A DNA stretch of 64,000 nt, from contig NZ_PEKV01000002.1 of assembly GCF_002796975.1 (NCBI RefSeq), forward strand, positions 78,854-142,853, read 5' to 3'. A model generated the notes under the pieces. The model ran no database searches. It worked only from the letters and a program-made list of their open reading frames with translations, and had not been told where the DNA came from. Position numbers and translations under genes: made by a program. Shown piece by piece: positions 1 to 64,000 of the stretch (the first letter of the stretch is position 1; every line of letters begins with the position of its first letter). Source of the stretch: Ferrovibrio sp. GTDB lineage: Bacteria; Pseudomonadota; Alphaproteobacteria; Ferrovibrionales; Ferrovibrionaceae.

Positions 1-1154
1 GCAAAGCGGCTGGAACAGATGGCGATGCGGTCCTGCGCGTCGTAAATGGCGAAACCGTCGCCGGCCACTTCCACGGCATGACGCAGCCGGCGGTTCAGCG
101 CATAGCGTTCGGTCGCATCGAAGATCGTGACGGCCACCGACTGGTCCGGTAACCGGTTGAGCGTGAATTCCAGGATTTTGCCGGTGCTGGCATGACGGAT
201 AGCGGCCATGGTGCCGACGCCGCGCAGCAGGCGATCGACATGGTAGCGGATATCGCTCAGTTCCAGGTCGCCGAAATCGCGCCGCTGCAACAGGAAGCGC
301 ATCAGCGTTTCATGCGTATCGCCGGGCTGCAGCGCACCGGCCGGCAGCGCCAGCAACTCGGTGGCGCGGCGGTTCAGGCTGTGCACCTCGCCGCCCGGAT
401 GAAACAGGATGACACCGACCTGCAAGGCATCCAGCGCCCAGGCCTGATATTCGTTGCGCCGCCGGCCCTCCTGCCGCGCCAGCGTGAGCGCCTCGGTCAC
501 GCGGCGGGCTTCCTCGCGGGCCAGGAAATTGCGGCGCCGTTCCAGTTTGAACTGCCGCATCGCCACCGCGCCGAGGCCATTGCCGATCGCGAGGAACATG
601 ACGACGGTGATGACTCCAGCGGTTTGCAGCGGCAGCCACAACACTGTCAGGACAAGCGTGCCGATGCTGAGATACACCGCATTGGCCAGCACAACCTGGG
701 CCGGACAGGGCACCATCAGGAAGAAAACCAGCAGATAGCCGAAACTCAGCGTGCCGGCATTCAGCGCCGGCGGGGTACCAATCAGCCAGGTCATGAAGGT
801 GAGCGTGGTCAACGTGGCCATGCCGACACCGCCGACGATATCCAGCATCGCGATGGCGGAGGCCCGACGCACCAGCACATGGTAAACAATGCCGATCGCC
901 AGACCGATACCGCGCACTGCGGCATCGAGCCAGAAGGTCAGGCTGGCACCGAACAGCATGTACTGCCGGATGATCAGCAGGAAGAATACCGTTGTCGCCG
1001 CCACGCCACAGGCCAGCAGCAGGGTGCGGACCGGCTCGAGCCGCTGCTGGCGATACATCTGTTCGACCCGCCGGTCGCGAAACTCGCCGGTCCACAGGAA
1101 CAGGCGGGCGTCGTCGGCGGCTTGCAGCAGAGATGATGACGGCGGTTGCAGCAT
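1..1154 (-). CDS. Membrane-anchored PAS sensor protein, C-terminus beyond the window
   Basis: The reading frame runs off the left edge, so only about 384 N-terminal residues are present. A short soluble start is followed, from about residue 40 to 165, by roughly six hydrophobic segments. A charged linker rich in Arg and Glu comes next. Then a PAS-like domain at about residues 210-330 has the usual opening (ALDALQVGVILFHPGG). A second PAS begins at the window edge (DGFAIYDAQDRIAIC). This layout is typical of membrane histidine kinases or diguanylate cyclases; the output domain is not visible, so the enzyme class is unknown. The ATG at 1154 is preceded by a weak GGGGA. It is divergent from the hook-type gene. 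Longer antisense frames over the same bases are composition artefacts. Confidence 0.75.
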   Translation of the reverse strand, partial: MLQPPSSSLLQAADDARLFLWTGEFRDRRVEQMYRQQRLEPVRTLLLACGVAATTVFFLLIIRQYMLFGASLTFWLDAAVRGIGLAIGIVYHVLVRRASAIAMLDIVGGVGMATLTTLTFMTWLIGTPPALNAGTLSFGYLLVFFLMVPCPAQVVLANAVYLSIGTLVLTVLWLPLQTAGVITVVMFLAIGNGLGAVAMRQFKLERRRNFLAREEARRVTEALTLARQEGRRRNEYQAWALDALQVGVILFHPGGEVHSLNRRATELLALPAGALQPGDTHETLMRFLLQRRDFGDLELSDIRYHVDRLLRGVGTMAAIRHASTGKILEFTLNRLPDQSVAVTIFDATERYALNRRLRHAVEVAGDGFAIYDAQDRIAICSSRF

Positions 1155-1282
1155 GGGATCCCCGGCACATTATGACCCTCGGCCCTGTCCGGGGAAAGAC
1201 AGAGGCAAATTTTGCCTAGCGGAAAGCCCGGCCGGACACAGGTTTTCGCATGTATTTCAGAAACATAGTGTCAGACGTGAGT

Positions 1283-1298
1283 TGGCACGGGGTTTGCT
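1283..1298 (+). promoter_or_regulatory. Sigma-54 (-24/-12) promoter of the hook gene
   Basis: TGGCACG at 1283-1289 and TTGCT at 1294-1298 match the sigma-54 consensus, with the invariant GG (1284-1285) and GC (1296-1297) exactly 10 bases apart. The expected transcription start is near 1308, about 30 bases before the ATG at 1341. Sigma-54 control of hook genes is established in several alphaproteobacteria. The activator site was not identified. Confidence 0.85.
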
Positions 1299-1340
1299 GC
1301 GGTTGGGCCGAGACGATTCTGCGGACCCAGGAGTCCAGAC

Positions 1341-2678
1341 ATGACATTCTTCGGCGCCCTCGGTACTGCCGTACAGGGCATCACGGCCCAGGCGACAGCC
1401 ATCGGACATATCTCCGACAACGTCGCCAATGCGACGACCTTTGGCTACAAGCAGGTCAATACGCTGTTCGGCGACCTCGTGAACAACAAGGTTATCGGTG
1501 ACAGCAAGATCATCGATTCCAACAAGCATATGGGCGTGACGGCCAACGCCGATTTCGGCAACCGGCGTCAGGGCACCATCTCGCGGGACGCCAGCACGAC
1601 GTCAATTGCCATCAGCGGCAACGGTTTCTTCCCGGTCGCCCGGGCGACCGGCATCAACGCCGCGACCGGCCAACCGTCCGGCTTCGACGACACCGTCTAC
1701 TACACGCGTCTCGGCGATTTCCGCCTCGAGAACTCCAATCGCCTGGTGAATTCCGCCGGCATGTATCTGCAGGCTATCCCGGTCGAAGAAGGCGAAGAAG
1801 CGGCCGCAGCCGGCTCGGACCCAGAAGATTTCGTGGTCGACACCTCGGATATCGACCCGGTGACGACCTCGCGCGTCACTTCAACCATCAATCTGCCGGC
1901 CACCGCTCTGGTTGGCAAAGAGATTGTCACCGGTATCGGCGTGATCGACGCCGAGAGCAATGAGCAGAATTTCCAGGTCATCTGGAGAAAGACTGCTGCG
2001 GATACCTGGGATATCACCATCAATACCACCCAGGCGACGCCGAATTCCTTCGGCCCGATGACGGCGACCTTCACAAACGGCACGCTGGCCACACTGACAT
2101 CCGCCGACCCCGCTGTAACGACATCCGCAGCTGGGGAAGCGACCATGGACATGAGTGTTGATTACGGATCCGGTGCTCAGACTATCCAGCTCGCCATCGG
2201 CACTTTCGGTGCCACTTTCGATGTCTCTGCCCAGCATGGAACAACCCAATATGCGGGCGAAACTCGGGAAGCCTCGAATATTTCGCTCACCCAGAATGGC
2301 CTGCGCGGCGGCGAATTCCAGTATGTCTCCTTCCAGGAAGATGGCCAGATCATCTACAACTATACCAACGGGCGCAGCCGCCTCGGCGGCCAGGTCACGC
2401 TGGGCAACTTCCCCGAGCCTGACCGGCTGGACCGCCTCGACGGCACGACCTTTGTCGCCAACAGGGTTTCGGGCACTGTCGTCTACGGCTTCCCTCGCGA
2501 TCCAGACAGCGATACCGGCGTCGGCAGCCTGGTAACAGGCGCTCTGGAAGGATCTACCGTAGATATCGCCGAGCAGATGACCAGGCTGATGGTGGCGCAG
2601 CAGGCCTATTCGATGAATGGCCAGGTGATCAGCGCGGCAGATGCCATGCTGTCGCGCGCCGTCGACATGAAGCGCTGA
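1341..2678 (+). CDS. flgE: Flagellar hook protein, FlgE family
   Basis: A 445-residue protein of the hook/rod family, which forms the extracellular hook joining rod and filament. The N-terminus (FGALGTAVQGITAQATAIG, then HISDNVANATTFGYK) is the conserved basal-body rod domain that packs as coiled coil. The C-terminal 40 residues (EQMTRLMVAQQAYSMNGQV, then ISAADAML) are the matching C-terminal helix. The middle is a variable beta-rich region. A good Shine-Dalgarno (AGGAG) sits 8 bases before the ATG. A sigma-54 promoter lies upstream. No other flagellar gene is in the window, so it stands alone here; it may be a second or displaced hook gene. FlgE is preferred over FlgF/FlgG because of the length and the hook-type start. 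Confidence 0.88.
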   Translation: MTFFGALGTAVQGITAQATAIGHISDNVANATTFGYKQVNTLFGDLVNNKVIGDSKIIDSNKHMGVTANADFGNRRQGTISRDASTTSIAISGNGFFPVARATGINAATGQPSGFDDTVYYTRLGDFRLENSNRLVNSAGMYLQAIPVEEGEEAAAAGSDPEDFVVDTSDIDPVTTSRVTSTINLPATALVGKEIVTGIGVIDAESNEQNFQVIWRKTAADTWDITINTTQATPNSFGPMTATFTNGTLATLTSADPAVTTSAAGEATMDMSVDYGSGAQTIQLAIGTFGATFDVSAQHGTTQYAGETREASNISLTQNGLRGGEFQYVSFQEDGQIIYNYTNGRSRLGGQVTLGNFPEPDRLDRLDGTTFVANRVSGTVVYGFPRDPDSDTGVGSLVTGALEGSTVDIAEQMTRLMVAQQAYSMNGQVISAADAMLSRAVDMKR

Positions 2679-2693
2679 CCCAGGCTCGCGCCC

Positions 2694-3065
2694 CTAATCC
2701 ACCCTGCAGCGCGTCTGCTTGCCCTGTATGGCATAACGGCAGGTGAGATCGCGCGCGCCCTGCTGTGTGATCTTGAAGATGTCACCCTCTATGCGGCGCA
2801 CGGCGTAGCCGTTGGAAAACTGCAGCCAGCCGAAACTGTCGAAATAGGCCGAGATGCCGTTGGAGAAGATCAGGTCGCGACGGCGGTTCTTCTTCACCGT
2901 CACCTTCGAGCCGAATTCCAGCGTGCCGTCCTGGAATTCCTTGATCACCAGATCATTGGTGCAGAGCGCTTCCTTGTCGGCTGTCGACCGACAGCCAAAG
3001 GCCGGCCCTTCCGTGGGCGGCGTACTGATCAGGACGGCGAAGATGGTGGCTTCCATCAGGTTCAT
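2694..3065 (-). CDS. Small hypothetical protein with four cysteines
   Basis: A 123-residue protein of unknown family. The start at 3065 is chosen over 3095 because a strong GGGGGAAG lies at the right distance. The N-terminus is mildly hydrophobic (MNLMEATIFAVLIS), but it is not a clear signal peptide. Four cysteines (two in the first third, two near the end) could form disulfides if the protein is exported. The body has alternating beta-like stretches. It is convergent with the hook gene, with only 15 bases between the stops, and divergent from the CBS gene. No function is proposed. Confidence 0.6.
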   Translation of the reverse strand: MNLMEATIFAVLISTPPTEGPAFGCRSTADKEALCTNDLVIKEFQDGTLEFGSKVTVKKNRRRDLIFSNGISAYFDSFGWLQFSNGYAVRRIEGDIFKITQQGARDLTCRYAIQGKQTRCRVD

Positions 3066-3127
3066 ACGCGCTTCCCCCAAAATGCGCCCGGACACGCTTC
3101 TGGGGCGCCTGGATGATTCGCATTTAC

Positions 3128-3142
3128 TCTAGCATAGCTAGA
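3128..3142. promoter_or_regulatory. Perfect inverted repeat between divergent genes
   Basis: TCTAGC-ATA-GCTAGA, arms of six bases around a 3-base centre. It lies between the starts of the divergent small gene (3065, minus) and the CBS gene (3282, plus), a place where a repressor could act on both. No regulator gene is adjacent, so the assignment is only positional. Confidence 0.35.
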
Positions 3143-3281
3143 CAGAGCGCAGCCATTTCGCGCTACGCGACTGTGGCCCACCTGTGACCCATGGCCGATC
3201 TGCCGCGGCTCAGGTTGCGATCAGACAGACTGGTCTTACCTCTTTCAAGCCTTTGTACGCATTGAAAAGGAGGACTGGATT

Positions 3282-3728
3282 ATGCGTGTCAGTGAAGCCA
3301 TGAGCCGTGAAGTGCGGATCGCGTCGCCGGATCAAAGCATTGCTGAAGCAGCCCAGATCATGGCGGAAATCGATGCCGGCAGCCTTCCGGTCGGCGAAGA
3401 AGATCGGCTGGTTGGGATGATCACCGACCGCGATATCGCCATTCGCGGCGTGGCCAAGAATTGCGAACCGGACACCAAGGTGCGCGAGGTGATGACGCCC
3501 GACGTGAAATACTGCTTCGAGGATGAGGACATCGCGCATGTCGCCAGGAATATGGGCAGCGTCCAGGTCCGACGCCTGCCGGTGCTGAATCGCCAGAAAC
3601 GTCTGGTTGGCATCGTGTCGCTGGGTGATGTGGCGACCGAGACACAGCCGCGCCATGCGAGCGAAGCCCTGAAGAAAGTTTCAGAATCCGGTGGAATGCA
3701 TAGCCAGAGCCTGGCCGGCATACGCTGA
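3282..3728 (+). CDS. Two-CBS-domain protein
   Basis: A 148-residue stand-alone CBS pair (Bateman module). The first CBS covers about residues 1-58 and the second about 68-125. Each ends in the typical segment (LVGMITDRDIAIRGV and LVGIVSLGDVA). Such modules bind adenosine nucleotides or similar ligands and act as cytosolic energy or stress sensors; the partner here is unknown. The ATG has an excellent AGGAGG 7-8 bases upstream, suggesting strong translation. The C-terminal 25 residues look unstructured. It appears to be transcribed alone. Confidence 0.88.
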   Translation: MRVSEAMSREVRIASPDQSIAEAAQIMAEIDAGSLPVGEEDRLVGMITDRDIAIRGVAKNCEPDTKVREVMTPDVKYCFEDEDIAHVARNMGSVQVRRLPVLNRQKRLVGIVSLGDVATETQPRHASEALKKVSESGGMHSQSLAGIR

Positions 3729-3801
3729 AACCTGGTCCTGCTCTGAGATCTCGCAATAGTTGGGCGATCAGTGCAGGCCGGATCGACCGGACAATCTGTA
3801 A

Positions 3802-5271
3802 TCAGGCGAAATAAGTTTTGATGCGCTGCTGGATGGCGACGTCACCGCACAGGTAACGCGCGGCAATCAAGCCATCGCTGATGCGCAGCACTTCGGCCTC
3901 TGCCGTGAAATCCAGGCTGACAAGGCTGTTGCGGACTTCGACCGCGACAGACAGCTTGCTGCCGACCTCCAGCTTGCTGGTGACCGCCGGCGAGCACGGG
4001 CCAAACAGCAGGCCTATCGGACTCCAGTTCTTCAGCGGGAAGCGCAGACCGCGCACGATGACGGCATCCTTGGAACCGCCGATGCCGCGCTGGTTGCTGC
4101 GGGCGCCGGAGGGTTTCACCACGGCCGCGAGCTGGGTGCGGAATTGTTCAAGCAGGCGGCTCTTGCGTGGTTCGGGGATATCGGTCGTGGCAAGCGCGCC
4201 CGAGATCGCCGCCGCCAGGCTGCCAAACTCTTCGCGACTGGTCTGGGGGCCGATGAACTGCGTCTTGAAATCGCGGTGATCCATATAATGGGTCAGGATG
4301 CCCTGCAGTTCGAACCGGGCGTTGCTATCGTCGATCTCGGCATAGAGTTGCAGGAGGAAAAGCAGCTTCCGCGCGATCTCGGTCTCCCGCCCCAGGATCG
4401 GATTGAGCAATTCCGGACTGGCGAAGCGCGTGAAACGCCGCATCATGCTGGCCGCGATTTCCGGATCAACTGAGAAAATCTTCAGCTCGCCAATCTTGCG
4501 CTTCAGGCCTTGCATGGCCTGCCACTCGTCATGCGGTTCAGGCGAAAAGACCGGCGCGGTACCGTGCATCATCTCGACGAGGCGCGCCCGCAGGGCGTCG
4601 CCTGTACGGGGTAAGGCCTGCTTCGCCACAAGATTCCGCAACCGCTGCAGGACGGCATGGGCATCCGCCGGCAACTCGGCGCCGCCAATGCCCAGACAAA
4701 GCGCGATCATGCGGCGGCGATTGGCCTTCTCGCCGAACAGGACCGGTGCGGCCGGTGACAGCCGCAGGATTTCGGCCAGCGTCTGGTCGGCCATGCCATG
4801 ACTTTCGCTGCCCTCTGCTGCTGCGTCCAGTACATCGAGGCAGAGCGCAGCGCGCTTCTCCCAGTCATTGGCCATTGCCAGGAGGCGAGCCAGCGCGACA
4901 CCGCTACGGATCCATTCATCGAGATTGCTACCGCTGAACAGGCCTTGCTGCTGCGCCTCGGCAAAGGAGCCAAACTTTGGCAGGGCAACAGAGGCAGCTG
5001 CGACACGCTGTATGCCGGCTTCGGCAATGGCCGTCAGTTCCTTCATCCGCTCGGCAACCGGCCGCCGCGTATGCTGGCCCTGCAGCAGGGCGACGCGCTG
5101 CAGGATTTCCTGGAAGCGCGCGCCGTCGTTCAGCATGGCCTGATGCTGCGCCGGATCGAATACCAGATCTGTGCTGGTGATGCCCTGGCGTTCCAGATAG
5201 CCGCGCGCGACCTGAAAAATCAGCTCACGGGCCGGATCGGCAAAGGCTTCGGCATCGGTTTCGCAGAACAT
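3802..5271 (-). CDS. Large hypothetical protein with degenerate C-terminal PilZ-like domain
   Basis: A 489-residue soluble protein. The first 380 residues are mostly helical and belong to no family I recognise. The last 90 residues read like a PilZ beta-barrel: a strand-rich region with N-W-S-P-I-G, which fits the (D/N)xSxxG half of the c-di-GMP site. The upstream RxxxR half is not convincing, so ligand binding is doubtful. It ends with a helix (DVAIQQRIKTYFA) common in PilZ proteins. The gene is transcribed alone, in the same direction as the lipoprotein gene. Relation to flagellar function is possible from the nearby hook gene but unproven. Confidence 0.6.
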   Translation of the reverse strand: MFCETDAEAFADPARELIFQVARGYLERQGITSTDLVFDPAQHQAMLNDGARFQEILQRVALLQGQHTRRPVAERMKELTAIAEAGIQRVAAASVALPKFGSFAEAQQQGLFSGSNLDEWIRSGVALARLLAMANDWEKRAALCLDVLDAAAEGSESHGMADQTLAEILRLSPAAPVLFGEKANRRRMIALCLGIGGAELPADAHAVLQRLRNLVAKQALPRTGDALRARLVEMMHGTAPVFSPEPHDEWQAMQGLKRKIGELKIFSVDPEIAASMMRRFTRFASPELLNPILGRETEIARKLLFLLQLYAEIDDSNARFELQGILTHYMDHRDFKTQFIGPQTSREEFGSLAAAISGALATTDIPEPRKSRLLEQFRTQLAAVVKPSGARSNQRGIGGSKDAVIVRGLRFPLKNWSPIGLLFGPCSPAVTSKLEVGSKLSVAVEVRNSLVSLDFTAEAEVLRISDGLIAARYLCGDVAIQQRIKTYFA

Positions 5272-5416
5272 CGAACTGGCGGTTTTTGGGGAAAAGCTGT
5301 TGCTGGCTTAACCCGCACCGTTCAGCTTCGCAACCGTCCACGCGGCTGGAGGGTGAAATGCTACCCATACCTGCTTTGAATACCCGAAAAAACTAGCCTG
5401 CCGTGATTCCCGGCCT

Positions 5417-6013
5417 TCAATCGCCAATCCACTCCTTCTTCTCTTCCTCGGGCATCAGGTCGGTGGTGGTCCATGAGAACAGGAAGAACAGAGTCCAGTC
5501 CTTGCGGTTGGAGAAGGCATAAACCGGCTCATGCGATTGCACCAGCAGACCGGTTTTCGGGTCGTAGGTCGTGGCCGCCAGTTTCACCACGCCCTGCTGG
5601 TAACTGCGCTTGAAGATGGCGATCTCGGGGATCTCGAGGCCCACCAGCGGCACCGGCATGGCGGGCGTACCGAACAGGGTGCGGTCGCGATCTATCGACA
5701 GCGCGCCGATGCGCGGCTCGATGATCAGGTCGGCCTTGCCTTTGTCGTCCACCAGGTCGCCGCCCTTGCGCGCCACCCGGTCGCGGATCGCGCTGACGGC
5801 ATATTTGCTGTCGGTGCCTTCGGTGTAGGTGGCATCCACGAAAACTTTGGTGCCGGGCTGCAGATTGAACGTCAGTTTGTCGGCGGCGCGGTCTGCGGCC
5901 TCGGAGAAGAGCAGCATTTCGGAGGCCGACCGCCCGGGATCGGTTTCACGCCGGGAGGTACAGCCGGCAAGCACAAGCAGCAGCGTGGCACAGAGAAGTG
6001 CTGAGCGGATCAT
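5417..6013 (-). CDS. Predicted outer-membrane or periplasmic lipoprotein
   Basis: A 198-residue protein starting MIRSALLCATLLLVLAGC, a signal peptide with a lipobox (LAGC) whose Cys would be lipidated. The frame extends 22 codons further up, but the start at 6013 is chosen because it places the signal peptide correctly. The mature part is mixed alpha/beta without recognisable catalytic motifs. It mentions no known domain that I can name, although its build resembles the DUF4136-like small lipoproteins. It lies upstream of the gatCAB operon terminator and is probably an independent transcript. Confidence 0.65.
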   Translation of the reverse strand: MIRSALLCATLLLVLAGCTSRRETDPGRSASEMLLFSEAADRAADKLTFNLQPGTKVFVDATYTEGTDSKYAVSAIRDRVARKGGDLVDDKGKADLIIEPRIGALSIDRDRTLFGTPAMPVPLVGLEIPEIAIFKRSYQQGVVKLAATTYDPKTGLLVQSHEPVYAFSNRKDWTLFFLFSWTTTDLMPEEEKKEWIGD

Positions 6014-6077
6014 TCGCGGTTCCTCGTCCGGGGCGGATGGATAACGGCGCAGACCGGAAATAATCCCGCGAAACTGC

Positions 6078-6109
6078 AAAAAAGAAAGACCGGGGTCAAT
6101 CGACCCCGG
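6078..6109 (-). terminator. Rho-independent terminator of the gatCAB operon
   Basis: Inverted repeat CCGGGGTC (6090-6097) and GACCCCGG (6102-6109) with a 4-base loop. Read on the minus strand it is followed by a T-rich run (TCTTTCTTTTTT). It lies about 50 bases after the gatB stop. Confidence 0.85.
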
Positions 6110-6158
6110 CCCGGCACAGCTTTGAGTTCACAGCTTGGTCACGCGCGACCCGCGGCGA

Positions 6159-7619
6159 TCAGCCCGCCAGCTTCTTCTTCAGCAGTTCGTTGACGGCGGC
6201 CGGGTTGGCCTTGCCGCCCGAAGCCTTCATCGTCTGGCCGACGAAGAAGCCGAACAGCTTGTCCTTGCCCGAGCGATACTCGGCCACCTTGTCCTGGTTG
6301 GCCGCCATCACTTCGTCGATCACCTTCTCGATCGCACCGGTGTCGGTGACCTGCTTCATGCCCTTCTCTTCCACGATGGTGGCGGCGTCCTTGCCGGTTT
6401 CCACCATGAGAGCGAAGACATCCTTGGCCAGGCGGTTCGAGATCGTGTTGTCGGCGATCAGATCGATCAGGCCACCAAGCTTCTCGGCGGTGATGGTGAA
6501 CTCCTCCATCGACTGGCCTGACTTGTTGAGCACGCCGAAATACTCGGTGATCACCCAGTTGGCGGCCAGCTTGCCGTCGCGGCCCCTGGCCACCTTCTCA
6601 TAGAAGTCGGCCGACTCCTTCTCGGCCACCAGCACGGAGGCGTCGTAGGGGCTCAGGCCCAGCTTCTCGATGAAGCGTGCCTTCTTCTCGTCGGGCAGCT
6701 CCGGCAGCGTCGCCTTGATCTGGTCGACCCAGCCCTGCTCGAATTCGAGCGGCAGCAGATCCGGATCCGGGAAGTAGCGATAATCATGCGCTTCTTCCTT
6801 CGAGCGCATGCTGCGCGTCACGCCCTTGCCGGTATCGAACAGGCGGGTTTCCTGATCGATCTTGCCGCCGTCTTCCAGAATCTCGATCTGGCGGCGGGCT
6901 TCGTATTCGATGGCCTGCTGCACGAAACGCACGGAATTGACGTTCTTGATCTCGCAGCGCGTGCCGAGCGGGCCGCCCGGCTTGCGCACCGACACGTTGA
7001 CGTCGGCGCGCATCGAGCCTTCGTCCATGTTGCCGTCGCAGGTACCGAGATAGCGCACGATGGTGCGCAGCTTCTTCAGGTAAAGCCCCGCCTCTTCCGA
7101 GTTGCGCATGTCGGGTTCGGAGACGATTTCCATCAGCGCGACGCCAGAGCGGTTCAGGTCGATGAAGCTCTCACGCGGGCTCTGGTCATGCAGGCTCTTG
7201 CCGGCATCCTGTTCCAGATGCAGGCGCGTGATGCCGATGGTGCGGATGCTGCCATCGGGCATGTCGAGCAGCAGTTCGCCTTTGCCCACCACCGGCTGCA
7301 GATACTGGCTGATCTGATAGCCCTGCGGCAGGTCGGCGTAGAAGTAGTTCTTGCGGTCGAACACCGAATGCAGGTTGATCTGCGCCTTCAGACCCAGGCC
7401 GGTACGCACCGCCTGCTCGACGCAGAAACCATTGATCACTGGCAGCATGCCGGGCATCGCCGCATCCACCAGGCTGACCTGGTGGTTCGGCTCGGCACCG
7501 AAGGTGGTATCGGCGCCGGAGAACAGCTTGGACTTCGATGCGACCTGGGCATGAACTTCCATGCCGATCACGATCTCCCACGCACCGGTGGCGCCCTGGA
7601 TATAATCTTTCTCAGCCAT
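6159..7619 (-). CDS. gatB: Aspartyl/glutamyl-tRNA amidotransferase subunit B
   Basis: A 486-residue GatB. With GatA and GatC it converts Glu-tRNA(Gln) and/or Asp-tRNA(Asn) to the amidated forms in the cytosol. The N-terminal kinase-like half is recognisable from [29 protein letters not shown] and [17 protein letters not shown]. The C-terminal YqeY-like tail ends with the family signature region ([16 protein letters not shown], then [11 protein letters not shown]). The length is normal. It is third in the gatC-gatA-gatB operon, with one base between the gatA stop and its start. The operon suggests indirect amidation pathways are used; no glnS or asnS is in view. Confidence 0.97.
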
Positions 7620-7620
7620 G

Positions 7621-9105
7621 TTACGACCTCCACCAGGCGGTGGGTTTGGCGGTGAAGTTTGCGGCTTTCTCCAGCGTCTGACCGACGCGCAGCAATTGCG
7701 CTTCCTCGAAAGGCTTGCCGATCAGCTGCAGGCCAAGCGGCAGGCCGGCACTGTTCAGGCCAGCCGGCACCGACATGCCGGGCAAACCGGCCAGGCTGGT
7801 CGGCACGGTGAAGACGTCGTTCAGGTACATCATCACCGGATCGTCGTTCTTCATGCCGATCGGGAAAGCGGCATTCGGCGCGGTCGGCGTCAGGATGGCG
7901 TCGACACGCTGGAAGGCCTGCTCGAAATCCTTCTTGATCAGCGTCCGCACCTTCTGCGCCTTGGTATAGTAAGCGTCGTAGTAGCCGGCCGAGAGAACGT
8001 AAGTCCCGATCATGATGCGACGCTGCACCTCGCGGCCAAACCCTGCACCGCGGGTATTCTCATACATCTCGTTCAGATCCTTGCCGGGCACGCGCAGGCC
8101 GTAGCGCACACCGTCATAGCGCGCGAGGTTCGACGAGGCTTCGGCCGGGGCGACGATGTAATAGGTCGCCAGCGCGTAGTGAGTATGCGGCAGGCTGATA
8201 TCGACGATCTCGGCGCCGGCATCCCTGAGCCACTGCTTGCCCTGTTCCCACAGCGCAACGATCTCGGCATCCATGCCGTCCATGCGATATTCGCGTGGAA
8301 TGCCGATGCGCATACCCTTCACGCCACCATCCAGGTTGGCGACGTAATCTGGCACCGGGCGATCCACCGAGGTGCTGTCCTTCGGATCGAAGCCGGCCAT
8401 GGCCCGCAGCATCAGCGCGCTGTCACGCACCGTGCGGGTCATCGGACCTGCCTGGTCCAGCGAAGACGCGAAAGCAACAATGCCCCAGCGCGACACGCGG
8501 CCATAGGTCGGCTTGATGCCGGTGATGCCGCAAAGCGAGGCGGGCTGACGGATCGAGCCGCCGGTGTCGGTGCCGGTGGCGCCGAGCGCGAAGCCGGCGG
8601 CAACCGCCGCTGCCGAGCCGCCCGACGAGCCGCCGGGCACCAGTTTGGTGCCATCCTTGGCGCGCCAGGGATTCACCACCGGACCGTAATAGCTGGTCTC
8701 GTTCGACGAACCCATGGCGAATTCGTCGAGGTTGAGCTTGCCCAGCATCACCGCGCCCTGCTTCCACAGGTTGGCGGTGGCGGTTGATTCATACTCAGGT
8801 TTGAAGCCGTCGAGGATATGGCTGGCCGCCGTGGTCAGCACGCCCTGGGTGGCGAACAGATCCTTGATCGCCAGCGGCACGCCATCCAGCAGGCCCACTT
8901 CGCCGCCCTTGCTGCGACGTTCATCGGCAGCCTTGGCCATCTCCAGCGCCTTTTCAGGCGTCTCGGTAATCATGGCATTCAGCGGTCGCGCCGCTTCCAT
9001 GCTGGCGATGCAGGCCTGGGTCAGTTCGACCGAGGTGAAGTCTTTCTTGGCCAGACCTTCAAGCGCACTGGCAATGGTGAGCGAACCGGGATCGATGGCG
9101 GCCAT
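7621..9105 (-). CDS. gatA: Aspartyl/glutamyl-tRNA amidotransferase subunit A
   Basis: A 494-residue amidase-signature enzyme that releases ammonia from glutamine for GatB. The catalytic Ser-cisSer-Lys triad is present: Lys in PLAIKDLF, the cis-Ser in [15 protein letters not shown], and the nucleophilic Ser in [11 protein letters not shown]. Full length. The start overlaps the gatC stop by one base (TAATG), indicating translational coupling. Amidase-family paralogues act on other amides, but the context with gatB and gatC settles the assignment. Confidence 0.97.
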
Positions 9106-9392
9106 TACTCGATCACCTTCGGCACAGTGTAGAAATCGCCCTGGCGCTGCGGTGCGTTCTTCAGCACGGCTTCCGGCTTGCCGCCATCGGTGACGGCATC
9201 TTCGCGCTGGCGCAGCTTCATCGGGGCCACCGAGGTCATCGGCTGCACGTTGTCGGTATTCACCGCCTGCAATTCCTCGACGAAGGAAAGAATCCTGTTC
9301 AGCTCGGAAGCCATGGCTTCCTGCCGGTCCGGCTCCATCTTCAGCCGGGCCAGCTTGGCGATTTTCGCCACGGCCGCTTTATCCAGTGACAT
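9105..9392 (-). CDS. gatC: Aspartyl/glutamyl-tRNA amidotransferase subunit C
   Basis: A 95-residue GatC, the small belt subunit that stabilises GatA-GatB. The opening ([16 protein letters not shown]) and the middle ([20 protein letters not shown]) followed by DNVQPMTSV are family hallmarks. It is the first gene of the operon. The promoter should lie in the 66 bases between it and the divergent ruvX. Confidence 0.96.
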
Positions 9393-9458
9393 GCGTTGTC
9401 CGCTCTCTGGTGGTAAACTGGGGAGAATCCATTGAAATAGCGGCGGAAAATAACACTC

Positions 9459-9968
9459 GTGACCGGCCCCGGCAACCCCGCCTCCCCCCCTGCTAAGTCC
9501 TTGTTCAAGCCCGCAGAAGGCCCGGTCCGGCTACAGACCGGTCAGCGCTATCTGGGACTCGATCTGGGCACCAAGACGATCGGGCTGGCGCTCTCCGATG
9601 CCGGGCATCGCATCGCCTCCCCCTACCAGACGCTGGCGCGCAAGAAATTCGGCCAGGATGCCGCCGAACTGCAGAAGATCATCGCCCGCGAAGGGGTGTC
9701 GGCGCTGGTGCTGGGCCTGCCAGTCAACATGGACGGCACTGAGGGGCCGCGCTGCCAGGCGACGCGAGCCTTCGCGCGCAATTTCGCCCAGCTGCTGCCG
9801 CTGCCGATTGCGCTATGGGATGAGCGGATGAGCACCATGGCCGTGCAGCGGATGATGGTGGACGAGGCCGACCTGAGCCGGGCGCGGCGCGCCGAGCTGG
9901 TCGACAAGCTGGCCGCCAGCTACATCCTGCAGGCCTATCTCGACTGGATCGACCGCCAGCCGGTCTAG
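9459..9968 (+). CDS. ruvX: YqgF/RuvX family RNase H-fold nuclease
   Basis: A 169-residue protein of the YqgF (RuvX, Holliday-junction resolvase-like) family, also implicated in 16S rRNA 5'-end processing. Motifs in order are [16 protein letters not shown] with the first acidic residue, [26 protein letters not shown], and the C-terminal [14 protein letters not shown] with the last Asp. The first 25 residues are a disordered Pro-rich extension. It may start internally, but no better start was seen. It is divergent from gatCAB. The phased-repeat array begins 7 bases after its stop. Confidence 0.93.
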
Positions 9969-9974
9969 CGGCGG

Positions 9975-10093
9975 CCCGTTTCGGCCTGTTCGCGGGCCTG
10001 TTACGTCCCATTGGAGGCCCGTTACATCCCGTTCCGTCCCGTTAGAGCCTGTTTCATCCTGTTGAGTCCTGTTTCGTCCTGTTAACTCCCGCC
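9975..10093 (+). repeat. Helically phased short-repeat array, 11 copies plus one degenerate
   Basis: The core CCYGTT followed by about four variable bases recurs. Cores start at 9975, 9985, 9997, 10007 (CCCATT), 10018, 10028, 10038, 10048, 10058, 10068 and 10078, with a degenerate CCCGCC at 10088. Spacing is 10 bases except for one 12 and one 11. The spacer tetramers differ, so this is periodic core conservation, not simple copying. Its left end resembles the right end of the array at 50102-50191 in the same orientation. Function unknown. Confidence 0.8.
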
Positions 10094-10198
10094 TAAGCCA
10101 TTGGCATTCTGTGCAAAGTCATTGATTCCGATCTACGATGTCCAACAGCGGCGATGGTCTGATCCTGAAAACGCCCCGGCGAACCACCTCAGGTGTTG

Positions 10199-10210
10199 GA
10201 ACAAATGTTC
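10199..10210. promoter_or_regulatory. GAAC-AAAT-GTTC palindrome
   Basis: A perfect GAAC-N4-GTTC inverted repeat in an AT-rich patch. This form equals the SOS box of Gram-positive bacteria, whereas most alphaproteobacterial LexA sites are direct repeats GTTC-N7-GTTC. No gene starts downstream on either strand, so the role is unclear. Confidence 0.25.
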
Positions 10211-10294
10211 TATTTTATAGGAATAATAGCATAAACCTTAATCGACGGCAAGAGGCGAAGCCGCGAGCCGTCGACCATTGGGTAGCCGAGATGC

Positions 10295-11065
10295 TCAGTC
10301 CATTCCGAGCTGACGGTAGATACGCTTGGTATAGTCGCCAAAGCGTTCGGTGGTCTTCACATCCAGCGTGCGCGGAAACGGCAGTTCGATCTCGAAGAAA
10401 TCGGCCATGCGCGCCGGGCCGGCCGTCAGCACCGCGCAGCGCGAGCCGAGGAAGACCGCTTCCTGGATGCTGTGCGTGACGAACAGGATGGTCTTGCGGC
10501 TTTCCTGCCAGATGCGCAGCATCTCCAGATTCATCTTCTCGCGCGTCAGTGCATCCAGTGCGCCGAAGGGCTCATCCATCAGGATCAGCTTCGGATCGTG
10601 TACGAGCGCACGGGCAATCGCGGCACGCTGCTGCATGCCACCGGAAAGTTCGTAGGGATATTTGCTCTCGAAACCGGCGAGACCGACCATGGCCAGCAGG
10701 TCGCGCGCGCGGTCTTTCGCGGCCTTGCGCGGCAGACCGAGGATATCGGCCGGCAGCAGCACATTGTCGAGGATGGTACGCCATTTCAGCAGCAGGGCCT
10801 GCTGGAATACCATGCCGACATCGCGGCCCGGCGTGAACGGCGTGCCGCCGCCGATCTCGACGGTGCAGCCGGTATCGGCTTCGTGAAGATCGGCAAGAAT
10901 TTTCAGCACGGTGGTCTTGCCGCAACCGGAAGGCCCGACCAGCGAGACCAGATCGCCCTCATTGACGTCGAAGGTGACGTTGGAGACAGCGACGAAATCC
11001 TTGCCGCGACCGCGATAGGTCTTGCGAACGTTTTCGAGGTGGATGAACGGCGTCACGACAGCCAC
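10295..11065 (-). CDS. ABC transporter ATP-binding protein, nitrate/taurine/pyrimidine type
   Basis: A 256-residue ATPase of the TauB/SsuB/ThiZ class. Walker A is GPSGCGKTT, the signature is LSGGMQQRAAIARAL, and Walker B is LILMDEPFGALD. The switch His follows in FVTHSIQEAVFLG. It energises import with the permease at 13998-14795 and the binding protein at 15707-16705. Its start overlaps the end of the aldolase gene by 13 bases, and it is the last gene of the minus-strand operon. Substrate cannot be read from the ATPase. Confidence 0.93.
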   Translation of the reverse strand: MAVVTPFIHLENVRKTYRGRGKDFVAVSNVTFDVNEGDLVSLVGPSGCGKTTVLKILADLHEADTGCTVEIGGGTPFTPGRDVGMVFQQALLLKWRTILDNVLLPADILGLPRKAAKDRARDLLAMVGLAGFESKYPYELSGGMQQRAAIARALVHDPKLILMDEPFGALDALTREKMNLEMLRIWQESRKTILFVTHSIQEAVFLGSRCAVLTAGPARMADFFEIELPFPRTLDVKTTERFGDYTKRIYRQLGMD

Positions 11066-12114
11066 CGTTCGAGATTGGCCTTCACGAAGGCATCATCCGA
11101 CAGGTCGGCATGTTCGCGGCTGACGCGATCCAGCAGCTCGGCCTGGCCGGGGCTCAGCCCCTCATGCGGATCGAGACACCAGATACCCTCCAGCAGGCCC
11201 TGGCGGCGCAGGATCTCGTGGCAGCCGGCGATGCAGCCGTGGAAATCGTTGGCGACATCGAAGAAGGCGGCGTTGCAGTCGGTGACGCGCGCATCCAGCC
11301 CGAGCAGTTCCGGCGACACGCTGCCTGCAGCGACCGCCGCATGCGCCTTGTCGAGCAGCTTGACCGCCTGCTGGGTCCAGACCGACCAGTGGCCGAGCAG
11401 ACCGCCGACGAAACGCAGGTTCACCGTCTCGTCGTCGCGCTTCACCGTAAAGGGAATGGTGAGGTCGAGCACGATATGATCGTCATTGCCGGTATAGAGC
11501 GAAATGCGCTTCTCGGCCCGCGCGGCGGCCACGCCGCGCATCACATCCAGCGTGCGGTAACGATGGAATGGCGCCACCTTGATGGCGATGACATTGTCGA
11601 TGCTGGCAAAGCGGCGCCAGAATTCGGCATCCAGCACCACGCCGCCCACGGCCGGCTGCAGGTAGAAACCCACCAGCGGGATCTCGGCCGCCACTGCTTC
11701 GCAATGCGCGATGATGGCATCGACGCCGGCATCTTTCATGGCGGCGAGGCTGAGCAACCCGGCATGATAGCCCAGCTTCACCGCGGTCTGCGCTTCCTTC
11801 ACCGCCTGCGCGGTCTTGCCTGCCAGTCCGCCGACCATGACGAGCGGGCGATCGGTCCAGGCTTTCGCGTCTTCCATCGCGGCAGTGAGCACGGGTTCGT
11901 ACAAGCCGACCTCGCGAATGGCGAACTGTGTGGTATGAACACCGACCGCCAGACCACCCGAACCGGCATCGACATAATAGCGGCTGAGCGCGCGCTGGCG
12001 CCTGCGGTCGAACTTGCGGTTGGCATCCAGCGCCAGCGGGTGCGCGGGGATCGCCACGCCCTTGCGCAGATTGGCCAGAACATCAGCCGGCAGTTCGGAA
12101 TGATGCAAACCCAT
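11053..12114 (-). CDS. DapA/N-acetylneuraminate-lyase family aldolase
   Basis: A 353-residue protein of the dihydrodipicolinate synthase superfamily: (beta/alpha)8 enzymes that form a Schiff base on a Lys with a 2-oxo acid. The likely Lys is in NVIAIKVAPFHRYRT at about residue 180. The first strand region reads KGVAIPAHPLALD and the Gly-rich stretch AGSGGLAVGVHTT. At 353 residues it is longer than classical DapA (about 295) and does not keep the DapA arginine site clearly, so lysine biosynthesis is unlikely. It sits inside a transporter operon and probably cleaves or condenses an imported compound. Substrate unknown. Confidence 0.82.
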   Translation of the reverse strand: MGLHHSELPADVLANLRKGVAIPAHPLALDANRKFDRRRQRALSRYYVDAGSGGLAVGVHTTQFAIREVGLYEPVLTAAMEDAKAWTDRPLVMVGGLAGKTAQAVKEAQTAVKLGYHAGLLSLAAMKDAGVDAIIAHCEAVAAEIPLVGFYLQPAVGGVVLDAEFWRRFASIDNVIAIKVAPFHRYRTLDVMRGVAAARAEKRISLYTGNDDHIVLDLTIPFTVKRDDETVNLRFVGGLLGHWSVWTQQAVKLLDKAHAAVAAGSVSPELLGLDARVTDCNAAFFDVANDFHGCIAGCHEILRRQGLLEGIWCLDPHEGLSPGQAELLDRVSREHADLSDDAFVKANLERWLS

Positions 12115-12134
12115 GATCCTGTTCCCTGCTCTCT

Positions 12135-12950
12135 CTAACCGAATTCAGGCCCGGCCAGCACGAAACTCTGGTCGGGATTGCCATTGCATTGCGATGTGTT
12201 CAGGGCCATGCGGCGAAAACCGCGCTGCACCGTGAAGCCACGGGATTGCAGTTCGTCGCTCAGCATCGTCCAGCGATCCGGCACATCGAGAAACACCGGA
12301 CCGGTGGCACGATCGAGCGCCGTACGCAGCAACGCCAGGGCATCGGCTTCGCTGTCGGCGCCGAGCGGGCCGATCTGGATCGCCAGCCGGCCGCTGCGGG
12401 CAGCGACGAAGCCGTGGTTGCTGCGGATCGCCAGTTCCGGCACGCCGCTCAGGAAAGCGCGCAGCAGCGGCTCTCGGCGGGCTCCGAAGGCAATCGTGTC
12501 GCGCACCAGACAGGCATCGAGTTCAGCGAGCGACGCCGGAGTTGCCAAGCCCGCACCACGGCCCTGCCAGCGGGTGATGCTCATCACCGGCTGGAAACCG
12601 AGCGGCAGATAAATCTGCTCGCCGGCCGGCGTGGCATCGAGATAGGGCGTGCAGCCCATGCGTCGTAATTCGGCGATACAGTGCCGCAGCAGCAGGGTGC
12701 CGAGCCCGCGCTGGCGATGGCTGGCGGTGACCAGCACCATGCTGATCCAGGCGAAATCGCCATATGGCAGGATCGCGGCGGTGGCGACGATGCGGCCTTC
12801 ATCGCGAATGACAAAGACCTGGCCCTGTTCGAGAAAAACGCGCCAGTCATCCGCGCTCTGGTTCCAGCCGGCCTCGGCCGACAGCGCCAGCGCTCCCGGA
12901 AGACTGGCAGGGTCAAGGCGATCGATATCGAACGCCTCAATAGGTGCCAT
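12135..12950 (-). CDS. GNAT family N-acetyltransferase with C-terminal extra domain
   Basis: A 271-residue protein. The first 135 residues are a GNAT fold with the acetyl-CoA loop ([19 protein letters not shown], which is the Q/RxxGxG/A motif) and the following strand ([20 protein letters not shown]). The second half is a GNAT-like extension seen in two-domain acetyltransferases of the YitH type. Its start overlaps the end of the epimerase gene by 14 bases and it is followed after 20 bases by the aldolase gene, so it belongs to the operon. It probably acetylates an amine of the imported substrate or of an intermediate. Confidence 0.83.
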
Positions 12951-14001
12951 CGCGAACCTCGAAATGGGTCGGCTTGCCGAGGCTGCGACCGCTGCGCGAC
13001 ACCCAGTCGGCCACCCAGTCCATCATGCTGGCAAGCGAAATGCGCGGATAGCCGAACAGACGCGCGGCTTCGGCGGCATTGTTGAGCCAGGCGCTCGGCG
13101 CCTCCTCGCCGGTGATCTGCGCCTTTTTGCCGAAACGCCTGGCGAAGCTTTCGGCCAGCCAGCGCACGGCAATCGTCTCAGGCCCCGTCACGTTCAACGG
13201 CGAGGTCGGCACCGTGGCGGCCTTCAGGCAGCGCAGCGCCTGCGCATTGGCATCGCCCTGCCAGATCACATTGACATGGCCCATCGTCACGTCGACCGGT
13301 TCGCCGCGCATGACTGAAGCCGCCACGTCATGCAGCACGCCATAGCGCAGATCGATGGCGTAGTTCAGGCGGAACAGGCGGCCCGGTGTGTGATGCACCT
13401 GCGAGAAATGCTCGAACATCCGTTCGCGGCCGATGCAGGACATGGCATATTCGCCCGGCGGATTGGGCGCCATCTCCTCGGTCGAGCCCTGACTGGCGAC
13501 CGGCACGAAGGGATAAACGCAACCGGTCGAGAAAGCGACGATGCGCGAAGCCGCAAAGCTTTCGGCCACCAGCGCCGGCACATGGGCATTCATCGCCCAG
13601 GTCAGCGCCTGGTTGCCGCTGGCGCCGAACTTGCGGCCGGCCATGAAGATCACGTTCTTTGCCCGCGGCAGTTTCTCGACCGCGGCACGATCCATCAGGT
13701 CGGCGGCGATGGTCTCGACACCATGGCTTTCCAGACCCTCCTTCAGGCCCTTCTCGCTGAACCGCGCCACGCCGATCACACGCTTGCCCGGCGCGGCACG
13801 CTTGGCGAGCCGCGCCATGGTCGGGCCCATCTTGCCGCCGACGCCGAGAATCATGATGTCGCCGTCCAGGGCCTCGAGATCGGCGGCGAGCGCACGGCTC
13901 GGCCGGGTCATGAATTCTTCCAGCGCGGCCTCATCGGCAAAACCTGCCGGCAGCGCACTATCGTCGAGCCAGAGTTCTTTTTTGACGTCGAGCTTGGTCA
14001 T
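12937..14001 (-). CDS. NAD(P)-dependent epimerase/dehydratase family protein
   Basis: A 354-residue extended short-chain dehydrogenase. The Rossmann Gly-rich loop is [16 protein letters not shown] at about residues 48-63. The frame continues upstream for another 93 codons, but that part is out of frame within the permease gene. The ATG at 14001 overlaps the permease stop in the ATGA arrangement, so it is the true start. A serine-rich strand ([12 protein letters not shown]) and a later Tyr-containing segment ([14 protein letters not shown]) stand where the catalytic Ser and YxxxK would be, but the Lys is replaced by Arg-Glu, so activity may differ. Operon partner of the aldolase and GNAT. Confidence 0.82.
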
Positions 14002-14795
14002 GACGCAATCCTCGCATCCTTGCGAACCAACAGATGCTCGAGCAGCAACACCATCAGATACAGCGCAATGCCGAGCAGGGTAATGAGAATGACGGCCATG
14101 AACATGGCCGGGGTGTCGAGCGCGGCCTGCACCTGGATCATCAGGTAGCCGAGCCCCTTGTCGGACGAGATGAACTCGCCGACCACGGCGCCGGCGACGG
14201 CGAGGATGGCTGCCACCTTCATGCCGGCAAAGATATAGGGCAGCGAACCTGGCAGCTGGATGTAGAGAAAGGTCTGCCACTGCGAGCCCTTCAGCGACTT
14301 CACCAGATCAAGCAGGTCGGGCTCCACTTCCTTCAGGCCGCGCACCGTGGTGAGCAGGATCGGGAAGAAGCAGAGCGACAGGGTGATCAGGATGTTGGTG
14401 CCGATACCGTAGGAGAACCAGACGATGATCAGCGGGCCGAGCGCCACTTTCGGGATCATGTTGAGCGTGATGAACAGCGGGAAAACCAGCAGGGTCAGCA
14501 GCCGCGACCAGGTGAACATCAGCGCCAGCGCGACGCCGGTGACGACCGACAGCAGATAGCCGCCGTAAATCTCCTGCGCCGTTACCCAGGTGTTGCTGAG
14601 CCAGGCATAGTTGGTCTTGGACAAAGTGACGAAGATCGCGCTCGGCGCCGGCAGGATGAAGACCGGCAGCTTGGTGGCACGAACGGCGAATTCCCACAGG
14701 ATGATGGCAGCGACATGGATCGCCAGGATGGTCAGCCAGCGCAGGTAAGGGCCTTTCGGCTTCTCCTGTGGCGTGTCCGGTTCGGCTGCAGCCAT
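13998..14795 (-). CDS. ABC transporter permease, SsuC/ThiX/NrtB type
   Basis: A 265-residue inner-membrane permease with about six membrane segments and the EAA loop region ([20 protein letters not shown] in full would be the coupling helix). An alternative ATG lies 6 bases up at 14801, but the AGGGGA would touch it; the start at 14795 gives the right spacing. First structural gene after tetR on the minus strand; a TetR-type palindrome lies 47 bases upstream. Works with the ATPase at 10295 and the binding protein at 15707. Its stop overlaps the epimerase start. Confidence 0.92.
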
Positions 14796-14841
14796 ATGCA
14801 TTCCCCTCTGCTGCGGGCAGCCTAGCAGGCCGCCACGCCTT

Positions 14842-14861
14842 AATCAACCAACCAGTTGATT
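14842..14861. promoter_or_regulatory. TetR-type operator A, before the permease operon
   Basis: AATCAAC-CAACCA-GTTGATT: perfect 7-base arms around a 6-base centre. It lies between the tetR stop (14906) and the permease start (14795). The same geometry recurs at 15597-15616 on the other side of tetR, which strongly suggests both are sites for this regulator. Confidence 0.7.
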
Positions 14862-14905
14862 GGAAGCTTGACGGCCAGTTTAGGGCCCAAACTTCATCTC
14901 GCGCC

Positions 14906-15592
14906 TTACGGGCGCAGGGCCCCCATCGCAAAAGCGATGATATGCCGGCGGCGCTCGGCCACGGCCTTGGGCTTGTCCAGCGCGCGGCCGAAGATCGCGG
15001 AAAGCGTGCGGTTGTTCGAGAAGAAGAAATACGACAGGCCGGCAATCGAGATATAGAGCTGCACCGGATCGAGATCGGCGCGGAACACGCCCTCTTTCGC
15101 ACCGCGCTCAATCGTCTCCTGCATCAGGCTGACCAGCGGCGAATGCATCTGCTCCAGCCGCTGCGAACCGCGTACATGGCGGGCATCCTGGCGGTTCTCG
15201 TCATTCAGCAGCGCCAGGAATTCCGGATGCTCGGCCAGATAGTCGAAGGAAAAGCCGATCAGGCGCTCCATTGCGGCTTCTGGCGGCAGATCGCCCAGAT
15301 GCAGCGCGCGTTCGCGTTCGCGAATCTCGGCATACACCGTCTCCAGCGCAGCGGCGTAGATCTCATCCTTGCTGCCGAAATAGTGGTAGACGAGCTGCTT
15401 ATTGACGCCGGCGCGCTGGGAGATCTCGTCGATGCGGGCACCGGCAAGGCCCTTGCCGGCGAATTCTGCGACTGCCGCGCGCAACAATGCGGCCTTGGTC
15501 GCCACCGGATCACGGCGGCGTCCGTCGCCCTCCTCGCGGGCGCCCCCTTCCCGGGCGGGTACTCGATCTGCAGCAGGGCCTGCCATACTCAT
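14906..15592 (-). CDS. TetR family transcriptional regulator, RutR-like
   Basis: A 228-residue one-component repressor. The N-terminal 35 residues are Arg/Glu-rich and flexible. The TetR helix-turn-helix is at about residues 42-75 (IDEISQRAGVNKQLVYHYFG), and the ligand domain follows with the RutR-like segment (VQLYISIAGLSYFFFSNNRT). A second ATG two codons down (15586) has slightly better spacing to the AAGAG and may be the real start. It stands between the divergent binding-protein gene and the permease operon, with one operator on each side, so it likely controls both and itself. The effector is probably the transported compound or a product. Confidence 0.9.
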   Translation of the reverse strand: MSMAGPAADRVPAREGGAREEGDGRRRDPVATKAALLRAAVAEFAGKGLAGARIDEISQRAGVNKQLVYHYFGSKDEIYAAALETVYAEIRERERALHLGDLPPEAAMERLIGFSFDYLAEHPEFLALLNDENRQDARHVRGSQRLEQMHSPLVSLMQETIERGAKEGVFRADLDPVQLYISIAGLSYFFFSNNRTLSAIFGRALDKPKAVAERRRHIIAFAMGALRP

Positions 15593-15596
15593 CTCT

Positions 15597-15616
15597 TATC
15601 ATCCAACTGGTTGATT
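15597..15616. promoter_or_regulatory. TetR-type operator B, between tetR and the binding-protein gene
   Basis: TATCATC-CAACTG-GTTGATT: the right arm is identical to operator A and the left arm matches five of seven bases, with the same 6-base centre. It begins 5 bases upstream of the tetR start codon, so binding would block tetR expression, and it lies 91 bases before the binding-protein ATG. Confidence 0.65.
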
Positions 15617-15706
15617 AATTATTGACCGGCTTAGGGCCGGATGGCTAGAGTTTCTTTGATCACCCGGCGGGGGCCGGGCGCGAATCACGCACCAAAGGGG
15701 ACCATC

Positions 15707-16705
15707 ATGACATCACGCCGACTTCTTGCCATCGCGGTAGCGGCGGCTTTGCTGCCGGCCGGCGGCGCGCTTGCCCAGGCCAAGGACAAGGTCAACCTGC
15801 TGCTGAACTGGGTGCCGACCGCCGACCACTCCCCCTACTATTACGCCAAGGCCCAGGGCTGGTACGAGAAGGCTGGCCTGGATGTCAGCATCGAAGCCGG
15901 CAAGGGTTCGGGCGTCTCAGCCCAGCGCGTCGGCGCGGCCAATACCGAATTTGCGATTGCCGACATGGCCACCGCGCTGGTCGCCAAAAGCAAGGGCGCC
16001 GATCTGGTGGCGGTGATGACCGTCTATGCCAATTCGCCGCAGGGCTTCTACTGGCTCAAGAGTTCAGGGATCACCGGGGCGAAGGACTTCCCCGGCAAGA
16101 AGCTGGGCAATCCGCCGGGCGACGCCTCGCGCGTGATGTGGCCGGCCTTTGCGAAGCAGGTCGGCATCGCCACCGACAGCGTGACCTTCGTCAACATCAC
16201 GCCGCAGGCCAAGGTGGCGTCGCTGAAGAGCAAGGCGATCGACATCACCAGCGATTTCTACAACGAGCATGATCTGAAGGTGCGTGAGTTCGGTGCCGAT
16301 CTGGGCTTCCTGGCCTGGCGCGATATCGGCCTGAACCTCTACGGCAACTCGATCATCGTGAATGGTGCGTATCTCGGCAAGAACAAGGACAAGGTGGCCA
16401 AGTTCGTGTCCGTCTCGCAGAAGGCCTTCGCCGCCTGCGTCGCCGATGTCAGTCCCTGCCTGAAGGCATTGATGACCGGCGTCAGCGGTCTCGATGAAGC
16501 CAACCAGCGCGACCAGTGGAACCGCATCAAGGAACTGATGACCGACCCGACCACCACCGGCGTCGCGCTCGGCGCCTTCGACGCCAAGCGTCTGCAGAGC
16601 GACTACGACATGGTGAAGACCTATTTCGGCATGGAGAAGGATTTCGACATTGCCAAGGTCTACAGCAACGACTTCCTCGACAAGACTGTGAAGATGAAGA
16701 AATGA
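15707..16705 (+). CDS. ABC transporter substrate-binding protein, NMT1/THI5-like
   Basis: A 332-residue periplasmic protein. The signal peptide is RRLLAIAVAAALLPAGGALA, with cleavage after ALA. The start at 15707 is preferred over 15641 because of an AAAGGGGA at the right distance and because it puts the signal peptide at the N-terminus. The mature part begins with the family pattern VNLLLNWVPTADHSPYYYAK, then QGWYEKAGLDV. This family carries pyrimidines, nitrate-like or sulfonate-like compounds and riboflavin. No TPP riboswitch motif was found in the leader, which argues against thiamine control. Divergent from tetR and the rest of the transporter. Ends at a strong terminator. Confidence 0.92.
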   Translation: MTSRRLLAIAVAAALLPAGGALAQAKDKVNLLLNWVPTADHSPYYYAKAQGWYEKAGLDVSIEAGKGSGVSAQRVGAANTEFAIADMATALVAKSKGADLVAVMTVYANSPQGFYWLKSSGITGAKDFPGKKLGNPPGDASRVMWPAFAKQVGIATDSVTFVNITPQAKVASLKSKAIDITSDFYNEHDLKVREFGADLGFLAWRDIGLNLYGNSIIVNGAYLGKNKDKVAKFVSVSQKAFAACVADVSPCLKALMTGVSGLDEANQRDQWNRIKELMTDPTTTGVALGAFDAKRLQSDYDMVKTYFGMEKDFDIAKVYSNDFLDKTVKMKK

Positions 16706-16733
16706 GGCGCGGCTCCGCTTGGAGCCGTACTTG

Positions 16734-16764
16734 AGCGCGGGGCCCCAAACCCCGCGCTTTTTTT
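16734..16764 (+). terminator. Rho-independent terminator after the binding-protein gene
   Basis: AGCGCGGGG (16734-16742), 7-base loop, CCCCGCGCT (16750-16758), then a run of seven T including the stem end. It follows the stop at 16705 by 28 bases. Confidence 0.92.
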
Positions 16765-16879
16765 ATGTCCGGTTTACTCCGTAGCAGGAGTTTTCACTGG
16801 CCCGGCCTGCATTCTCTGCTAGGCTTGGCCCAACCGGCGATACAGCCGGACAAGCTTCTCGTTCGTCTCGCAGGCCATT

Positions 16880-18127
16880 ATGACCGATCTCGTCCTTCCC
16901 GCCGGCACGCCGTCCAGCATCCCCAATCGCGATCTGAAGGTGATGGCGCTGATCAGCGTCGCCCATGGTTGCAGCCATTTCTTCCAGCTTGTGCTGCCGC
17001 CGCTGTTTCCCTTCCTGAAGGACGACTTCGCCGTCAGCTATACCGAACTCGGTCTGGTGATGACGCTGTTCTACGTCACCTCCGGCGTGCTGCAGACCCC
17101 GGCCGGTTTCCTGGTCGACCGTATCGGTGCACGTAACGTGCTGATTGGCGGCCTCGCCGTCTTCTGCACCGCGATTCTGCTTTACGGTCTGGTGCCGAGC
17201 TACTGGATGCTGGTGCCGGTCGCCATACTTGCCGGCATCGGCAACAGCGTGTTCCATCCGGCCGATTTCTCGATCCTGAATGCATCGGTCGACCAGAAGC
17301 GGCTCGGCCGTGCCTATGGCACGCATACGCTGGGCGGCAATCTCGGCTGGGGCCTGGCGCCGGTGCTGATGGCCGGCGGCGCCGCGCTGTTCGGCTGGCG
17401 CGCTGCGCCGATTATCGCAGCCCTTGTCGGCTATGCGATCCTCGCTGCCCTGCTGCTGAACCGCGACCTGCTGAAGGAAGATGCCGGCGCTGCCCGCCGC
17501 GCCGCCGCCAAGGCCGGTGAGAAGGCGGAGGCGCTTGGCCCGCTGCTCAGCCTGCCGGTGGTGATGTGTTTCGGCTATTTCCTGCTGCTGTCCTTCGCTC
17601 TGATCGGCGTGCAGAATTTCCTGCCCGCCACCCTTGAGGCGCTCTACCGCACACCGCTCACGCTGGCCACCACGACACTGACCGGCTTCCTGCTCGGCGC
17701 GTCCGGCGGTGTCATGGTGGGCGGCTGGATCGCCGACAAGGGCGTGAAGCTGGAAGCCATCGTGATCACCGGCCTGCTGGGCGCGGCAGCTCTGATGCTG
17801 GTGGTGGCCAATCTCGACCTGCCCGCCGCAGCGCTTGTGGCTGCCATCGCCGGCGCCGGTTTCCTGCAGGGCTTCACCACGCCCTCGCGCGATCTGATCG
17901 TGCGTGGCGCAGCACCCAAGGGCGCCTCGGGCCGTGTGTTCGGTTTCGTCTATTCCGGCCTCGATGCCGGCTCGGCGATGGCGCCGCTGGTGATCGGCCT
18001 GCTGCTCGATCACGGCCGCGCCAATTACGTACTGTGGTTTGTCGCGCTCATGCTGGCGCTGACGACGCTCACCGCCGTGGCGATCCGGCAAAGTTCGACA
18101 AAAGCTGCTGCCGTCGCTGCAGAATAA
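16880..18127 (+). CDS. Major facilitator superfamily transporter
   Basis: A 415-residue inner-membrane protein with about 12 hydrophobic segments. The loop between segments 2 and 3 has a variant MFS motif (PAGFLVDRIGARNVLIGG), and the equivalent C-half loop is GGWIADKGVKLEAIVI. A charged central loop lies at about residues 197-220. It belongs to the broad Fsr/fosmidomycin-resistance-like or nitrate-like MFS group; the substrate is unknown. The start has a weak ribosome site. It is separated from the ABC operon by the strong terminator and converges with the OmpA-like gene, whose stop is 15 bases away. Confidence 0.87.
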   Translation: MTDLVLPAGTPSSIPNRDLKVMALISVAHGCSHFFQLVLPPLFPFLKDDFAVSYTELGLVMTLFYVTSGVLQTPAGFLVDRIGARNVLIGGLAVFCTAILLYGLVPSYWMLVPVAILAGIGNSVFHPADFSILNASVDQKRLGRAYGTHTLGGNLGWGLAPVLMAGGAALFGWRAAPIIAALVGYAILAALLLNRDLLKEDAGAARRAAAKAGEKAEALGPLLSLPVVMCFGYFLLLSFALIGVQNFLPATLEALYRTPLTLATTTLTGFLLGASGGVMVGGWIADKGVKLEAIVITGLLGAAALMLVVANLDLPAAALVAAIAGAGFLQGFTTPSRDLIVRGAAPKGASGRVFGFVYSGLDAGSAMAPLVIGLLLDHGRANYVLWFVALMLALTTLTAVAIRQSSTKAAAVAAE

Positions 18128-18142
18128 TCAGTCGTTCCAGGC

Positions 18143-18643
18143 TCACTCGTCCCAGGATGACAGCCGCGTGATCGTGTAACGCGTCGGCCGTGACCAGCCG
18201 CTGGCCAGTGGCGGATTGTAGCTGGCCGGCGGCAAGATGATCTCCAGCTTCAGCCGGTAGAGATTCAGGCCTTTTGCCAAGAGGTAATCGCGCACGGTTT
18301 CCGCCCGGCGGCGGGCCAGCCGTTCGGCAACCTGCCCTTCCCCTTCCTCGACATCGGCGAAGCCGTAGATCGTCACAGGTGCCTTCGGTTGCGCGCGGAT
18401 ACCGGCAACCTGCCGATCCAGAATGCGGGTTGCGGCTAGCGTCAGCAGACTTTCGCCGGGTTCGAACTGGATGCGTTCGGCCTCGCGGGCCATGGCTGGA
18501 TACTGCTTGCGCAGGATCGGGCGCTGATAGGGACTGTCGCCGCGGACGCTGTCGGCTGCCAGGCAGTCGGCAACGAAGACCAGGCCAGTTGCGGTTGCAA
18601 TCAGCAGCGCGAAACCGAATGCCCAAAGCCGGATACTGATCAT
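18143..18643 (-). CDS. OmpA-like C-terminal domain protein
   Basis: A 166-residue protein with an N-terminal hydrophobic signal or anchor (residues 5-27, cleavage possible after CLAA). The OmpA-like peptidoglycan-binding domain covers about residues 60-150. It shows the helix ERLARRRAETVRDYLLAKGL, with the Arg of the diaminopimelate-binding loop, and an opening strand with the FADVEEGE turn where the conserved Asp sits. It probably faces the periplasm. Expressed alone on the minus strand. Confidence 0.75.
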   Translation of the reverse strand: MISIRLWAFGFALLIATATGLVFVADCLAADSVRGDSPYQRPILRKQYPAMAREAERIQFEPGESLLTLAATRILDRQVAGIRAQPKAPVTIYGFADVEEGEGQVAERLARRRAETVRDYLLAKGLNLYRLKLEIILPPASYNPPLASGWSRPTRYTITRLSSWDE

Positions 18644-18717
18644 TGCCCGCCCCCGCTTTTCTTGATCGGAAGCTGGCCGCAGGATTGCGGCGGAATTCGG
18701 GCGGTATGGACCGGACG

Positions 18718-19104
18718 TCAGGCCGGCAGAGTTTCCGCCACGAAAGTCTTGTTGATCACCACCCAGCGGCCATCCAGCCTGATCAGGCTCAGATAGTCCG
18801 TGAAGAAACGCGGTGCGATGGCGCAGTTCAGTTTCACCAGCGCCGTATTCGGCCCTGTGATGTCCACCGAGAGAATCCGCTCATGCTCGCGGGTCATACC
18901 GCTGGCCTTGGGCGAGGCCCTGCCTTCGATCATCCTGCACCATTCCTCGCGCGGCATGTTCACCAGCTTGCCGTCGGCAGCTACGGCAAACAGGCTGGAT
19001 GCCGAATGGAAGGACTCGCGGATCTTAGTGGTGTCGCCCTCGAACAGGCCATCGAGATAGGTCTTCACGGTGGCGAGAATGTCGTTCATCTGCAGGTCGT
19101 TCAT
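18718..19104 (-). CDS. NTF2-like / lumazine-binding-like small protein
   Basis: A 128-residue cone-fold protein. The order of helices and strands (ILATVKTYLDGLFEGDTTKI, later FHSASSLFAVAADG, then PREEWCRMIEGR and a final WVVINKTF) fits the SnoaL-like Lumazine_bd_2 family. Members often act on small hydrophobic compounds or as binding proteins, and no catalytic residue can be assigned. The start at 19104 is chosen over an internal ATG 15 bases on because AGGAG is 6 bases upstream. Confidence 0.78.
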   Translation of the reverse strand: MNDLQMNDILATVKTYLDGLFEGDTTKIRESFHSASSLFAVAADGKLVNMPREEWCRMIEGRASPKASGMTREHERILSVDITGPNTALVKLNCAIAPRFFTDYLSLIRLDGRWVVINKTFVAETLPA

Positions 19105-19175
19105 GGCCGGCTCCTTTTGACGGCAGCAGAGCAGCCGGGCGGCAGCCGGTCAATCGGAGAAATGTCCCCCGACGA

Positions 19176-19604
19176 TCAGGGCTTGCGATGGTATTTCAGC
19201 GGCAGCAGGTCAGAGGGATTGTAGGCGCGCAGGCTGCCGCCGGTTTCATCGGTCAGCAGTACACGCGCATCGGGCGCGAAGTCGCGCAGCATCTCGCGGC
19301 AGATGCCGCAGGGCGCCACCACCTGAATATTCTGGTTCTGCTCGGTCGGACGCGGATGACGTACCGAGACAATATCGGTGATCGGATCATTCGGCCCGAT
19401 CTGCGCCATCGCCTGACCGACCGCGACCGCTTCAGCACAAACAGACGCGCGCCCCACATAAGTATCGAGATGCAGTCCAGTGACAATCTGGCCTGATCTG
19501 GTGCGAAGCGCCGCCGCGATGTGATGGCGTCCGACAAGGTAGCGCTGCCGGATCAGCGCCGTGGCGGCATCCAGGAGTTCCTGATCGGCCGCGGGCAATG
19601 TCAT
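19176..19604 (-). CDS. Cytidine deaminase-family protein
   Basis: A 142-residue zinc-dependent deaminase of the tetrameric cytidine deaminase type. The zinc site is C-A-E at about residues 56-58 (ASVCAEAVAVG) and P-C-x-x-C at about 97-101 (VAPCGICREML); Glu in CAE is the proton shuttle. The size is normal. Blasticidin-S deaminase has the same motifs, so the substrate could be a nucleoside other than cytidine. It begins 3 bases from the valS stop and is probably co-transcribed with it. Confidence 0.85.
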   Translation of the reverse strand: MTLPAADQELLDAATALIRQRYLVGRHHIAAALRTRSGQIVTGLHLDTYVGRASVCAEAVAVGQAMAQIGPNDPITDIVSVRHPRPTEQNQNIQVVAPCGICREMLRDFAPDARVLLTDETGGSLRAYNPSDLLPLKYHRKP

Positions 19605-19606
19605 GC

Positions 19607-22246
19607 TCAGCCCAGCTGCTGCAGCGCGTCGGCCAATTTCTCGGCCAGCGAGGTCTGCGTCGCGCGGCGCTCATGCTGCTCGTCCACCACGGCCTGCGGC
19701 GCACGCGACATGAAGGTCTGGTCGCCCAGCTTGGCATCGATTTTAGAAATCTCGGCCAATGCCTTCTCGCGTTCCTTGCCCAGACGCTGCTTTTCCTTGG
19801 CGATGTCGATCACATCGGCCAGCGGCAGCACGAAGGTGGCTTCATCCACCACGATGCGCGCCGAGCCCTGCGGCGCCGGCTGGTTCTCGGTCAGCGTCTC
19901 GATGCGGGCCAGACGCTTGATCGGATCGGCATGGCGGGCCAGACGCGCCGCGGTTTCGGCATTGCCGCCATTGGCGATCATCGCGATCTTGGCACCGGCC
20001 GGCACATTCAGCGCTGCACGCGCGGCACGCACGCCATCAATCAGGCGGATCAGCCAGTCGATGTCGGCACTCGCCGCCTTGTCCTCGGCGCGCTCGCCGT
20101 CCTTGGGCCAGTCGCGCAGCATGAGGAAACCGTCAGGCGCGCCATACAGCTTGTCCCACAGCTCTTCCGTCACATACGGCATGAAGGGATGCAGCAGGTG
20201 AATCAGCTGGCGCAGCACATAGGCGCAGGTCGCCTGCGTCTCGCTCTTGAGCGCGGCATCCTCGCCCATCAGCGCCGGCTTGATCAGCTCCAGGTACCAG
20301 TCGCAGAAGGTGCCCCAGGTGAAGTGGTAGAGCGCGCCGGCTGCCTCATTGAACTTGTAGGCTGCCAGAGCCGCTTCAACTTCACGGGCCGCCTTGCCCA
20401 CTTCCCCGATCGCCCATTTGTTGACGGTGTTCTGTGCGGCTTCCGGCTTGAAGTCGGCCGGCAGTACGCAACCGTTCATCTCGGCAAAACGCGCGGCATT
20501 CCACAGCTTGGTGGCGAAGTTGCGATACCCTTCCACGCGCTGCTCCGACATCTTCACGTCGCGGCCCTGCGCCGCAAAGATGGTCAGCGCAAACCGCAAC
20601 GCATCGGCGCCGTATTTGCCGATCACGTCCAGGGGGTCCATCACATTGCCCTTGGTCTTGGACATCTTCTGGCCCTTCTCGTCGCGGACCAGGGCATGGA
20701 TGTAGACCGTGTGGAACGGCGCCTTCTTGGTGAAGTGCAGCCCCATCATGATCATGCGGGCGACCCAGAAGAAGATGATGTCGAAGCCGGTGACCAGCAC
20801 GTCGGTCGGATAATGCGACTTCAACACGTCGGTCTGTTCCGGCCAGCCAAGCGTCGAGAACGGCCACAGCGCCGAAGAGAACCAGGTATCCAGCACGTCT
20901 TCGTCGCGCTTCAGCTCGGCCGGCTTGCCGTAATGCTTGGTCGCTTCGGCCTGTGCCTCGGCTTCGTTGTAGGCCACGAAGACCTTGCCGTCCGGCCCGT
21001 ACCAGGCCGGGATCTGGTGGCCCCACCAGAGCTGGCGCGAGATGCACCAGGGCTGGATATTGCGCATCCATTCAAAATAGGTCTTTTCCCAGTTCTTCGG
21101 CACGAACTGGATATCGCCCTTCTCGACCGCCTCGATGGCGGGCTTGGCCAGCACCTCGGCATTCACATACCACTGCTCGGTCAGCCAGGGCTCGATCACC
21201 ACCTGCGAGCGGTCACCATGCGGCACCATATGGGTGTTGGGCTCGATCTTCTCGACCAGACCCTGCTCTTCCAGGTCAGCCACGATCTGCTTGCGGGCGG
21301 CGAAACGCTCCATGCCGCGATACTTCTCGGGCACGTTCTCGTTCAGCTTCGCATGCTTGTCGAAGATGTTGATCATCTCGAGCTTGTGGCGCTTGCCGAC
21401 TTCGAAGTCGTTGAAGTCATGCGCCGGCGTCATCTTCACCGCGCCCGAACCCTTCTCGGGATCGGAATACTCGTCGGCGACGATGGGAATGCGGCGGCCG
21501 ACGAGCGGCAGGACCGCGTGCTTGCCGATCAGATGCTTGTAACGCTCATCCTCGGGATGCACGGCAATACCGGTATCGCCCAGCATCGTCTCGGGCCGTG
21601 TTGTCGCCACCGTGATAAAGGTATCCGCCATGCTTTCAACGGGATAGCGGAAGTACCAGAGGTGAGATTTCACTTCATGCTGCTCGACCTCGAGGTCCGA
21701 GATCGCAGTCAGCAGCTTGGGGTCCCAGTTGACCAGGCGCTGGTCCTTGTAGATCAGACCCTGACGATAGAGTTCCACGAAAACCTTCAGCACGGCCTCG
21801 GACAGGCCCTCGTCCATGGTGAAGCGCTCGCGGCTCCAGTCGATGCTCTCACCCAGCCGGCGCTGCTGGCCGGTGATCATGCCGCCGGATTCCGCCTTCC
21901 AGTCCCAGATGCGCTCAACGAACTTGTCGCGGCCCATCTGGTGGCGGTTCATCTGCTTCTCGGCCAGCTGGCGCTCCACCACCATCTGGGTGGCGATACC
22001 GGCATGATCGGTGCCCGCCTGCCACAGCGCGTCGAAGCCGCGCATGCGGTGATAGCGGATCAGGATGTCCTGCAGCGTGTGGTTCAGCGCATGGCCCATA
22101 TGCAGGCTGCCGGTCACGTTCGGCGGCGGCAGGGCGATGGTGTAGGGCTTGCCCGACTTGACGCCGACCTTGAACGCACCGCTCTCTTCCCAGGCCTTGT
22201 ACAGGCGGGCTTCGACGTCCTGGGGGGAAAAACTCTTGTCCAGCAT
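19607..22246 (-). CDS. valS: Valine--tRNA ligase
   Basis: An 879-residue class I synthetase. The ATP site motif is HMGH in PPNVTGSLHMGHALN and the second is KMSKTKGN in the KMSKS position. The editing (CP1) domain has the threonine-rich TVATTRPETMLGDT. The C-terminal 65 residues form the coiled-coil arm typical of ValRS (KEKQRLGKEREKALAEISKI). Full length and intact. It lies downstream of popZ and upstream of the deaminase gene. An 897-residue open frame on the opposite strand is an artefact of GC-rich codon use. Confidence 0.97.
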   Translation of the reverse strand: MLDKSFSPQDVEARLYKAWEESGAFKVGVKSGKPYTIALPPPNVTGSLHMGHALNHTLQDILIRYHRMRGFDALWQAGTDHAGIATQMVVERQLAEKQMNRHQMGRDKFVERIWDWKAESGGMITGQQRRLGESIDWSRERFTMDEGLSEAVLKVFVELYRQGLIYKDQRLVNWDPKLLTAISDLEVEQHEVKSHLWYFRYPVESMADTFITVATTRPETMLGDTGIAVHPEDERYKHLIGKHAVLPLVGRRIPIVADEYSDPEKGSGAVKMTPAHDFNDFEVGKRHKLEMINIFDKHAKLNENVPEKYRGMERFAARKQIVADLEEQGLVEKIEPNTHMVPHGDRSQVVIEPWLTEQWYVNAEVLAKPAIEAVEKGDIQFVPKNWEKTYFEWMRNIQPWCISRQLWWGHQIPAWYGPDGKVFVAYNEAEAQAEATKHYGKPAELKRDEDVLDTWFSSALWPFSTLGWPEQTDVLKSHYPTDVLVTGFDIIFFWVARMIMMGLHFTKKAPFHTVYIHALVRDEKGQKMSKTKGNVMDPLDVIGKYGADALRFALTIFAAQGRDVKMSEQRVEGYRNFATKLWNAARFAEMNGCVLPADFKPEAAQNTVNKWAIGEVGKAAREVEAALAAYKFNEAAGALYHFTWGTFCDWYLELIKPALMGEDAALKSETQATCAYVLRQLIHLLHPFMPYVTEELWDKLYGAPDGFLMLRDWPKDGERAEDKAASADIDWLIRLIDGVRAARAALNVPAGAKIAMIANGGNAETAARLARHADPIKRLARIETLTENQPAPQGSARIVVDEATFVLPLADVIDIAKEKQRLGKEREKALAEISKIDAKLGDQTFMSRAPQAVVDEQHERRATQTSLAEKLADALQQLG

Positions 22247-22366
22247 GGTGGCAACTCAGTCTTCAGGGCTTACGGGAAAGGGCGGAAATAAAAGACGATC
22301 CGGCAGCAGCAGTCCAGCCCCCGGCCGGGCGGTCGGAGCGCAGAGACACGGCCAAAACCGCAGTTT

Positions 22367-23026
22367 TTAGAGGTGGTCCTGCTCTTCTTCCGCCTGAATG
22401 GTCAGGCGGGCGACTTCGCGCTCGACGATACGCTGGACGATGGTGGCCAGATGGGCATCCAGCCATTCCTTCAGCATTGGGCGCAGCAGTTCCTTCACCA
22501 GCTCCTCGAGGGTGCGCTGGCTGTTGCCCAGCCCCATGGCGCGGCTGCCGGCAATGGCACCGGACAGCTGGCCCAGATGGGCGGCCGCACGGGCCGCGGT
22601 GGGCGGCGATACCAAGCCTTCCACCTCGTCGCGCACCACATCGGTCAGTTCGAGGATGTCCTCGCTCTGGCGCGGCGGCGGTGGCGGGGCAGCTGCGCGA
22701 CGGGGGCGCGGCGACGGAGGTGGTGGCGGTGCGGGCTCGTATTCGGGTTCCGGATCCAATTCCGGCTCGGCCATCATCGGCTCGGGCTCGGGTTCCGGCA
22801 TGAAAGGTTCGGGCTCTGGTTCCGGTTCCGGCTCGGGTTCCGGCATCGCCATCATAGGCTCGGGTTCAGGCTCCGGCGCCGGCTCTGGGGCTGGCGGCGG
22901 CGGTGCAGATTCGGCAGCGGGAGCCGCGCCACCCTGATCGGCGCCATCTTCGGAAATGATCCGGCGGATGGAGGCAAGAATTTCCTCCATTGTCGGTTCA
23001 TTTTGGCCAGCCTTGGGGTCGCTCAT
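22367..23026 (-). CDS. popZ: Polar organizing protein PopZ (DUF2497)
   Basis: A 219-residue protein. The N-terminal helix [18 protein letters not shown] (about residues 10-27) is the partner-binding region of PopZ. It is followed by about 100 residues of acidic, Pro-Glu-rich low complexity. The C-terminal helices (about 125-219) are the oligomerising DUF2497 module. PopZ forms a cell-pole condensate that anchors the ParB-parS centromere in alphaproteobacteria. The start at 23026 is chosen because the extra 33 codons upstream lack similarity to the family and the conserved helix then sits near the N-terminus. Neighbours valS and a tolC-type gene match the known order around popZ in Caulobacter. 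Confidence 0.88.
22735..22900. repeat. Low-complexity GGTTCCGGCTCG-type coding repeat
   Basis: Within popZ, short units encoding Pro-Glu pairs (plus-strand GGYTCNGG blocks) recur many times, interrupted by Met-containing pieces. Such a stretch can gain or lose copies by slippage and change the length of the acidic linker. This linker is known to be variable between species. Confidence 0.7.
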
Positions 23027-23163
23027 CCGCCCGATACACTCATCTGTTACGCAAAACCGTCTGGATGACGGCATGGCATGCAGGCCATCGCCAATCCAGC
23101 CAAGACAGAAACTAGGCCGAATCAATCAGGTCAATGGTATGCGGGGGAAAGATAACCGAACTG

Positions 23164-23177
23164 TTAACCTGGGTTAA
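23164..23177. promoter_or_regulatory. TTAACC-TG-GGTTAA palindrome upstream of popZ
   Basis: A perfect 14-base palindrome 138 bases upstream of the popZ start. The two TTAA halves resemble the CtrA box (TTAA-N7-TTAA), but the spacing is N6, so it is not a consensus site. Immediately to the right, AGGGGA-TTT-TCCCCT forms a small hairpin. Confidence 0.35.
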
Positions 23178-23265
23178 GGGGATTTTCCCCTAATTGCCGG
23201 TCCGGTTGCGTTTTTCGCCCGATTCGCGGCGCTTTCCACCGCGAACCGGGCTGAAACATTCGGGA

Positions 23266-24651
23266 TTACTCGGCGTTCAGGCCGCCGTCAGTGCCGAACC
23301 ACTTGTTGCGCACGCGCTCATAATTGTCGGTCGGATCGTAGTATTCGACCGGCAGGCTGAGCGAGCGGGCATTGAGCCGGCCGACCGCCGAGAGCAGCGT
23401 GAAGCCGGCAACGTATTCGTCACGGCGGGCACGCACCTCGGCCACGCGGGCATCGAGGTATTCCTGCTCCTGGTCCAGCACATCCAGCGTGGTGCGCGAA
23501 CCGACTTCGGCTTCCTGCTGCACGCCTTCCAGCGCGATGCGGGAAGCTTCGACCTGGCTGACGCGCGCGGTGATGTTGGACCGTGCCGTGCCAAGGTTCT
23601 CCCAGGCCTGCACCACCGACTGGCGCACGCTGCGGCGCTGCTCTTCCACCTGAATGCGGCGCTGGTTGTGCGTCTGCTTGCGCTGGCGCGTCTGGCTGTA
23701 TACTGCACCGCCCTCATACAGCGGCACGGTGACAGTCAGCGCCAGCTTCTGCGTATCGACCTGCAGGTTGTTACGCGTCGTTTCGTCCGCCTTGGTCAGT
23801 GTGCCATTCAGCGACACGGTCGGCAGCAGCGCACCGGAAGCGGCGCGGACGTCGTTCTTGGCGGCTACTTCACGAAAGCGCGCGCCCTGCAGATCAGGGT
23901 TCTCATCATATGAAATTCCGACCGCCTCTTCCTCACTCTTCGGCAATTCCGGCAACGGCGGCGGTGGCGACAGTGTGCGCGGCATTTCGCCGATCACGCG
24001 TGCCAGCACGGCACGCGACGACACCAGCACACCTTCCGCCGAGATACGTTCGGCGGTCGCGCGCGACAGGCGCGATTCCGACTGCGCCACGTCGGTGCGG
24101 GTAATTTCACCGACACGGAAGCGCTCGCGCACAGCCTCAAGCTGGCGACGCAGCACTTCCTCGTTGTTACGGGTCAGGTCCAGCACGGCCTGGTTCTGCG
24201 TCACGTCCATATAGGCCGTGACGGCATCGAGCAGCACGCGACGCTCGGTGCTGGCGAGATCCTGCCGGCCGGCAAGGATCAGGGCTTCGGCGGAGTCGGT
24301 CGCGGCTTCGGTGCGGCCGCCGCGATACAGCGGCTGCGAAACCGTCAGCTGCAGCGTGGCCGGATCCATGTTGCCGCTCTGACTCGTCGCGCTTTCCGGC
24401 GAGTAGTCGATGCTCTGACGACCACGCTCACCAGTGACGCTTACGGTCGGCCGCCAGTTCGACAGTGCCTGCGGCACGCCTTCATCGGTGGCGCGCAGCG
24501 CTGCGCGGGCCGCCAGCAGCGTCGGATTGTTGTTGTAGGCCGCGCTGAACACGTCGGTCAGCGACTGGGCCCTGGCAGACTGCACCGCCACGATGCAGCT
24601 CACGGCAACTGCCGTGGCCAAGATGGTTTTCGTGAAGCTCATGACGCGCAT
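23266..24651 (-). CDS. TolC family outer-membrane efflux protein
   Basis: A 461-residue outer-membrane channel protein. A signal peptide (TKTILATAVAVSCIVAVQSA, then RAQ) precedes two outer-membrane-efflux repeats, each a long coiled-coil pair. The first starts LTDVFSAAYNNNPTLLAARA; the second shows ENPDLQGARFREVAAKNDVR. It forms trimers bridging to type I secretion or RND pumps; no pump or membrane-fusion gene is adjacent. The start is ambiguous: ATG at 24651 (GAAGGA 3 bases away) or at 24642; a frame extends to 24732 without a ribosome site. Co-oriented with the rhodanese gene. Confidence 0.92.
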   Translation of the reverse strand: MRVMSFTKTILATAVAVSCIVAVQSARAQSLTDVFSAAYNNNPTLLAARAALRATDEGVPQALSNWRPTVSVTGERGRQSIDYSPESATSQSGNMDPATLQLTVSQPLYRGGRTEAATDSAEALILAGRQDLASTERRVLLDAVTAYMDVTQNQAVLDLTRNNEEVLRRQLEAVRERFRVGEITRTDVAQSESRLSRATAERISAEGVLVSSRAVLARVIGEMPRTLSPPPPLPELPKSEEEAVGISYDENPDLQGARFREVAAKNDVRAASGALLPTVSLNGTLTKADETTRNNLQVDTQKLALTVTVPLYEGGAVYSQTRQRKQTHNQRRIQVEEQRRSVRQSVVQAWENLGTARSNITARVSQVEASRIALEGVQQEAEVGSRTTLDVLDQEQEYLDARVAEVRARRDEYVAGFTLLSAVGRLNARSLSLPVEYYDPTDNYERVRNKWFGTDGGLNAE

Positions 24652-24732
24652 CCGTCCTTCATTTCGTTTCATCGTTGTCGCCGTGGCGCGTCCCAATCGT
24701 AGTCCCCGAACTCTTATATTTTTATTATGCAC

Positions 24733-25062
24733 TCAGTATGTCGTCATGCCCGGTTCGACCTGTTCGGCCCAGGCATGAATTCCGCCGGCGAGATTGGTCG
24801 CCTGCGTAAAACCGTTCTGCCGCAGCCAGCCAGTAACCTGGCGACTGCGACCGCCATGATGGCACATCACCACCAATGGCTTGTCGCGTGGCAATTCGGT
24901 AACCCGCTGCGGTACCTGCTGCATCGGGATATTTACCGTACCCGGCAGCGATACGGTATTCACTTCCCAGTCCTCGCGCACGTCCAGAACCGCAACGTCC
25001 TTGCCGCTCCTGCGCCAGGCGTCGAGTTCGGCGACGCCGATTTCCAGGGGTGCGTCGGTCAT
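24733..25062 (-). CDS. Rhodanese-like sulfurtransferase
   Basis: A 109-residue single-domain rhodanese. The active-site loop has Cys in VVMCHHGGRSRQVTGWL, and the C-terminal signature is LAGGIHAWAEQVEPGM. It transfers sulfane sulfur or acts as a persulfide carrier in the cytosol; the acceptor is unknown. It is 5 bases downstream of the pcm stop and likely co-transcribed with it. Confidence 0.93.
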   Translation of the reverse strand: MTDAPLEIGVAELDAWRRSGKDVAVLDVREDWEVNTVSLPGTVNIPMQQVPQRVTELPRDKPLVVMCHHGGRSRQVTGWLRQNGFTQATNLAGGIHAWAEQVEPGMTTY

Positions 25063-25067
25063 ACAGA

Positions 25068-25739
25068 TCAGAACACGAAACCGGCCGGCCGCTCGAAACC
25101 GGGCAACATCGGCGTGCCAGCGTCGAACAGCACACGCTGCGGGAACAGATCGCCAGTCCGCTTGACCAGCACGGTCTGGCCGATCGGGGCGCCGGGCGCA
25201 CGCAGCACGCCGATCAGGCGGCCGCCATCGGCCAGCTGCTGCTGCAGTGCGGGCGAAAATTCCGGCACCGCGCCGGCGATCAGGATCACATTGAACGGGC
25301 CCTGCTTGGCCAGGCCGTCTTTCAGCGCGCCATCGACCAGCGCAACATTGTCGATGCCCAGGCTCTGCAGGGTCTGGCCGGCCTGCTGGCTCAGCGCGGC
25401 ATCGGCCTCAAGGCCGATCACGGTGCTGGTCAGGCGGGCGAGTACGGCGACTTCGTAGCCGGTAGACGCACCGATCACCAAGGCAACCTCGGATGGCTGG
25501 ATTTCAGCTTCCTGAAGCAGGCGGGCCAGCACCATCGGTTCCATCAGGAAGCGGCCGGGCGCAATCGCCACGTCCTCGTCCATATAGGCTACGCCGCGAT
25601 AGGCCTTGGGCACGAACTGCTCGCGCGGCAGGGCGGCCATGGCGTCGATCACCTGCTCGTCGATCACCTTGTTGGGACGGAGCTGCGTCAGCACCATCTG
25701 GCGGCGCGCTTCGGCGAATTGGCGTTCTGCTGTGGCCAT
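25068..25739 (-). CDS. pcm: Protein-L-isoaspartate O-methyltransferase
   Basis: A 223-residue SAM-dependent methyltransferase of the PCMT family that repairs isoaspartyl residues. Helical N-terminus (ARRQMVLTQLRPNKVIDEQV), then PREQFVPKAYRGVAYMDED, a region that lines the active site, then the SAM-binding loop VALVIGASTGYEVAVLARL. The ATG at 25739 is preferred over the frame start at 25811 because the family begins at this point. In place of the usual motif I sequence (GTGSGY) it has GASTGY, a common alphaproteobacterial variant. Confidence 0.88.
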   Translation of the reverse strand: MATAERQFAEARRQMVLTQLRPNKVIDEQVIDAMAALPREQFVPKAYRGVAYMDEDVAIAPGRFLMEPMVLARLLQEAEIQPSEVALVIGASTGYEVAVLARLTSTVIGLEADAALSQQAGQTLQSLGIDNVALVDGALKDGLAKQGPFNVILIAGAVPEFSPALQQQLADGGRLIGVLRAPGAPIGQTVLVKRTGDLFPQRVLFDAGTPMLPGFERPAGFVF

Positions 25740-25888
25740 GGGCTGGGAATCCGGGCTGGAACAGGCGTTGGGACAGGCGCCGTTTATAATGCTGCAATGC
25801 CGCGAAAACAACGGTCGTATTGGGGGTTAGCTGGCCTGCAGGGGGACTGCTGCCATTCCCTGCCGCCAGCTCCGACCGACCAGTGACG

Positions 25889-25936
25889 CCGCCCGGGAAA
25901 GCCTTGACCCCACCGGGCGGCAACCCTTAGTAAGGG
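25889..25936. promoter_or_regulatory. Two inverted repeats upstream of tRNA-Cys
   Basis: CCGCCCGG (25889-25896) pairs with CCGGGCGG (25913-25920), and CCCTTA-G-TAAGGG (25924-25936) is a perfect 13-base palindrome. They sit between pcm (start 25739, minus) and tRNA-Cys (25950, plus). There is no T-run, so they are not simple terminators. Confidence 0.4.
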
Positions 25937-25949
25937 GCCGCGCTCGCGA

Positions 25950-26023
25950 GGTCCGGTGGCGGAGTGGTGACGCAGCGGACTGCAAATCCGCGTACGCCGG
26001 TTCAATTCCGGCCCGGACCTCCA
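25950..26023 (+). tRNA. tRNA-Cys (anticodon GCA)
   Basis: A 74-base cloverleaf. The acceptor stem GGTCCGG (25950-25956) pairs with CCGGACC (26013-26019). The anticodon loop CTGCAAA carries GCA, the T-loop is TTCAATT, and CCA (26021-26023) is encoded after the discriminator T. Confidence 0.96.
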
Positions 26024-26167
26024 AAATCCCCCCAATGCATCGAATTTCCCCGCCAGGGCAGCCATTCCAGCCGCCGGGAACCTTAATTAGCGGTAACACC
26101 CCCTTCTATACCCGTAGCTGCCCGGCTATCTTTTAATTTCAGGCAGTTATCGCGGCAGGAGGCGGCG

Positions 26168-26545
26168 ATGAGGATTCTGGGCTACGGCAAGACCGAAAAG
26201 GTCGATCACCTGGTCACCAAGGAAATGCTGGACCGGGAGTCGCACCGGAAACTGCAGAAATTCCTGGAGGAGGTCGAGATGGCCATCTTCAGCGCCAATC
26301 GTGAGGTGCTGAAGAAAGCCGTGCCCGAACTGACCCGGGAGTCCTTCATGGCTTTCGCCGTCCGGGTCGCCGAGGCCAGGGCCCGCTACCTGAAGATCGC
26401 ACTGGAGCTTTCCGCCAACGCCAATCCTTCGCCGGAAGACATTGCCCGGCTGAAGGCCGCGCGCGAAGCGAATGATGAATTACTGCACGCCTTCGAGGCC
26501 ACAAAACGCGTGATCGAGCGCGGTTACACGCTGCTGGCCAAATAA
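26168..26545 (+). CDS. Conserved-looking hypothetical helical protein
   Basis: A 125-residue, highly charged, almost entirely helical protein of no family I recognise. An excellent AGGAGG sits 5-8 bases before the ATG, and the codon use matches the neighbours, so it is likely a real gene. It has a Lys/Glu-rich amphipathic stretch (LDRESHRKLQKFLEEVEMAI) and a second helix pair at the C-terminus. No signal peptide or cysteine. It lies alone between tRNA-Cys and the convergent YCII gene. Confidence 0.7.
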   Translation: MRILGYGKTEKVDHLVTKEMLDRESHRKLQKFLEEVEMAIFSANREVLKKAVPELTRESFMAFAVRVAEARARYLKIALELSANANPSPEDIARLKAAREANDELLHAFEATKRVIERGYTLLAK

Positions 26546-26546
26546 A

Positions 26547-26882
26547 TCAGTCGGCCGCGTCTTCGGCGAATGGCGAGGTATGACTCGCCGGATTGAACAC
26601 CATCTGCCAGGGGCGCAGGTTGGCCGCGAGCAGGCCCGACTGCACCGCCGGATCGTCCTCCATCATGCGTCGGGCTGTTGCCTCGTCGCTGCTGTCGAGT
26701 ACCGCGATGCCGCCGCCTGCATCGTCACGGAACAGGCCTGCCATCAGCAGTTTCCCACCCTGCATCAGGCGTTCGAGATAAATCTGGTGATCGTGGAGCG
26801 CCTGTTTCGGCGCCGGCTGACCTGTCGGCCAGGCCGGGCCGCGCTGGTAATCGATCCAGTAGACCGCACGCGGCTTCGGCAT
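26547..26882 (-). CDS. YCII-related domain protein
   Basis: A 111-residue YciI-like protein (ferredoxin-like fold). It contains the conserved His in ALHDHQIYLERLMQGGKLLM and the Asp pattern toward DDPAVQSGLLAANLRPW. Family members are small cytosolic dehydratase- or hydrolase-like proteins of poorly known role. The start at 26882 is chosen because it has GGAGAGCAGGG upstream; an open frame continues to 27113 but shows no similarity. Only 1 base separates it from the plus-strand gene at 26168-26545. Confidence 0.85.
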   Translation of the reverse strand: MPKPRAVYWIDYQRGPAWPTGQPAPKQALHDHQIYLERLMQGGKLLMAGLFRDDAGGGIAVLDSSDEATARRMMEDDPAVQSGLLAANLRPWQMVFNPASHTSPFAEDAAD

Positions 26883-26895
26883 GCCCTGCTCTCCG

Positions 26896-27021
26896 TCAGC
26901 TTTGCTTCTCTGCCGCCAAGTGGCGCACGAGCGTAGCCAGATCGTAGTGGAAGCGCTCTTCCACGAACAGTCCGACGCGGTTGCCATGGTTTCTTCCGGG
27001 TTTTCGGGCCCGGACGGACAC
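26896..27021 (-). CDS. Possible small ORF upstream of the YCII gene
   Basis: A 41-codon frame starting GTG at 27021. Its last 25 codons (GLFVEERFHYDLATLVRHLA) look like real coding sequence in amino-acid composition, being amphipathic and helical. It ends 13 bases before the YCII start codon. No strong ribosome site was found, and the N-terminal 15 residues are Arg/Gly-rich filler. It may be a micro-protein or a leader peptide. Confidence 0.3.
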   Translation of the reverse strand: MSVRARKPGRNHGNRVGLFVEERFHYDLATLVRHLAAEKQS

Positions 27022-27090
27022 CTTGCCGCCTTGTGACAGCGGGCCGAACCGGGCATGATTTCCGGGTCTTCCGCCCTAGATTGTAAGCTC

Positions 27091-28008
27091 ATGTCGCTGC
27101 TGCCAGAGTCCATCGATGCCGTCGAAGCCCTGCTGAACCGTGGCGACTATGTCGCCGACCGTTCGCTGGCCACCACGCTGTTCCTGGCGCTGAAGATGGG
27201 CCGGCCGCTGTTCCTCGAAGGCGAGGCCGGTGTCGGCAAGACCGAAATTGCCAAGGTGCTGGCCACGACGCTGAACCGCCGGCTGGTGCGCCTGCAATGC
27301 TACGAAGGCCTCGATCTCTCCTCGGCGGTCTACGAGTGGAATTATCCGCGCCAGATGCTGGAAATCCGGCTGGCCGAGGCTGCCGGCAGCGGCGACAAGG
27401 ATAAGCTGGCGCGCGATCTGTTCAGCCCGGAATTCCTCGTCGAACGCCCGCTGCTGCAGGCGCTGAAACCAGATCCGGCCGGGGCACCGGTGCTGCTGAT
27501 CGACGAGCTCGACCGCACAGATGAACCCTTCGAAGCCTATCTGCTGGAAGTGCTGTCCGACTTCCAGATCACCATTCCCGAAATCGGCCCAGTGAAAGCT
27601 GCCGAACCGCCGATCGTAATCATCACCTCCAACCGCACGCGCGAAATCCACGACGCGCTGAAGCGCCGCTGTCTGTATTACTGGGTCGATTATCCCAACG
27701 CCGAACGCGAACTGGCGATTCTGGAGCGCAAGGTGCCGGGCGTGCAGAAGCGGCTGAGCCGCGAAATCGTCGCCTTCGTGCAGCATCTGCGCGAGACCGA
27801 GCTGTTCAAGCTGCCCGGCGTGGCCGAAACCATCGACTGGACTCGCGCGCTCGCCTTCCTCGACAAGGTGAGCCTCGATCCCGAAACGATCGACAATACG
27901 CTGGGCGTCCTGCTGAAGTATCAGGACGATATTGCGAAGATGAAGGGCTCGGAAGCCGCGAATATCCTGCGCCAGGTGCAGCAGGACATGGCCTCGCTCG
28001 GTATCTGA
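27091..28008 (+). CDS. MoxR-type AAA+ ATPase (CoxD-like)
   Basis: A 305-residue AAA+ ATPase. Walker A is GEAGVGKTEIAK at about residues 44-55, Walker B is VLLIDELDRTDEPFEAY, and sensor 1 follows in PIVIITSNRTREIHD. MoxR/CoxD ATPases work with VWA proteins as metal-centre maturation chaperones, in the Cox system for the Mo-Cu site of CO dehydrogenase. The start at 27091 is preferred over 27055 because the family begins MSLLPESID. It opens a five-gene operon in which the genes touch or overlap. Confidence 0.92.
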   Translation: MSLLPESIDAVEALLNRGDYVADRSLATTLFLALKMGRPLFLEGEAGVGKTEIAKVLATTLNRRLVRLQCYEGLDLSSAVYEWNYPRQMLEIRLAEAAGSGDKDKLARDLFSPEFLVERPLLQALKPDPAGAPVLLIDELDRTDEPFEAYLLEVLSDFQITIPEIGPVKAAEPPIVIITSNRTREIHDALKRRCLYYWVDYPNAERELAILERKVPGVQKRLSREIVAFVQHLRETELFKLPGVAETIDWTRALAFLDKVSLDPETIDNTLGVLLKYQDDIAKMKGSEAANILRQVQQDMASLGI

Positions 28009-28009
28009 C

Positions 28010-29251
28010 ATGGTATTGCTGCCCGATCCCACGTCGGGTGAACGCAGCGACGGCGGCGCCTTCGCGACAAATATCGTGCATTTCGTGCGCCTACTGCGCG
28101 CCTCCGGTTTGCGGCTCGGCCCCGGCAAGGCAATGGACGCCGTCCGCGCCGTGGAAGTCGCCGGCATCCGGCGGCGCGAGGATCTTTACTGGACGTTGTT
28201 CTCGGTGCTGGTGAACCGGCGCGATCAGCGCGAATTGTTCGACCAGGCATTTCATATCTTCTGGCGCGATCCGAAAATTCTCGAACGCATGATGAGCCTG
28301 CTGCTGCCACAGGCTGAAGGCACCGCCGAGCCGCGCAAGAACAGCATGTCGCAACGGCTGAAACAGGCCCTGCTGCCCGGTGGCAGTGAAGGCCGGGCCG
28401 GCAACGAGAAAAAAGAGGTCGAGATCGACGCGACGCTGACCTTCTCCGCCGACGAACTGCTGCAGAAAAAAGACTTCGCTGACATGACGGCGGAAGAAAT
28501 GGATCAGGCCAAAGCCGCGATGGCGCGGATCGACTGGCCGTTCCGCCCTGCCCGTACCCGCCGCCTGAAACCTGACGCGCGGGGTCATCGCATCGACCTG
28601 CGCGCCAGCATCCAGGCCAGTCTACGCACCGGTGGCACCATCATTCCGCTGAAGCGCAAGAGCCCTGGCGAGCGCCCGCCGCCGCTGGTGGTGCTGTGCG
28701 ACATCTCCGGCTCGATGAGCCAGTACAGCCGCATGTTCCTGCATTTCATGCACGCACTGAGCAATGACCGCAGCCGCGTGCACAGTTTCCTGTTCGGCAC
28801 GCGTCTGACCAATATCAGCCGCATGCTGCGCCAGCGCGACGTCGACAAAGCCCTGAATGCTGTCAGCGAGCGCGTGCCCGACTGGTCGGGCGGCACCCGC
28901 ATCGGCGCCACGCTGGCGGAGTTCAATCGTCTGTGGTCGCGTCGCGTACTGGGCCAGGGCGCTGTCGTGCTGCTGCTGACTGACGGGCTGGACCGCGAAG
29001 GCGGCGCAGGCCTGCCGCGCGAAATGGAGCGGCTGCACAAATCCTGTCATCGGCTGATCTGGCTCAATCCGCTGCTGCGCTGGGACGGATTCGAGCCGAA
29101 AGCCGCTGGTATCCGCGCCATACTGCCCCATGTTGACGATTTCCGTCCGGTTCACAATCTTAGCTCTATTGCCGACCTCGCCCATGCGCTCAGTCACGAG
29201 AGCGACACAGGCAACCGGCTGAAACTCAATCTCGGGAGACTGGCTGCATGA
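28010..29251 (+). CDS. VWA domain-containing CoxE-like protein
   Basis: A 413-residue protein. The N-terminal half is helical (about residues 20-200), followed by a von Willebrand A domain at about 220-390 with an intact MIDAS: D-I-S-G-S in VVLCDISGSMSQYSRM, the Thr/Asp in VLLLTDGLDREGG. CoxE-type proteins pair with the MoxR ATPase during cofactor insertion. It begins 1 base after the ATPase stop, and its stop overlaps the next start (ATGA). Confidence 0.92.
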   Translation: MVLLPDPTSGERSDGGAFATNIVHFVRLLRASGLRLGPGKAMDAVRAVEVAGIRRREDLYWTLFSVLVNRRDQRELFDQAFHIFWRDPKILERMMSLLLPQAEGTAEPRKNSMSQRLKQALLPGGSEGRAGNEKKEVEIDATLTFSADELLQKKDFADMTAEEMDQAKAAMARIDWPFRPARTRRLKPDARGHRIDLRASIQASLRTGGTIIPLKRKSPGERPPPLVVLCDISGSMSQYSRMFLHFMHALSNDRSRVHSFLFGTRLTNISRMLRQRDVDKALNAVSERVPDWSGGTRIGATLAEFNRLWSRRVLGQGAVVLLLTDGLDREGGAGLPREMERLHKSCHRLIWLNPLLRWDGFEPKAAGIRAILPHVDDFRPVHNLSSIADLAHALSHESDTGNRLKLNLGRLAA

Positions 29252-29589
29252 CCACCGATCCCATGCCTGATGTATCTGCCGATATTCTCGCCACCGCCCT
29301 CGGCTGGAAACTGTCCGGCAAGGGCGTGGCGCTGGCCACTGTCGTCACCACCTGGGGTTCGGCGCCGCGCCCGGTCGGCAGCCAGCTCGCCGTGGATGAT
29401 GAAGGCAAGTTCATCGGCTCGGTCTCTGGCGGCTGCATCGAAGGCGCCGTGGTGACCGAAGCGCTGGATGCGATTGCCGACGGCAAGCCGCGGATGCTGG
29501 ATTTCGGCGTCTCTGACGCGCAGGCCTGGGAAGTCGGGCTGGCCTGCGGCGGCAAGATCCAGGTTTATGTCGAACGGCTCGATTCATGA
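29248..29589 (+). CDS. XdhC-family N-terminal module
   Basis: A 113-residue protein equal to the N-terminal XdhC/CoxI domain: ATVVTTWGSAPRPVGSQLAV, then SGGCIEGAVVTEALD, then a Cys at GLACGGKIQVYVE. These Cys-containing segments bind or hand over the molybdenum cofactor and help its sulfuration. The usual XdhC has this fused to a Rossmann domain; here the second half is the next gene, overlapping by 4 bases. It could be a natural split and not a mutation, since both halves have intact starts and ends. Confidence 0.9.
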   Translation: MTTDPMPDVSADILATALGWKLSGKGVALATVVTTWGSAPRPVGSQLAVDDEGKFIGSVSGGCIEGAVVTEALDAIADGKPRMLDFGVSDAQAWEVGLACGGKIQVYVERLDS

Positions 29590-30305
29590 AGCGTGAGATT
29601 CTCGAACAGCTGCAGGCCGACCGCGCCGAGAAGCGTCCGGTGGTGCTGGCCACCTTTCTCAGGACCGGTGAGCAACGCCTGCTCTATCTGGTCGGCAAGA
29701 AGGGCTTGAAAGACCTCGATCCGCGGATCGGCGAAACGGCACGCGCCGCGCTGATCGAAGACAAGCCGCGCACGGTGGAAACCGAACAGGGCCCCCTCTT
29801 CCTCAATGTATTCAATCCGCCGCTGCGGCTGATCCTGGTCGGCGCCGTGCATATCGCCCAGGCGCTGGTGCCGATGGCGCAGCTGGCCGGCTACGAAGTG
29901 ATCGTGATCGATCCGCGCAGTGCCTTCGGTTCGGTCGAGCGCTTCCCCGGCGTGCAGCTGTCGAACGACTGGCCCGACGAAGCGATGGAAAAGCTGCGGC
30001 CCGATCTGCGCACGGCACTGGTGACGCTGACGCATGATCCCAAGATCGACGATCCGGCGCTGATCTCGGGCCTGAGATCCGACGTCTTCTACATCGGCGC
30101 GCTGGGCAGCAAAAAGACGCACGCCTCGCGGATCGAGCGGCTGACCGCAGCCGGCTTCGGGGCGGATGACTTCGCCCGCATCCATGGCCCGGTGGGCCTG
30201 AGTATCGGCGCCAAGTCGCCGGCTGAGATTTCCATCTCCATCCTGGCGCAGATGACGGCGGCGTTACGCCAGCCGGCGGCGTCGGCGACTTCGGCAGCAG
30301 CCTGA
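29586..30305 (+). CDS. XdhC-family Rossmann module
   Basis: A 239-residue protein. An N-terminal 75-residue segment (KRPVVLATFLRTGEQRLLYL) precedes the XdhC C-terminal Rossmann-type domain: LRLILVGAVHIAQALVPMAQ, then VIVIDPRSAFGSVERFPG, with a late TLTHDPKIDDPAL and GALGSKKTHASRIERL. This is the second half of XdhC/CoxI, which delivers Moco to hydroxylases such as xanthine dehydrogenase or CO dehydrogenase. The start overlaps the preceding gene (ATGA) and its stop overlaps the next gene (TGATG). Confidence 0.9.
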   Translation: MKREILEQLQADRAEKRPVVLATFLRTGEQRLLYLVGKKGLKDLDPRIGETARAALIEDKPRTVETEQGPLFLNVFNPPLRLILVGAVHIAQALVPMAQLAGYEVIVIDPRSAFGSVERFPGVQLSNDWPDEAMEKLRPDLRTALVTLTHDPKIDDPALISGLRSDVFYIGALGSKKTHASRIERLTAAGFGADDFARIHGPVGLSIGAKSPAEISISILAQMTAALRQPAASATSAAA

Positions 30306-31948
30306 TGTTCTTCGGTCCGGTGCCGGTGCGCGATGCTGCAGGCGGCATCCTTGGCCACAGCCTGTCGGCCGGTAGCGAACGCTTCCGCAAGGGCCGCCGG
30401 CTCAGCGCCGACGATGCGGCAGCGCTGGAAAAAGCCGGTCACGCGACAGTTTATATCGCGCGTCTGGAAGACGGCGACATCGCCGAGGATGAAGCCGCAC
30501 ATCGCATTGCCGTCGCCCTGACCGGGTCGCACGCCCGCACCGCTGCGGCCTTCACCGGTCGCGCCAATCTCTATGCCGAAACCGCAGGTCTCGTGCGCAT
30601 CGATACCGCGCGACTGGATGAGGTCAACGAGATTGACGAAGCCGTCACCGTTGCCACGCTCGACGATTATGAGCCGGTCGAGGCCGGGCAGATGCTGGCC
30701 ACCGTCAAGGTGATCCCTTTCGCCGCGCCGCGCCAGGCGATCGAACGCGGAGAGCAACTGCTGCGCGGCCATGCCCCGCTGGTGCAGGTGATGCCGTTCA
30801 CGCCGCGCGAGGTCGGCCTGGTTCTGACCCGCGTCGCCAATACCAAAGACAGCGTGCTGGAAAAGACCGAGCAGGCCGTGGCTCAGCGTCTGGCGCAGTT
30901 CGGCAGCCGCATCAGAATGCAGCGCATCGTTCAGCATGAAGAAGCCGAGGTCGCCAAGGCCATCGCCGAGTTGAAGGCCGGCGGCTGTGCGCCGATCTTC
31001 GTCTTCGGTGCCTCCGCCACGGTAGATCGTAAGGACGTGGTGCCGGCAGGCCTGACGCGGGCTGGCGGTGAGGTGCTGCATTTCGGCATGCCGGTCGATC
31101 CGGGTAACCTGCTGATGCTCGGCCGCCACGATGACGTCTCGGTGATTGGCGTGCCCGGCTGCGCGCGTTCACCTAAACTGAACGGCTTCGACTGGGTGCT
31201 GCAACGGCTGTGCGCCGGCGTACCGATCGCGCGGCGCGACATCATGCGGATGGGCGGCGGCGGTCTGCTGAAGGAAATCCCGAGCCGGCCCATGCTCCGC
31301 GATCAGGGGCCACGCACCGGCAGCGACAGCACGGCTACACCTGCCCCGCGACGGCCGAAAGTTGCCGCGTTGATCCTCGCTGCCGGCCTCTCCAGCCGGT
31401 TCGGCGACGGACACAAGCTGCTCGCCGGTCTCGATGGCAAGCCGGTGCTGCGCCACGTCGTGGAGCATGCGCAGGCGTCGTCGGCCAGCCCGATCCTGCT
31501 GGTGACGGGACATCGCGCCGATGAAGTCCGCGCTGCTGCCGGAGCTGACGTGACGGTGGTGCACAATCCGTCCTACGCCGAAGGTCTGGCCAGTTCGCTG
31601 CGCGCAGGCTTAAGCGCGCTGCCGCAGGGACTGGATGGCGTGATCGTCTGTCTGGGTGATATGCCGGACGTTTCAACTGCAACTTTTGAGGCACTCATCG
31701 CTGCTTTCAACCCGGTAGAAGGCCGGGCGATCTGCCTGCCGGTGATTGGCGGCAAACGCGGCAATCCGACGCTCTGGGGCCTGCAATTCCTGCCTGACCT
31801 GATACGTCTGGAAGGCGACAGCGGAGCACGTAGCCTGTTTGGGTCGCATGCGGAATGGATTTGCGAGGTGCCGGTGAATGATCCGGGCATCCTGCATGAC
31901 TACGATACCCCAGCCGCACTGGCTGCCCGAGGGGTTACCAAGTCTTAA
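30305..31948 (+). CDS. Molybdopterin-binding / Moco nucleotidyltransferase fusion (MocA-like)
   Basis: A 547-residue two-domain protein. The first about 330 residues are a MoaB/MogA-type molybdopterin-binding region (VFGASATVDRKDVVPAGLTR, then HFGMPVDPGNLLMLG). The last about 195 residues are a MobA-type NTP transferase with AALILAAGLSSRFGDGHKLL and a GDMPD metal site. It would activate Moco with a nucleotide (CMP in MocA) for hydroxylases of the xanthine oxidase class. Last gene of the operon. The bases just after it show two similar 12-mers (CCWWGGCATTAA at 31957 and 31986). Confidence 0.9.
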   Translation: MFFGPVPVRDAAGGILGHSLSAGSERFRKGRRLSADDAAALEKAGHATVYIARLEDGDIAEDEAAHRIAVALTGSHARTAAAFTGRANLYAETAGLVRIDTARLDEVNEIDEAVTVATLDDYEPVEAGQMLATVKVIPFAAPRQAIERGEQLLRGHAPLVQVMPFTPREVGLVLTRVANTKDSVLEKTEQAVAQRLAQFGSRIRMQRIVQHEEAEVAKAIAELKAGGCAPIFVFGASATVDRKDVVPAGLTRAGGEVLHFGMPVDPGNLLMLGRHDDVSVIGVPGCARSPKLNGFDWVLQRLCAGVPIARRDIMRMGGGGLLKEIPSRPMLRDQGPRTGSDSTATPAPRRPKVAALILAAGLSSRFGDGHKLLAGLDGKPVLRHVVEHAQASSASPILLVTGHRADEVRAAAGADVTVVHNPSYAEGLASSLRAGLSALPQGLDGVIVCLGDMPDVSTATFEALIAAFNPVEGRAICLPVIGGKRGNPTLWGLQFLPDLIRLEGDSGARSLFGSHAEWICEVPVNDPGILHDYDTPAALAARGVTKS

Positions 31949-31956
31949 CCGCAAGT

Positions 31957-31997
31957 CCTTGGCATTAAGTGAATATTATCCACAGCCAAGGCATTAA
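31957..31997 (+). repeat. Pair of CCWWGGCATTAA boxes
   Basis: CCTTGGCATTAA at 31957-31968 and CCAAGGCATTAA at 31986-31997 are spaced 29 bases apart, in the 165 bases before the EAL-like gene. They may be promoter-proximal protein sites. No known box matches. Confidence 0.3.
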
Positions 31998-32113
31998 CTA
32001 TGTCATCCGGCTTTTTCCCGCGAGAGGAATTTGCCATAGTGCCGCAGGGGACAGGCTAGATTGGCTGTTTGTCGCCCTCTCCACGACCGTTACCGGAGAA
32101 AGCGACCTTTTCT

Positions 32114-33358
32114 ATGAGTGAGGCTGTACAGAACCAATCGTCCGATGACGAGAAGATGTTCACCGACTTTGACCGCCTTGCGCGCGGCAAGATTTTCGGT
32201 GGGCGCCTCGCTTCGGTGATTCAGTTCGTTAATCCGAAGACTTTTGAGCGTAATCGCGAAAGCTACAACATCGTTGTGCATTCGATGCGTTCGCTGATGT
32301 CGAAATACGAAGGCACGTTCTACACGCTGCACGACTATTCGATTGTGATGTTCATCCGGCTCTCCGAGCGCTTCTTCGACCAGACCTTCGAAAAGCTGGT
32401 ACTCGAGATCGACGACATCCTCACCCGCAACAACGTCGCTATCGGCCTGACTCCCGAAGAGGCCGAGAACGCCGTTCGCTGGTACCGCTTCGACAGCCAG
32501 TTCGAAGACCTGCAGGAACTGATGGACGGGTTCCAGCAGCGCTTCCGCGTCTTCTCCGAGCGCCGCAAGCGCCTGCTCGCCAAGGCCGGCACCGCCGCCG
32601 CCACCGGCGACGGCACGCCGCTGACGCCTGGCGCGCTGCAGCAGATCGACGACATCCTGAAGAAGGCTGACGTCTCGACCTTCATGAAGCGTCAGCCGGT
32701 GACGCTGTGCTTCGGCAACCAGCCGCCGAAGCCGATCTTCCAGGAGATCTTCGTCGGCGTGAACGAACTGCGCCAGGCGATTGCGCCGACCGTGAATCTT
32801 CGCGGTGCCCGTTCGCTGTTCCACCATCTCACCCGCACGCTGGATACCCGCGTGTTCCGCGCACTTCTCGACGGCTTCGTCACCCGCAACAGCGGCCCGT
32901 TCAGCATCAACCTGAACGTCAGCACGATCCTGAGCGACACCTTCCGCGATTTCGACAGCCGCATCGGCAATATCGTGAAGAAGGAGCAGGTCATCATTGA
33001 ATTGCAGCGCTACGACGTATTCTGGGATTACAACGAATACCTGCTGGCCTGCGAATTCCTGCATAACTCCGGCTATCGCATCCTGATCGACGGCATCACG
33101 CCCGATCTGCTGCAGCTGTTCGGCCGCAAGGAACTGAAGGCCGACTTCGTGAAGCTGTTCTACTTCAAGGATCGCCACGAAGACTGGATCGACAAGGAAC
33201 TGGCAAGCAGGATCGCCGAGGCCGACGCCAATCGCGTGATCATGGCACGCTGCGAGACTGAAGAGGCGCTGAAGGCTGGCTTGGCCGGCGGCATCCGTCT
33301 GTTCCAGGGCTGGCATATCGACAACATGATCCGCGCCTCGCGCGAAGTCGTGAACTAA
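32114..33358 (+). CDS. Degenerate EAL-like domain protein
   Basis: A 414-residue cytosolic protein. The start at 32114 is chosen over 32069 because the N-terminus MSEAVQNQSSDDEKMFTDF is plausible and the upstream residues are not. Residues about 25-170 are a helical region of unknown family. Residues about 200-410 follow the EAL-barrel order: GVNELRQAIAPTVNLRG, then SINLNVSTILSDTFRDF (the INLS-like strand), then VIIELQRYD in place of ExxE, then YRILIDGITPDLLQLFG in place of the DDFGxG loop. The catalytic EAL and metal residues are missing, so it is likely a binding or regulatory protein. Followed after 71 bases by a small co-oriented gene. Confidence 0.75.
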   Translation: MSEAVQNQSSDDEKMFTDFDRLARGKIFGGRLASVIQFVNPKTFERNRESYNIVVHSMRSLMSKYEGTFYTLHDYSIVMFIRLSERFFDQTFEKLVLEIDDILTRNNVAIGLTPEEAENAVRWYRFDSQFEDLQELMDGFQQRFRVFSERRKRLLAKAGTAAATGDGTPLTPGALQQIDDILKKADVSTFMKRQPVTLCFGNQPPKPIFQEIFVGVNELRQAIAPTVNLRGARSLFHHLTRTLDTRVFRALLDGFVTRNSGPFSINLNVSTILSDTFRDFDSRIGNIVKKEQVIIELQRYDVFWDYNEYLLACEFLHNSGYRILIDGITPDLLQLFGRKELKADFVKLFYFKDRHEDWIDKELASRIAEADANRVIMARCETEEALKAGLAGGIRLFQGWHIDNMIRASREVVN

Positions 33359-33429
33359 CGCCGGCGCTGGCGCGTTCGGCCACACCCTGATCTGGCAATA
33401 ACCTGACCGTAACAGCAGGATTGAGTATC

Positions 33430-33867
33430 ATGTGGAACCGTTCCAGCCAGCGACCCAACCAGACCGAGAACCAGCCGACGGAAGTCCGCGCTGGCGGTAA
33501 CGGCAGCGGCGCACGCAAGCAACTGACGCCCAAGGATAACGAGCGGGTCGAGAAGATCCTGGCGAGCATCGCCATCGACACCTCGCAGACTTTCAATGCG
33601 ATGCTGGATTCGCTTATGGGCGAGCGCCCGGTCACCCACCACGAAAGCAACCAGACGCGCGATTTCATCGTCGCGGTGTTCGACGAGATCCGCCTGGAAA
33701 GCAATCGCGACGCCGTGATCCTCGCCCGCAAATTTGCCGATATGTGCATGCGGGCCGCCGACCAACTCAACGACAACCACCAGCGCACCGTCGCCCGCTG
33801 CGTGTCAGAACTGTTCGAGCAGTTCGCTGCCAAGCTCGATCATCGCGAGCCGGCCAACTCCAACTGA
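33430..33867 (+). CDS. Small hypothetical partner of the EAL-like gene
   Basis: A 145-residue protein. The ATG at 33430 has AGGA upstream, while the frame could also start with TTG three codons earlier. The first 40 residues are polar and probably disordered, followed by a helical domain (ERVEKILASIAIDTSQTFNA, then FIVAVFDEIRLESNRDAVIL). No known family. It follows the EAL-like gene in the same direction and is likely co-transcribed. Convergent with the gene at 33891. Confidence 0.65.
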   Translation: MWNRSSQRPNQTENQPTEVRAGGNGSGARKQLTPKDNERVEKILASIAIDTSQTFNAMLDSLMGERPVTHHESNQTRDFIVAVFDEIRLESNRDAVILARKFADMCMRAADQLNDNHQRTVARCVSELFEQFAAKLDHREPANSN

Positions 33868-33890
33868 GTGTCTATTGACTGACGCGCCGC

Positions 33891-34664
33891 TCAGTTAAGT
33901 GGGCGGTGCTGTTCCAGTTCGGACAGGAAGTTCCCGACGATGCGGGCGGGATCCTCGCCGGTCGCACTCTGGAACAGCGCAGCATCTTCGGATGACAGAT
34001 GTACCAGCGGGCGGATCAGCCCGTCGAAGAACAGATAGAATTCGCGATTGCCGAACGGCAGCGCCTGCCCCTCGAAGGGCCGCTCGATATAGACATTCGA
34101 CGACAGCCCCACGGCGGTGGGATCGTGCTGCATCACCTTCATCACCCAGTCGCGCCGCGTTTCAAAAACGCGGAAGGCGCGGATCACGCGGGCAACGACC
34201 TTGAAATAGAGTTGCTTGGCGCGCGGGTCGGCGTAGAAGCTGGCCCAGTCCAGGTTGCCGCCGGCGGTGCTGCGGATTTCCTCGGCTACGGTAGCGGCCT
34301 CATCCGCCATGACATCGACCTCGTCGCCGAACAGCGAGCGGACAAAGAAGAAGTAGTTGCCGATCAGTCGGCGATCCAGCTTCTCCTCGCTGAACAGCGG
34401 ATCGAGCGGATGCACCAGCAGGCGGCCGAAAGCATTCACGCGGGCGCCGCGGCGGGCGTCTTCCTCGACCACCTTCATCAGGCTGTCGTAGGACGCCCGG
34501 TAGTAATGGTCGTAATCCGAGGCCGTCTTCATCGCCTCGACCAGCTGGCGCAGCATGTCGGTGCTGAATGGCGCCTTGCGTGCCTCGGCCTCCGCTCCCT
34601 GCACCAGTGCATCGAGCAGCTTGTTGGCCATCTGGCGCAGAAAGTCGGGGCCGCGGGTGATCAT
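33891..34664 (-). CDS. Hypothetical helical protein
   Basis: A 257-residue protein with no motif I can name. It is rich in aromatic and charged residues and predicted mostly helical (SDYDHYYRASYDSLMKVVEE, VVARVIRAFRVFETRRDWVM). No signal peptide or clear membrane segment. Codon use matches the neighbours, so it is a credible gene. The 195 bases between it and purU hold the divergent promoters. Convergent with the 33430 gene. Confidence 0.65.
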   Translation of the reverse strand: MITRGPDFLRQMANKLLDALVQGAEAEARKAPFSTDMLRQLVEAMKTASDYDHYYRASYDSLMKVVEEDARRGARVNAFGRLLVHPLDPLFSEEKLDRRLIGNYFFFVRSLFGDEVDVMADEAATVAEEIRSTAGGNLDWASFYADPRAKQLYFKVVARVIRAFRVFETRRDWVMKVMQHDPTAVGLSSNVYIERPFEGQALPFGNREFYLFFDGLIRPLVHLSSEDAALFQSATGEDPARIVGNFLSELEQHRPLN

Positions 34665-34859
34665 GTCTCTGGAGCCGAATCCGTTCCGTTTGGGTGCAGC
34701 TTAATCAAGCGCCACAGCCGAAGCGAGCATCTTGTTTGGGAGGAAACCGCCGCATTGCCCATCCTTTTTTAACCCTGCGGTTGCGACTCTGCGCCTGCAA
34801 GGGTACTGTCGCGCCGCCTTCCGGCGTGATTGTTGGTTTTCTGATCGCATTGCCTTCCC

Positions 34860-35726
34860 ATGAGCCTGATCCTCACACTGTCCTGCCAAGACCGCCCCGG
34901 TATCGTTGCTGCGGTCTCCGGTTTCCTCGCGACCCATCGCTTTAACATTCGCGATTCCGCCCAGTTCGGCGATGGCGAAACCGGCCTGTTCTTCATGCGC
35001 GTCAGCGTCGAGGACCTCGATAGCGGACCTGATGGCAGCGGCCGGCCTCTGGAGCAGATCCGCGCTGCCTTTGCGTCGGTTGTCGCTCCCTTCGACATGA
35101 CCTGGGAAATCCACGACGAGCGTGAAAAGCCTCGTGTGCTGATCCTGGTCTCGAAATTCGGACACTGCCTGAACGACCTGCTCTACCGCTATTCGATCGG
35201 TGCCCTGCCGGTCGAAATTCCCGCTGTCGTCTCCAATCATCGCGACTGGTACCAGCGCGCCGCCAATCACGACATCCCCTTCCATCACTGGCCGGTGACG
35301 GCAGAGAGCAAGGCGCGGCAGGAAAAGATGCTGCGCGATCTCATCGATCAGGAGAAGATCGACCTGATCGTGCTCGCCCGCTACATGCAGGTGCTGTCAC
35401 CCGATCTGTGCCGCGACTATTCCGGCCGGATCATCAACATCCATCATTCCTTCCTGCCCAGCTTCAAGGGCGCAAATCCGTATAAGCAGGCCCATGCCCG
35501 CGGCGTGAAGCTGATCGGGGCGACCGCGCATTATGTGACCGCCGATCTGGACGAAGGCCCGATCATCGAGCAGGAGGTCGCGCGCGTCGACCATGGCTCC
35601 TCGCCGGAGCAACTGGCCGCGACGGGACGCGACATCGAGAGCCTGGTGCTGGCCCGCGCGGTGAAATACCACGTCGAGCATCGCATCTTCCCGAACGGCA
35701 ACAAGACGGTTGTGTTCCGCGGCTGA
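34860..35726 (+). CDS. purU: Formyltetrahydrofolate deformylase
   Basis: A 288-residue PurU: it hydrolyses 10-formyl-tetrahydrofolate to tetrahydrofolate and formate. An ACT domain spans about residues 1-80 (SLILTLSCQDRPGIVAAVSG). The formyltransferase-like domain follows with PRVLILVSKFGHCLNDLLYR, the catalytic Asn-His in INIHHSFLPSFKGANPY, and the later His-Asp in GATAHYVTADLDEGPIIE. Full length with no partner gene next to it. The N-terminal ACT domain rules out a purN-type transformylase. Confidence 0.94.
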   Translation: MSLILTLSCQDRPGIVAAVSGFLATHRFNIRDSAQFGDGETGLFFMRVSVEDLDSGPDGSGRPLEQIRAAFASVVAPFDMTWEIHDEREKPRVLILVSKFGHCLNDLLYRYSIGALPVEIPAVVSNHRDWYQRAANHDIPFHHWPVTAESKARQEKMLRDLIDQEKIDLIVLARYMQVLSPDLCRDYSGRIINIHHSFLPSFKGANPYKQAHARGVKLIGATAHYVTADLDEGPIIEQEVARVDHGSSPEQLAATGRDIESLVLARAVKYHVEHRIFPNGNKTVVFRG

Positions 35727-35746
35727 CCGCGGCTTAGGCGGCGCGG

Positions 35747-37327
35747 TCAGACCGCGCGCGGCGCGCCAACAGGCTCGACCTCGGTTGCCGGCATCGTGCC
35801 GCCGGTGACCCCCAGCGACACCAGAATCCCCAGCATGGCCGTGTCGTCGTAGGGCTTGGCGAGGACGCGGCTGTAACGGCTGCCGACAAAGCCCGGTGCA
35901 ACCACCTTTTCGTCATATCCCGTGGCCAGCACGATCGGCAGGTTCGGCCTGGAACTGCGTAATTCGCCGGCGAGCTGATCGCCGCGACAGTCAGGCAGAC
36001 CGATATCGATGATGGCCGCATCGACGCCGCCGGTTCTGTGCCAGATCGCGCGGGCTTCCTCACCGCTGCCGGCTTCCTCGACGCGATACCCTGCGGCCTC
36101 CAGATTGCCGGCCACGACCATGCGCATCAGCGGATCGTCTTCCACCAGCAACAGCACCGGCGGCTCGTTCTCATCGGTATCGGCGCCTGCCGCGATCGTG
36201 CGGCCGAGGCTGTCGGCAATCACCAGCACCGATGTCAGGCTATCTCCGGCCGCGTCGAGTTCAGGTGCCGGATCCGCGGCTGTGAAGGTGACCGTAATGC
36301 AGGTACCGCTCGGCTCCGTCTCGATATTCAGCGCGCCGCCGATCTTTTCCACCATCGCCAGCACGATCTTGCTGCCGATGCCGCCGCCCCTGCGCCAGTC
36401 GTATTCCGTCACGCCAATGCCGTCGTCCTTGACCTGCACGGTAATCAGATCGCCGTTGCGCTCGGCCTTCACGCGGATGGGACCATCGCTGTCGGGATAG
36501 GCATATTTGTAGGCGTTGATCACCAGTTCGGTCACGATCAGACCGATGGGAATGGCGAAATCGGTGCCGATGCGGGTCTGGCTGGCCAGGAACTGCAGCA
36601 TGCGGCCGCCCTGGTCGGCCGACTGCCGCAGGTCTTCCACCAGGCCGCAGAGATAGTCCGCCAGATCGACATAACGCACATCGGCCGAGGTATAGAGGCG
36701 CTTGTGAACCCTGGCGACGGCGGACACGCGCTTGTAGGCATTCAGCAGGGTCTGCGCCGACTTCATGTCGCTCTGCGCCGCCGACTGCACCTGCAGCAGG
36801 CTGGCGATCAGCTGCAGGCTGTTGGAAACGCGGTGATTGACCTCGCGGATCAGCACGGCGCGTTCGTTGGCAAGCGCCTCGAAGCGGTCGCGTGCGGCGC
36901 GCATCTCCGCTTCGGCCTGTTCGCGCAGGAATTTCTGCCGTCGCCCTTCCAGCGCGGCATCGATGGCGGCGCGCAGCAGGGTGAGGAATTCCGGGCTGGC
37001 ATCCTTGATCACATAGTCGGCCGCGCCGGCCTTGAGCGCCGCCACCGCGACACGCCCCTCGGACTCGCCGGTGACATAGACGACCGGCGGCGGATTGGGC
37101 AGCGCGTGGATCATGCGGAGCGTGTCGAGCCCGAGCTGGTCAGGCATGTGGTGATCCAGCGCCACCACATCGACATCATTGGCTTTCCGCAGCCGCTCCA
37201 CGCCGGCGGCACCGCTGCTCAGCAGCTCGACGGTGTATCCGCCGCGCTCGAATTCCTTCTGCACCAGGCGGCTGAGGCCCGGATCGTCGTCGATATAGAG
37301 CAGTCGAGGTCGCGCGCTGGTCATCAC
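35747..37327 (-). CDS. Hybrid REC-histidine kinase-REC protein (HisKA_2 type)
   Basis: A 526-residue cytosolic protein with receiver, kinase, receiver in that order. Receiver 1 (about residues 7-120) has RLLYIDDDPGLSRL and the Asp in VVALDHHMPDQLG. A coiled linker precedes the HisKA_2 motif REVNHRVSNSLQLIASLLQV with the phospho-His, then the ATPase domain with VTELVINAYKYAYPDSDGP and DDGIGV. Receiver 2 (about 388-510) has VLLLVEDDPLMRM and AAIIDIGLPDCRGD. No membrane segment or sensor domain is visible, so it likely receives signals from another kinase. Its start overlaps the stop of the adjacent response regulator gene (TCAT). Confidence 0.9.
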   Translation of the reverse strand: MMTSARPRLLYIDDDPGLSRLVQKEFERGGYTVELLSSGAAGVERLRKANDVDVVALDHHMPDQLGLDTLRMIHALPNPPPVVYVTGESEGRVAVAALKAGAADYVIKDASPEFLTLLRAAIDAALEGRRQKFLREQAEAEMRAARDRFEALANERAVLIREVNHRVSNSLQLIASLLQVQSAAQSDMKSAQTLLNAYKRVSAVARVHKRLYTSADVRYVDLADYLCGLVEDLRQSADQGGRMLQFLASQTRIGTDFAIPIGLIVTELVINAYKYAYPDSDGPIRVKAERNGDLITVQVKDDGIGVTEYDWRRGGGIGSKIVLAMVEKIGGALNIETEPSGTCITVTFTAADPAPELDAAGDSLTSVLVIADSLGRTIAAGADTDENEPPVLLLVEDDPLMRMVVAGNLEAAGYRVEEAGSGEEARAIWHRTGGVDAAIIDIGLPDCRGDQLAGELRSSRPNLPIVLATGYDEKVVAPGFVGSRYSRVLAKPYDDTAMLGILVSLGVTGGTMPATEVEPVGAPRAV

Positions 37328-37767
37328 GTCGTCTCGGGCACCTGCATGACCATGAAGAACAGGCCCAGCTGGCGGATCGCCTGGGCGAAGTTTTCGTAAT
37401 TCACCGGCTTGGTGATGTAGACGTTGCAGCCGAGATCGTAGCAGCGCTGAATTTCCTGCTTGTCGTCCGTGGTGGTCAGAACCACCACAGGCATGCGGCG
37501 CAGGCCGGGATGCTCTTTCACGCGACGCAGGATTTCAGTGCCCTGCATGTCGGGCAGGTTGAGATCGAGCAGAACCAGATAGGCGCCGCCATGGGAGCCT
37601 GTATCGCTGTCGCCTGCCTTCAGCAGATATTCGACAGCCGGCGTGCCGGAGGAGAAGGACACGATCTCGTTGTTGACGCCGGCGCGGCGAATATTCTTTT
37701 CGATCAGGCGTGCATGACCTTCGTCATCCTCGACCATCACGATTGTCACTGCTTTTTCGTCGCTCAT
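37324..37767 (-). CDS. Single-domain response regulator, Rcp1-like
   Basis: A 147-residue stand-alone receiver. The acidic pocket is VEDDEGHARLIE, the phospho-Asp lies in YLVLLDLNLPDMQGTEILR, and the Lys is in VYITKPVNYENFAQA. This type is often a relay partner of histidine kinases that lack their own output. It is first in the pair and overlaps the hybrid kinase gene by four bases, so the two are made together. Confidence 0.92.
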   Translation of the reverse strand: MSDEKAVTIVMVEDDEGHARLIEKNIRRAGVNNEIVSFSSGTPAVEYLLKAGDSDTGSHGGAYLVLLDLNLPDMQGTEILRRVKEHPGLRRMPVVVLTTTDDKQEIQRCYDLGCNVYITKPVNYENFAQAIRQLGLFFMVMQVPETT

Positions 37768-38237
37768 GATCTATGTCCCGATATCACTCAATTTACCGGC
37801 TGTCAGAGCGCGCCGGAACCAGCGGACCTGCCTGGATGGCAGCGGCCCCACGGCTCACCGTGCGCAGCCCCTCTCGAAGGCGAAGCGTAGGCTCTCACAA
37901 ACCGATTCTGCACCCCGTCGCGGCGGAACATATCAATCAACGCATACAGTCATCCTCCCGGAGCGTTTCGCGGCAAGCGCCCGCGGTTTACCGGGACAAA
38001 TCAGAAAATATATCCGGCTGCTTTCGCCAACCGGCCTGCGCCAATTTCGGCATACATAGCAAAGGCTTGTCAATTGATTTGGTCGGGTTTTGTTCGGGCC
38101 GACATGTGCATGCAGTCGCTTGCTGGTTGTCCGCCCTGCGGCCAAGCTTGATTTTCAGGGCTGGTTTTCCGCGGCCATTCCCGTCCCGACCGTTAAATCC
38201 ACCGACCCTCCGGTAGAATATCCCACGGCCGGCGCGA
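37768..38237. other. Intergenic region upstream of the response-regulator pair
   Basis: 470 bases with no credible gene. It lies between the marR stop and the response-regulator start and should contain the promoter of that pair. Short open frames here lack ribosome sites and family similarity. A TCAATTGA palindrome near 38070 within TTGTCAATTGATTTGG is the only small symmetric site I noticed. No terminator hairpin with T-run was seen. Confidence 0.6.
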
Positions 38238-38759
38238 TCAGCCGAGCGCTTCGCTACCCAGGCTGCGCGCCATTTTCTTCAGCAGCCGGGTGAGCGTAAC
38301 CCGCTCGGACGGTGTCAGCCCGGCAATGATATTCCTCTCGTGCTGCTCGACCTTGTTCATCAACTCGCTCAGCAGCTGCTCGCCGGCCGGGCTGAGCGAC
38401 AACGAATAGGTCCGTCGGTCGGCGGCTGTGCGCTGACGCAGGATCAGGCCTTTTTTCTCCAGCTGGTCGAGCGCCGGCGTCAGGGTCGACTTGTCCACCC
38501 CCACCCCGCGGCTGAGATCGGTCTGGTTGATGCCCGGATTGGCGCGCAGCAGCACCAGCAGGCTGAAGCGGCCCGGCGTCAGTCCCCCCATGCGGCCGGC
38601 CAGACCGCTGCCCACCACCTTGATAAAATTGCCGAAGACGGCGACCTGGGCAATGCGCAGGTTGTAGCCATACAGATCCGGCAGCGGTCCGCGATCGAGC
38701 TTGCGGATCTTCGCCTCCTTGCGCGGGGGTTCCGCAACCTGTGCCTTCTTCATCGGCAT
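38238..38759 (-). CDS. MarR family transcriptional regulator
   Basis: A 173-residue winged-helix repressor. The DNA-binding helix is in QTDLSRGVGVDKSTLTPALD, and the wing follows as GLILRQRTAADRRTYSLSLS. The first 25 residues are Lys-rich and flexible. It is the last gene of the TRAP operon, with 1 base to the dctM stop, so it is autoregulated with the transporter. The likely operator is the TTGG-ATA-CCAA repeat at 41801-41811. Confidence 0.92.
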   Translation of the reverse strand: MPMKKAQVAEPPRKEAKIRKLDRGPLPDLYGYNLRIAQVAVFGNFIKVVGSGLAGRMGGLTPGRFSLLVLLRANPGINQTDLSRGVGVDKSTLTPALDQLEKKGLILRQRTAADRRTYSLSLSPAGEQLLSELMNKVEQHERNIIAGLTPSERVTLTRLLKKMARSLGSEALG

Positions 38760-38760
38760 G

Positions 38761-40062
38761 TCAGTTCATATGTCCCGGCAGCCAGAGCGCGATGATCGGG
38801 AAGACGACCAGCAGTGTCAGCCGGATCAGGTCGACGACGATGAAGGGCATCACGCCCTTGTAGATCTGCCACAGGCTGATGTCGCGGGCGATCGAGTTGA
38901 TGACGAAGACATTGATGCCGACCGGCGGCATCACCATGCCCAGTGTGGTGACCATGACGATGATCACGCCGAACCAGATCGGATCGAAACCGAGCTGCAT
39001 CATCACCGGAAAGATGATCGGAACGGTGACCAGGATGATCGCCAGTTCATCCATCAGCGCACCGAGGATCAGGTACATGATCAGGATCAGCGTCAGTACG
39101 CCGTAGGGTCCGACCGGCAGTCCGGTGAGGAAATCGCTCACCCTCTGCGGCGTCTGGGTGATCACCAGGAAATAGCCGAACAGGAAGGCGCCGACCACAA
39201 TGGTGAAGATCGAACCGCCGGTGCGCACAGCATCGACCAGGCTGTCCTTGATCTCGGTCCAGCCGAGCCGGCCACGCAGGATGCCGATGATCAGCGCGCC
39301 GCAGGCGCCGCAGCCGGCGGCCTCCGTGGCGGTGAAGACGCCGCCGTACAGCCCACCGACGATACCGGCGAACAGCAGTACGGTGGCCCAGATATCTCGC
39401 AGCGAAGTGAACTTCTCCGCCCAGCTCGTCTTCGGCCCGCGCGGCACCATATCCGGTTTCCACCAGCCGACGATCTGGATGGTGACAAGATACAGCATGA
39501 CAGCCAGCAGACCCGGCAGCACGCCGGATATGAACAGCTTGCCGATATCCTGTTCGGTCAGGATGCCATAAAGCGCAAACACGACTGACGGCGGAATCAT
39601 GATGCCGAGTGTGCCGCCGGCGGCGATCACGCCGGTGGAAAAGCCTGGGTGATAGCCAAAGCGCCGCATCTCGGGCAATGCCACCTTGGTCATGGTCGCT
39701 GCCGTCGCCACCGAAGAGCCATTGATCGCGGCAAAGCCGGCGCAGGCCATCACGGTGGCCATGGCAAGACCGCCGCGACGATGGCCAAGCCAGGCCTCGG
39801 CGGCGCGAAACAGTTCGCGACTCATGCCGGCAGCCGTGGCGAAGCTGCCCATCAGAATGAACATCGGAATCACGGCAAGATCGTAGTCGGTCGCGACGCG
39901 GATCGGCGATTGCGCCAGCAGGTTAAGCGCCGGCTTGGTGGCGGCGAGAATCCCGAAACCACCGACGCCAACGATACCCATGGCAATGCCGACCGGCACG
40001 CGCAGGACCATCAGCACGAAGAGGGTGACAAAACCGGCGACGGTGACAAAATCCTGATCCAT
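38761..40062 (-). CDS. TRAP transporter large permease, DctM type
   Basis: A 433-residue inner-membrane protein with about 12-13 hydrophobic segments. Typical DctM stretches are GIMIPPSVVFALYGILTEQD and MVTTLGMVMPPVGINVFVIN. Together with DctQ and DctP it imports organic acids using a sodium or proton gradient. It follows dctQ with 2 bases between and precedes marR. Full length. Confidence 0.94.
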   Translation of the reverse strand: MDQDFVTVAGFVTLFVLMVLRVPVGIAMGIVGVGGFGILAATKPALNLLAQSPIRVATDYDLAVIPMFILMGSFATAAGMSRELFRAAEAWLGHRRGGLAMATVMACAGFAAINGSSVATAATMTKVALPEMRRFGYHPGFSTGVIAAGGTLGIMIPPSVVFALYGILTEQDIGKLFISGVLPGLLAVMLYLVTIQIVGWWKPDMVPRGPKTSWAEKFTSLRDIWATVLLFAGIVGGLYGGVFTATEAAGCGACGALIIGILRGRLGWTEIKDSLVDAVRTGGSIFTIVVGAFLFGYFLVITQTPQRVSDFLTGLPVGPYGVLTLILIMYLILGALMDELAIILVTVPIIFPVMMQLGFDPIWFGVIIVMVTTLGMVMPPVGINVFVINSIARDISLWQIYKGVMPFIVVDLIRLTLLVVFPIIALWLPGHMN

Positions 40063-40064
40063 CG

Positions 40065-40532
40065 TCAGACCCCTTCCCGTCGGGTGATCAGGCGGACCAA
40101 ACGCAGCAGCAGCAGCACGCTGGCCAGCGCAATGCCCAGTGCCGCCAGTGCATGAAAAGGCCAGACCGGCAGGCGCAGGTCGAAGGTCTGCTCGTTACTG
40201 GCAAAGACGCTGGTCACCTTGCTTTCCAGCATCCAGGCGAACAGCGCCATGAACGCCAGCGTCACGCTGGTGGCAAAAATGTCGATCATGCGCCGGCCCC
40301 ATGGCGGCGCCATTTCCCAGAATCCATCGACCTGGATATGACGGTTATGAAAGCCGGCCAGCGCGATACCCCAGAACATCGCGGTGCCGAGCAGCAGGCG
40401 CGAGAAATCGAAGGTATCCGGCAGACCGTAATTGAACAGCCAGCGCAGCATCACGGCCACGAAGGTCAGAACGGCGATGGCGCCAAGCAGCAGCCCCGCC
40501 ACCAGTTCAACCTTGTCGATGAACATCTTCAT
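40065..40532 (-). CDS. TRAP transporter small permease, DctQ type
   Basis: A 155-residue membrane protein with four hydrophobic helices. Family features are the first helix (VAGLLLGAIAVLTFVAVMLR), the WLFNYGLPDTFDFSR region and GIALAGFHNRHIQVDGF. It supports the large permease. Spacing to dctM is 2 bases and to dctP 121 bases. Confidence 0.92.
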   Translation of the reverse strand: MKMFIDKVELVAGLLLGAIAVLTFVAVMLRWLFNYGLPDTFDFSRLLLGTAMFWGIALAGFHNRHIQVDGFWEMAPPWGRRMIDIFATSVTLAFMALFAWMLESKVTSVFASNEQTFDLRLPVWPFHALAALGIALASVLLLLRLVRLITRREGV

Positions 40533-40653
40533 GGGCAGTCCCCCCTGCCGGTACTCGAATCAGGCCAGTCTAGAATAGATCCGGCCAGAATAAATCGGGC
40601 GGCTGCGGCCATCCGTCAGGCCACAGCCGCCCTTTTACACAGAGTTTACGCGA

Positions 40654-41697
40654 TCAGAAGGCGGCGTTGCGCTTCTTCAGCTCCGCCTTCAGTTCATTCA
40701 GCGCCTGTTCGCCATTGACGCCAACCTTCTGGACGTCCGCATACCAGGCCTTGGTCATTTCATCCGACAGCTTGCGCCAGGCGGCAAGGTCGCTGGCGCT
40801 CGGCTTCACGCCTTCATGCCCCGGCAATGCCAGCATCTTGGCAACGCCGGCATGCTCGAAATCGGACCAGGGAGTATTGATCTTCTGCGACCATTCCGCC
40901 GTGCAATGCGCGTCCATCGCCTTTTTCTGATTGGCCGACAGCTTGTCGTAGGAGCCCTTGTTCATCGCCAGCACGAAGTTGGAAATGTAAAGCGGTGCCT
41001 CCATGTGGTACTTGACCACCTTGTCGACGCCGAAGAGGAACAGGCTGCCCCACGGGAAGGTGATGGCATCGGCCACGCCACGTTCCAGAGCATCGCGTGC
41101 CTCAGGTGCGGAAACCTGCACATTTGTGCCGCCGGCCAGCGTCACCAGCCGGGCGACCGATGCATTGCCGGGACGGATCTTCATGTCCTTCACATCGGCA
41201 GGATTGGCAATCTTCTTCCTCGAATGGAAGCTTCCGGGTTCATGCACGAAGGCCATGCAGACCTTCACATCCGCCATCTCCTTGGCCGCATACTTCTTGT
41301 ACCAGGTGTCGATTGCCGCCGAGCCGCTCTTGCCGTTCGAGAACAGGAACGGCAATTCGGCGCCGGCGATCACCGGAAACCGTCCCGGTGTATAGCCAGG
41401 ATTGACGTAGGTGAGATCGGCAACGCCGTCGCGCGCCATATCGTAATGATCCTTCGCGGCACCGAGTTGCTGGGCCGGGAAGATCTGCACTTTCACGGTG
41501 CCGTTGGTCGCCGTCTCCAGCGACTTGCCCCATTCCTGCCAGGCCGGATGCAACGGATGGGCCGGCGGCAGCCAGTGCCCCAGCCGCAGTGTGACAGTTT
41601 TGTCCTGAGCGATCGCCGGCTGCGCAGCGGCAAGGCCGAGTGCGACACCGAGTCCAAGGACGGCAGCGCAGACGTAACTGTAGCGTATGCTTGTCAT
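40654..41697 (-). CDS. TRAP transporter substrate-binding protein, DctP type
   Basis: A 347-residue periplasmic receptor. Signal peptide about residues 1-30 ending in AQPAIAQ. The mature domain begins VTLRLGHWLPPAHPLHPAWQ. A conserved Arg in VKDMKIRPGNASVARLV normally pairs with the carboxylate of the ligand. GGAGG lies 8 bases before the ATG. It is the first gene of the dctPQM-marR operon and divergent from iorA, which suggests that the ligand may be an aromatic 2-oxo acid. Confidence 0.93.
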   Translation of the reverse strand: MTSIRYSYVCAAVLGLGVALGLAAAQPAIAQDKTVTLRLGHWLPPAHPLHPAWQEWGKSLETATNGTVKVQIFPAQQLGAAKDHYDMARDGVADLTYVNPGYTPGRFPVIAGAELPFLFSNGKSGSAAIDTWYKKYAAKEMADVKVCMAFVHEPGSFHSRKKIANPADVKDMKIRPGNASVARLVTLAGGTNVQVSAPEARDALERGVADAITFPWGSLFLFGVDKVVKYHMEAPLYISNFVLAMNKGSYDKLSANQKKAMDAHCTAEWSQKINTPWSDFEHAGVAKMLALPGHEGVKPSASDLAAWRKLSDEMTKAWYADVQKVGVNGEQALNELKAELKKRNAAF

Positions 41698-41800
41698 GTG
41701 TTTCCTCCGCTGGCGAGCCGTCAGCGAAACCTGACAGCCCTTTTTTGTTTTTGCGGCGGCAGCCTAGCGCGGCCTGACCGGGCCTGTCCAGATTGTTTTG

Positions 41801-41811
41801 TTGGATACCAA
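41801..41811. promoter_or_regulatory. Candidate MarR operator between dctP and iorA
   Basis: TTGG-ATA-CCAA inverted repeat in the 173-base divergent gap. A plausible iorA promoter follows, TTGACC at 41821 and AAGATT 17 bases on. The MarR gene at the end of the dct operon is the natural candidate to bind. Confidence 0.5.
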
Positions 41812-41870
41812 ACTAATTTCTTGACCCTGCGAGGGTGCGGTGCAAGATTCCGCGGCTGTGGGAGGATTCG

Positions 41871-44033
41871 ATGGAACGCTCTTTCGCCAAAGAGATTGAA
41901 TCGCTGCGTCTGGGTGATGGCGACATCTTCCGCGGCGAAGGCATATTGGCTGTCACGAAGGCCATCCTGCAATCCGGCGTGTCTTACGTCGGCGGCTATC
42001 AGGGCGCGCCCGTGTCGCATCTGGTCGATGTGCTGGTGCAGGCGCAGGACATGCTGGACGATCTCGGCATCCATCTTGAAACCTGCACCAACGAAGCCTC
42101 GGCTGCCGCGCTGCTCGGCGCCTCGATCCATTATCCCGCACGCGGCTGCGTCACCTGGAAAGCCATCGTCGGTACCAATGTGGCATCTGATGCGCTCAGC
42201 AATCTCGCTTCGCCTGGCGTGACCGGCGGCGCACTGATCGTGGTCGGCGAGGATTACGGCGAAGGCGCCAGCGTGATCCAGGAACGCAGCCACGCCTATG
42301 CGATGAAGTCATCCATCTGGCTGCTCGATCCGCGCCCTGACCTGCCGACCATCACGCGCTGCGTCGAGGAAGGCTTCGAACTGTCCGAAGCCACCAACAC
42401 GCCGGTCATGCTGGAACTGCGCATCCGCGCCTGCCATGTCACTGGCGAATTCCCGGCCAAGAACAACAAGCCGGCGAAAGTCTCGCGCAACAGCCGACTG
42501 CCCGGGCCTTCCGCATTCAATTACGACCGCCTCGCCCATCCGCCTGCCACCTTCATGCAGGAAAAGCTCAAGCTGGAGCAGCGCCTGCCGGCAGCGCGCA
42601 AATTCATTCTCGAACGCGGCCTGAACGAAACCATGCCGGGCGACCTGTCGGAGATCGGCATCGTTGTTCAGGGCGGCTTGTACAATGCCCTGAACCGCGC
42701 GCTGATGAATCTCGATCTGGCCGATGCCTTCGGCAACAGCCGCGTACCGACACTGGTGCTCAACGTGACCTATCCGCTGGTGCCGGAGCAACTGGTGCAG
42801 TTCTGTGCCGGCAAGCGCGCCGTGTTGATGGTGGAGGAAGGCTCACCCGAATATATCGAGCAGGCTTTGCATACCGCTTTACGCCGCGCCGACGTGAATA
42901 CCCGCGTGCATGGCAAGGGCATGCTGCCTGCCGCCGGCGAATACTCCATCGAGGCACTGACCCGCGGCCTGCTCGAATTCGTCAAGGCCGAGCAACCGCA
43001 GATCAATGTTTCGGCTGCTGATACAGCGTTCAGTTCAGCATTGGATAATCGCAAGACCGCGCAGGCCGTGATTGGCACCGATCTGCCACCGCGCCCGCCG
43101 ACCTTCTGCACTGGCTGCCCCGAGCGGCCGGTTTTCACCGCGATCAAGCTGGTTGAGCGCGAGATCGGTAAGGTCCATGTCGCCGCCGATATCGGCTGTC
43201 ACGCGCTGGCCACCTTCGCGCCGTTTTCGCTCGGCCATTCCATTCTCGGCTACGGCATGTCACTGGCCTCGGCGGCTGGCGTCGGGCCTCTCATGAACAC
43301 GCGCTCACTATCCATCATGGGCGATGGCGGATTCTGGCATAACGGCGTGCTGTCGGGCGTGGCGTCCTCCATGTTCAACCGCGGCGATGGCGTACTAGTC
43401 ATCATGAAGAACGGCTACACTTCGGCGACCGGCGTGCAGTATATCCCCTCTTCAGCCGGCAACCGCGTCGACGGGCTGGACAGCGGCGCGGATATCGAAA
43501 CCACCGTGAAGGCGCTTGGCGTCAAATGGGTGAAGCGCATCCGCACCTACAGCCTCGGGACCATGCGCGAGGCTTTGCGTGACGCACTGACCACCACAAC
43601 CAAAGGGCTCAAGATCATCCTGGCCGAAGGCGAATGCATGCTGGCGCGCCAGCGCCGGTTGCGCACGGAAGAAGCCAAGGCGCTGAAAGCCGGCGAACGT
43701 GTGCTGCGTACGCGCTTTGGCATCGATGATGCCGTCTGCACCGGCGACCATTCCTGCATCCGCCTTTCGGGCTGCCCGTCGCTGACCATCAAGCCTAACC
43801 CGGATCCGCTGCGCACCGACCCGGTGGCGAGCGTGAACAGCGGCTGCGTCGGTTGCGGCCATTGCGGCGAGGTGGCGCATGCCGCCGTACTGTGTCCCTC
43901 CTTCTACAAGACCGAGATCGTGCATAACCCTGGCTGGTGGGACCGTTTCAGTGATCGCCTGCACCGCGCGGTGATCGGCTGGCTCGGTGGCAACAAGGCT
44001 GCACCTGCGCCGATGCCGGCGGCGGGGGAATAA
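41871..44033 (+). CDS. iorA: Indolepyruvate ferredoxin oxidoreductase, alpha subunit
   Basis: A 720-residue thiamine-diphosphate enzyme subunit that oxidatively decarboxylates aryl-2-oxo acids with CoA and ferredoxin. The start at 41871 has GGGAGG upstream; 12 further codons are open but not needed. Thiamine-binding motif: GDGGFWHNGVLSGVASSMFN, continuing with KNGYTSATG. The C-terminal about 110 residues hold a ferredoxin-like set of cysteines (CTGDHSCIRLSGCPS and CVGCGHCGEVAHAAVLC) for two iron-sulfur clusters. iorB follows after two bases. Confidence 0.93.
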   Translation: MERSFAKEIESLRLGDGDIFRGEGILAVTKAILQSGVSYVGGYQGAPVSHLVDVLVQAQDMLDDLGIHLETCTNEASAAALLGASIHYPARGCVTWKAIVGTNVASDALSNLASPGVTGGALIVVGEDYGEGASVIQERSHAYAMKSSIWLLDPRPDLPTITRCVEEGFELSEATNTPVMLELRIRACHVTGEFPAKNNKPAKVSRNSRLPGPSAFNYDRLAHPPATFMQEKLKLEQRLPAARKFILERGLNETMPGDLSEIGIVVQGGLYNALNRALMNLDLADAFGNSRVPTLVLNVTYPLVPEQLVQFCAGKRAVLMVEEGSPEYIEQALHTALRRADVNTRVHGKGMLPAAGEYSIEALTRGLLEFVKAEQPQINVSAADTAFSSALDNRKTAQAVIGTDLPPRPPTFCTGCPERPVFTAIKLVEREIGKVHVAADIGCHALATFAPFSLGHSILGYGMSLASAAGVGPLMNTRSLSIMGDGGFWHNGVLSGVASSMFNRGDGVLVIMKNGYTSATGVQYIPSSAGNRVDGLDSGADIETTVKALGVKWVKRIRTYSLGTMREALRDALTTTTKGLKIILAEGECMLARQRRLRTEEAKALKAGERVLRTRFGIDDAVCTGDHSCIRLSGCPSLTIKPNPDPLRTDPVASVNSGCVGCGHCGEVAHAAVLCPSFYKTEIVHNPGWWDRFSDRLHRAVIGWLGGNKAAPAPMPAAGE

Positions 44034-44035
44034 CG

Positions 44036-45544
44036 ATGACCGCCACTCGCCCCCTCTGCATCCTGATCGCCGCCATGGGCGGTGAAGGCGGCGGCGTGCT
44101 GACCGGCTGGATCGTCGATGCCGCCGAACGCGCCGGCTATCCGGTGCAGAGCACATCGATCCCCGGCGTGGCGCAACGCACCGGCGCCACCACCTATTAC
44201 ATCGAGATCTGGCCCGAAAAGACGACGCAGCGCCCGGTGATGTGCCTGAACCCGATGCCGGGCCAGGTCGATGTGATGATCGCCAGCGAATTCGTCGAAG
44301 CCGGCCGCGCGATTGCCAACGGTTTCGTCTCGCCCGACCGTACGCTGTTGATCGCTTCCACGCATCGTATCTTTGCGGTCGCCGAGAAGAGCGCCATGGG
44401 CGATGGCCGCTATGATACCGGCAAGCTGTTTCGCGCCGCGAAAGACCATGCCCGCCGCACCATCCTGTTCGACATGGACCAGGCTGCCAAAGACTCCGGC
44501 AGTATCCTGAATGCCGTGCTGCTTGGCGCATTGTCCGGCTCCGGTGTGCTGCCGCTGCCCGCCTCCGCCTTCGAGGACGGCATCCGCATTGAAGGCAAGG
44601 CGGTGGAGAGCAACCTTGCCGGTTTCCGCTTCGGTCTGAGCCATGGCCAGGACGAGATCGAAGCGCGTGCCGCCGTGCTGTCGTCGCTGCCGCCGGCCGC
44701 CGCCGTGCCGGCACTGGCCGACCGCATCGCCCGGCTGCCTCTTGCTGTGCAGAAGTTTGCTGCCGAAGGCATCAAGCGCCTGGTCGACTATCAGGGCGTG
44801 ACGTATGCCCGGCTCTATCTCGATCGGCTGGATATGATCGCCAAGCTGGGCGACGAGATGCTGGCCAACGAGACCGCGCGGCATCTGGCGCTGCGGATGA
44901 GTTTCGAGGATGTGATTCGCGTCGCGCAGCTCAAGCTGAAGCCCGAGCGGTTTGCCGCCATCGAGCGCGAACAGCGCGTGAAGCCCGGCCAGCCCTATAC
45001 CGTGGCCGAGTTCCTGAAGCCCGGCGTGGAAGAGATTGCCTCGCTGCTGCCGCCTTCGCTGGCGCGCCGCGTGATCGGGTTCAGCAAGCGCAAGGGCTGG
45101 ACCGATAAGCTGCATCTGGCCATGACCGTGCAGTCCAACCGCATCGGCGGCTATCTGAAGCTGCGGATGCTGGCCGGCCTGCGTTTCTGGCGGCCGCGCA
45201 GTGCACGCTATGCCGAGGAACAGGCCCGCATCGAGGACTGGCTTGACCTGATCCGCCGTGCTGCTGCACTGGATCTCAACCTGGCACGCGAGATCGTCGA
45301 CTGCGCCCGGCTGATCAAGGGGTACGGCGATACCTTCAAACGCGGCGCCGGCAATTTCGACCGCATCCGCGACCACGTGATCCTGCCGGCACTGGAACAA
45401 CGCCTCGCGCCCACCGTAGCTGTGAATGCGCTGGTACAGGCGCGTACCGCGGCGCTGGCCGATCCGGAAGGCCAGTCGCTCGGCAATATGCTGGCCGATT
45501 TCGAAGCCAGCCTGCGCCCGGCAATCCCGCAGGCGGCGGAATAA
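44036..45544 (+). CDS. iorB: Indolepyruvate ferredoxin oxidoreductase, beta subunit, long form
   Basis: A 502-residue protein. The first about 200 residues are the gamma-type catalytic domain of 2-oxoacid oxidoreductases (MGGEGGGVLTGWIVDAAERA, PGVAQRTGATTYYIE). The remaining 300 residues are a helical extension found in the long IorB forms (DUF6537-like). Archaeal IorB has only the short domain. The two subunits together probably degrade phenylalanine-, tyrosine- or tryptophan-derived 2-oxo acids. Followed by a terminator shared with the convergent redoxin gene. Confidence 0.88.
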   Translation: MTATRPLCILIAAMGGEGGGVLTGWIVDAAERAGYPVQSTSIPGVAQRTGATTYYIEIWPEKTTQRPVMCLNPMPGQVDVMIASEFVEAGRAIANGFVSPDRTLLIASTHRIFAVAEKSAMGDGRYDTGKLFRAAKDHARRTILFDMDQAAKDSGSILNAVLLGALSGSGVLPLPASAFEDGIRIEGKAVESNLAGFRFGLSHGQDEIEARAAVLSSLPPAAAVPALADRIARLPLAVQKFAAEGIKRLVDYQGVTYARLYLDRLDMIAKLGDEMLANETARHLALRMSFEDVIRVAQLKLKPERFAAIEREQRVKPGQPYTVAEFLKPGVEEIASLLPPSLARRVIGFSKRKGWTDKLHLAMTVQSNRIGGYLKLRMLAGLRFWRPRSARYAEEQARIEDWLDLIRRAAALDLNLAREIVDCARLIKGYGDTFKRGAGNFDRIRDHVILPALEQRLAPTVAVNALVQARTAALADPEGQSLGNMLADFEASLRPAIPQAAE

Positions 45545-45546
45545 AA

Positions 45547-45574
45547 AAACGCCCGGGGCGGAGCCCGGGCGTTT
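45547..45574. terminator. Bidirectional terminator between iorB and the redoxin gene
   Basis: AAACGCCCGGG (45547-45557), 6-base loop, CCCGGGCGTTT (45564-45574). The flanking A-run (45543-45549) gives a T-run on the minus strand for the redoxin gene, and TTT follows for iorB. It starts 2 bases after the iorB stop. Confidence 0.9.
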
Positions 45575-45596
45575 CCATCTCAGAGATATTTCAGAA

Positions 45597-46238
45597 TCAG
45601 GCCGAGGGCGGCGCGTATTTCACCGTGCAGCCATAGGGCCGCGCCGTGGTGGTGCTGACGGCCTTGCCTTGCGCCAGTTCAGTCAGCGCGCTGTCGACGA
45701 AGTTCCTTGCGCCTTTCAGGTCATCGACACGGGTCGACGGCTTGTCGTCGATGCCGCCGGCATAGGCCAGCTTGCCGGTCTTGTCGATCACATACATATG
45801 CGGCGTCACGGTGGCACCATAGGCACGCGCGATCTGGCTCTTCGGATCGAGCAGCACGGCCGAGGGTGCAGCACCGCGATCGGTGGTCAGCTTGTTGGCC
45901 TGCGCGGCATCGACATGGCCCTGCTCACCCACCGGCGAGGAGACGATGGTAAGCCAGACGACATTCTGCCCGGTCCACTTTTTCTGCAGCGCCTGCATGT
46001 TGTTGCCGGTGTAGTGCTTCTTCACGAAGGGGCAGTCGTGATTCGACCATTCCAGCACCACGGTCTTGCCCTTGAGGTCGGCGAGCGAGACGGTCTTGCC
46101 GTTGGTGTCCTTGGCGGTGAAGGCCGGCGCGGCCTGGCCGATCTGGACGCCGGAATTGGCACTCACGAGTTGCGGTGCGGTCAGCAGGCCAATGGTGCCG
46201 ATGGCGGCGGCGGATAACAGGATACGACGAGAGATCAT
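45597..46238 (-). CDS. Exported thioredoxin-fold redoxin
   Basis: A 213-residue protein. N-terminal RRILLSAAAIGTIGLLTAP is a signal or Tat-like peptide, with a plain RR and a hydrophobic core. The mature part is a peroxiredoxin/TlpA-like fold with the active-site Cys in WSNHDCPFVKKHYTG; the second Cys of a CxxC is missing (C-P-F-V). It resembles AhpC/TSA-related periplasmic proteins. AGGAG precedes the start. It follows the DsbD-like gene after 11 bases, which suggests a shared redox role. Confidence 0.83.
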   Translation of the reverse strand: MISRRILLSAAAIGTIGLLTAPQLVSANSGVQIGQAAPAFTAKDTNGKTVSLADLKGKTVVLEWSNHDCPFVKKHYTGNNMQALQKKWTGQNVVWLTIVSSPVGEQGHVDAAQANKLTTDRGAAPSAVLLDPKSQIARAYGATVTPHMYVIDKTGKLAYAGGIDDKPSTRVDDLKGARNFVDSALTELAQGKAVSTTTARPYGCTVKYAPPSA

Positions 46239-46249
46239 GACGGCTACTC

Positions 46250-48388
46250 CTATCGTTGCGTGTTGATGGTGGGGTTGGGAAGCGACGCACTATTCTGCGG
46301 CCGGTCGAGTTGGGCGAGATGTTCCAGAACGATGGCCGGGGTGAGAATCTGCGGCAACACGATGCTGCGACCGCCGGCGTAATAGAGATAGAGCGGCACG
46401 CCGCTGCGGCCGTTCTGCTCCAGCAGGCGGGTGATCTCGGGATCCTGGTTGGTCCAGTCGCCCTTCATGTAGGTGATGCTGCGCGCGCGGAAGGCAGCCC
46501 GCACGGCATCGCTCGACAAAGCCGTGCGCTCGTTGACCATGCAGGTGATGCACCAGGCCGCCGTCATGTTGACGAAGACCGGTTTCTGCTGCGCCACCAG
46601 CGTATCCAGCTTCTGGCGGCTGAAGCTTTCGGCGCTCCCGCCGCCCGGCTGTGCGACTGCGACGGCCGGCGCGGCCGGATCGCGCGCGGTTCCGTATAGC
46701 GCCCCGGCCGCGGCAACCAGCAGCACAACGGCGCTGGCCATGGCCACACGGCCGCGCAAGCCAAAGCTCCAGGCGGCCGCCGCCACCAGTACGAGACCCA
46801 GCATCGCGGCCAGCAACCCCTGCTGCCCGACCTGCTGGCTCAGCACCCAGATCAGCCAGGCCACCGTGGCATAGAGCGGGAATGCCAGCGCCTGCTTCAC
46901 ACGTTCCATCCACAGGCCCGGCCGCGGCAGGCGATCCGCCAGTTGCGGCACGCATGTCAGCACGAGGAACGGCAATGCCAGACCAAAGCCGAGCGCGAGG
47001 AAGATGGCAATGCCAATGGCAGCCGGCTGGGTCAGTGCAAATCCCACTGCCGTCGCCATGAACGGCGCTGTACAGGGCGTGGCGACCACAGCGGCCAGCA
47101 CACCGGTGAAGAAGGAGCCCTGAGTCCCGCTGCGCCGGGTCAGCGCGTCGCCGATGCCGGCGAAGCTGCCGCCGAGATGGAACACGCCCGAGAGGCTGAG
47201 TCCCATGGCGAACAGCAGATAAGCGAGCAGCGCGATCACCAGCGGCATCTGCAACTGGAAACCCCAGCCGATCTGCGCCCCCGTCGCACGCAACACCAGC
47301 AGCAGGCCGGCGAGTGCGGCGAAGCTGACGAGAATGCCGAAGGTATAGGCCAGACCATGGCGGCGCATCTGCGCCCGGCCCTGCCCGCTGTGCGAAACCA
47401 GCGCGAGAATCTTGATCGACAGCACCGGGAAGACGCAGGGCATCAGGTTGAGCAGCATGCCGCCCACCAGCGCGAGCAATGCGGCCTGCAGCACGGCGGC
47501 CCAATCGGCAGGTTGCGCCACCGGCGCCGTGCCGTAAGCGATCTGGGGGTATTCAAACGCCTGCTGCTGCAGCCGGCCGCCGATATCCTCCTTGATCAGC
47601 AGCAACCCGCCAGTCTGCTGTGGCAGGCCGGCCGCGGCAAAGCTGCCGCGCGGCATCTGTAACGTCAGACCTTCGGCGGTGATCTGCAGTGGCTGTGGCG
47701 CCGCATGCTCGATCATCGCTTCCTGATGCGGCAGGAACACGGCTTCCCTGATACGACCGCCATTCGGTCCCGGCGCTGCCACCGTCAGCACAAAACTGGC
47801 GTCGGCCATCTGCATGTCTGCCGGCCAGGGCGAAGGCTGCGCGACCTGCTGGCGTGCAGTGTCGAAAGCAGCCTTGTTAGCAGGATCGCCCTCGCCACTC
47901 CCGCCGGGCAGCGCGAGATCGACGGTGGCCTCGCCGGGGATACATTCCTTCTGGCAGACCAGCCAGTTCACATCGGCGCGCAGCGGCATCTCGCCGGCCG
48001 GCAACACAGCCGGCGGCATGATCTGCGTCAGCAGCAGGATCTCGCCCTCGTAGCCATAATTGACCAGATGCGCGACCGGAATGCGCTCCGGCACCGGCCA
48101 GACGATCGGGCCAGCCGTAAAGCCTTCGGGCAGCGCCCAGCTGATCTCGGTGGCGAGGCCTGAATCACCCGGATTGCGCCAGTAGGTATGCCAGTGTTCG
48201 GCCATGCGCAGGCGGACACCGACCCAGAAGGGCTGCCCGGCGCGGATGCTCTGCGGTTCGGCGATCAGCGCCGCATCAACGAGGTCATTGCCAGACATTT
48301 GCGCCTGCACATTCGGCAGCAGGCCGAGAGTGAGGACAGCCACCAGGACAACCTGGTGCAGGCGGCGGAAAAAACCGAAGCGGCGCAT
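46250..48388 (-). CDS. DsbD/ScsB-like thiol:disulfide reductase
   Basis: A 712-residue protein. A signal peptide precedes a periplasmic beta-rich N-domain of about 260 residues (WRNPGDSGLATEISWALP). Then come about eight hydrophobic segments of the DsbD core: LMPCVFPVLSIKILAL and VVATPCTAPFMATAVG carry the paired membrane cysteines. The C-terminal thioredoxin domain has the redox pair C-I-T-C in AAWCITCMVNERTA. It passes electrons from the cytosol to periplasmic proteins. ScsB homologues combine this same layout and act with small redoxins. Forms a pair with the following redoxin gene. Confidence 0.88.
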   Translation of the reverse strand: MRRFGFFRRLHQVVLVAVLTLGLLPNVQAQMSGNDLVDAALIAEPQSIRAGQPFWVGVRLRMAEHWHTYWRNPGDSGLATEISWALPEGFTAGPIVWPVPERIPVAHLVNYGYEGEILLLTQIMPPAVLPAGEMPLRADVNWLVCQKECIPGEATVDLALPGGSGEGDPANKAAFDTARQQVAQPSPWPADMQMADASFVLTVAAPGPNGGRIREAVFLPHQEAMIEHAAPQPLQITAEGLTLQMPRGSFAAAGLPQQTGGLLLIKEDIGGRLQQQAFEYPQIAYGTAPVAQPADWAAVLQAALLALVGGMLLNLMPCVFPVLSIKILALVSHSGQGRAQMRRHGLAYTFGILVSFAALAGLLLVLRATGAQIGWGFQLQMPLVIALLAYLLFAMGLSLSGVFHLGGSFAGIGDALTRRSGTQGSFFTGVLAAVVATPCTAPFMATAVGFALTQPAAIGIAIFLALGFGLALPFLVLTCVPQLADRLPRPGLWMERVKQALAFPLYATVAWLIWVLSQQVGQQGLLAAMLGLVLVAAAAWSFGLRGRVAMASAVVLLVAAAGALYGTARDPAAPAVAVAQPGGGSAESFSRQKLDTLVAQQKPVFVNMTAAWCITCMVNERTALSSDAVRAAFRARSITYMKGDWTNQDPEITRLLEQNGRSGVPLYLYYAGGRSIVLPQILTPAIVLEHLAQLDRPQNSASLPNPTINTQR

Positions 48389-48468
48389 GCCATAAAATTC
48401 CCGTAAATCGCCGGCCCGGGCAAGCGCTATCGGGTCACAAGACTGCGAGCCGGAACGGTCCCGCTGGG

Positions 48469-49485
48469 CTAGAACGCGAATGACACGCTGAAGGCGCCAA
48501 ACTGGTCGCTGGCATCCTGGCCGACATATTCGCGCGTGCGCAGCACATGCGTATAGGCCAGCCGCACACCATCAATCACCACGGCGAGACCGAGCTGTGC
48601 ATCGCCGACGAAGTTTTCCTTCTTCACGCTGCGGCTGTCGCGGAAGGTATTGCCGTCGAGAAAGATGTTATGCGCCACAGCGCGGCCATCGACGCCAGCG
48701 AAGAGATACCAGCCGAAACCGCCCGGCGCCTTCTCGAAATAGCCTGAGCCCGGCAGGCTGGGCTGCACGCGCGGCGGGCCGTAATCGATCGGCAGATTCT
48801 GCCCGAAGCGGAACATCATGCCCATATTGGCGTAGTCGTAGACATTGCCGAGCGCGGCGCCGGCATGCGGTGTGGCATCGAGGCCGAAGCCGCCGGGCAG
48901 CTTGAATTCCGGCGACTGCCAGCTGCGCTGATAGGTCAGCTGCAGGGTCGGCTCGTTCTTCAGCTGCTTGCTCCAGCCCTGCGCCTCGGGTGAATCGACG
49001 ATGGAGTGGATGAAGTCCTGCGTCTCATGCGCCAGCGAGGCCGGGCCGACCACGCCGGCACTGACGAGGAACTGGTCGAGCACCTGCCCCGTGCGCGCCA
49101 CCACGCCGACCGAACCATAGAGCCAGCCGGCATAGGGCCGGTCGTCGGCCGGCGGATCGCGCAGCAGCTTGTTCGATGCGGTGTACATATTCTGGCCGAT
49201 GGCATATTCGACGCGGATGTCGCTGTGCCAGGCCAGCATCGGCACTTCATAGGCGAGATCGCGCAGCCATTCCGGTTCGCCGTTCTTCGGCGTCAGGTAG
49301 CTGAAGCGCGCGCCGCTCGTGTAGCGCCGGTCGGTGTGGTAGAAAAGATCGTTCTCCAGCACGAAGCTGAAAATGCCGACCTGCGGCTCGGCCTGCTTGG
49401 CCAGATCCGGCGGATCGGCGGCGAACACGCAGGGCGCAGCCAGCAGCGTCGCGGCGAAAGAGACAGCGGAAATGCGGGAAGACAT
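48469..49485 (-). CDS. LpxR-family lipid A deacylase-like outer-membrane protein (DUF2219)
   Basis: A 338-residue beta-barrel. The signal peptide is SSRISAVSFAATLLAAPCVF, then A. The family pattern VLENDLFYHTDRRYTSGARF (Asn-Asp-Thr-Arg) and DDRPYAGWLYGSVG are LpxR/DUF2219 hallmarks. LpxR removes the 3'-acyloxyacyl chain of lipid A in the outer membrane. The barrel ends with Phe at the last position (FSVSFAF). The start at 49485 is preferred to 49560. The role here is inferred from the family only. Confidence 0.87.
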   Translation of the reverse strand: MSSRISAVSFAATLLAAPCVFAADPPDLAKQAEPQVGIFSFVLENDLFYHTDRRYTSGARFSYLTPKNGEPEWLRDLAYEVPMLAWHSDIRVEYAIGQNMYTASNKLLRDPPADDRPYAGWLYGSVGVVARTGQVLDQFLVSAGVVGPASLAHETQDFIHSIVDSPEAQGWSKQLKNEPTLQLTYQRSWQSPEFKLPGGFGLDATPHAGAALGNVYDYANMGMMFRFGQNLPIDYGPPRVQPSLPGSGYFEKAPGGFGWYLFAGVDGRAVAHNIFLDGNTFRDSRSVKKENFVGDAQLGLAVVIDGVRLAYTHVLRTREYVGQDASDQFGAFSVSFAF

Positions 49486-49571
49486 CGGGCGGAACAGACT
49501 CGTCAGGGGATACGCGCTGCCCGTCTTGCCCGGTGAATGTGTCATCAGCGCGGCAGACATGGTTTTCCCCG

Positions 49572-49991
49572 TCAGTCCATGGCCGGGCGCGAGCGCATGT
49601 TCTTGACCCCCGACCGCTTGGTTTTCGACTCCAGCCGGCGCTTCTTCGACCCCAGCGTCGGCCGCGTCGCCCGGCGCACCTTGGGCACCACGGCCGCGGC
49701 ACGGATCAGGGTCAGCAGCCGCTCGATCGCATCCTCGCGGTTGCGCTCCTGGCTGCGATGCTCCTGCGCGGTCATCACCAGCACGCCATCCAGGGTCAGC
49801 CGGTTGCCGGCCAGCTTTTCCAGCCGGGCCCGCACGTCGTCGCTGTAGGCCTGCGACTGCCGCACGTCGAACCGCAGCTGCACGGCACTCGACACCTTGT
49901 TCACATGCTGGCCGCCCGGGCCCGAAGCGCGGATGAAACTGATCTCGATTTCGCGCGGATCGAGGCTGATGCGGCCGGTGACGCGGATCAT
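49572..49991 (-). CDS. arfB: Alternative ribosome-rescue factor ArfB (peptide-chain-release-factor-like)
   Basis: A 139-residue release-factor-like hydrolase. The catalytic GGQ lies in ASGPGGQHVNKVSSAVQLRF. A basic C-terminal tail (KKRRLESKTKRSGVKNM) inserts into the mRNA channel of stalled ribosomes. The start at 49991 is preferred to 50021 because ICT1/YaeJ proteins begin near the first strand. The upstream region holds the second phased-repeat array. Confidence 0.92.
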   Translation of the reverse strand: MIRVTGRISLDPREIEISFIRASGPGGQHVNKVSSAVQLRFDVRQSQAYSDDVRARLEKLAGNRLTLDGVLVMTAQEHRSQERNREDAIERLLTLIRAAAVVPKVRRATRPTLGSKKRRLESKTKRSGVKNMRSRPAMD

Positions 49992-50101
49992 GGCGCCGCC
50001 TCCGCCGGGGCGCGGCGGCAACGAAACCCTGCTGAACTGAAAACCCCCGCCATTTTCGCCTTTTTCCGCACTTTTCCGGGTTTATTTCATGTCGAGAACC
50101 T

Positions 50102-50191
50102 GCTTATTTGAGCTTATAGCAGGCTTATTTTGTCTTATACGAGCTTGTTTTGCCTTGTTACCGCGCCTGTCTGGCCTTGTAGCGGGCCTAT
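50102..50191 (+). repeat. Second helically phased short-repeat array, nine copies
   Basis: The core CTTRT or CCTRT recurs. Core cytosines are at 50103, 50113, 50124, 50134, 50144, 50154, 50166, 50176 and 50187. Spacing is 10-12 bases. The right end (CCTGTCTGGCCTTGTAGCGG) aligns with the left end of the 9975 array in the same strand. The preceding 50 bases are also weakly periodic. Confidence 0.7.
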
Positions 50192-50273
50192 ACGGCGTGA
50201 AGCACAAATTTTCCTTGAGAATCAGCGACCTATCGCTCGGAACATTATAGCAACCCGGCGGCCCGCAGGCAAG

Positions 50274-51113
50274 TCAGGCTTTGCGGAGGAAGTCGCGCAG
50301 TTCCTCGTAGATCCGCTTGCTCATCGCGTCGGCGCCATTGAGCATCAGGCCGAGCTGGGTACGGTTGAGGCCAAGCTGCTGCGCCAGTTCGTCCATCGTC
50401 ATCTTCGATTCGGCACAGGCCTCGGCCACCGCCTGTACCGACATGCCGTCGGCGTAATAGCGGCCGTAGACCACTTTCACCTTCAGTTCGGTCGGCCTGC
50501 GCTTCTGCGTGACGGCGCCAGAGATACTACTGGCGATCTCGCCCGGCGCACGCAGGCGCGGCTGCATCGTCGTGGGGGCCGCCGGTTCGTCGCGGCTCTG
50601 CTGCATCGCCTCAGCCAGCAGATCGGGCAGCGAACTGCTCTTGCCGATCACGTTATCCAGCAGGCGGCGCACGGTATCGACCAGTTCGGTCTGCAGTTTC
50701 GGCAGGCTGTGCTGCTCGCCGAAGCGGTCGTGGAACACGGCGATGTCGGTCAGCCGGTCGCGCCGGCGCTGCAGGAAATCGCGGCTGCCGAACGGCATGC
50801 TGCGGCCCTTCTCGCCGACCTGCAGGATGAAAATGCGCGTGGCGTTGACTTCGACGATGCAGACCTGCCAGCGCAGGTTCACCAGATTATGGGCAAGCTT
50901 GTCGCGCCGTGCGGCTTCGAACAGCGGCAGCTGGTCTTCCACCAGGTCGACCAGCACATAGAACTTGTCGATCTCGTCGATATAGCCGCGGAAGCTGTCG
51001 AAGCTGGCGGCAAAGCGATCCGGTTCAGCCATCTTGCGAATGATGGCCACTCCATGCAGCTCCGCCTTGTTAAGCAGGTCGTTAAGCTGGGCGATTTTGG
51101 TCGACGCAGGCAT
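50274..51113 (-). CDS. HTH-bearing hypothetical protein with autoregulatory-type operator
   Basis: A 279-residue protein of unknown family. The first 170 residues are helical and may dimerise (LRWQVCIVEVNATRIFILQV). Residues about 170-215 are a flexible linker. The C-terminal about 60 residues read like an XRE-type helix-turn-helix: TMDELAQQLGLNRTQLGLML, then NGADAMSKRIYEELRDF. A near-perfect palindrome overlies its promoter and leader, so it may bind there. It is not part of an operon. Confidence 0.65.
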   Translation of the reverse strand: MPASTKIAQLNDLLNKAELHGVAIIRKMAEPDRFAASFDSFRGYIDEIDKFYVLVDLVEDQLPLFEAARRDKLAHNLVNLRWQVCIVEVNATRIFILQVGEKGRSMPFGSRDFLQRRRDRLTDIAVFHDRFGEQHSLPKLQTELVDTVRRLLDNVIGKSSSLPDLLAEAMQQSRDEPAAPTTMQPRLRAPGEIASSISGAVTQKRRPTELKVKVVYGRYYADGMSVQAVAEACAESKMTMDELAQQLGLNRTQLGLMLNGADAMSKRIYEELRDFLRKA

Positions 51114-51119
51114 CGGCTG

Positions 51120-51163
51120 TAATCTCTATAGGGATTATATGGCAGAGCCTCGCCGGACGGCAA
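51120..51163 (-). promoter_or_regulatory. Promoter with overlapping palindromic operator of the 50274-51113 gene
   Basis: On the minus strand, TATAAT is at 51139-51134 and TTGCCG at 51163-51158, 18 bases apart, a convincing sigma-70-type promoter. TAATCTCTATAGGGATTA (51120-51137) is an 18-base palindrome with one mismatched pair that overlaps the -10 box and ends 7 bases before the start codon. A protein bound here would block transcription and possibly the ribosome. Confidence 0.6.
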
Positions 51164-51270
51164 TCTGGAATGGATTAAGAATTGAAACCGAATCGGACAA
51201 AATCTTCGCTAAACGCTGCGAAAATCTGACGAAGTGTGATGGCCGGTGGGAGAGTACAACCTACAGCCCC

Positions 51271-51288
51271 GTACCGGCATGCCTGTAC
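51271..51288. repeat. Near-perfect 18-base palindrome after the NO reductase gene
   Basis: GTACCGGCATGCCTGTAC, a palindrome with one mismatched pair and no loop, in the 283-base gap between the HTH gene and the norB stop. The lack of a loop and T-run argues for a protein site, not a terminator. The rest of the gap shows no gene. Confidence 0.35.
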
Positions 51289-51396
51289 GCCACGATCATC
51301 GAAATGAGCGTGGTGGTTCCCTCCCCGGTTTCCGGATCGGAACACCGCTACAAATACCGGCTCTGCTGCGGCCGGGACGTCGCGACCCGCGTCTGC

Positions 51397-53664
51397 TCAG
51401 GCGGTGACTGTCACGCCGCTGCGCGCGCCCCGGCGCCACAGGCCGAGGACAACGACCTGCCACGCCAGAGCAATCGCGCCGACGATGAACACCACGTCGC
51501 CGAAGGTGCGAACCCAGCGCAGGGTTTCCAGGAAATCCTGCTGCAGGAATGTGTCGCTGCGCGCATACCACATTCCGGTCGTGACACTCGCCTCGAACTG
51601 GAACATTCCGACCGGCAGCAGGCTGGTGAAAATCATCAGCACCAGCCCCGCATTGAGGCCCCAGAAGCCGACCCGCATCAGCCGCTCGTTGAGCATGATT
51701 TCGGGCCGGATGTAGCGCATGACCAGCAGCACGAAGCCCAAAGCCAGGAAGCCATAGACCCCGAACAACGCCGCATGAGCATGAACCGCGGTGGTATTGA
51801 GTCCCTGGAGATAGAAGAGCGCAACCGGCGTGTTGATCATGAAGCCGAAAACGCCGGCGCCGAGCATGTTCCAGAAGGCGACCGCGACGAAGCAGAACAA
51901 TGGCCAGCGGAGCGCGCGCATCCATGGCGCCCGGTTTCGCAGGCTCCAATGTTCCCACGCCTCGTAGCCAAGGACGACGAGGGGCACGACCTCAAGTGCG
52001 CTGAATGCCGCGCCGACCGCCATGACCGGGGTCGTCGTTCCCGAGAAGTAGAGGTGGTGGAAGGTTCCCGGCACGCCACCGATCATGAATAGCGACGCGG
52101 AAGCGAGGCTCGCCGCGGTTGCCACCCGCTTCGACACCAGCCCCATCGACGCAAAAACGAAGGCTATCGCCGCAGTGGCGAACACTTCAAAAATACCCTC
52201 GACCCACAGGTGAACGACCCACCAGCGCCAATATTCCATGATCGTGATATGCGTGCGTTCGCCATAGAAAAGGCCGGTGCCGTAAAAGAGGCCGATCGCG
52301 ATGGTGGAGACCGTGAGCAAGGCGAGCAGATTTTTGTCGCCCGTTCCGTTGCGCAGCGCGGGCAGCATGCAGCGAAGCATCAGCACCAGCCAGAAGAGCA
52401 GCCCGCCGAAGAGCGCGATCTGCCACAGGCGGCCAAGGTCGAGATACTCATATCCCTGATGGCCCAGCCAGAAGCGAAGTCCATCCGGCATGACCTGCGC
52501 GATGGCCAAGTAATTGCCGATGAACGACCCGGCCACGACCAGGATCAGCGCCCAGAAGAGGATATCGACCCCCAGCTTTTGAAATTTCGGGTCGCCGCCA
52601 TGAATGACCGGCGCGAGGAACAGCCCCGCAGCAAGAAACGCCGTCGCAATCCACATCACGGCGCTTTGAATATGCCAGGTCCGGGTGAGTGCATAGGGAA
52701 ACCACTGCGACACGTCGACGCCGTAGAAGCCCTGCCCCTCGATTGTGTAATGCGCGGTAAAGCCTCCGAGGAAGACCTGGAAAATAAACAGAGCCAGCAC
52801 GACGAACAGATATTTCCCGAGACCGCGTTGCGACGGCGTCAGCGCGGTTACGGTCAGCGGATCGCGTTCCGCCGCAACCAGCGGCGTGTCGTCGTGGCGA
52901 CGCAGAAATGCCCAGCCCCAGATCAGTGTCCCGATCCCTGCGATCAGGATGACGACGCATGCGAGCGACCAGAGGATATTCTCCGGCGTCGGCTGGTTGC
53001 CGATGAGCGGTTCGGGAGGCCAGTTATTCGTATAGGTCGCAGTGGTTCCCGGCCGTTGGGTCGAGGCTGCCCAGGCGGTCCAGAAGAAGAAATCGGTCAG
53101 CTTCTGTCTCTTCTCGGCGCTTGGGAGTGTGTCTTCCTTCATCGCATAATTGTCGCGCATCGCGCGCAATGCGGGATCGCTGCCATAGAGCCGGACGTAA
53201 TGATCGGCGACCAGTGCGATGGCGCGGGCGCGGCGGTCCGATACGGTGACGATGCCGGTGACCGGATCGGCGCTGTTCCGCCGGTATTCCTCTTTCAGCC
53301 GGTAGGTCAGCGACGCCTTCTGCTCGATATCGAGAGCGTCGAATGCCTTGCCATAGCTCTCCTGTGCGGCGAGACCAAGCCAGGCGACCAGTTCGCGGTG
53401 CAGCCAGTCGGCCGACCAGTCGGGTGCCTGATAGGCCCCATGCCCCCAGACCGAACCGAGCTGCATGCCGCCCGTACTCTGCCACGCCGCCTGCCCCGCC
53501 AGGATGTCATCGCCGGTCATCAGCACGTTGCCGGACGCCGTGACCACCTGAGCCGGGATCGGCGGTACCTCGCGATAGATCTCTCTGCCCGATATGCCCA
53601 GAATGGCGAAAGTTACGACCAGGACTGCGATCAATACCAACCAAAGCTTGCGGTATTCGTTCAT
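51397..53664 (-). CDS. norB: Quinol-dependent nitric oxide reductase (qNOR)
   Basis: A 755-residue membrane enzyme of the heme-copper oxidase family that reduces two NO to N2O using quinol. An N-terminal extension of about 240 residues (from MNEYRKLWLVLIAVLVVTFA, with HGAYQAPDWSADWLHREL) replaces the separate NorC. The catalytic part has about 12 helices with metal-binding His such as in HLYFSGTTTP and HAHAALFGVYGF. The start at 53664 has GGGGG upstream; a further 24 codons in frame are not supported. No norC, norD or NO regulator gene is near, so the role is probably NO detoxification. It lies between an HTH gene and tRNA-Glu. Confidence 0.94.
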   Translation of the reverse strand: MNEYRKLWLVLIAVLVVTFAILGISGREIYREVPPIPAQVVTASGNVLMTGDDILAGQAAWQSTGGMQLGSVWGHGAYQAPDWSADWLHRELVAWLGLAAQESYGKAFDALDIEQKASLTYRLKEEYRRNSADPVTGIVTVSDRRARAIALVADHYVRLYGSDPALRAMRDNYAMKEDTLPSAEKRQKLTDFFFWTAWAASTQRPGTTATYTNNWPPEPLIGNQPTPENILWSLACVVILIAGIGTLIWGWAFLRRHDDTPLVAAERDPLTVTALTPSQRGLGKYLFVVLALFIFQVFLGGFTAHYTIEGQGFYGVDVSQWFPYALTRTWHIQSAVMWIATAFLAAGLFLAPVIHGGDPKFQKLGVDILFWALILVVAGSFIGNYLAIAQVMPDGLRFWLGHQGYEYLDLGRLWQIALFGGLLFWLVLMLRCMLPALRNGTGDKNLLALLTVSTIAIGLFYGTGLFYGERTHITIMEYWRWWVVHLWVEGIFEVFATAAIAFVFASMGLVSKRVATAASLASASLFMIGGVPGTFHHLYFSGTTTPVMAVGAAFSALEVVPLVVLGYEAWEHWSLRNRAPWMRALRWPLFCFVAVAFWNMLGAGVFGFMINTPVALFYLQGLNTTAVHAHAALFGVYGFLALGFVLLVMRYIRPEIMLNERLMRVGFWGLNAGLVLMIFTSLLPVGMFQFEASVTTGMWYARSDTFLQQDFLETLRWVRTFGDVVFIVGAIALAWQVVVLGLWRRGARSGVTVTA

Positions 53665-53764
53665 AACAGCCCCCTGTTTTTCAAAACCGGTAATTTTAGG
53701 GATCGCGCGGTCGCGGCGGAATGTGCCTGCCAGCACCGCAGTTCCAGCGGCGGGAGGCCCTGAA

Positions 53765-53778
53765 CTTTCCTGGGAAAG
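53765..53778. promoter_or_regulatory. CTTTCC-TG-GGAAAG palindrome upstream of norB
   Basis: A perfect 14-base palindrome about 100 bases upstream of the norB start. No FNR-type (TTGAT-N4-ATCAA) box was found. Its role is a guess. Confidence 0.25.
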
Positions 53779-53833
53779 GCTCTAAGCGAGTCAGGTTTGG
53801 TGCGATTACAATGCCTTAATAGGCTTGGCCCGT

Positions 53834-53850
53834 CCAGCTAAGTTAGCTGG
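53834..53850 (-). other. Perfect hairpin overlapping the tRNA-Glu 3' end
   Basis: CCAGCTAA-G-TTAGCTGG on the plus strand; the CCA of the tRNA forms part of one arm. There is no T-run, so it could be a processing or termination structure. Confidence 0.4.
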
Positions 53851-53923
53851 CGACCCCAACGGGAGTCGAACCCGTGTCTTCACCGTGAAAGGGTGACGTC
53901 CTAGGCCTCTAGACGATGGGGTC
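53848..53923 (-). tRNA. tRNA-Glu (anticodon TTC)
   Basis: A 76-base cloverleaf on the minus strand. The 5' end is at 53923 (GACCCC) and pairs with GGGGTC near 53852-53857. The anticodon loop CTTTCAC carries TTC. The T-loop region is GGTTCGACT, and GCCA is encoded at 53848-53851. Despite its place beside an accessory-type gene, no 3'-end duplicate was seen in the window. Confidence 0.95.
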
Positions 53924-54234
53924 GGCCTGTGGCTGGCCGAATCAAATGACCCGGCAGCAGCATCGGTTGCCCGATGCGAGGCGCTGTGTAGCGGTAACCC
54001 TTCCACAAATCAATAGCCGCTCCGGGCTTCTCATCCGCGCATTCTCTGCCCGCAGCCCACCCCCAGCGGAGCCGGGCCATGGAGGCCGCGAACCTCCCCG
54101 AACCAATTTCTGAAATGGTCCGTCGCTCGGGCACCAAAAATGACCGAAGAGGCAGCAAAATGCGTGTTTATTTGGCAATTAAAGCAAAGAATTCGTATTG
54201 TCGTAGCTAAACCATTGGGTTTAGGTTCGACGCC
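53924..54234. other. Intergenic region between tRNA-Glu and the GntR gene
   Basis: 311 bases, no gene found. It must hold the tRNA-Glu promoter (minus direction) and the GntR promoter (plus, AT-rich near 54150-54230). No FadR-type operator could be read with confidence. Short frames here lack support. Confidence 0.6.
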
Positions 54235-55005
54235 ATGAACGATATGTCGCCCCCTGCCCCCCCGCGTGTCTCCACGGCTGCCGAAGCCCTGGGCGTGCTG
54301 CGCAAACTGCTGATCGAACACGCCCCGCATCCTGAAACGCCGCTGCCGACCGAGCGCGATCTCTCTGCCCGCATGGGCGTGAGTCGCCGCGTGATCCGCC
54401 AGGCGCTGGCCGAACTGGAAGCCGAGGGCAAGATCTGGCGCCGCCAGGGCAAGGGCACCTTCATCGGTCCCGCCCCGGCCGCCTCGGCGCCCAGCTTGAG
54501 CCGTCTCGCCAGCCGCACGAATTTCTACGAGATCATGGAAGTGCGCCTGCATATCGAGCCGAGCATGGCGCAGCTGGCGGCACATCGCGCCAGCGCCGAC
54601 CAGATCGCGATGATCCGCCGCCTCGCCGAACGCATCGCCACCGCCAGCATCGACACCGAGCCGGCGACACTGGAACGCTGGGACAGCGCGTTTCATCGCA
54701 GCCTGGCCGAAGCCGCCGGCAACCGCCTGCTGCTCGACCTGTTCGAGGTGATCGACAAGATCCGCAACGACACCTCGTGGCAGAGCATGCGCGCCCGTGC
54801 CCGCACGCCCGATGGCAAGACCCGCTCGGCGCAGCAGCATCTGGCGATTGCCGAAGCGATTGCCGCGCGCGACGGCAACCAGGCGGCGCAGATCATGCGC
54901 GCGCATATCGCCACGCATCAGGAAGCCCTGCTGAAGGCGATGAACCACGCGCCGGGCGGTTCGGTCGCCCAGCCAGCCGCCATGCCGGCGACGGCTGCGG
55001 AATAA
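54235..55005 (+). CDS. GntR/FadR-family transcriptional regulator
   Basis: A 256-residue regulator. The N-terminal winged helix is at about residues 20-80 (PLPTERDLSARMGVSRRVIR, then QALAELEAEGKIWRRQGKGT). The C-terminal FCD effector domain follows with an Asp/His pattern for a metal (ERWDSAFHRSLAEAAGNRLL and later HLAIAEAIAARDGNQAAQIM). It is the first gene of the cluster and 43 bases before the gamma-glutamyltransferase-like gene, so it probably controls the cluster in response to a small carboxylated ligand. Confidence 0.92.
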   Translation: MNDMSPPAPPRVSTAAEALGVLRKLLIEHAPHPETPLPTERDLSARMGVSRRVIRQALAELEAEGKIWRRQGKGTFIGPAPAASAPSLSRLASRTNFYEIMEVRLHIEPSMAQLAAHRASADQIAMIRRLAERIATASIDTEPATLERWDSAFHRSLAEAAGNRLLLDLFEVIDKIRNDTSWQSMRARARTPDGKTRSAQQHLAIAEAIAARDGNQAAQIMRAHIATHQEALLKAMNHAPGGSVAQPAAMPATAAE

Positions 55006-55048
55006 TGCACAGCGCTTGTCTCTTCCTTTTTCTGTTCCGGATCGTGCC

Positions 55049-56869
55049 ATGACAGTTCCTTTCGCCTTCACCACCCGTCCCGAGATCAAGGGCAATTTCG
55101 GTGTCGTCGCCACCACGCACTGGATCGCCTCGTCCACGGCGATGGGCGTGCTGGAGCGCGGCGGCAATGCGTTTGACGCCGCCGTCACCGCCGCCTTCGT
55201 GCTGCATATGGTCGAGCCGCATCTGAATGGCGCCGGCGGCGACCTGCCGGCTTTGCTGTGGAGCGCGAAAAAGCAGAAGATCGAAGTGCTGTGCGGCCAG
55301 GGTCCGGCGCCGGAGAAAGCCAGCATCGCGCATTTCAAGTCGCTCGGCCTCGACCTGATCCCCGGCTCCGGGCTTCTCGCCCCCTGCGTGCCCGGCGCGG
55401 TGGATGGCTGGCTGCTGATGCTGCGCGACTACGGCACCATCGATATCGCCGATGCGCTGGCGCCCGCCATTCATTATGCCGAGATCGGTGCGCCGCTAGT
55501 GCCGCGCGTGATCGACACGATTGCCACCGTGCAGAAGCTGTTCCAGGACGAATGGAAGACGTCTGCCGCACTGTGGCTCGATAAGACCGGCGCGCTGCCG
55601 AAGCCCTATGCGCTGTTCAGGCAGCCGGGGCTGGCTGCCACCTATCGCAAGCTGGTCGCCGCCGGTGCGGGCAGCCGCGAGCAGCGCATCGAAGCCGCGC
55701 GCAAAGCCTGGCGCGAAGGTTTTGTCGCCGAGGCCATCGACAAATATGTCGCCAATACGGAAGCCATGGATGCCTCGGGCAAGCGGCATCGCGGCGTGCT
55801 GTCGGGCAACGACATGGCGAAATGGCAGGCGCATATCGAAGCGCCGCTGACCTACGACTACCAGGACTGGACGGTGGCGAAAGCTGGCCCGTGGAGCCAG
55901 GGGCCGGCTTTCCTGCAGCAGCTCGCCATCCTGAAGCATTTCGATCTCTCGGCCATGGACCCGGCCGGGCCTGAGTTTGTGCACACGCTGGTCGAGGCGT
56001 CGAAGCTGGCCTTCGCCGACCGCGAAGCCTGGTATGGCGATCCCGACCATGTCGAGGTGCCAATGGCCGCCCTGCTGTCGGATACCTATAACGCGGCGCG
56101 TGCGAAACTCATTACCGACAAGGCCTCGCTCGAACTGCGCCCCGGCGATCCGATGGGCAAGGCGGCGAAACTGACCTCGATCAAGGCCGGTGAGGCCGGC
56201 GGTGTCGGTGTCGGCGAACCCACGGTGGGGCGTCTGGCCGGCAGCGACGGCAAGGTGACGGCGCGCGGTGCGGCCAGCGGCGATACCTGCCATATCGACG
56301 TGATCGACAAATGGGGCAACATGGTTTCGGCCACGCCGTCAGGCGGCTGGCTGCAATCCTCGCCGCTGATCCCGGAGCTCGGTTTTTGCCTCGGCACCCG
56401 CGCGCAGATGTTCTGGCTCGAAGAGGGCCTGCCGAATTCGCTCAAGCCCGGCAAGCGCCCGCGCACGACGCTCTCTCCGTCGATGGCGCTGCGCGACGGC
56501 AAGCCGGCGCTCGCCTTCGGCACGCCGGGTGGCGACCAGCAGGACCAGTGGTCGCCGCAGTTGTTCCTGAAAGTGGTGCATCATGGCATGAACCTGCAGG
56601 AAGCCATCGACAGCCCGGCCTGGCACAGCGAGCATTTCCCCTCGTCCTTCTATCCGCGCGCCGCCAAGCCCGGCCATCTCGGCCTTGAAGGCCGTTTCCC
56701 GAAGGAGACCATCGAGGCACTGAAGGCGCGCGGCCACAAGGTCGAGGTCGGCGGCGACTGGTCGGAAGGCCGGCTCACCGCCTGTGGCACCACCGAGACG
56801 CCCGAAGGCACGCTGCTGACCGCCGGCGCCAATCCGCGCGGCATGCAGGGCTACGCGGTGGGTCGGTGA
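55049..56869 (+). CDS. Gamma-glutamyltransferase family protein, cytosolic type
   Basis: A 606-residue Ntn hydrolase of the GGT family. The start at 55049 has only a weak ribosome site; no signal peptide is present, unlike classical GGT. The N-terminal part shows VATTHWIASSTAMGVLERGG, then NAFDAAVTAAFVLHMVEPH and NGAGGDLPALLW. The likely nucleophile is Thr 413 in SGDTCHIDVIDKWGN, where classical enzymes read T-T-H; here it is T-C-H. It is followed by GGDQQDQWSPQLFLKVVHHG, so autocatalytic cleavage is possible. The context with a dipeptide ABC transporter and a DUF1028 protein suggests that it hydrolyses an imported amide or gamma-glutamyl compound. Confidence 0.87.
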   Translation: MTVPFAFTTRPEIKGNFGVVATTHWIASSTAMGVLERGGNAFDAAVTAAFVLHMVEPHLNGAGGDLPALLWSAKKQKIEVLCGQGPAPEKASIAHFKSLGLDLIPGSGLLAPCVPGAVDGWLLMLRDYGTIDIADALAPAIHYAEIGAPLVPRVIDTIATVQKLFQDEWKTSAALWLDKTGALPKPYALFRQPGLAATYRKLVAAGAGSREQRIEAARKAWREGFVAEAIDKYVANTEAMDASGKRHRGVLSGNDMAKWQAHIEAPLTYDYQDWTVAKAGPWSQGPAFLQQLAILKHFDLSAMDPAGPEFVHTLVEASKLAFADREAWYGDPDHVEVPMAALLSDTYNAARAKLITDKASLELRPGDPMGKAAKLTSIKAGEAGGVGVGEPTVGRLAGSDGKVTARGAASGDTCHIDVIDKWGNMVSATPSGGWLQSSPLIPELGFCLGTRAQMFWLEEGLPNSLKPGKRPRTTLSPSMALRDGKPALAFGTPGGDQQDQWSPQLFLKVVHHGMNLQEAIDSPAWHSEHFPSSFYPRAAKPGHLGLEGRFPKETIEALKARGHKVEVGGDWSEGRLTACGTTETPEGTLLTAGANPRGMQGYAVGR

Positions 56870-56876
56870 ACCGCGG

Positions 56877-57584
56877 ATGACCTGGTCGATCGTCGCCCGC
56901 GATCCTGCCACCGGCACCTTCGGTGTCGCCGTTACCACAAAATTCTTCGCCGTCGGCGCCATGTGCCCGCATGCGATGAGCGGCGTGGGCGCACTGGCGA
57001 CGCAGGCCTTCCTCAACCCGACCTGGGGGCCGCGCGGCTTGCGCATGCTGCGCGATGAACTGCCGGCCACCGAAGTCATGCGCTGGCTGGTGGCGTCTGA
57101 CGACGGCCGCGAGGCACGACAGCTTCATGTGGTCGACCGTGATGGCAATACGGCGGCGCATACCGGCAAGGACTGCATCGGCTGGTGCGGGCATAAAACG
57201 GGCGACGGCTTCTCGGTCGCCGGCAACATGCTGGCCGGCGAAAGCGTAGTGAGTGCCACCTATGCCAGCTTCGCCGCCAGCACAAAGCCCTTCGCCGAAC
57301 GTTTCCTCGATGCGCTGGATGCCGGCCAGGCCGAAGGCGGCGACAAGCGCGGCAAGCAGTCGGCGGCACTGATCATCCATACCGACCAGGATTATCCGGC
57401 GCTCTCTTTACGCGTCGACGATCATGCCGAGCCTCTTATGGAACTGCGTCGGCTCTATGGCGTGTCGCGCGGACGGCCGGCCGCTTTCACGAAATTCTAT
57501 GCCACGCGCGACAATCCGAGCGGCATCTGGGACCGCGCGCTGGTCGAAGCTGAAGTGGCGCGTTTAGAGGCGGAGCAGCGCTGA
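56877..57584 (+). CDS. DUF1028 family protein (Ntn-hydrolase-like)
   Basis: A 235-residue protein. The N-terminus TWSIVARDPATGTFGVAVTT and AVGAMCPHAMSGVGALATQA with FLNPTWGPRGL are family marks. The fold is related to Ntn amidohydrolases but the substrate is unknown; it often sits beside Ggt-like and peptide transport genes. It lies between ggt (7 bases) and the DppD-like gene (overlap 1 base). Confidence 0.9.
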   Translation: MTWSIVARDPATGTFGVAVTTKFFAVGAMCPHAMSGVGALATQAFLNPTWGPRGLRMLRDELPATEVMRWLVASDDGREARQLHVVDRDGNTAAHTGKDCIGWCGHKTGDGFSVAGNMLAGESVVSATYASFAASTKPFAERFLDALDAGQAEGGDKRGKQSAALIIHTDQDYPALSLRVDDHAEPLMELRRLYGVSRGRPAAFTKFYATRDNPSGIWDRALVEAEVARLEAEQR

Positions 57585-58552
57585 TGGCCCTGCTGGAAGT
57601 CGACGACCTGCGCACGCATTTCGCCACCGAGGGCGGCGGCGAGTTCCGCGCGGTCGATGGCATCAGCTTCGCGGTCGAAGCCGGCAAGACGCTCGGCATC
57701 GTCGGCGAGAGCGGCTGCGGCAAGTCGGTCACCTCGCTCACTGTGATGGGGCTCCTGCCGGCGCGCGGCGCGCGTATCGCGGGCGGCAGCATCCGTTTCG
57801 ATGGCCGCGACCTGCGCGATCTGCCGGCCGGCAAACTGCGCGACCTGCGCGGTAGCCGCCTGGCGATGATCTTCCAGGAACCGATGACCTCGCTCAATCC
57901 GGCCTACACGATCGGCGACCAGATCATGGAAGGCCTGACCCGTCACAAGGGACTGACGGCAGCGCAGGCGCGCGAGCAGGCCATCGCCATGCTGCGCAAG
58001 GTGAAGATTCCCGCACCGGAGAAGCGCGTCGACGATTATCCGCACCAGCTTTCGGGCGGCATGCGCCAGCGCGCCATGATCGCCATGGCTTTGGCCTGCG
58101 GCCCGGAACTGCTGATTGCCGACGAGCCGACCACGGCGCTGGATGTCACTGTTCAAGCTCAGATACTGGACCTGCTTCGTGAACTGCAGCGCGATCTCGG
58201 CACCGCCATCATGCTGATCAGCCACGATATGGGCGTGATTGCCGAGATGGCCGATCATGTCGCGGTGATGTATGCCGGACGGATCGTCGAACAGGCTTCG
58301 GTGGAACAATTGTTTGACGCGCCGCAGCATCCCTACACCATCGGGCTTCTCGGCTCGATCCCGCGCCTCGACCAGACCAAAGACCGCCTCGCCTCCATCG
58401 AAGGCAGCGTGCCGGATCCGAGCGATCCGCCGCCCGGCTGCAGCTTCAGCCCGCGCTGCCCGTTTGCCGAAGCGCAATGCCGCGCGGCGCCGCCTGCCCT
58501 GCGCGACGTGCTGCCGGGTCATGCGGTGGCCTGCTGGAAGGCGCCGCTATGA
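57584..58552 (+). CDS. Peptide ABC transporter ATP-binding protein, DppD/OppD type
   Basis: A 322-residue ATPase. Walker A is [10 protein letters not shown], the signature is [15 protein letters not shown], and Walker B is [12 protein letters not shown]. The C-terminal extension has the oligopeptide motif with Cys ([17 protein letters not shown]) that holds an iron-sulfur or zinc site in this subfamily. Forms a pair with the next ATPase (overlap ATGA). Confidence 0.95.
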
Positions 58553-59616
58553 CGAACCTGCTGGAAGTCCGCGACCTGACCAAGCATTTCACCGCGCGCA
58601 CCAACTGGTTCGGCCGCCCTGTCAGCTTCGTCAATGCCGTCGACGATGTCAGCTTCGACCTGAAAGCCGGCGAGACGCTGAGTCTCGTGGGCGAAAGCGG
58701 CTGCGGCAAGTCGACCACCGGCCGGCTGTTACTCCGCCTGATCGATCCCACTGCCGGCTCCATTCGCTTCGAGGGCCGCGACATCACGCAGCTGACCGGC
58801 ACGGCGCTCCGGGACCTGCGCCGCGAGATGCAGCTGGTCTTCCAGGACCCCTATGCCTCGCTCAATCCGCGCATGACGGTGGGCGATATCCTGGCCGAGC
58901 CGCTGATGCTGCATGGCATGGTGCCGGCCGGCCAGCGCAAGGCCCGCGTCGAGGAACTGCTCGGCCTGGTCGGGCTGCGTGCCTCTCACGCGCGCCGTTA
59001 TCCGCATGAATTCTCTGGCGGCCAGCGCCAGCGCGTCGGCATCGCCCGTGCGCTTGCGGTCGAGCCCAGGCTGATCGTCTGCGACGAAGCCGTCTCGGCG
59101 CTCGATGTCTCGGTGCAGGCCCAGGTACTGAACCTGCTGAAGGACCTGCAGGCGCGGCTTGGCATCGCCATGGTGTTTATCGCGCATGACCTCGCCGTGG
59201 TGCGCCATATCTCGCAGCGCATCGCCGTGATGTATCTCGGCAATATCGTCGAGATCGCGCCGACGGCCGAGCTGTTCACGCGACCGCAGCATCCCTATAC
59301 CCGCGCGCTGCTCTCGGCCATCCCGGTGCCGCAGCCCAAGGCTGCGCGCCAGCGCATGATTCTGACCGGCGACGTGCCGAGCCCGATCAATCCGCCGAGC
59401 GGCTGCCGCTTTCACACGCGCTGCCCCTTCGCCACCGATCTGTGCAAGCAGACAGCGCCGGCAATGGAAACAACATCACAGGGCCACAGCGTCGCCTGCC
59501 ATCACTGGCGCGAACTGCCCGTCGCCGCTCCGCTGCCGGTCGAAGGCGACAGCGCAGGCGCCGCGCGCCTGGCCCGGCTGCAGGCCCGTTTTACCGAAAC
59601 CGCATCGCAATCATAA
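58549..59616 (+). CDS. Peptide ABC transporter ATP-binding protein, DppF/OppF type
   Basis: A 355-residue ATPase. Walker A is [13 protein letters not shown], the signature is [15 protein letters not shown], and Walker B is [12 protein letters not shown]. The C-terminal Cys motif is [18 protein letters not shown]. The start at 58549 overlaps the preceding stop; the open frame starts earlier but only inside the neighbouring gene. Confidence 0.95.
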
Positions 59617-59633
59617 ACAGGAGAGGCAGACAG

Positions 59634-61139
59634 ATGAAAAAGACTGCATTGGCGGCGATTGCCGCAGTACTGGTACTGGGCGCTGGCGGCGCATCGGCCC
59701 AGACGCTGAAATTCGGCCTGGCCGAAGACCCGGACGCGCTCGATCCAACGCTGGCCCGCACTTTCGTTGGCCGCCTGGTCTTCTCGGCCTTGTGCGACAA
59801 GCTGGTCGACATCTCGCCCGACCTCAAGGTCGTGCCGCAGCTGGCCACCGAATGGAAATGGTCGGCCGACAACAAGAGCCTGACCTTCAAGCTGCGTCCG
59901 AACGTGACCTTCCATGACGGCGAGAAATTCGATGCCGCCGCGGTGAAGTACAATATCGAGCGCCACAAGACCATGCAGGGTTCGCAGCGCCGCGGCGAAC
60001 TCTCGGCCGTCACCTCGGTCGAGGTGGTCGATCCGCTGACCGTCAAGCTCAACACCTCGGCGCCCTTCGCCCCGCTGCTGGCCACGCTGACCGACCGCGC
60101 CGGCATGATGATCTCGCCCAAGGCGGGTCAGGCGCTGGGCGACAAGTTCGCCACCGCACCGGTCTGCGCCGGCCCGTTCAAGTTCGTCGAACGCGTGGCG
60201 CAGGACCGTATCGTGGTCGAGAAATATGACGGCTACTGGAACAAGGCCAATGTGCATTTCTCGCGCATCGAGTTCCGCCCGTTCATCGACGCCACCGTGC
60301 GTCTCGCCAATCTGCGCTCGGGCCAGCTTGACTTCCTCGAACGTCTCGCTGCCACCGATGCCAAGGCGGTGCAGAAGGACAGCAAGCTGAAATTCGCCTC
60401 GATCACGGAAATCGGCTACTACGGCATCACCATCAATATCGGCAAGAGCGAGAAGTCGAAGACCTCGGCGCTGGGCTCCAATCCGAAGATCCGTGAAGCC
60501 TTCGAGCTGTCGCTTGACCGCAACGGCATCAACAAGGTGGTGTTCGACGGCCTGGCCACGCCGGGCAACCAGTGGGTCGCGCCGAACAGCCCCTACTATG
60601 CCAAGTCGGTACCTGTTCCGAAGCGCGATGTCGCGAAAGCCAAGGCACTGCTGAAGGAAGCCGGCAATCCGAACCCCGTGGTCAACCTGGTGACGCCGAC
60701 CACGACGGATGCCAGCAAGATCGCGCAGGTGGTGCAGGCGATGGCGAAGGAAGCCGGCTTCGATGTCCGCATCCAGGCCACTGAGTTTGCCACCTCGCTG
60801 AACATGGCCGACAAGGGCGACTTCGAGGCCTATATCCTGGCCTGGAGCGGTCGCCCCGATCCGGACGGCAATCTCTACAGCTTCCACGCCTGCAAGCAGC
60901 CACTGAACTATTCCGGTATGTGCAACCCGGCGCTGGATGAGGTGCTGAACGACAGTCGCCTGACCACCGACATGACCCAGCGCCAGGCGGCCTGGGACAA
61001 GGCGGCGAAGATCGTCAGTGCCGAGCGGCCGATCATCTACCTGCTGCACCGCAAGTGGCTCTATGCCCATAGAGCCAAGCTGACCGGGTTCAAGGAATAT
61101 CCGGACGGCCTGGTCCGCTTCGTCGGCATGAAGATGTAA
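59634..61139 (+). CDS. Peptide ABC transporter substrate-binding protein, family 5
   Basis: A 501-residue periplasmic protein. The signal peptide is KKTALAAIAAVLVLGAGGAS, then AQ. The mature part shows LKFGLAEDPDALDPTLARTF and the family pattern LTFKLRPNVTFHDGEKFDAA. Such receptors bind di- or oligopeptides, glutathione or other compounds. It is preceded by GGAGAGGCAGAC and followed by a strong hairpin before the permease genes. Confidence 0.94.
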   Translation: MKKTALAAIAAVLVLGAGGASAQTLKFGLAEDPDALDPTLARTFVGRLVFSALCDKLVDISPDLKVVPQLATEWKWSADNKSLTFKLRPNVTFHDGEKFDAAAVKYNIERHKTMQGSQRRGELSAVTSVEVVDPLTVKLNTSAPFAPLLATLTDRAGMMISPKAGQALGDKFATAPVCAGPFKFVERVAQDRIVVEKYDGYWNKANVHFSRIEFRPFIDATVRLANLRSGQLDFLERLAATDAKAVQKDSKLKFASITEIGYYGITINIGKSEKSKTSALGSNPKIREAFELSLDRNGINKVVFDGLATPGNQWVAPNSPYYAKSVPVPKRDVAKAKALLKEAGNPNPVVNLVTPTTTDASKIAQVVQAMAKEAGFDVRIQATEFATSLNMADKGDFEAYILAWSGRPDPDGNLYSFHACKQPLNYSGMCNPALDEVLNDSRLTTDMTQRQAAWDKAAKIVSAERPIIYLLHRKWLYAHRAKLTGFKEYPDGLVRFVGMKM

Positions 61140-61143
61140 TGCC

Positions 61144-61173
61144 CCGGAGGGCGCGCTTCAGCGCGCCCTCCGG
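61144..61173 (+). terminator. Strong hairpin between the binding-protein and permease genes
   Basis: CCGGAGGGCGCGC (61144-61156), 4-base loop, GCGCGCCCTCCGG (61161-61173), followed by CTCTCTTTCG, which is only weakly T-rich. It may trim or partially stop transcription so that the binding protein is made in excess over the permeases. Confidence 0.75.
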
Positions 61174-61194
61174 CTCTCTTTCGTAAAGTCCAAG

Positions 61195-62136
61195 ATGACC
61201 CGCTTCCTGATCCGGCGCCTTGCCATCCTGCTGCCGACACTGCTGTTCGTGTCGATCATCATCTTCGGGCTGCAGCAGCTGTTGCCCGGCGATCCCGCCA
61301 TTGCCATGGCCGGCGAGGAGCGCGATCCGCAGGCGATTGCCGACATCCGCGCGAAATACAATCTCGACAAACCGATCTGGGTTCAGTACGGCCTGTGGAT
61401 CGGCGGCATCCTGCAGGGCGATTTCGGTGAGTCGATCCGCATTCAGCTGCCGGTTTCCCAGCTGCTGCTGGAAAAACTGCCGGTCACCATCGAACTGGCC
61501 ATCGTCTCGATGCTGATCGCGCTCGCCGTCGGGCTGCCAGCTGGCGTTATTTCCGCCTTACATAACGGCCGTTGGCCCGATTACGTCGCCAATGTAATCG
61601 GGCTCTGGGGCCTGTCGACGCCAAATTTCTGGCTCGGCATCATGATGATCCTGTTGTTCTCGGTGCATCTCGGCTGGCTGCCAGCCTCGGGCTATGTCTC
61701 GCCCATGGAAGACCTCTGGGGCAATCTGCAGGCCATGATCATGCCGGCCTTCGTGCTCGGCACCGGCATTGCCGCCGTCTTCATGCGCCATACCCGCAGC
61801 GCCATGCTGCAGGTTCTGGCCAGCGATTATATCCGCACCGCCCGCGCCAAAGGCCTGTATGAGCGCGTGGTGATCGGCAAGCATGCCTTCCGCAATGCCG
61901 CCGTGCCGGTGATCACGCTGGGCGCGCTGGAATTCGGCCAGCTGCTGTCCGGCGCCGTGCTGACCGAACAGATTTTCTCCATTCCCGGCTTCGGCAAGCT
62001 GATCGTCGATGCGGTGTTCAACCGCGACTACGCCGTCGTCCAGGGTGTCGTGCTCTGTACCGCCACCGCCTATATCCTGTTGAACCTGCTGGCCGACATC
62101 GCCTACTTCCTGGTCAATCCAAGGCTGCGCTCATGA
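61195..62136 (+). CDS. Peptide ABC transporter permease, DppB type
   Basis: A 313-residue membrane protein with six helices. The N-terminus FLIRRLAILLPTLLFVSIII is classic, and the EAA loop is YIRTARAKGLYERVVIGKHA, then FRNAAVPVITLG. It overlaps dppC by four bases. Confidence 0.95.
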   Translation: MTRFLIRRLAILLPTLLFVSIIIFGLQQLLPGDPAIAMAGEERDPQAIADIRAKYNLDKPIWVQYGLWIGGILQGDFGESIRIQLPVSQLLLEKLPVTIELAIVSMLIALAVGLPAGVISALHNGRWPDYVANVIGLWGLSTPNFWLGIMMILLFSVHLGWLPASGYVSPMEDLWGNLQAMIMPAFVLGTGIAAVFMRHTRSAMLQVLASDYIRTARAKGLYERVVIGKHAFRNAAVPVITLGALEFGQLLSGAVLTEQIFSIPGFGKLIVDAVFNRDYAVVQGVVLCTATAYILLNLLADIAYFLVNPRLRS

Positions 62137-63020
62137 GCGAGGCTGTGATTCCCGCGCCCGCAGCGAAACCCGCCACAGAGCAGAGCCCGGCGCGACGCGC
62201 GCTGCGCCGCCTGTTCCGCCGCAAGGGTGCCGTCGTCGGTCTCGTCGTCGTGCTGGTCTTCGTCGGCATGGCCTTGCTGGCCGACGTCATCTCGCCCTAT
62301 GACCCAATTGCTGCCGACTGGGGTGCGTTACGCGGCGAGCCGAGTGCAGAGCATCTGTTCGGCAGTGACGAACTCGGCCGCGACGTGCTGAGCCGGGTGA
62401 TCCATGGTGCCAGCGCCTCGCTGTTTGCCGGCGTCATCTCGGTGTTGCTGGCACTGCTGATCGGGATTCCCGTGGGGTTGCTGTCGGGCTACGCCGGTGG
62501 TCTCGTGGACGGTGTGATCATGCGTTTCACCGATGCCATGCTGGCGGTGCCCTTCCTGATCCTGGCGATCGCCATGGCCGCCTTCCTCGGCCCCAGCCTG
62601 ACCAACGCGATGATCGCCATCGGCATCGCGGCAGCCCCCATCTTCGTGCGACTGACCCGTGCGCAGGTGCAGGCCGTGAAGGTGGAAGACTATATCGAAG
62701 CGGCACATGCAGTAGGGAACTCGCCGCTGCGCATCGCGCTGCGCCATATCCTGCCCAATATCTGGCCCGCCCTCATGGTGCAGTCGACGCTGACGATTGC
62801 CTCCGCCATCATCGCCGAGGCCAGCCTTTCCTTTCTCGGCCTCGGGCAGCAGCCGCCGGAACCGAGCTGGGGCAGCATGCTGAACACCGCCAAGGATTAC
62901 ATGTCCGAAGCACCCTGGATGGCGGTCTGGCCCGGCCTGTCGATTTTCCTGGTCGTGCTCTGCTTCAACCTTCTGGGCGACGGCCTGCGCGACGCCTTCG
63001 ATCCGCGTCACAGGGATTAG
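62133..63020 (+). CDS. Peptide ABC transporter permease, DppC type
   Basis: A 295-residue membrane protein. An N-terminal 35-residue polar tail is followed by GAVVGLVVVLVFVGMALLAD, then the PxEHLFGSDELGRDVLSRV stretch, and the EAA loop VEDYIEAAHAVGNSPLRIAL, then RHILPNIWP. It completes the five-gene transporter. Confidence 0.95.
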   Translation: MSEAVIPAPAAKPATEQSPARRALRRLFRRKGAVVGLVVVLVFVGMALLADVISPYDPIAADWGALRGEPSAEHLFGSDELGRDVLSRVIHGASASLFAGVISVLLALLIGIPVGLLSGYAGGLVDGVIMRFTDAMLAVPFLILAIAMAAFLGPSLTNAMIAIGIAAAPIFVRLTRAQVQAVKVEDYIEAAHAVGNSPLRIALRHILPNIWPALMVQSTLTIASAIIAEASLSFLGLGQQPPEPSWGSMLNTAKDYMSEAPWMAVWPGLSIFLVVLCFNLLGDGLRDAFDPRHRD

Positions 63021-63101
63021 TCCTTCCGGGAATGATCCCTCGCCCCTTGTCGCGATGACGGGTGGGGACTACCATTCTCCGTATACGTTGTGGAGGATGC
63101 C

Positions 63102-63593
63102 ATGGGTCACGATCATCATCACGATACCGACTGGAAACACGACGGCGTGCAGGTGATCCCGGGCGACCAACTCGACCCGACCTCAGCCGGCAAGACCGCC
63201 GGCATGAACCGCGCCACCGCCATCAACCTTGCCCGCAACGGCGCGCAGAAGATCTGGGCCGGCACCGTGCATATCCATGCCAATGCCAAGACCGGCGCGC
63301 ATCATCACGGCGATCTGGAAAGCGTGATCTATGTCGTGAAAGGCAAGGCGCGCATGCGCTGGGGCAACAATCTCGAATTCGTGGCCGAGGCTGGTCCAGG
63401 CGATTTCATCTTCGTGCCGCCTTATGTGCCGCATCAGGAAATCAACGCCAGCAGCGACGAGACTCTGGAATGCGTGCTGGTCCGTTCCGGCCAGGAACCG
63501 GTGGTGGTCAATCTCGACATTGAACCGGTCGAAAAGCCGGAGAATGTTCCCTGGGTAGATCCCATCCATGCGGATCCGAACGCAAAGCGCTGA
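63102..63593 (+). CDS. Cupin domain protein with His-rich N-terminus
   Basis: A 163-residue cupin. Residues 3-6 are H-D-H-H-H-D-type, so metal binding is likely. The cupin motif 1 is HANAKTGAHHHGDLESVIYV, then VKGKARMRWG, and motif 2 is PGDFIFVPPYVPHQEIN. The start at 63102 is chosen because GGAGG lies 5 bases upstream; a GTG four codons earlier lies over that site. It lies 81 bases downstream of dppC, so it may be part of the operon, perhaps as a dioxygenase or isomerase for the imported compound. Confidence 0.88.
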   Translation: MGHDHHHDTDWKHDGVQVIPGDQLDPTSAGKTAGMNRATAINLARNGAQKIWAGTVHIHANAKTGAHHHGDLESVIYVVKGKARMRWGNNLEFVAEAGPGDFIFVPPYVPHQEINASSDETLECVLVRSGQEPVVVNLDIEPVEKPENVPWVDPIHADPNAKR

Positions 63594-63612
63594 TTCGTCA
63601 CCTGCCCCTGAG

Positions 63613-64000
63613 ATGAACTTTCTCACCCGCCTGCACGGTTCCGGCAACCGGCGCGGCATCATTTCCTTCCTGCTCGCAGTCTTCCTCTTCACCATCAACG
63701 AGGCGCTGTGCAAGCTGGTCTATGGCGCCGTTTCGACGCACCAGATCCTTGCGCTGCGCGGCGTGATCGCCACCGTCGCCGTGCTGGGCCTGATCCAGGC
63801 CTCTGGCGCGATGCCGCGCATCCTGCGGATGTTCGACCGCCCGGTGCTGCTACGCAGCAGCATCGACCTGATCAGCAGCTACTTCTACATGATCGCATTG
63901 TTCCACACGCCGATCAGCAACGTGATGGCCATTCATATGTCCTCGCCCCTGATGATGACGGCGGTGGTGGCCATCGTGCTGCGTGAGACGGTCGGCTGGC
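63613..64000 (+). CDS. DMT/EamA-type permease, truncated by the window edge
   Basis: Only the first 129 codons are present. Hydrophobic segments (GIISFLLAVFLFTINEALCK, then VIATVAVLGLIQASG, and NVMAIHMSSPLMMTAVVAIV) fit the EamA family of metabolite exporters with ten helices. It starts 20 bases after the cupin gene. Confidence 0.85.
   Translation, partial: MNFLTRLHGSGNRRGIISFLLAVFLFTINEALCKLVYGAVSTHQILALRGVIATVAVLGLIQASGAMPRILRMFDRPVLLRSSIDLISSYFYMIALFHTPISNVMAIHMSSPLMMTAVVAIVLRETVGW

Follow-up and report, generated by a model that had tools for sequence, protein, structure and literature searches.

Correia/NEMIS elements, MITEs and REP/BIME sequences are short multicopy intergenic repeats with polymorphic insertion, and some of them carry outward or internal promoters. 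Regularly spaced short motifs are known from other settings: the Bacillus trp leader presents tandem motifs, unstructured and at regular spacing, which are bound by the ring protein TRAP, sponge RNAs of the CsrB/Rsm type hold many copies of a short motif, and phased A-tract or iteron-type DNA arrays consist of direct repeats near the helical period. The locus described here lies next to ruvX in a window of 64,000 nucleotides (the window being the whole stretch of DNA that was analysed). Like Correia/NEMIS, MITE and REP/BIME repeats, the present element is short, multicopy, intergenic, polymorphic in its insertion and equipped with a putative promoter, but half of it is a 10-bp phased array, no terminal inverted repeats were recognised, and the array words vary between species at one locus. 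Its direct repeats, close to the helical period, recall A-tract and iteron arrays; unlike these, they contain no A-tracts of at least 4, include a sister family with an exact period of 10.00 bp, and occur at tens of promoter-tied chromosomal loci.

The genes ruvX and that of an ABC ATPase are convergent and separated by a 326-bp gap, the left part of which is occupied by the array:

9459-9968, plus strand: ruvX, convergent neighbour, with 6 bp between its stop codon and the end of the element
9975-10093, minus strand: phased array, sense unit AACRGG-N4, with plus-strand gaps of 10, 12, 10, 11, 10, 10, 10, 10, 10 and 10
10295-11065, minus strand: gene for an ABC transporter ATP-binding protein of the taurine/nitrate/sulfonate type, on the same strand as the element and next to it upstream

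On the plus strand, CCYGTT cores begin at 9975, 9985, 9997, 10018, 10028, 10038, 10048, 10058, 10068 and 10078; together with CCCATT at 10007, a non-CCYGTT core within the array, they span 9975-10083, and a degenerate unit, CCCGCC at 10088, closes the array. The first-pass annotation had counted eleven CCYGTT cores spaced almost exactly one helical turn apart. The array itself is real, with ten such cores plus the CCCATT, and the helical wording is loose: the best-fit period is 10.15-10.35 bp for this type of array (family I) and 10.00 bp for the sister family (family II), not 10.5. Ten cores were observed against a maximum of 3 (mononucleotide) or 5 (dinucleotide) in 5000 shuffles, the longest phased chain was 7 against 2 (5000 shuffles), and lag-10 identity reached 0.55 in the array against a shuffle maximum of 0.43-0.45 (2000 shuffles); shuffles of equal composition thus fall short of the observed phasing. 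Measured at an 80-bp scale, the array is the top 10-bp periodicity of the whole window (0.66; runner-up 0.47; mean 0.254, sd 0.055). Three phased CCYGTT cores occurred 39 times in the genome from which the window comes (G000, 4.23 Mb; other G handles denote relatives), and the reversed-pattern control gave none. The earlier dismissal of a CRISPR holds, as a 6-bp core with a 4-bp spacer contrasts with CRISPR repeats of about 23-50 bp and unique spacers of similar length.

The array proved to be the 3' half of a dispersed minus-strand element of about 277 bp (10251-9975) and not a feature of ruvX. Upstream of the array, in the direction of reading, the element comprises:

10246-10251, minus strand: -35-like hexamer TTGCCG, its TTG kept in most of 24 aligned copies despite a diverged spacer
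10223-10228, minus strand: extended -10 hexamer TATTAT, preceded by TGC, at a distance of 17 bp from the -35, with a conserved TCCTAT after it
10199-10210, minus strand: palindromic operator GAACATTTGTTC (GAAC-N4-GTTC), directly 3' of the -10, from sequence alignment
10151-10198, minus strand: variable leader, with an inverted repeat GCATA-N6-TATGC in most copies that is absent from the window copy
10073-10150, minus strand: conserved 80-nt block (TTGGACATCG..AATCAATGACTT..), reaching the first array units; covariance model R1, E 1e-16

The architecture shared on the minus strand reads TTGNNN, 17 bp, TGCTAWWAT-TCC, GAAC-N4-GTTC, leader, block and AACNGG-N4 array. In the 23-24 aligned copies of promoter, operator and block, the -35, the -10 and the operator were retained while the spacer had diverged; GAAC-N4-GTTC was exact in 20 of 23 element copies, and the block consensus was GCTGTTGGACATCGTGGAT..AAATCAATG.CTTGGCAC... 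The R1 match to the window block corresponds to G000:C25:88926-89003. A conserved hairpin in the block was considered and rejected (four pairs, zero double changes). No Rfam family matched 11 array loci at gathering score, the best hit in the window stretch being c-di-GMP-I-GGC at 17 bits, far under its cut-off of 59. An imperfect 15-bp inverted repeat at 10242-10274 of the window spans the -35 region, just past the end of the ABC gene.

Array counts rest on patterns and models. With CCNGTT in place of CCYGTT, the three-core search gave 87 matches in G000, at about 25 loci as counted from the list, and the block model R1 found 20 copies in G000, 5 in G005 and 1 in G004; beyond these genomes it gave only a weak match in G018, inside a predicted coding sequence. 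The arrays of G004 and G008, in which CCGGTT and CCAGTT cores occur too, escaped a two-core CCYGTT search of genus-mates. Related genomes do carry such arrays, and the earlier remark that core and period are kept while spacers vary was borne out across the copies. When a four-core pattern was run over 84,980 species and viral contigs, the matches inspected were mostly simple or unrelated tandem repeats, and among those listed and inspected only Desertibaculum subflavum seemed related. Several viral contigs (L245, L248, L257, L283 and similar) displayed an unrelated, recurrent CCGTGTCCTCGGTGGTGAA..CCCGTTT-N3-CCCGTTT with 10-bp spacing. No description of such elements or arrays was found in the papers searched.

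Dispersal of the MITE/REP type is evident from the multicopy intergenic distribution and from insertion polymorphism at ruvX: in G001, G004 and G005 only 2-5 bp separate ruvX from the stop of the ABC gene and the array is absent, which is most simply explained by gain of the window copy in this lineage. Elsewhere the copies are old: an array occupies the accA gap of G000, G005, G004 and G008, and one lies upstream of uppP in G000, G005 and G004. Losses are also apparent in G001, where the dapA-like locus keeps the promoter module without an array and where the array is lost or reduced both there and at accA. A gap register of 10...10, 11, 10, 12, 10 is common to many copies, and arrays were therefore probably inherited as whole units rather than regrown at each locus. 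The empty site in three relatives, the dispersed copies lying mostly beside gene ends in G000 and the reduction in G001 would all suit a selfish, non-autonomous mobile repeat, the array being a degenerate 10-bp minisatellite without host function. This explanation deserves to be kept in mind but is unlikely, as old orthologous copies keep promoter and operator while their surroundings diverged, and the accA and uppP arrays have been maintained in several species with changed words. Nor were the marks of such an element recognised: inverted repeats within 9950-10300 do not frame it, and no target duplication was seen by eye at the ruvX junctions.

The orientation of the arrays relative to promoter-like sequences was uniform. 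Within 260 nt on the AAC strand, LexA-like boxes of the form GT[TA][CTG]-N7-GTTC were found upstream of 28 of 76 arrays of this genus and downstream of none. For the exact GTTC-N7-GTTC the counts were 12 of 77 upstream and none downstream. Among the 43 family I arrays, 19 had a palindrome of the GAACANNYGTTC type upstream and none had one downstream, and extended -10 sequences numbered 21 upstream and 0 downstream. Fisher tests on these polarity counts yielded p values of 3e-10 and 3e-7, which overstate independence because the copies are kin. By the same patterns, no box was recognised at about 24 of the 43 arrays in family I and 12 of the 33 in family II.

This polarity bears on an alternative offered in the first-pass annotation, that the array is a Rho utilisation site ending the ruvX transcript. 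The plus strand does present a C-containing core (CC) each 10 nt, and an intrinsic terminator was not found in the gap after ruvX. The proposal has nevertheless become improbable: ruvX orthologues in G001, G004 and G005 have neither an array nor room for one, the predicted promoter is on the AAC strand, the C-rich strand is antisense at uppP, an intrinsic-terminator-like hairpin already lies 5' of the array at accA, and in family II it is the AAC strand that is rich in C. The functionally relevant strand appears to be the minus strand, and the earlier suggestion of RNA contacts spaced 10 bases is close to the reading favoured below, in which, however, the contacts would be made by RNA of the strand opposite to the ruvX transcript.

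Concerning the identity of a possible repressor, the published alphaproteobacterial LexA box is GTTCN7GTTC (PMC3323433, PMC9578287), and the GAAC-N7-GAAC carried by the lexA promoters of G000, G005, G001 and G008 agrees with it. The elements resemble alphaproteobacterial LexA (SOS) promoters in their GTTC half-sites, in an N7 direct repeat that overlaps the -10 (family II and some family I) and in sharing this box with lexA of the genus. They differ in that the sequence downstream is an array and not a repair gene, and in that the window copy has GAAC-N4-GTTC, a LexA-box form known from Gram-positives (PMC3323433). The elements may be under LexA control, less convincingly so for the window copy because its operator is an N4 palindrome, unlike the N7 direct repeat at lexA. 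The housekeeping genes rplM, cmk and purB sit behind such promoters, which is odd for an SOS regulon. Upstream of uppP, a GTTC/GTAC-N7-GTTC box was seen by eye in species with and without arrays (L312-L319, L129, L130), a pattern that would suit SOS control of uppP in the genus. Weaker LexA-domain matches in G000, G005 and G008 resemble Lrp/AsnC regulators by eye and were set aside.

A second site of this kind lies within the window itself, before arfB, where both the box-pattern search and the periodicity scan led (box at 50254-50240, minus strand):

50239-50272, minus strand: predicted promoter TTGCCT-17-TATAAT with the LexA-like box GTTGCTATAATGTTC, from the box search
50099-50193, minus strand: arfB leader array, the second phased array of the window and third in kind, with AYAAGC-N4 as its sense unit
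49991-49572, minus strand: arfB (ribosome rescue), the gene behind the second array

Comparison of relatives indicated that the word of the unit changes while the period stays. The family I unit of G004 and G008 is CCNGTTCGAT. At uppP, place and orientation are the same in G001 but the array there is another, ACGAACNCNN. Four phased CGAAC-N5 units (family II) were matched 55 times in G005, 39 in G008 (a number that includes some family I arrays matching the same pattern), 10 in G001 and 2 each in G004 and G000, and the control gave 0 everywhere. At cmk the array belongs to family I in G000 and to family II in G005, and at a GST gene to family I in G004 and G008 and to family II in G005, each time in the same orientation. 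Family II arrays reach 16-17 units, are abundant in G005 and G008 and are found mostly in leaders behind LexA-like promoters (L372-L405). Their units hold GCGAAGC, a known mini-hairpin sequence, and the complementary words GCCAG and CTGGC (L372-L389). Phased repeats of about 20 bp (GACCTGACTC-RGCACCRATA type) adjoin CGAAC arrays (L398-L401, L388), and other 10-bp repeats, of the GGCGATAAGC type, lie immediately 5' of them (L392, L393, L395, L397). A unit word that changes between species at constant period, strand and place would be expected if multivalency and single-strandedness outweighed the exact word.

The exact period of family II is a difficulty for a DNA-level array, in which one protein would bind at each helical turn, or AA/GC alternation would bend the DNA, and a filament or wrap beside the promoter would act in regulation or chromosome organisation. 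The conserved core at near-helical spacing with variable spacers, the alternation of gaps of 10 and 11 in G004 and G008, and a resultant of 0.87-0.92 still obtained at 10.5 bp for family I in G000 and G004/G008 speak for such a structure, and family I by itself is compatible with a DNA array and an RNA platform alike. Family II, however, holds to a period of exactly 10.00 bp in arrays of up to 16-17 units, with a resultant of 0.53-0.66 at 10.5, which weakens the idea, already put forward in the first-pass annotation, of a protein on one DNA face at every turn. The strong strand bias of composition and the fixed polarity relative to the promoter count against it as well, and we consider a DNA-level role rather unlikely.

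The sense (AAC) strand is A-rich and poor in T, with a T content of 10.9% for family I arrays and 3.7% for those of family II, compared with 20-21% for the flanks; predicted folding of the sense RNA was equal to, or barely better than, that of shuffles. Owing to the shared ancestry of copies, polarity and composition should not be counted as fully independent evidence. Taken together, one-strand composition, fixed polarity and an exact, non-helical period favour a multivalent single-stranded platform at the RNA level over a one-face DNA array. We tentatively prefer to see in the elements regulated transcripts, with the array serving as a platform of tandem single-stranded binding sites, a reading that we would put somewhat short of even chances. 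A sigma70-type promoter read on the minus strand would be active, LexA or a related repressor would sit on the operator, and transcription would rise after DNA damage. The product would be an unstructured, U-poor RNA, free-standing here and a 5' leader in the case of uppP, arfB and similar genes, in which a short A-containing core every 10 nt may offer tandem single-stranded sites to an oligomeric RNA-binding protein. The array would work much as the TRAP-bound trp leader does, with another core, another gene setting and a spacing of 10 nt where that leader has about 5. CsrB/Rsm sponges are comparable as multicopy RNAs with many short motifs, and some of the family I units contain GGA, but many family I units and family II are without it and the units lie outside hairpin loops. 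A sponge for Hfq or CsrA was rejected, since the motif is not common to the array families, and so was a LexA decoy array (GAAC half-sites at 10 against 11 bp), which the arfB array does not contain.

Translation of the element is a further alternative to the preferred RNA platform. The block could encode LLDIVDxKINxLA and the array a decapeptide repeat that is alike in all three frames; an open frame does run through the block in some copies, and array stops are about half the shuffled number (67 against 124; 16 against 34). We regard a short protein gene as very improbable, given that indels of 1-2 nt break the frame in several of the 23 block copies, including that of the window, that starts share no frame, that variation extends beyond third positions, and that a frame with a Shine-Dalgarno-like site was present at only 16 of 77 loci.

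Judged from the sequences at hand, the elements look like a candidate undescribed family of DNA-damage-type transcription units. A broader possibility, which we hold as rather doubtful, is a class of regulated RNAs in which SOS-type promoters would drive decamer-array transcripts, with unit families that coexist in a genome, take each other's place at given loci from species to species and each have a multivalent RNA-binding partner of their own. Dozens of elements in one genus have a common promoter type, strand and 10-nt period and differ in the repeat word, even at orthologous genes. Period and sequence are in this way uncoupled by a natural experiment, which points towards a system of multivalent recognition of which we have found no description. 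If LexA controls the elements, tens of non-coding transcripts would be induced by DNA damage at the same time as the leaders of some housekeeping genes.
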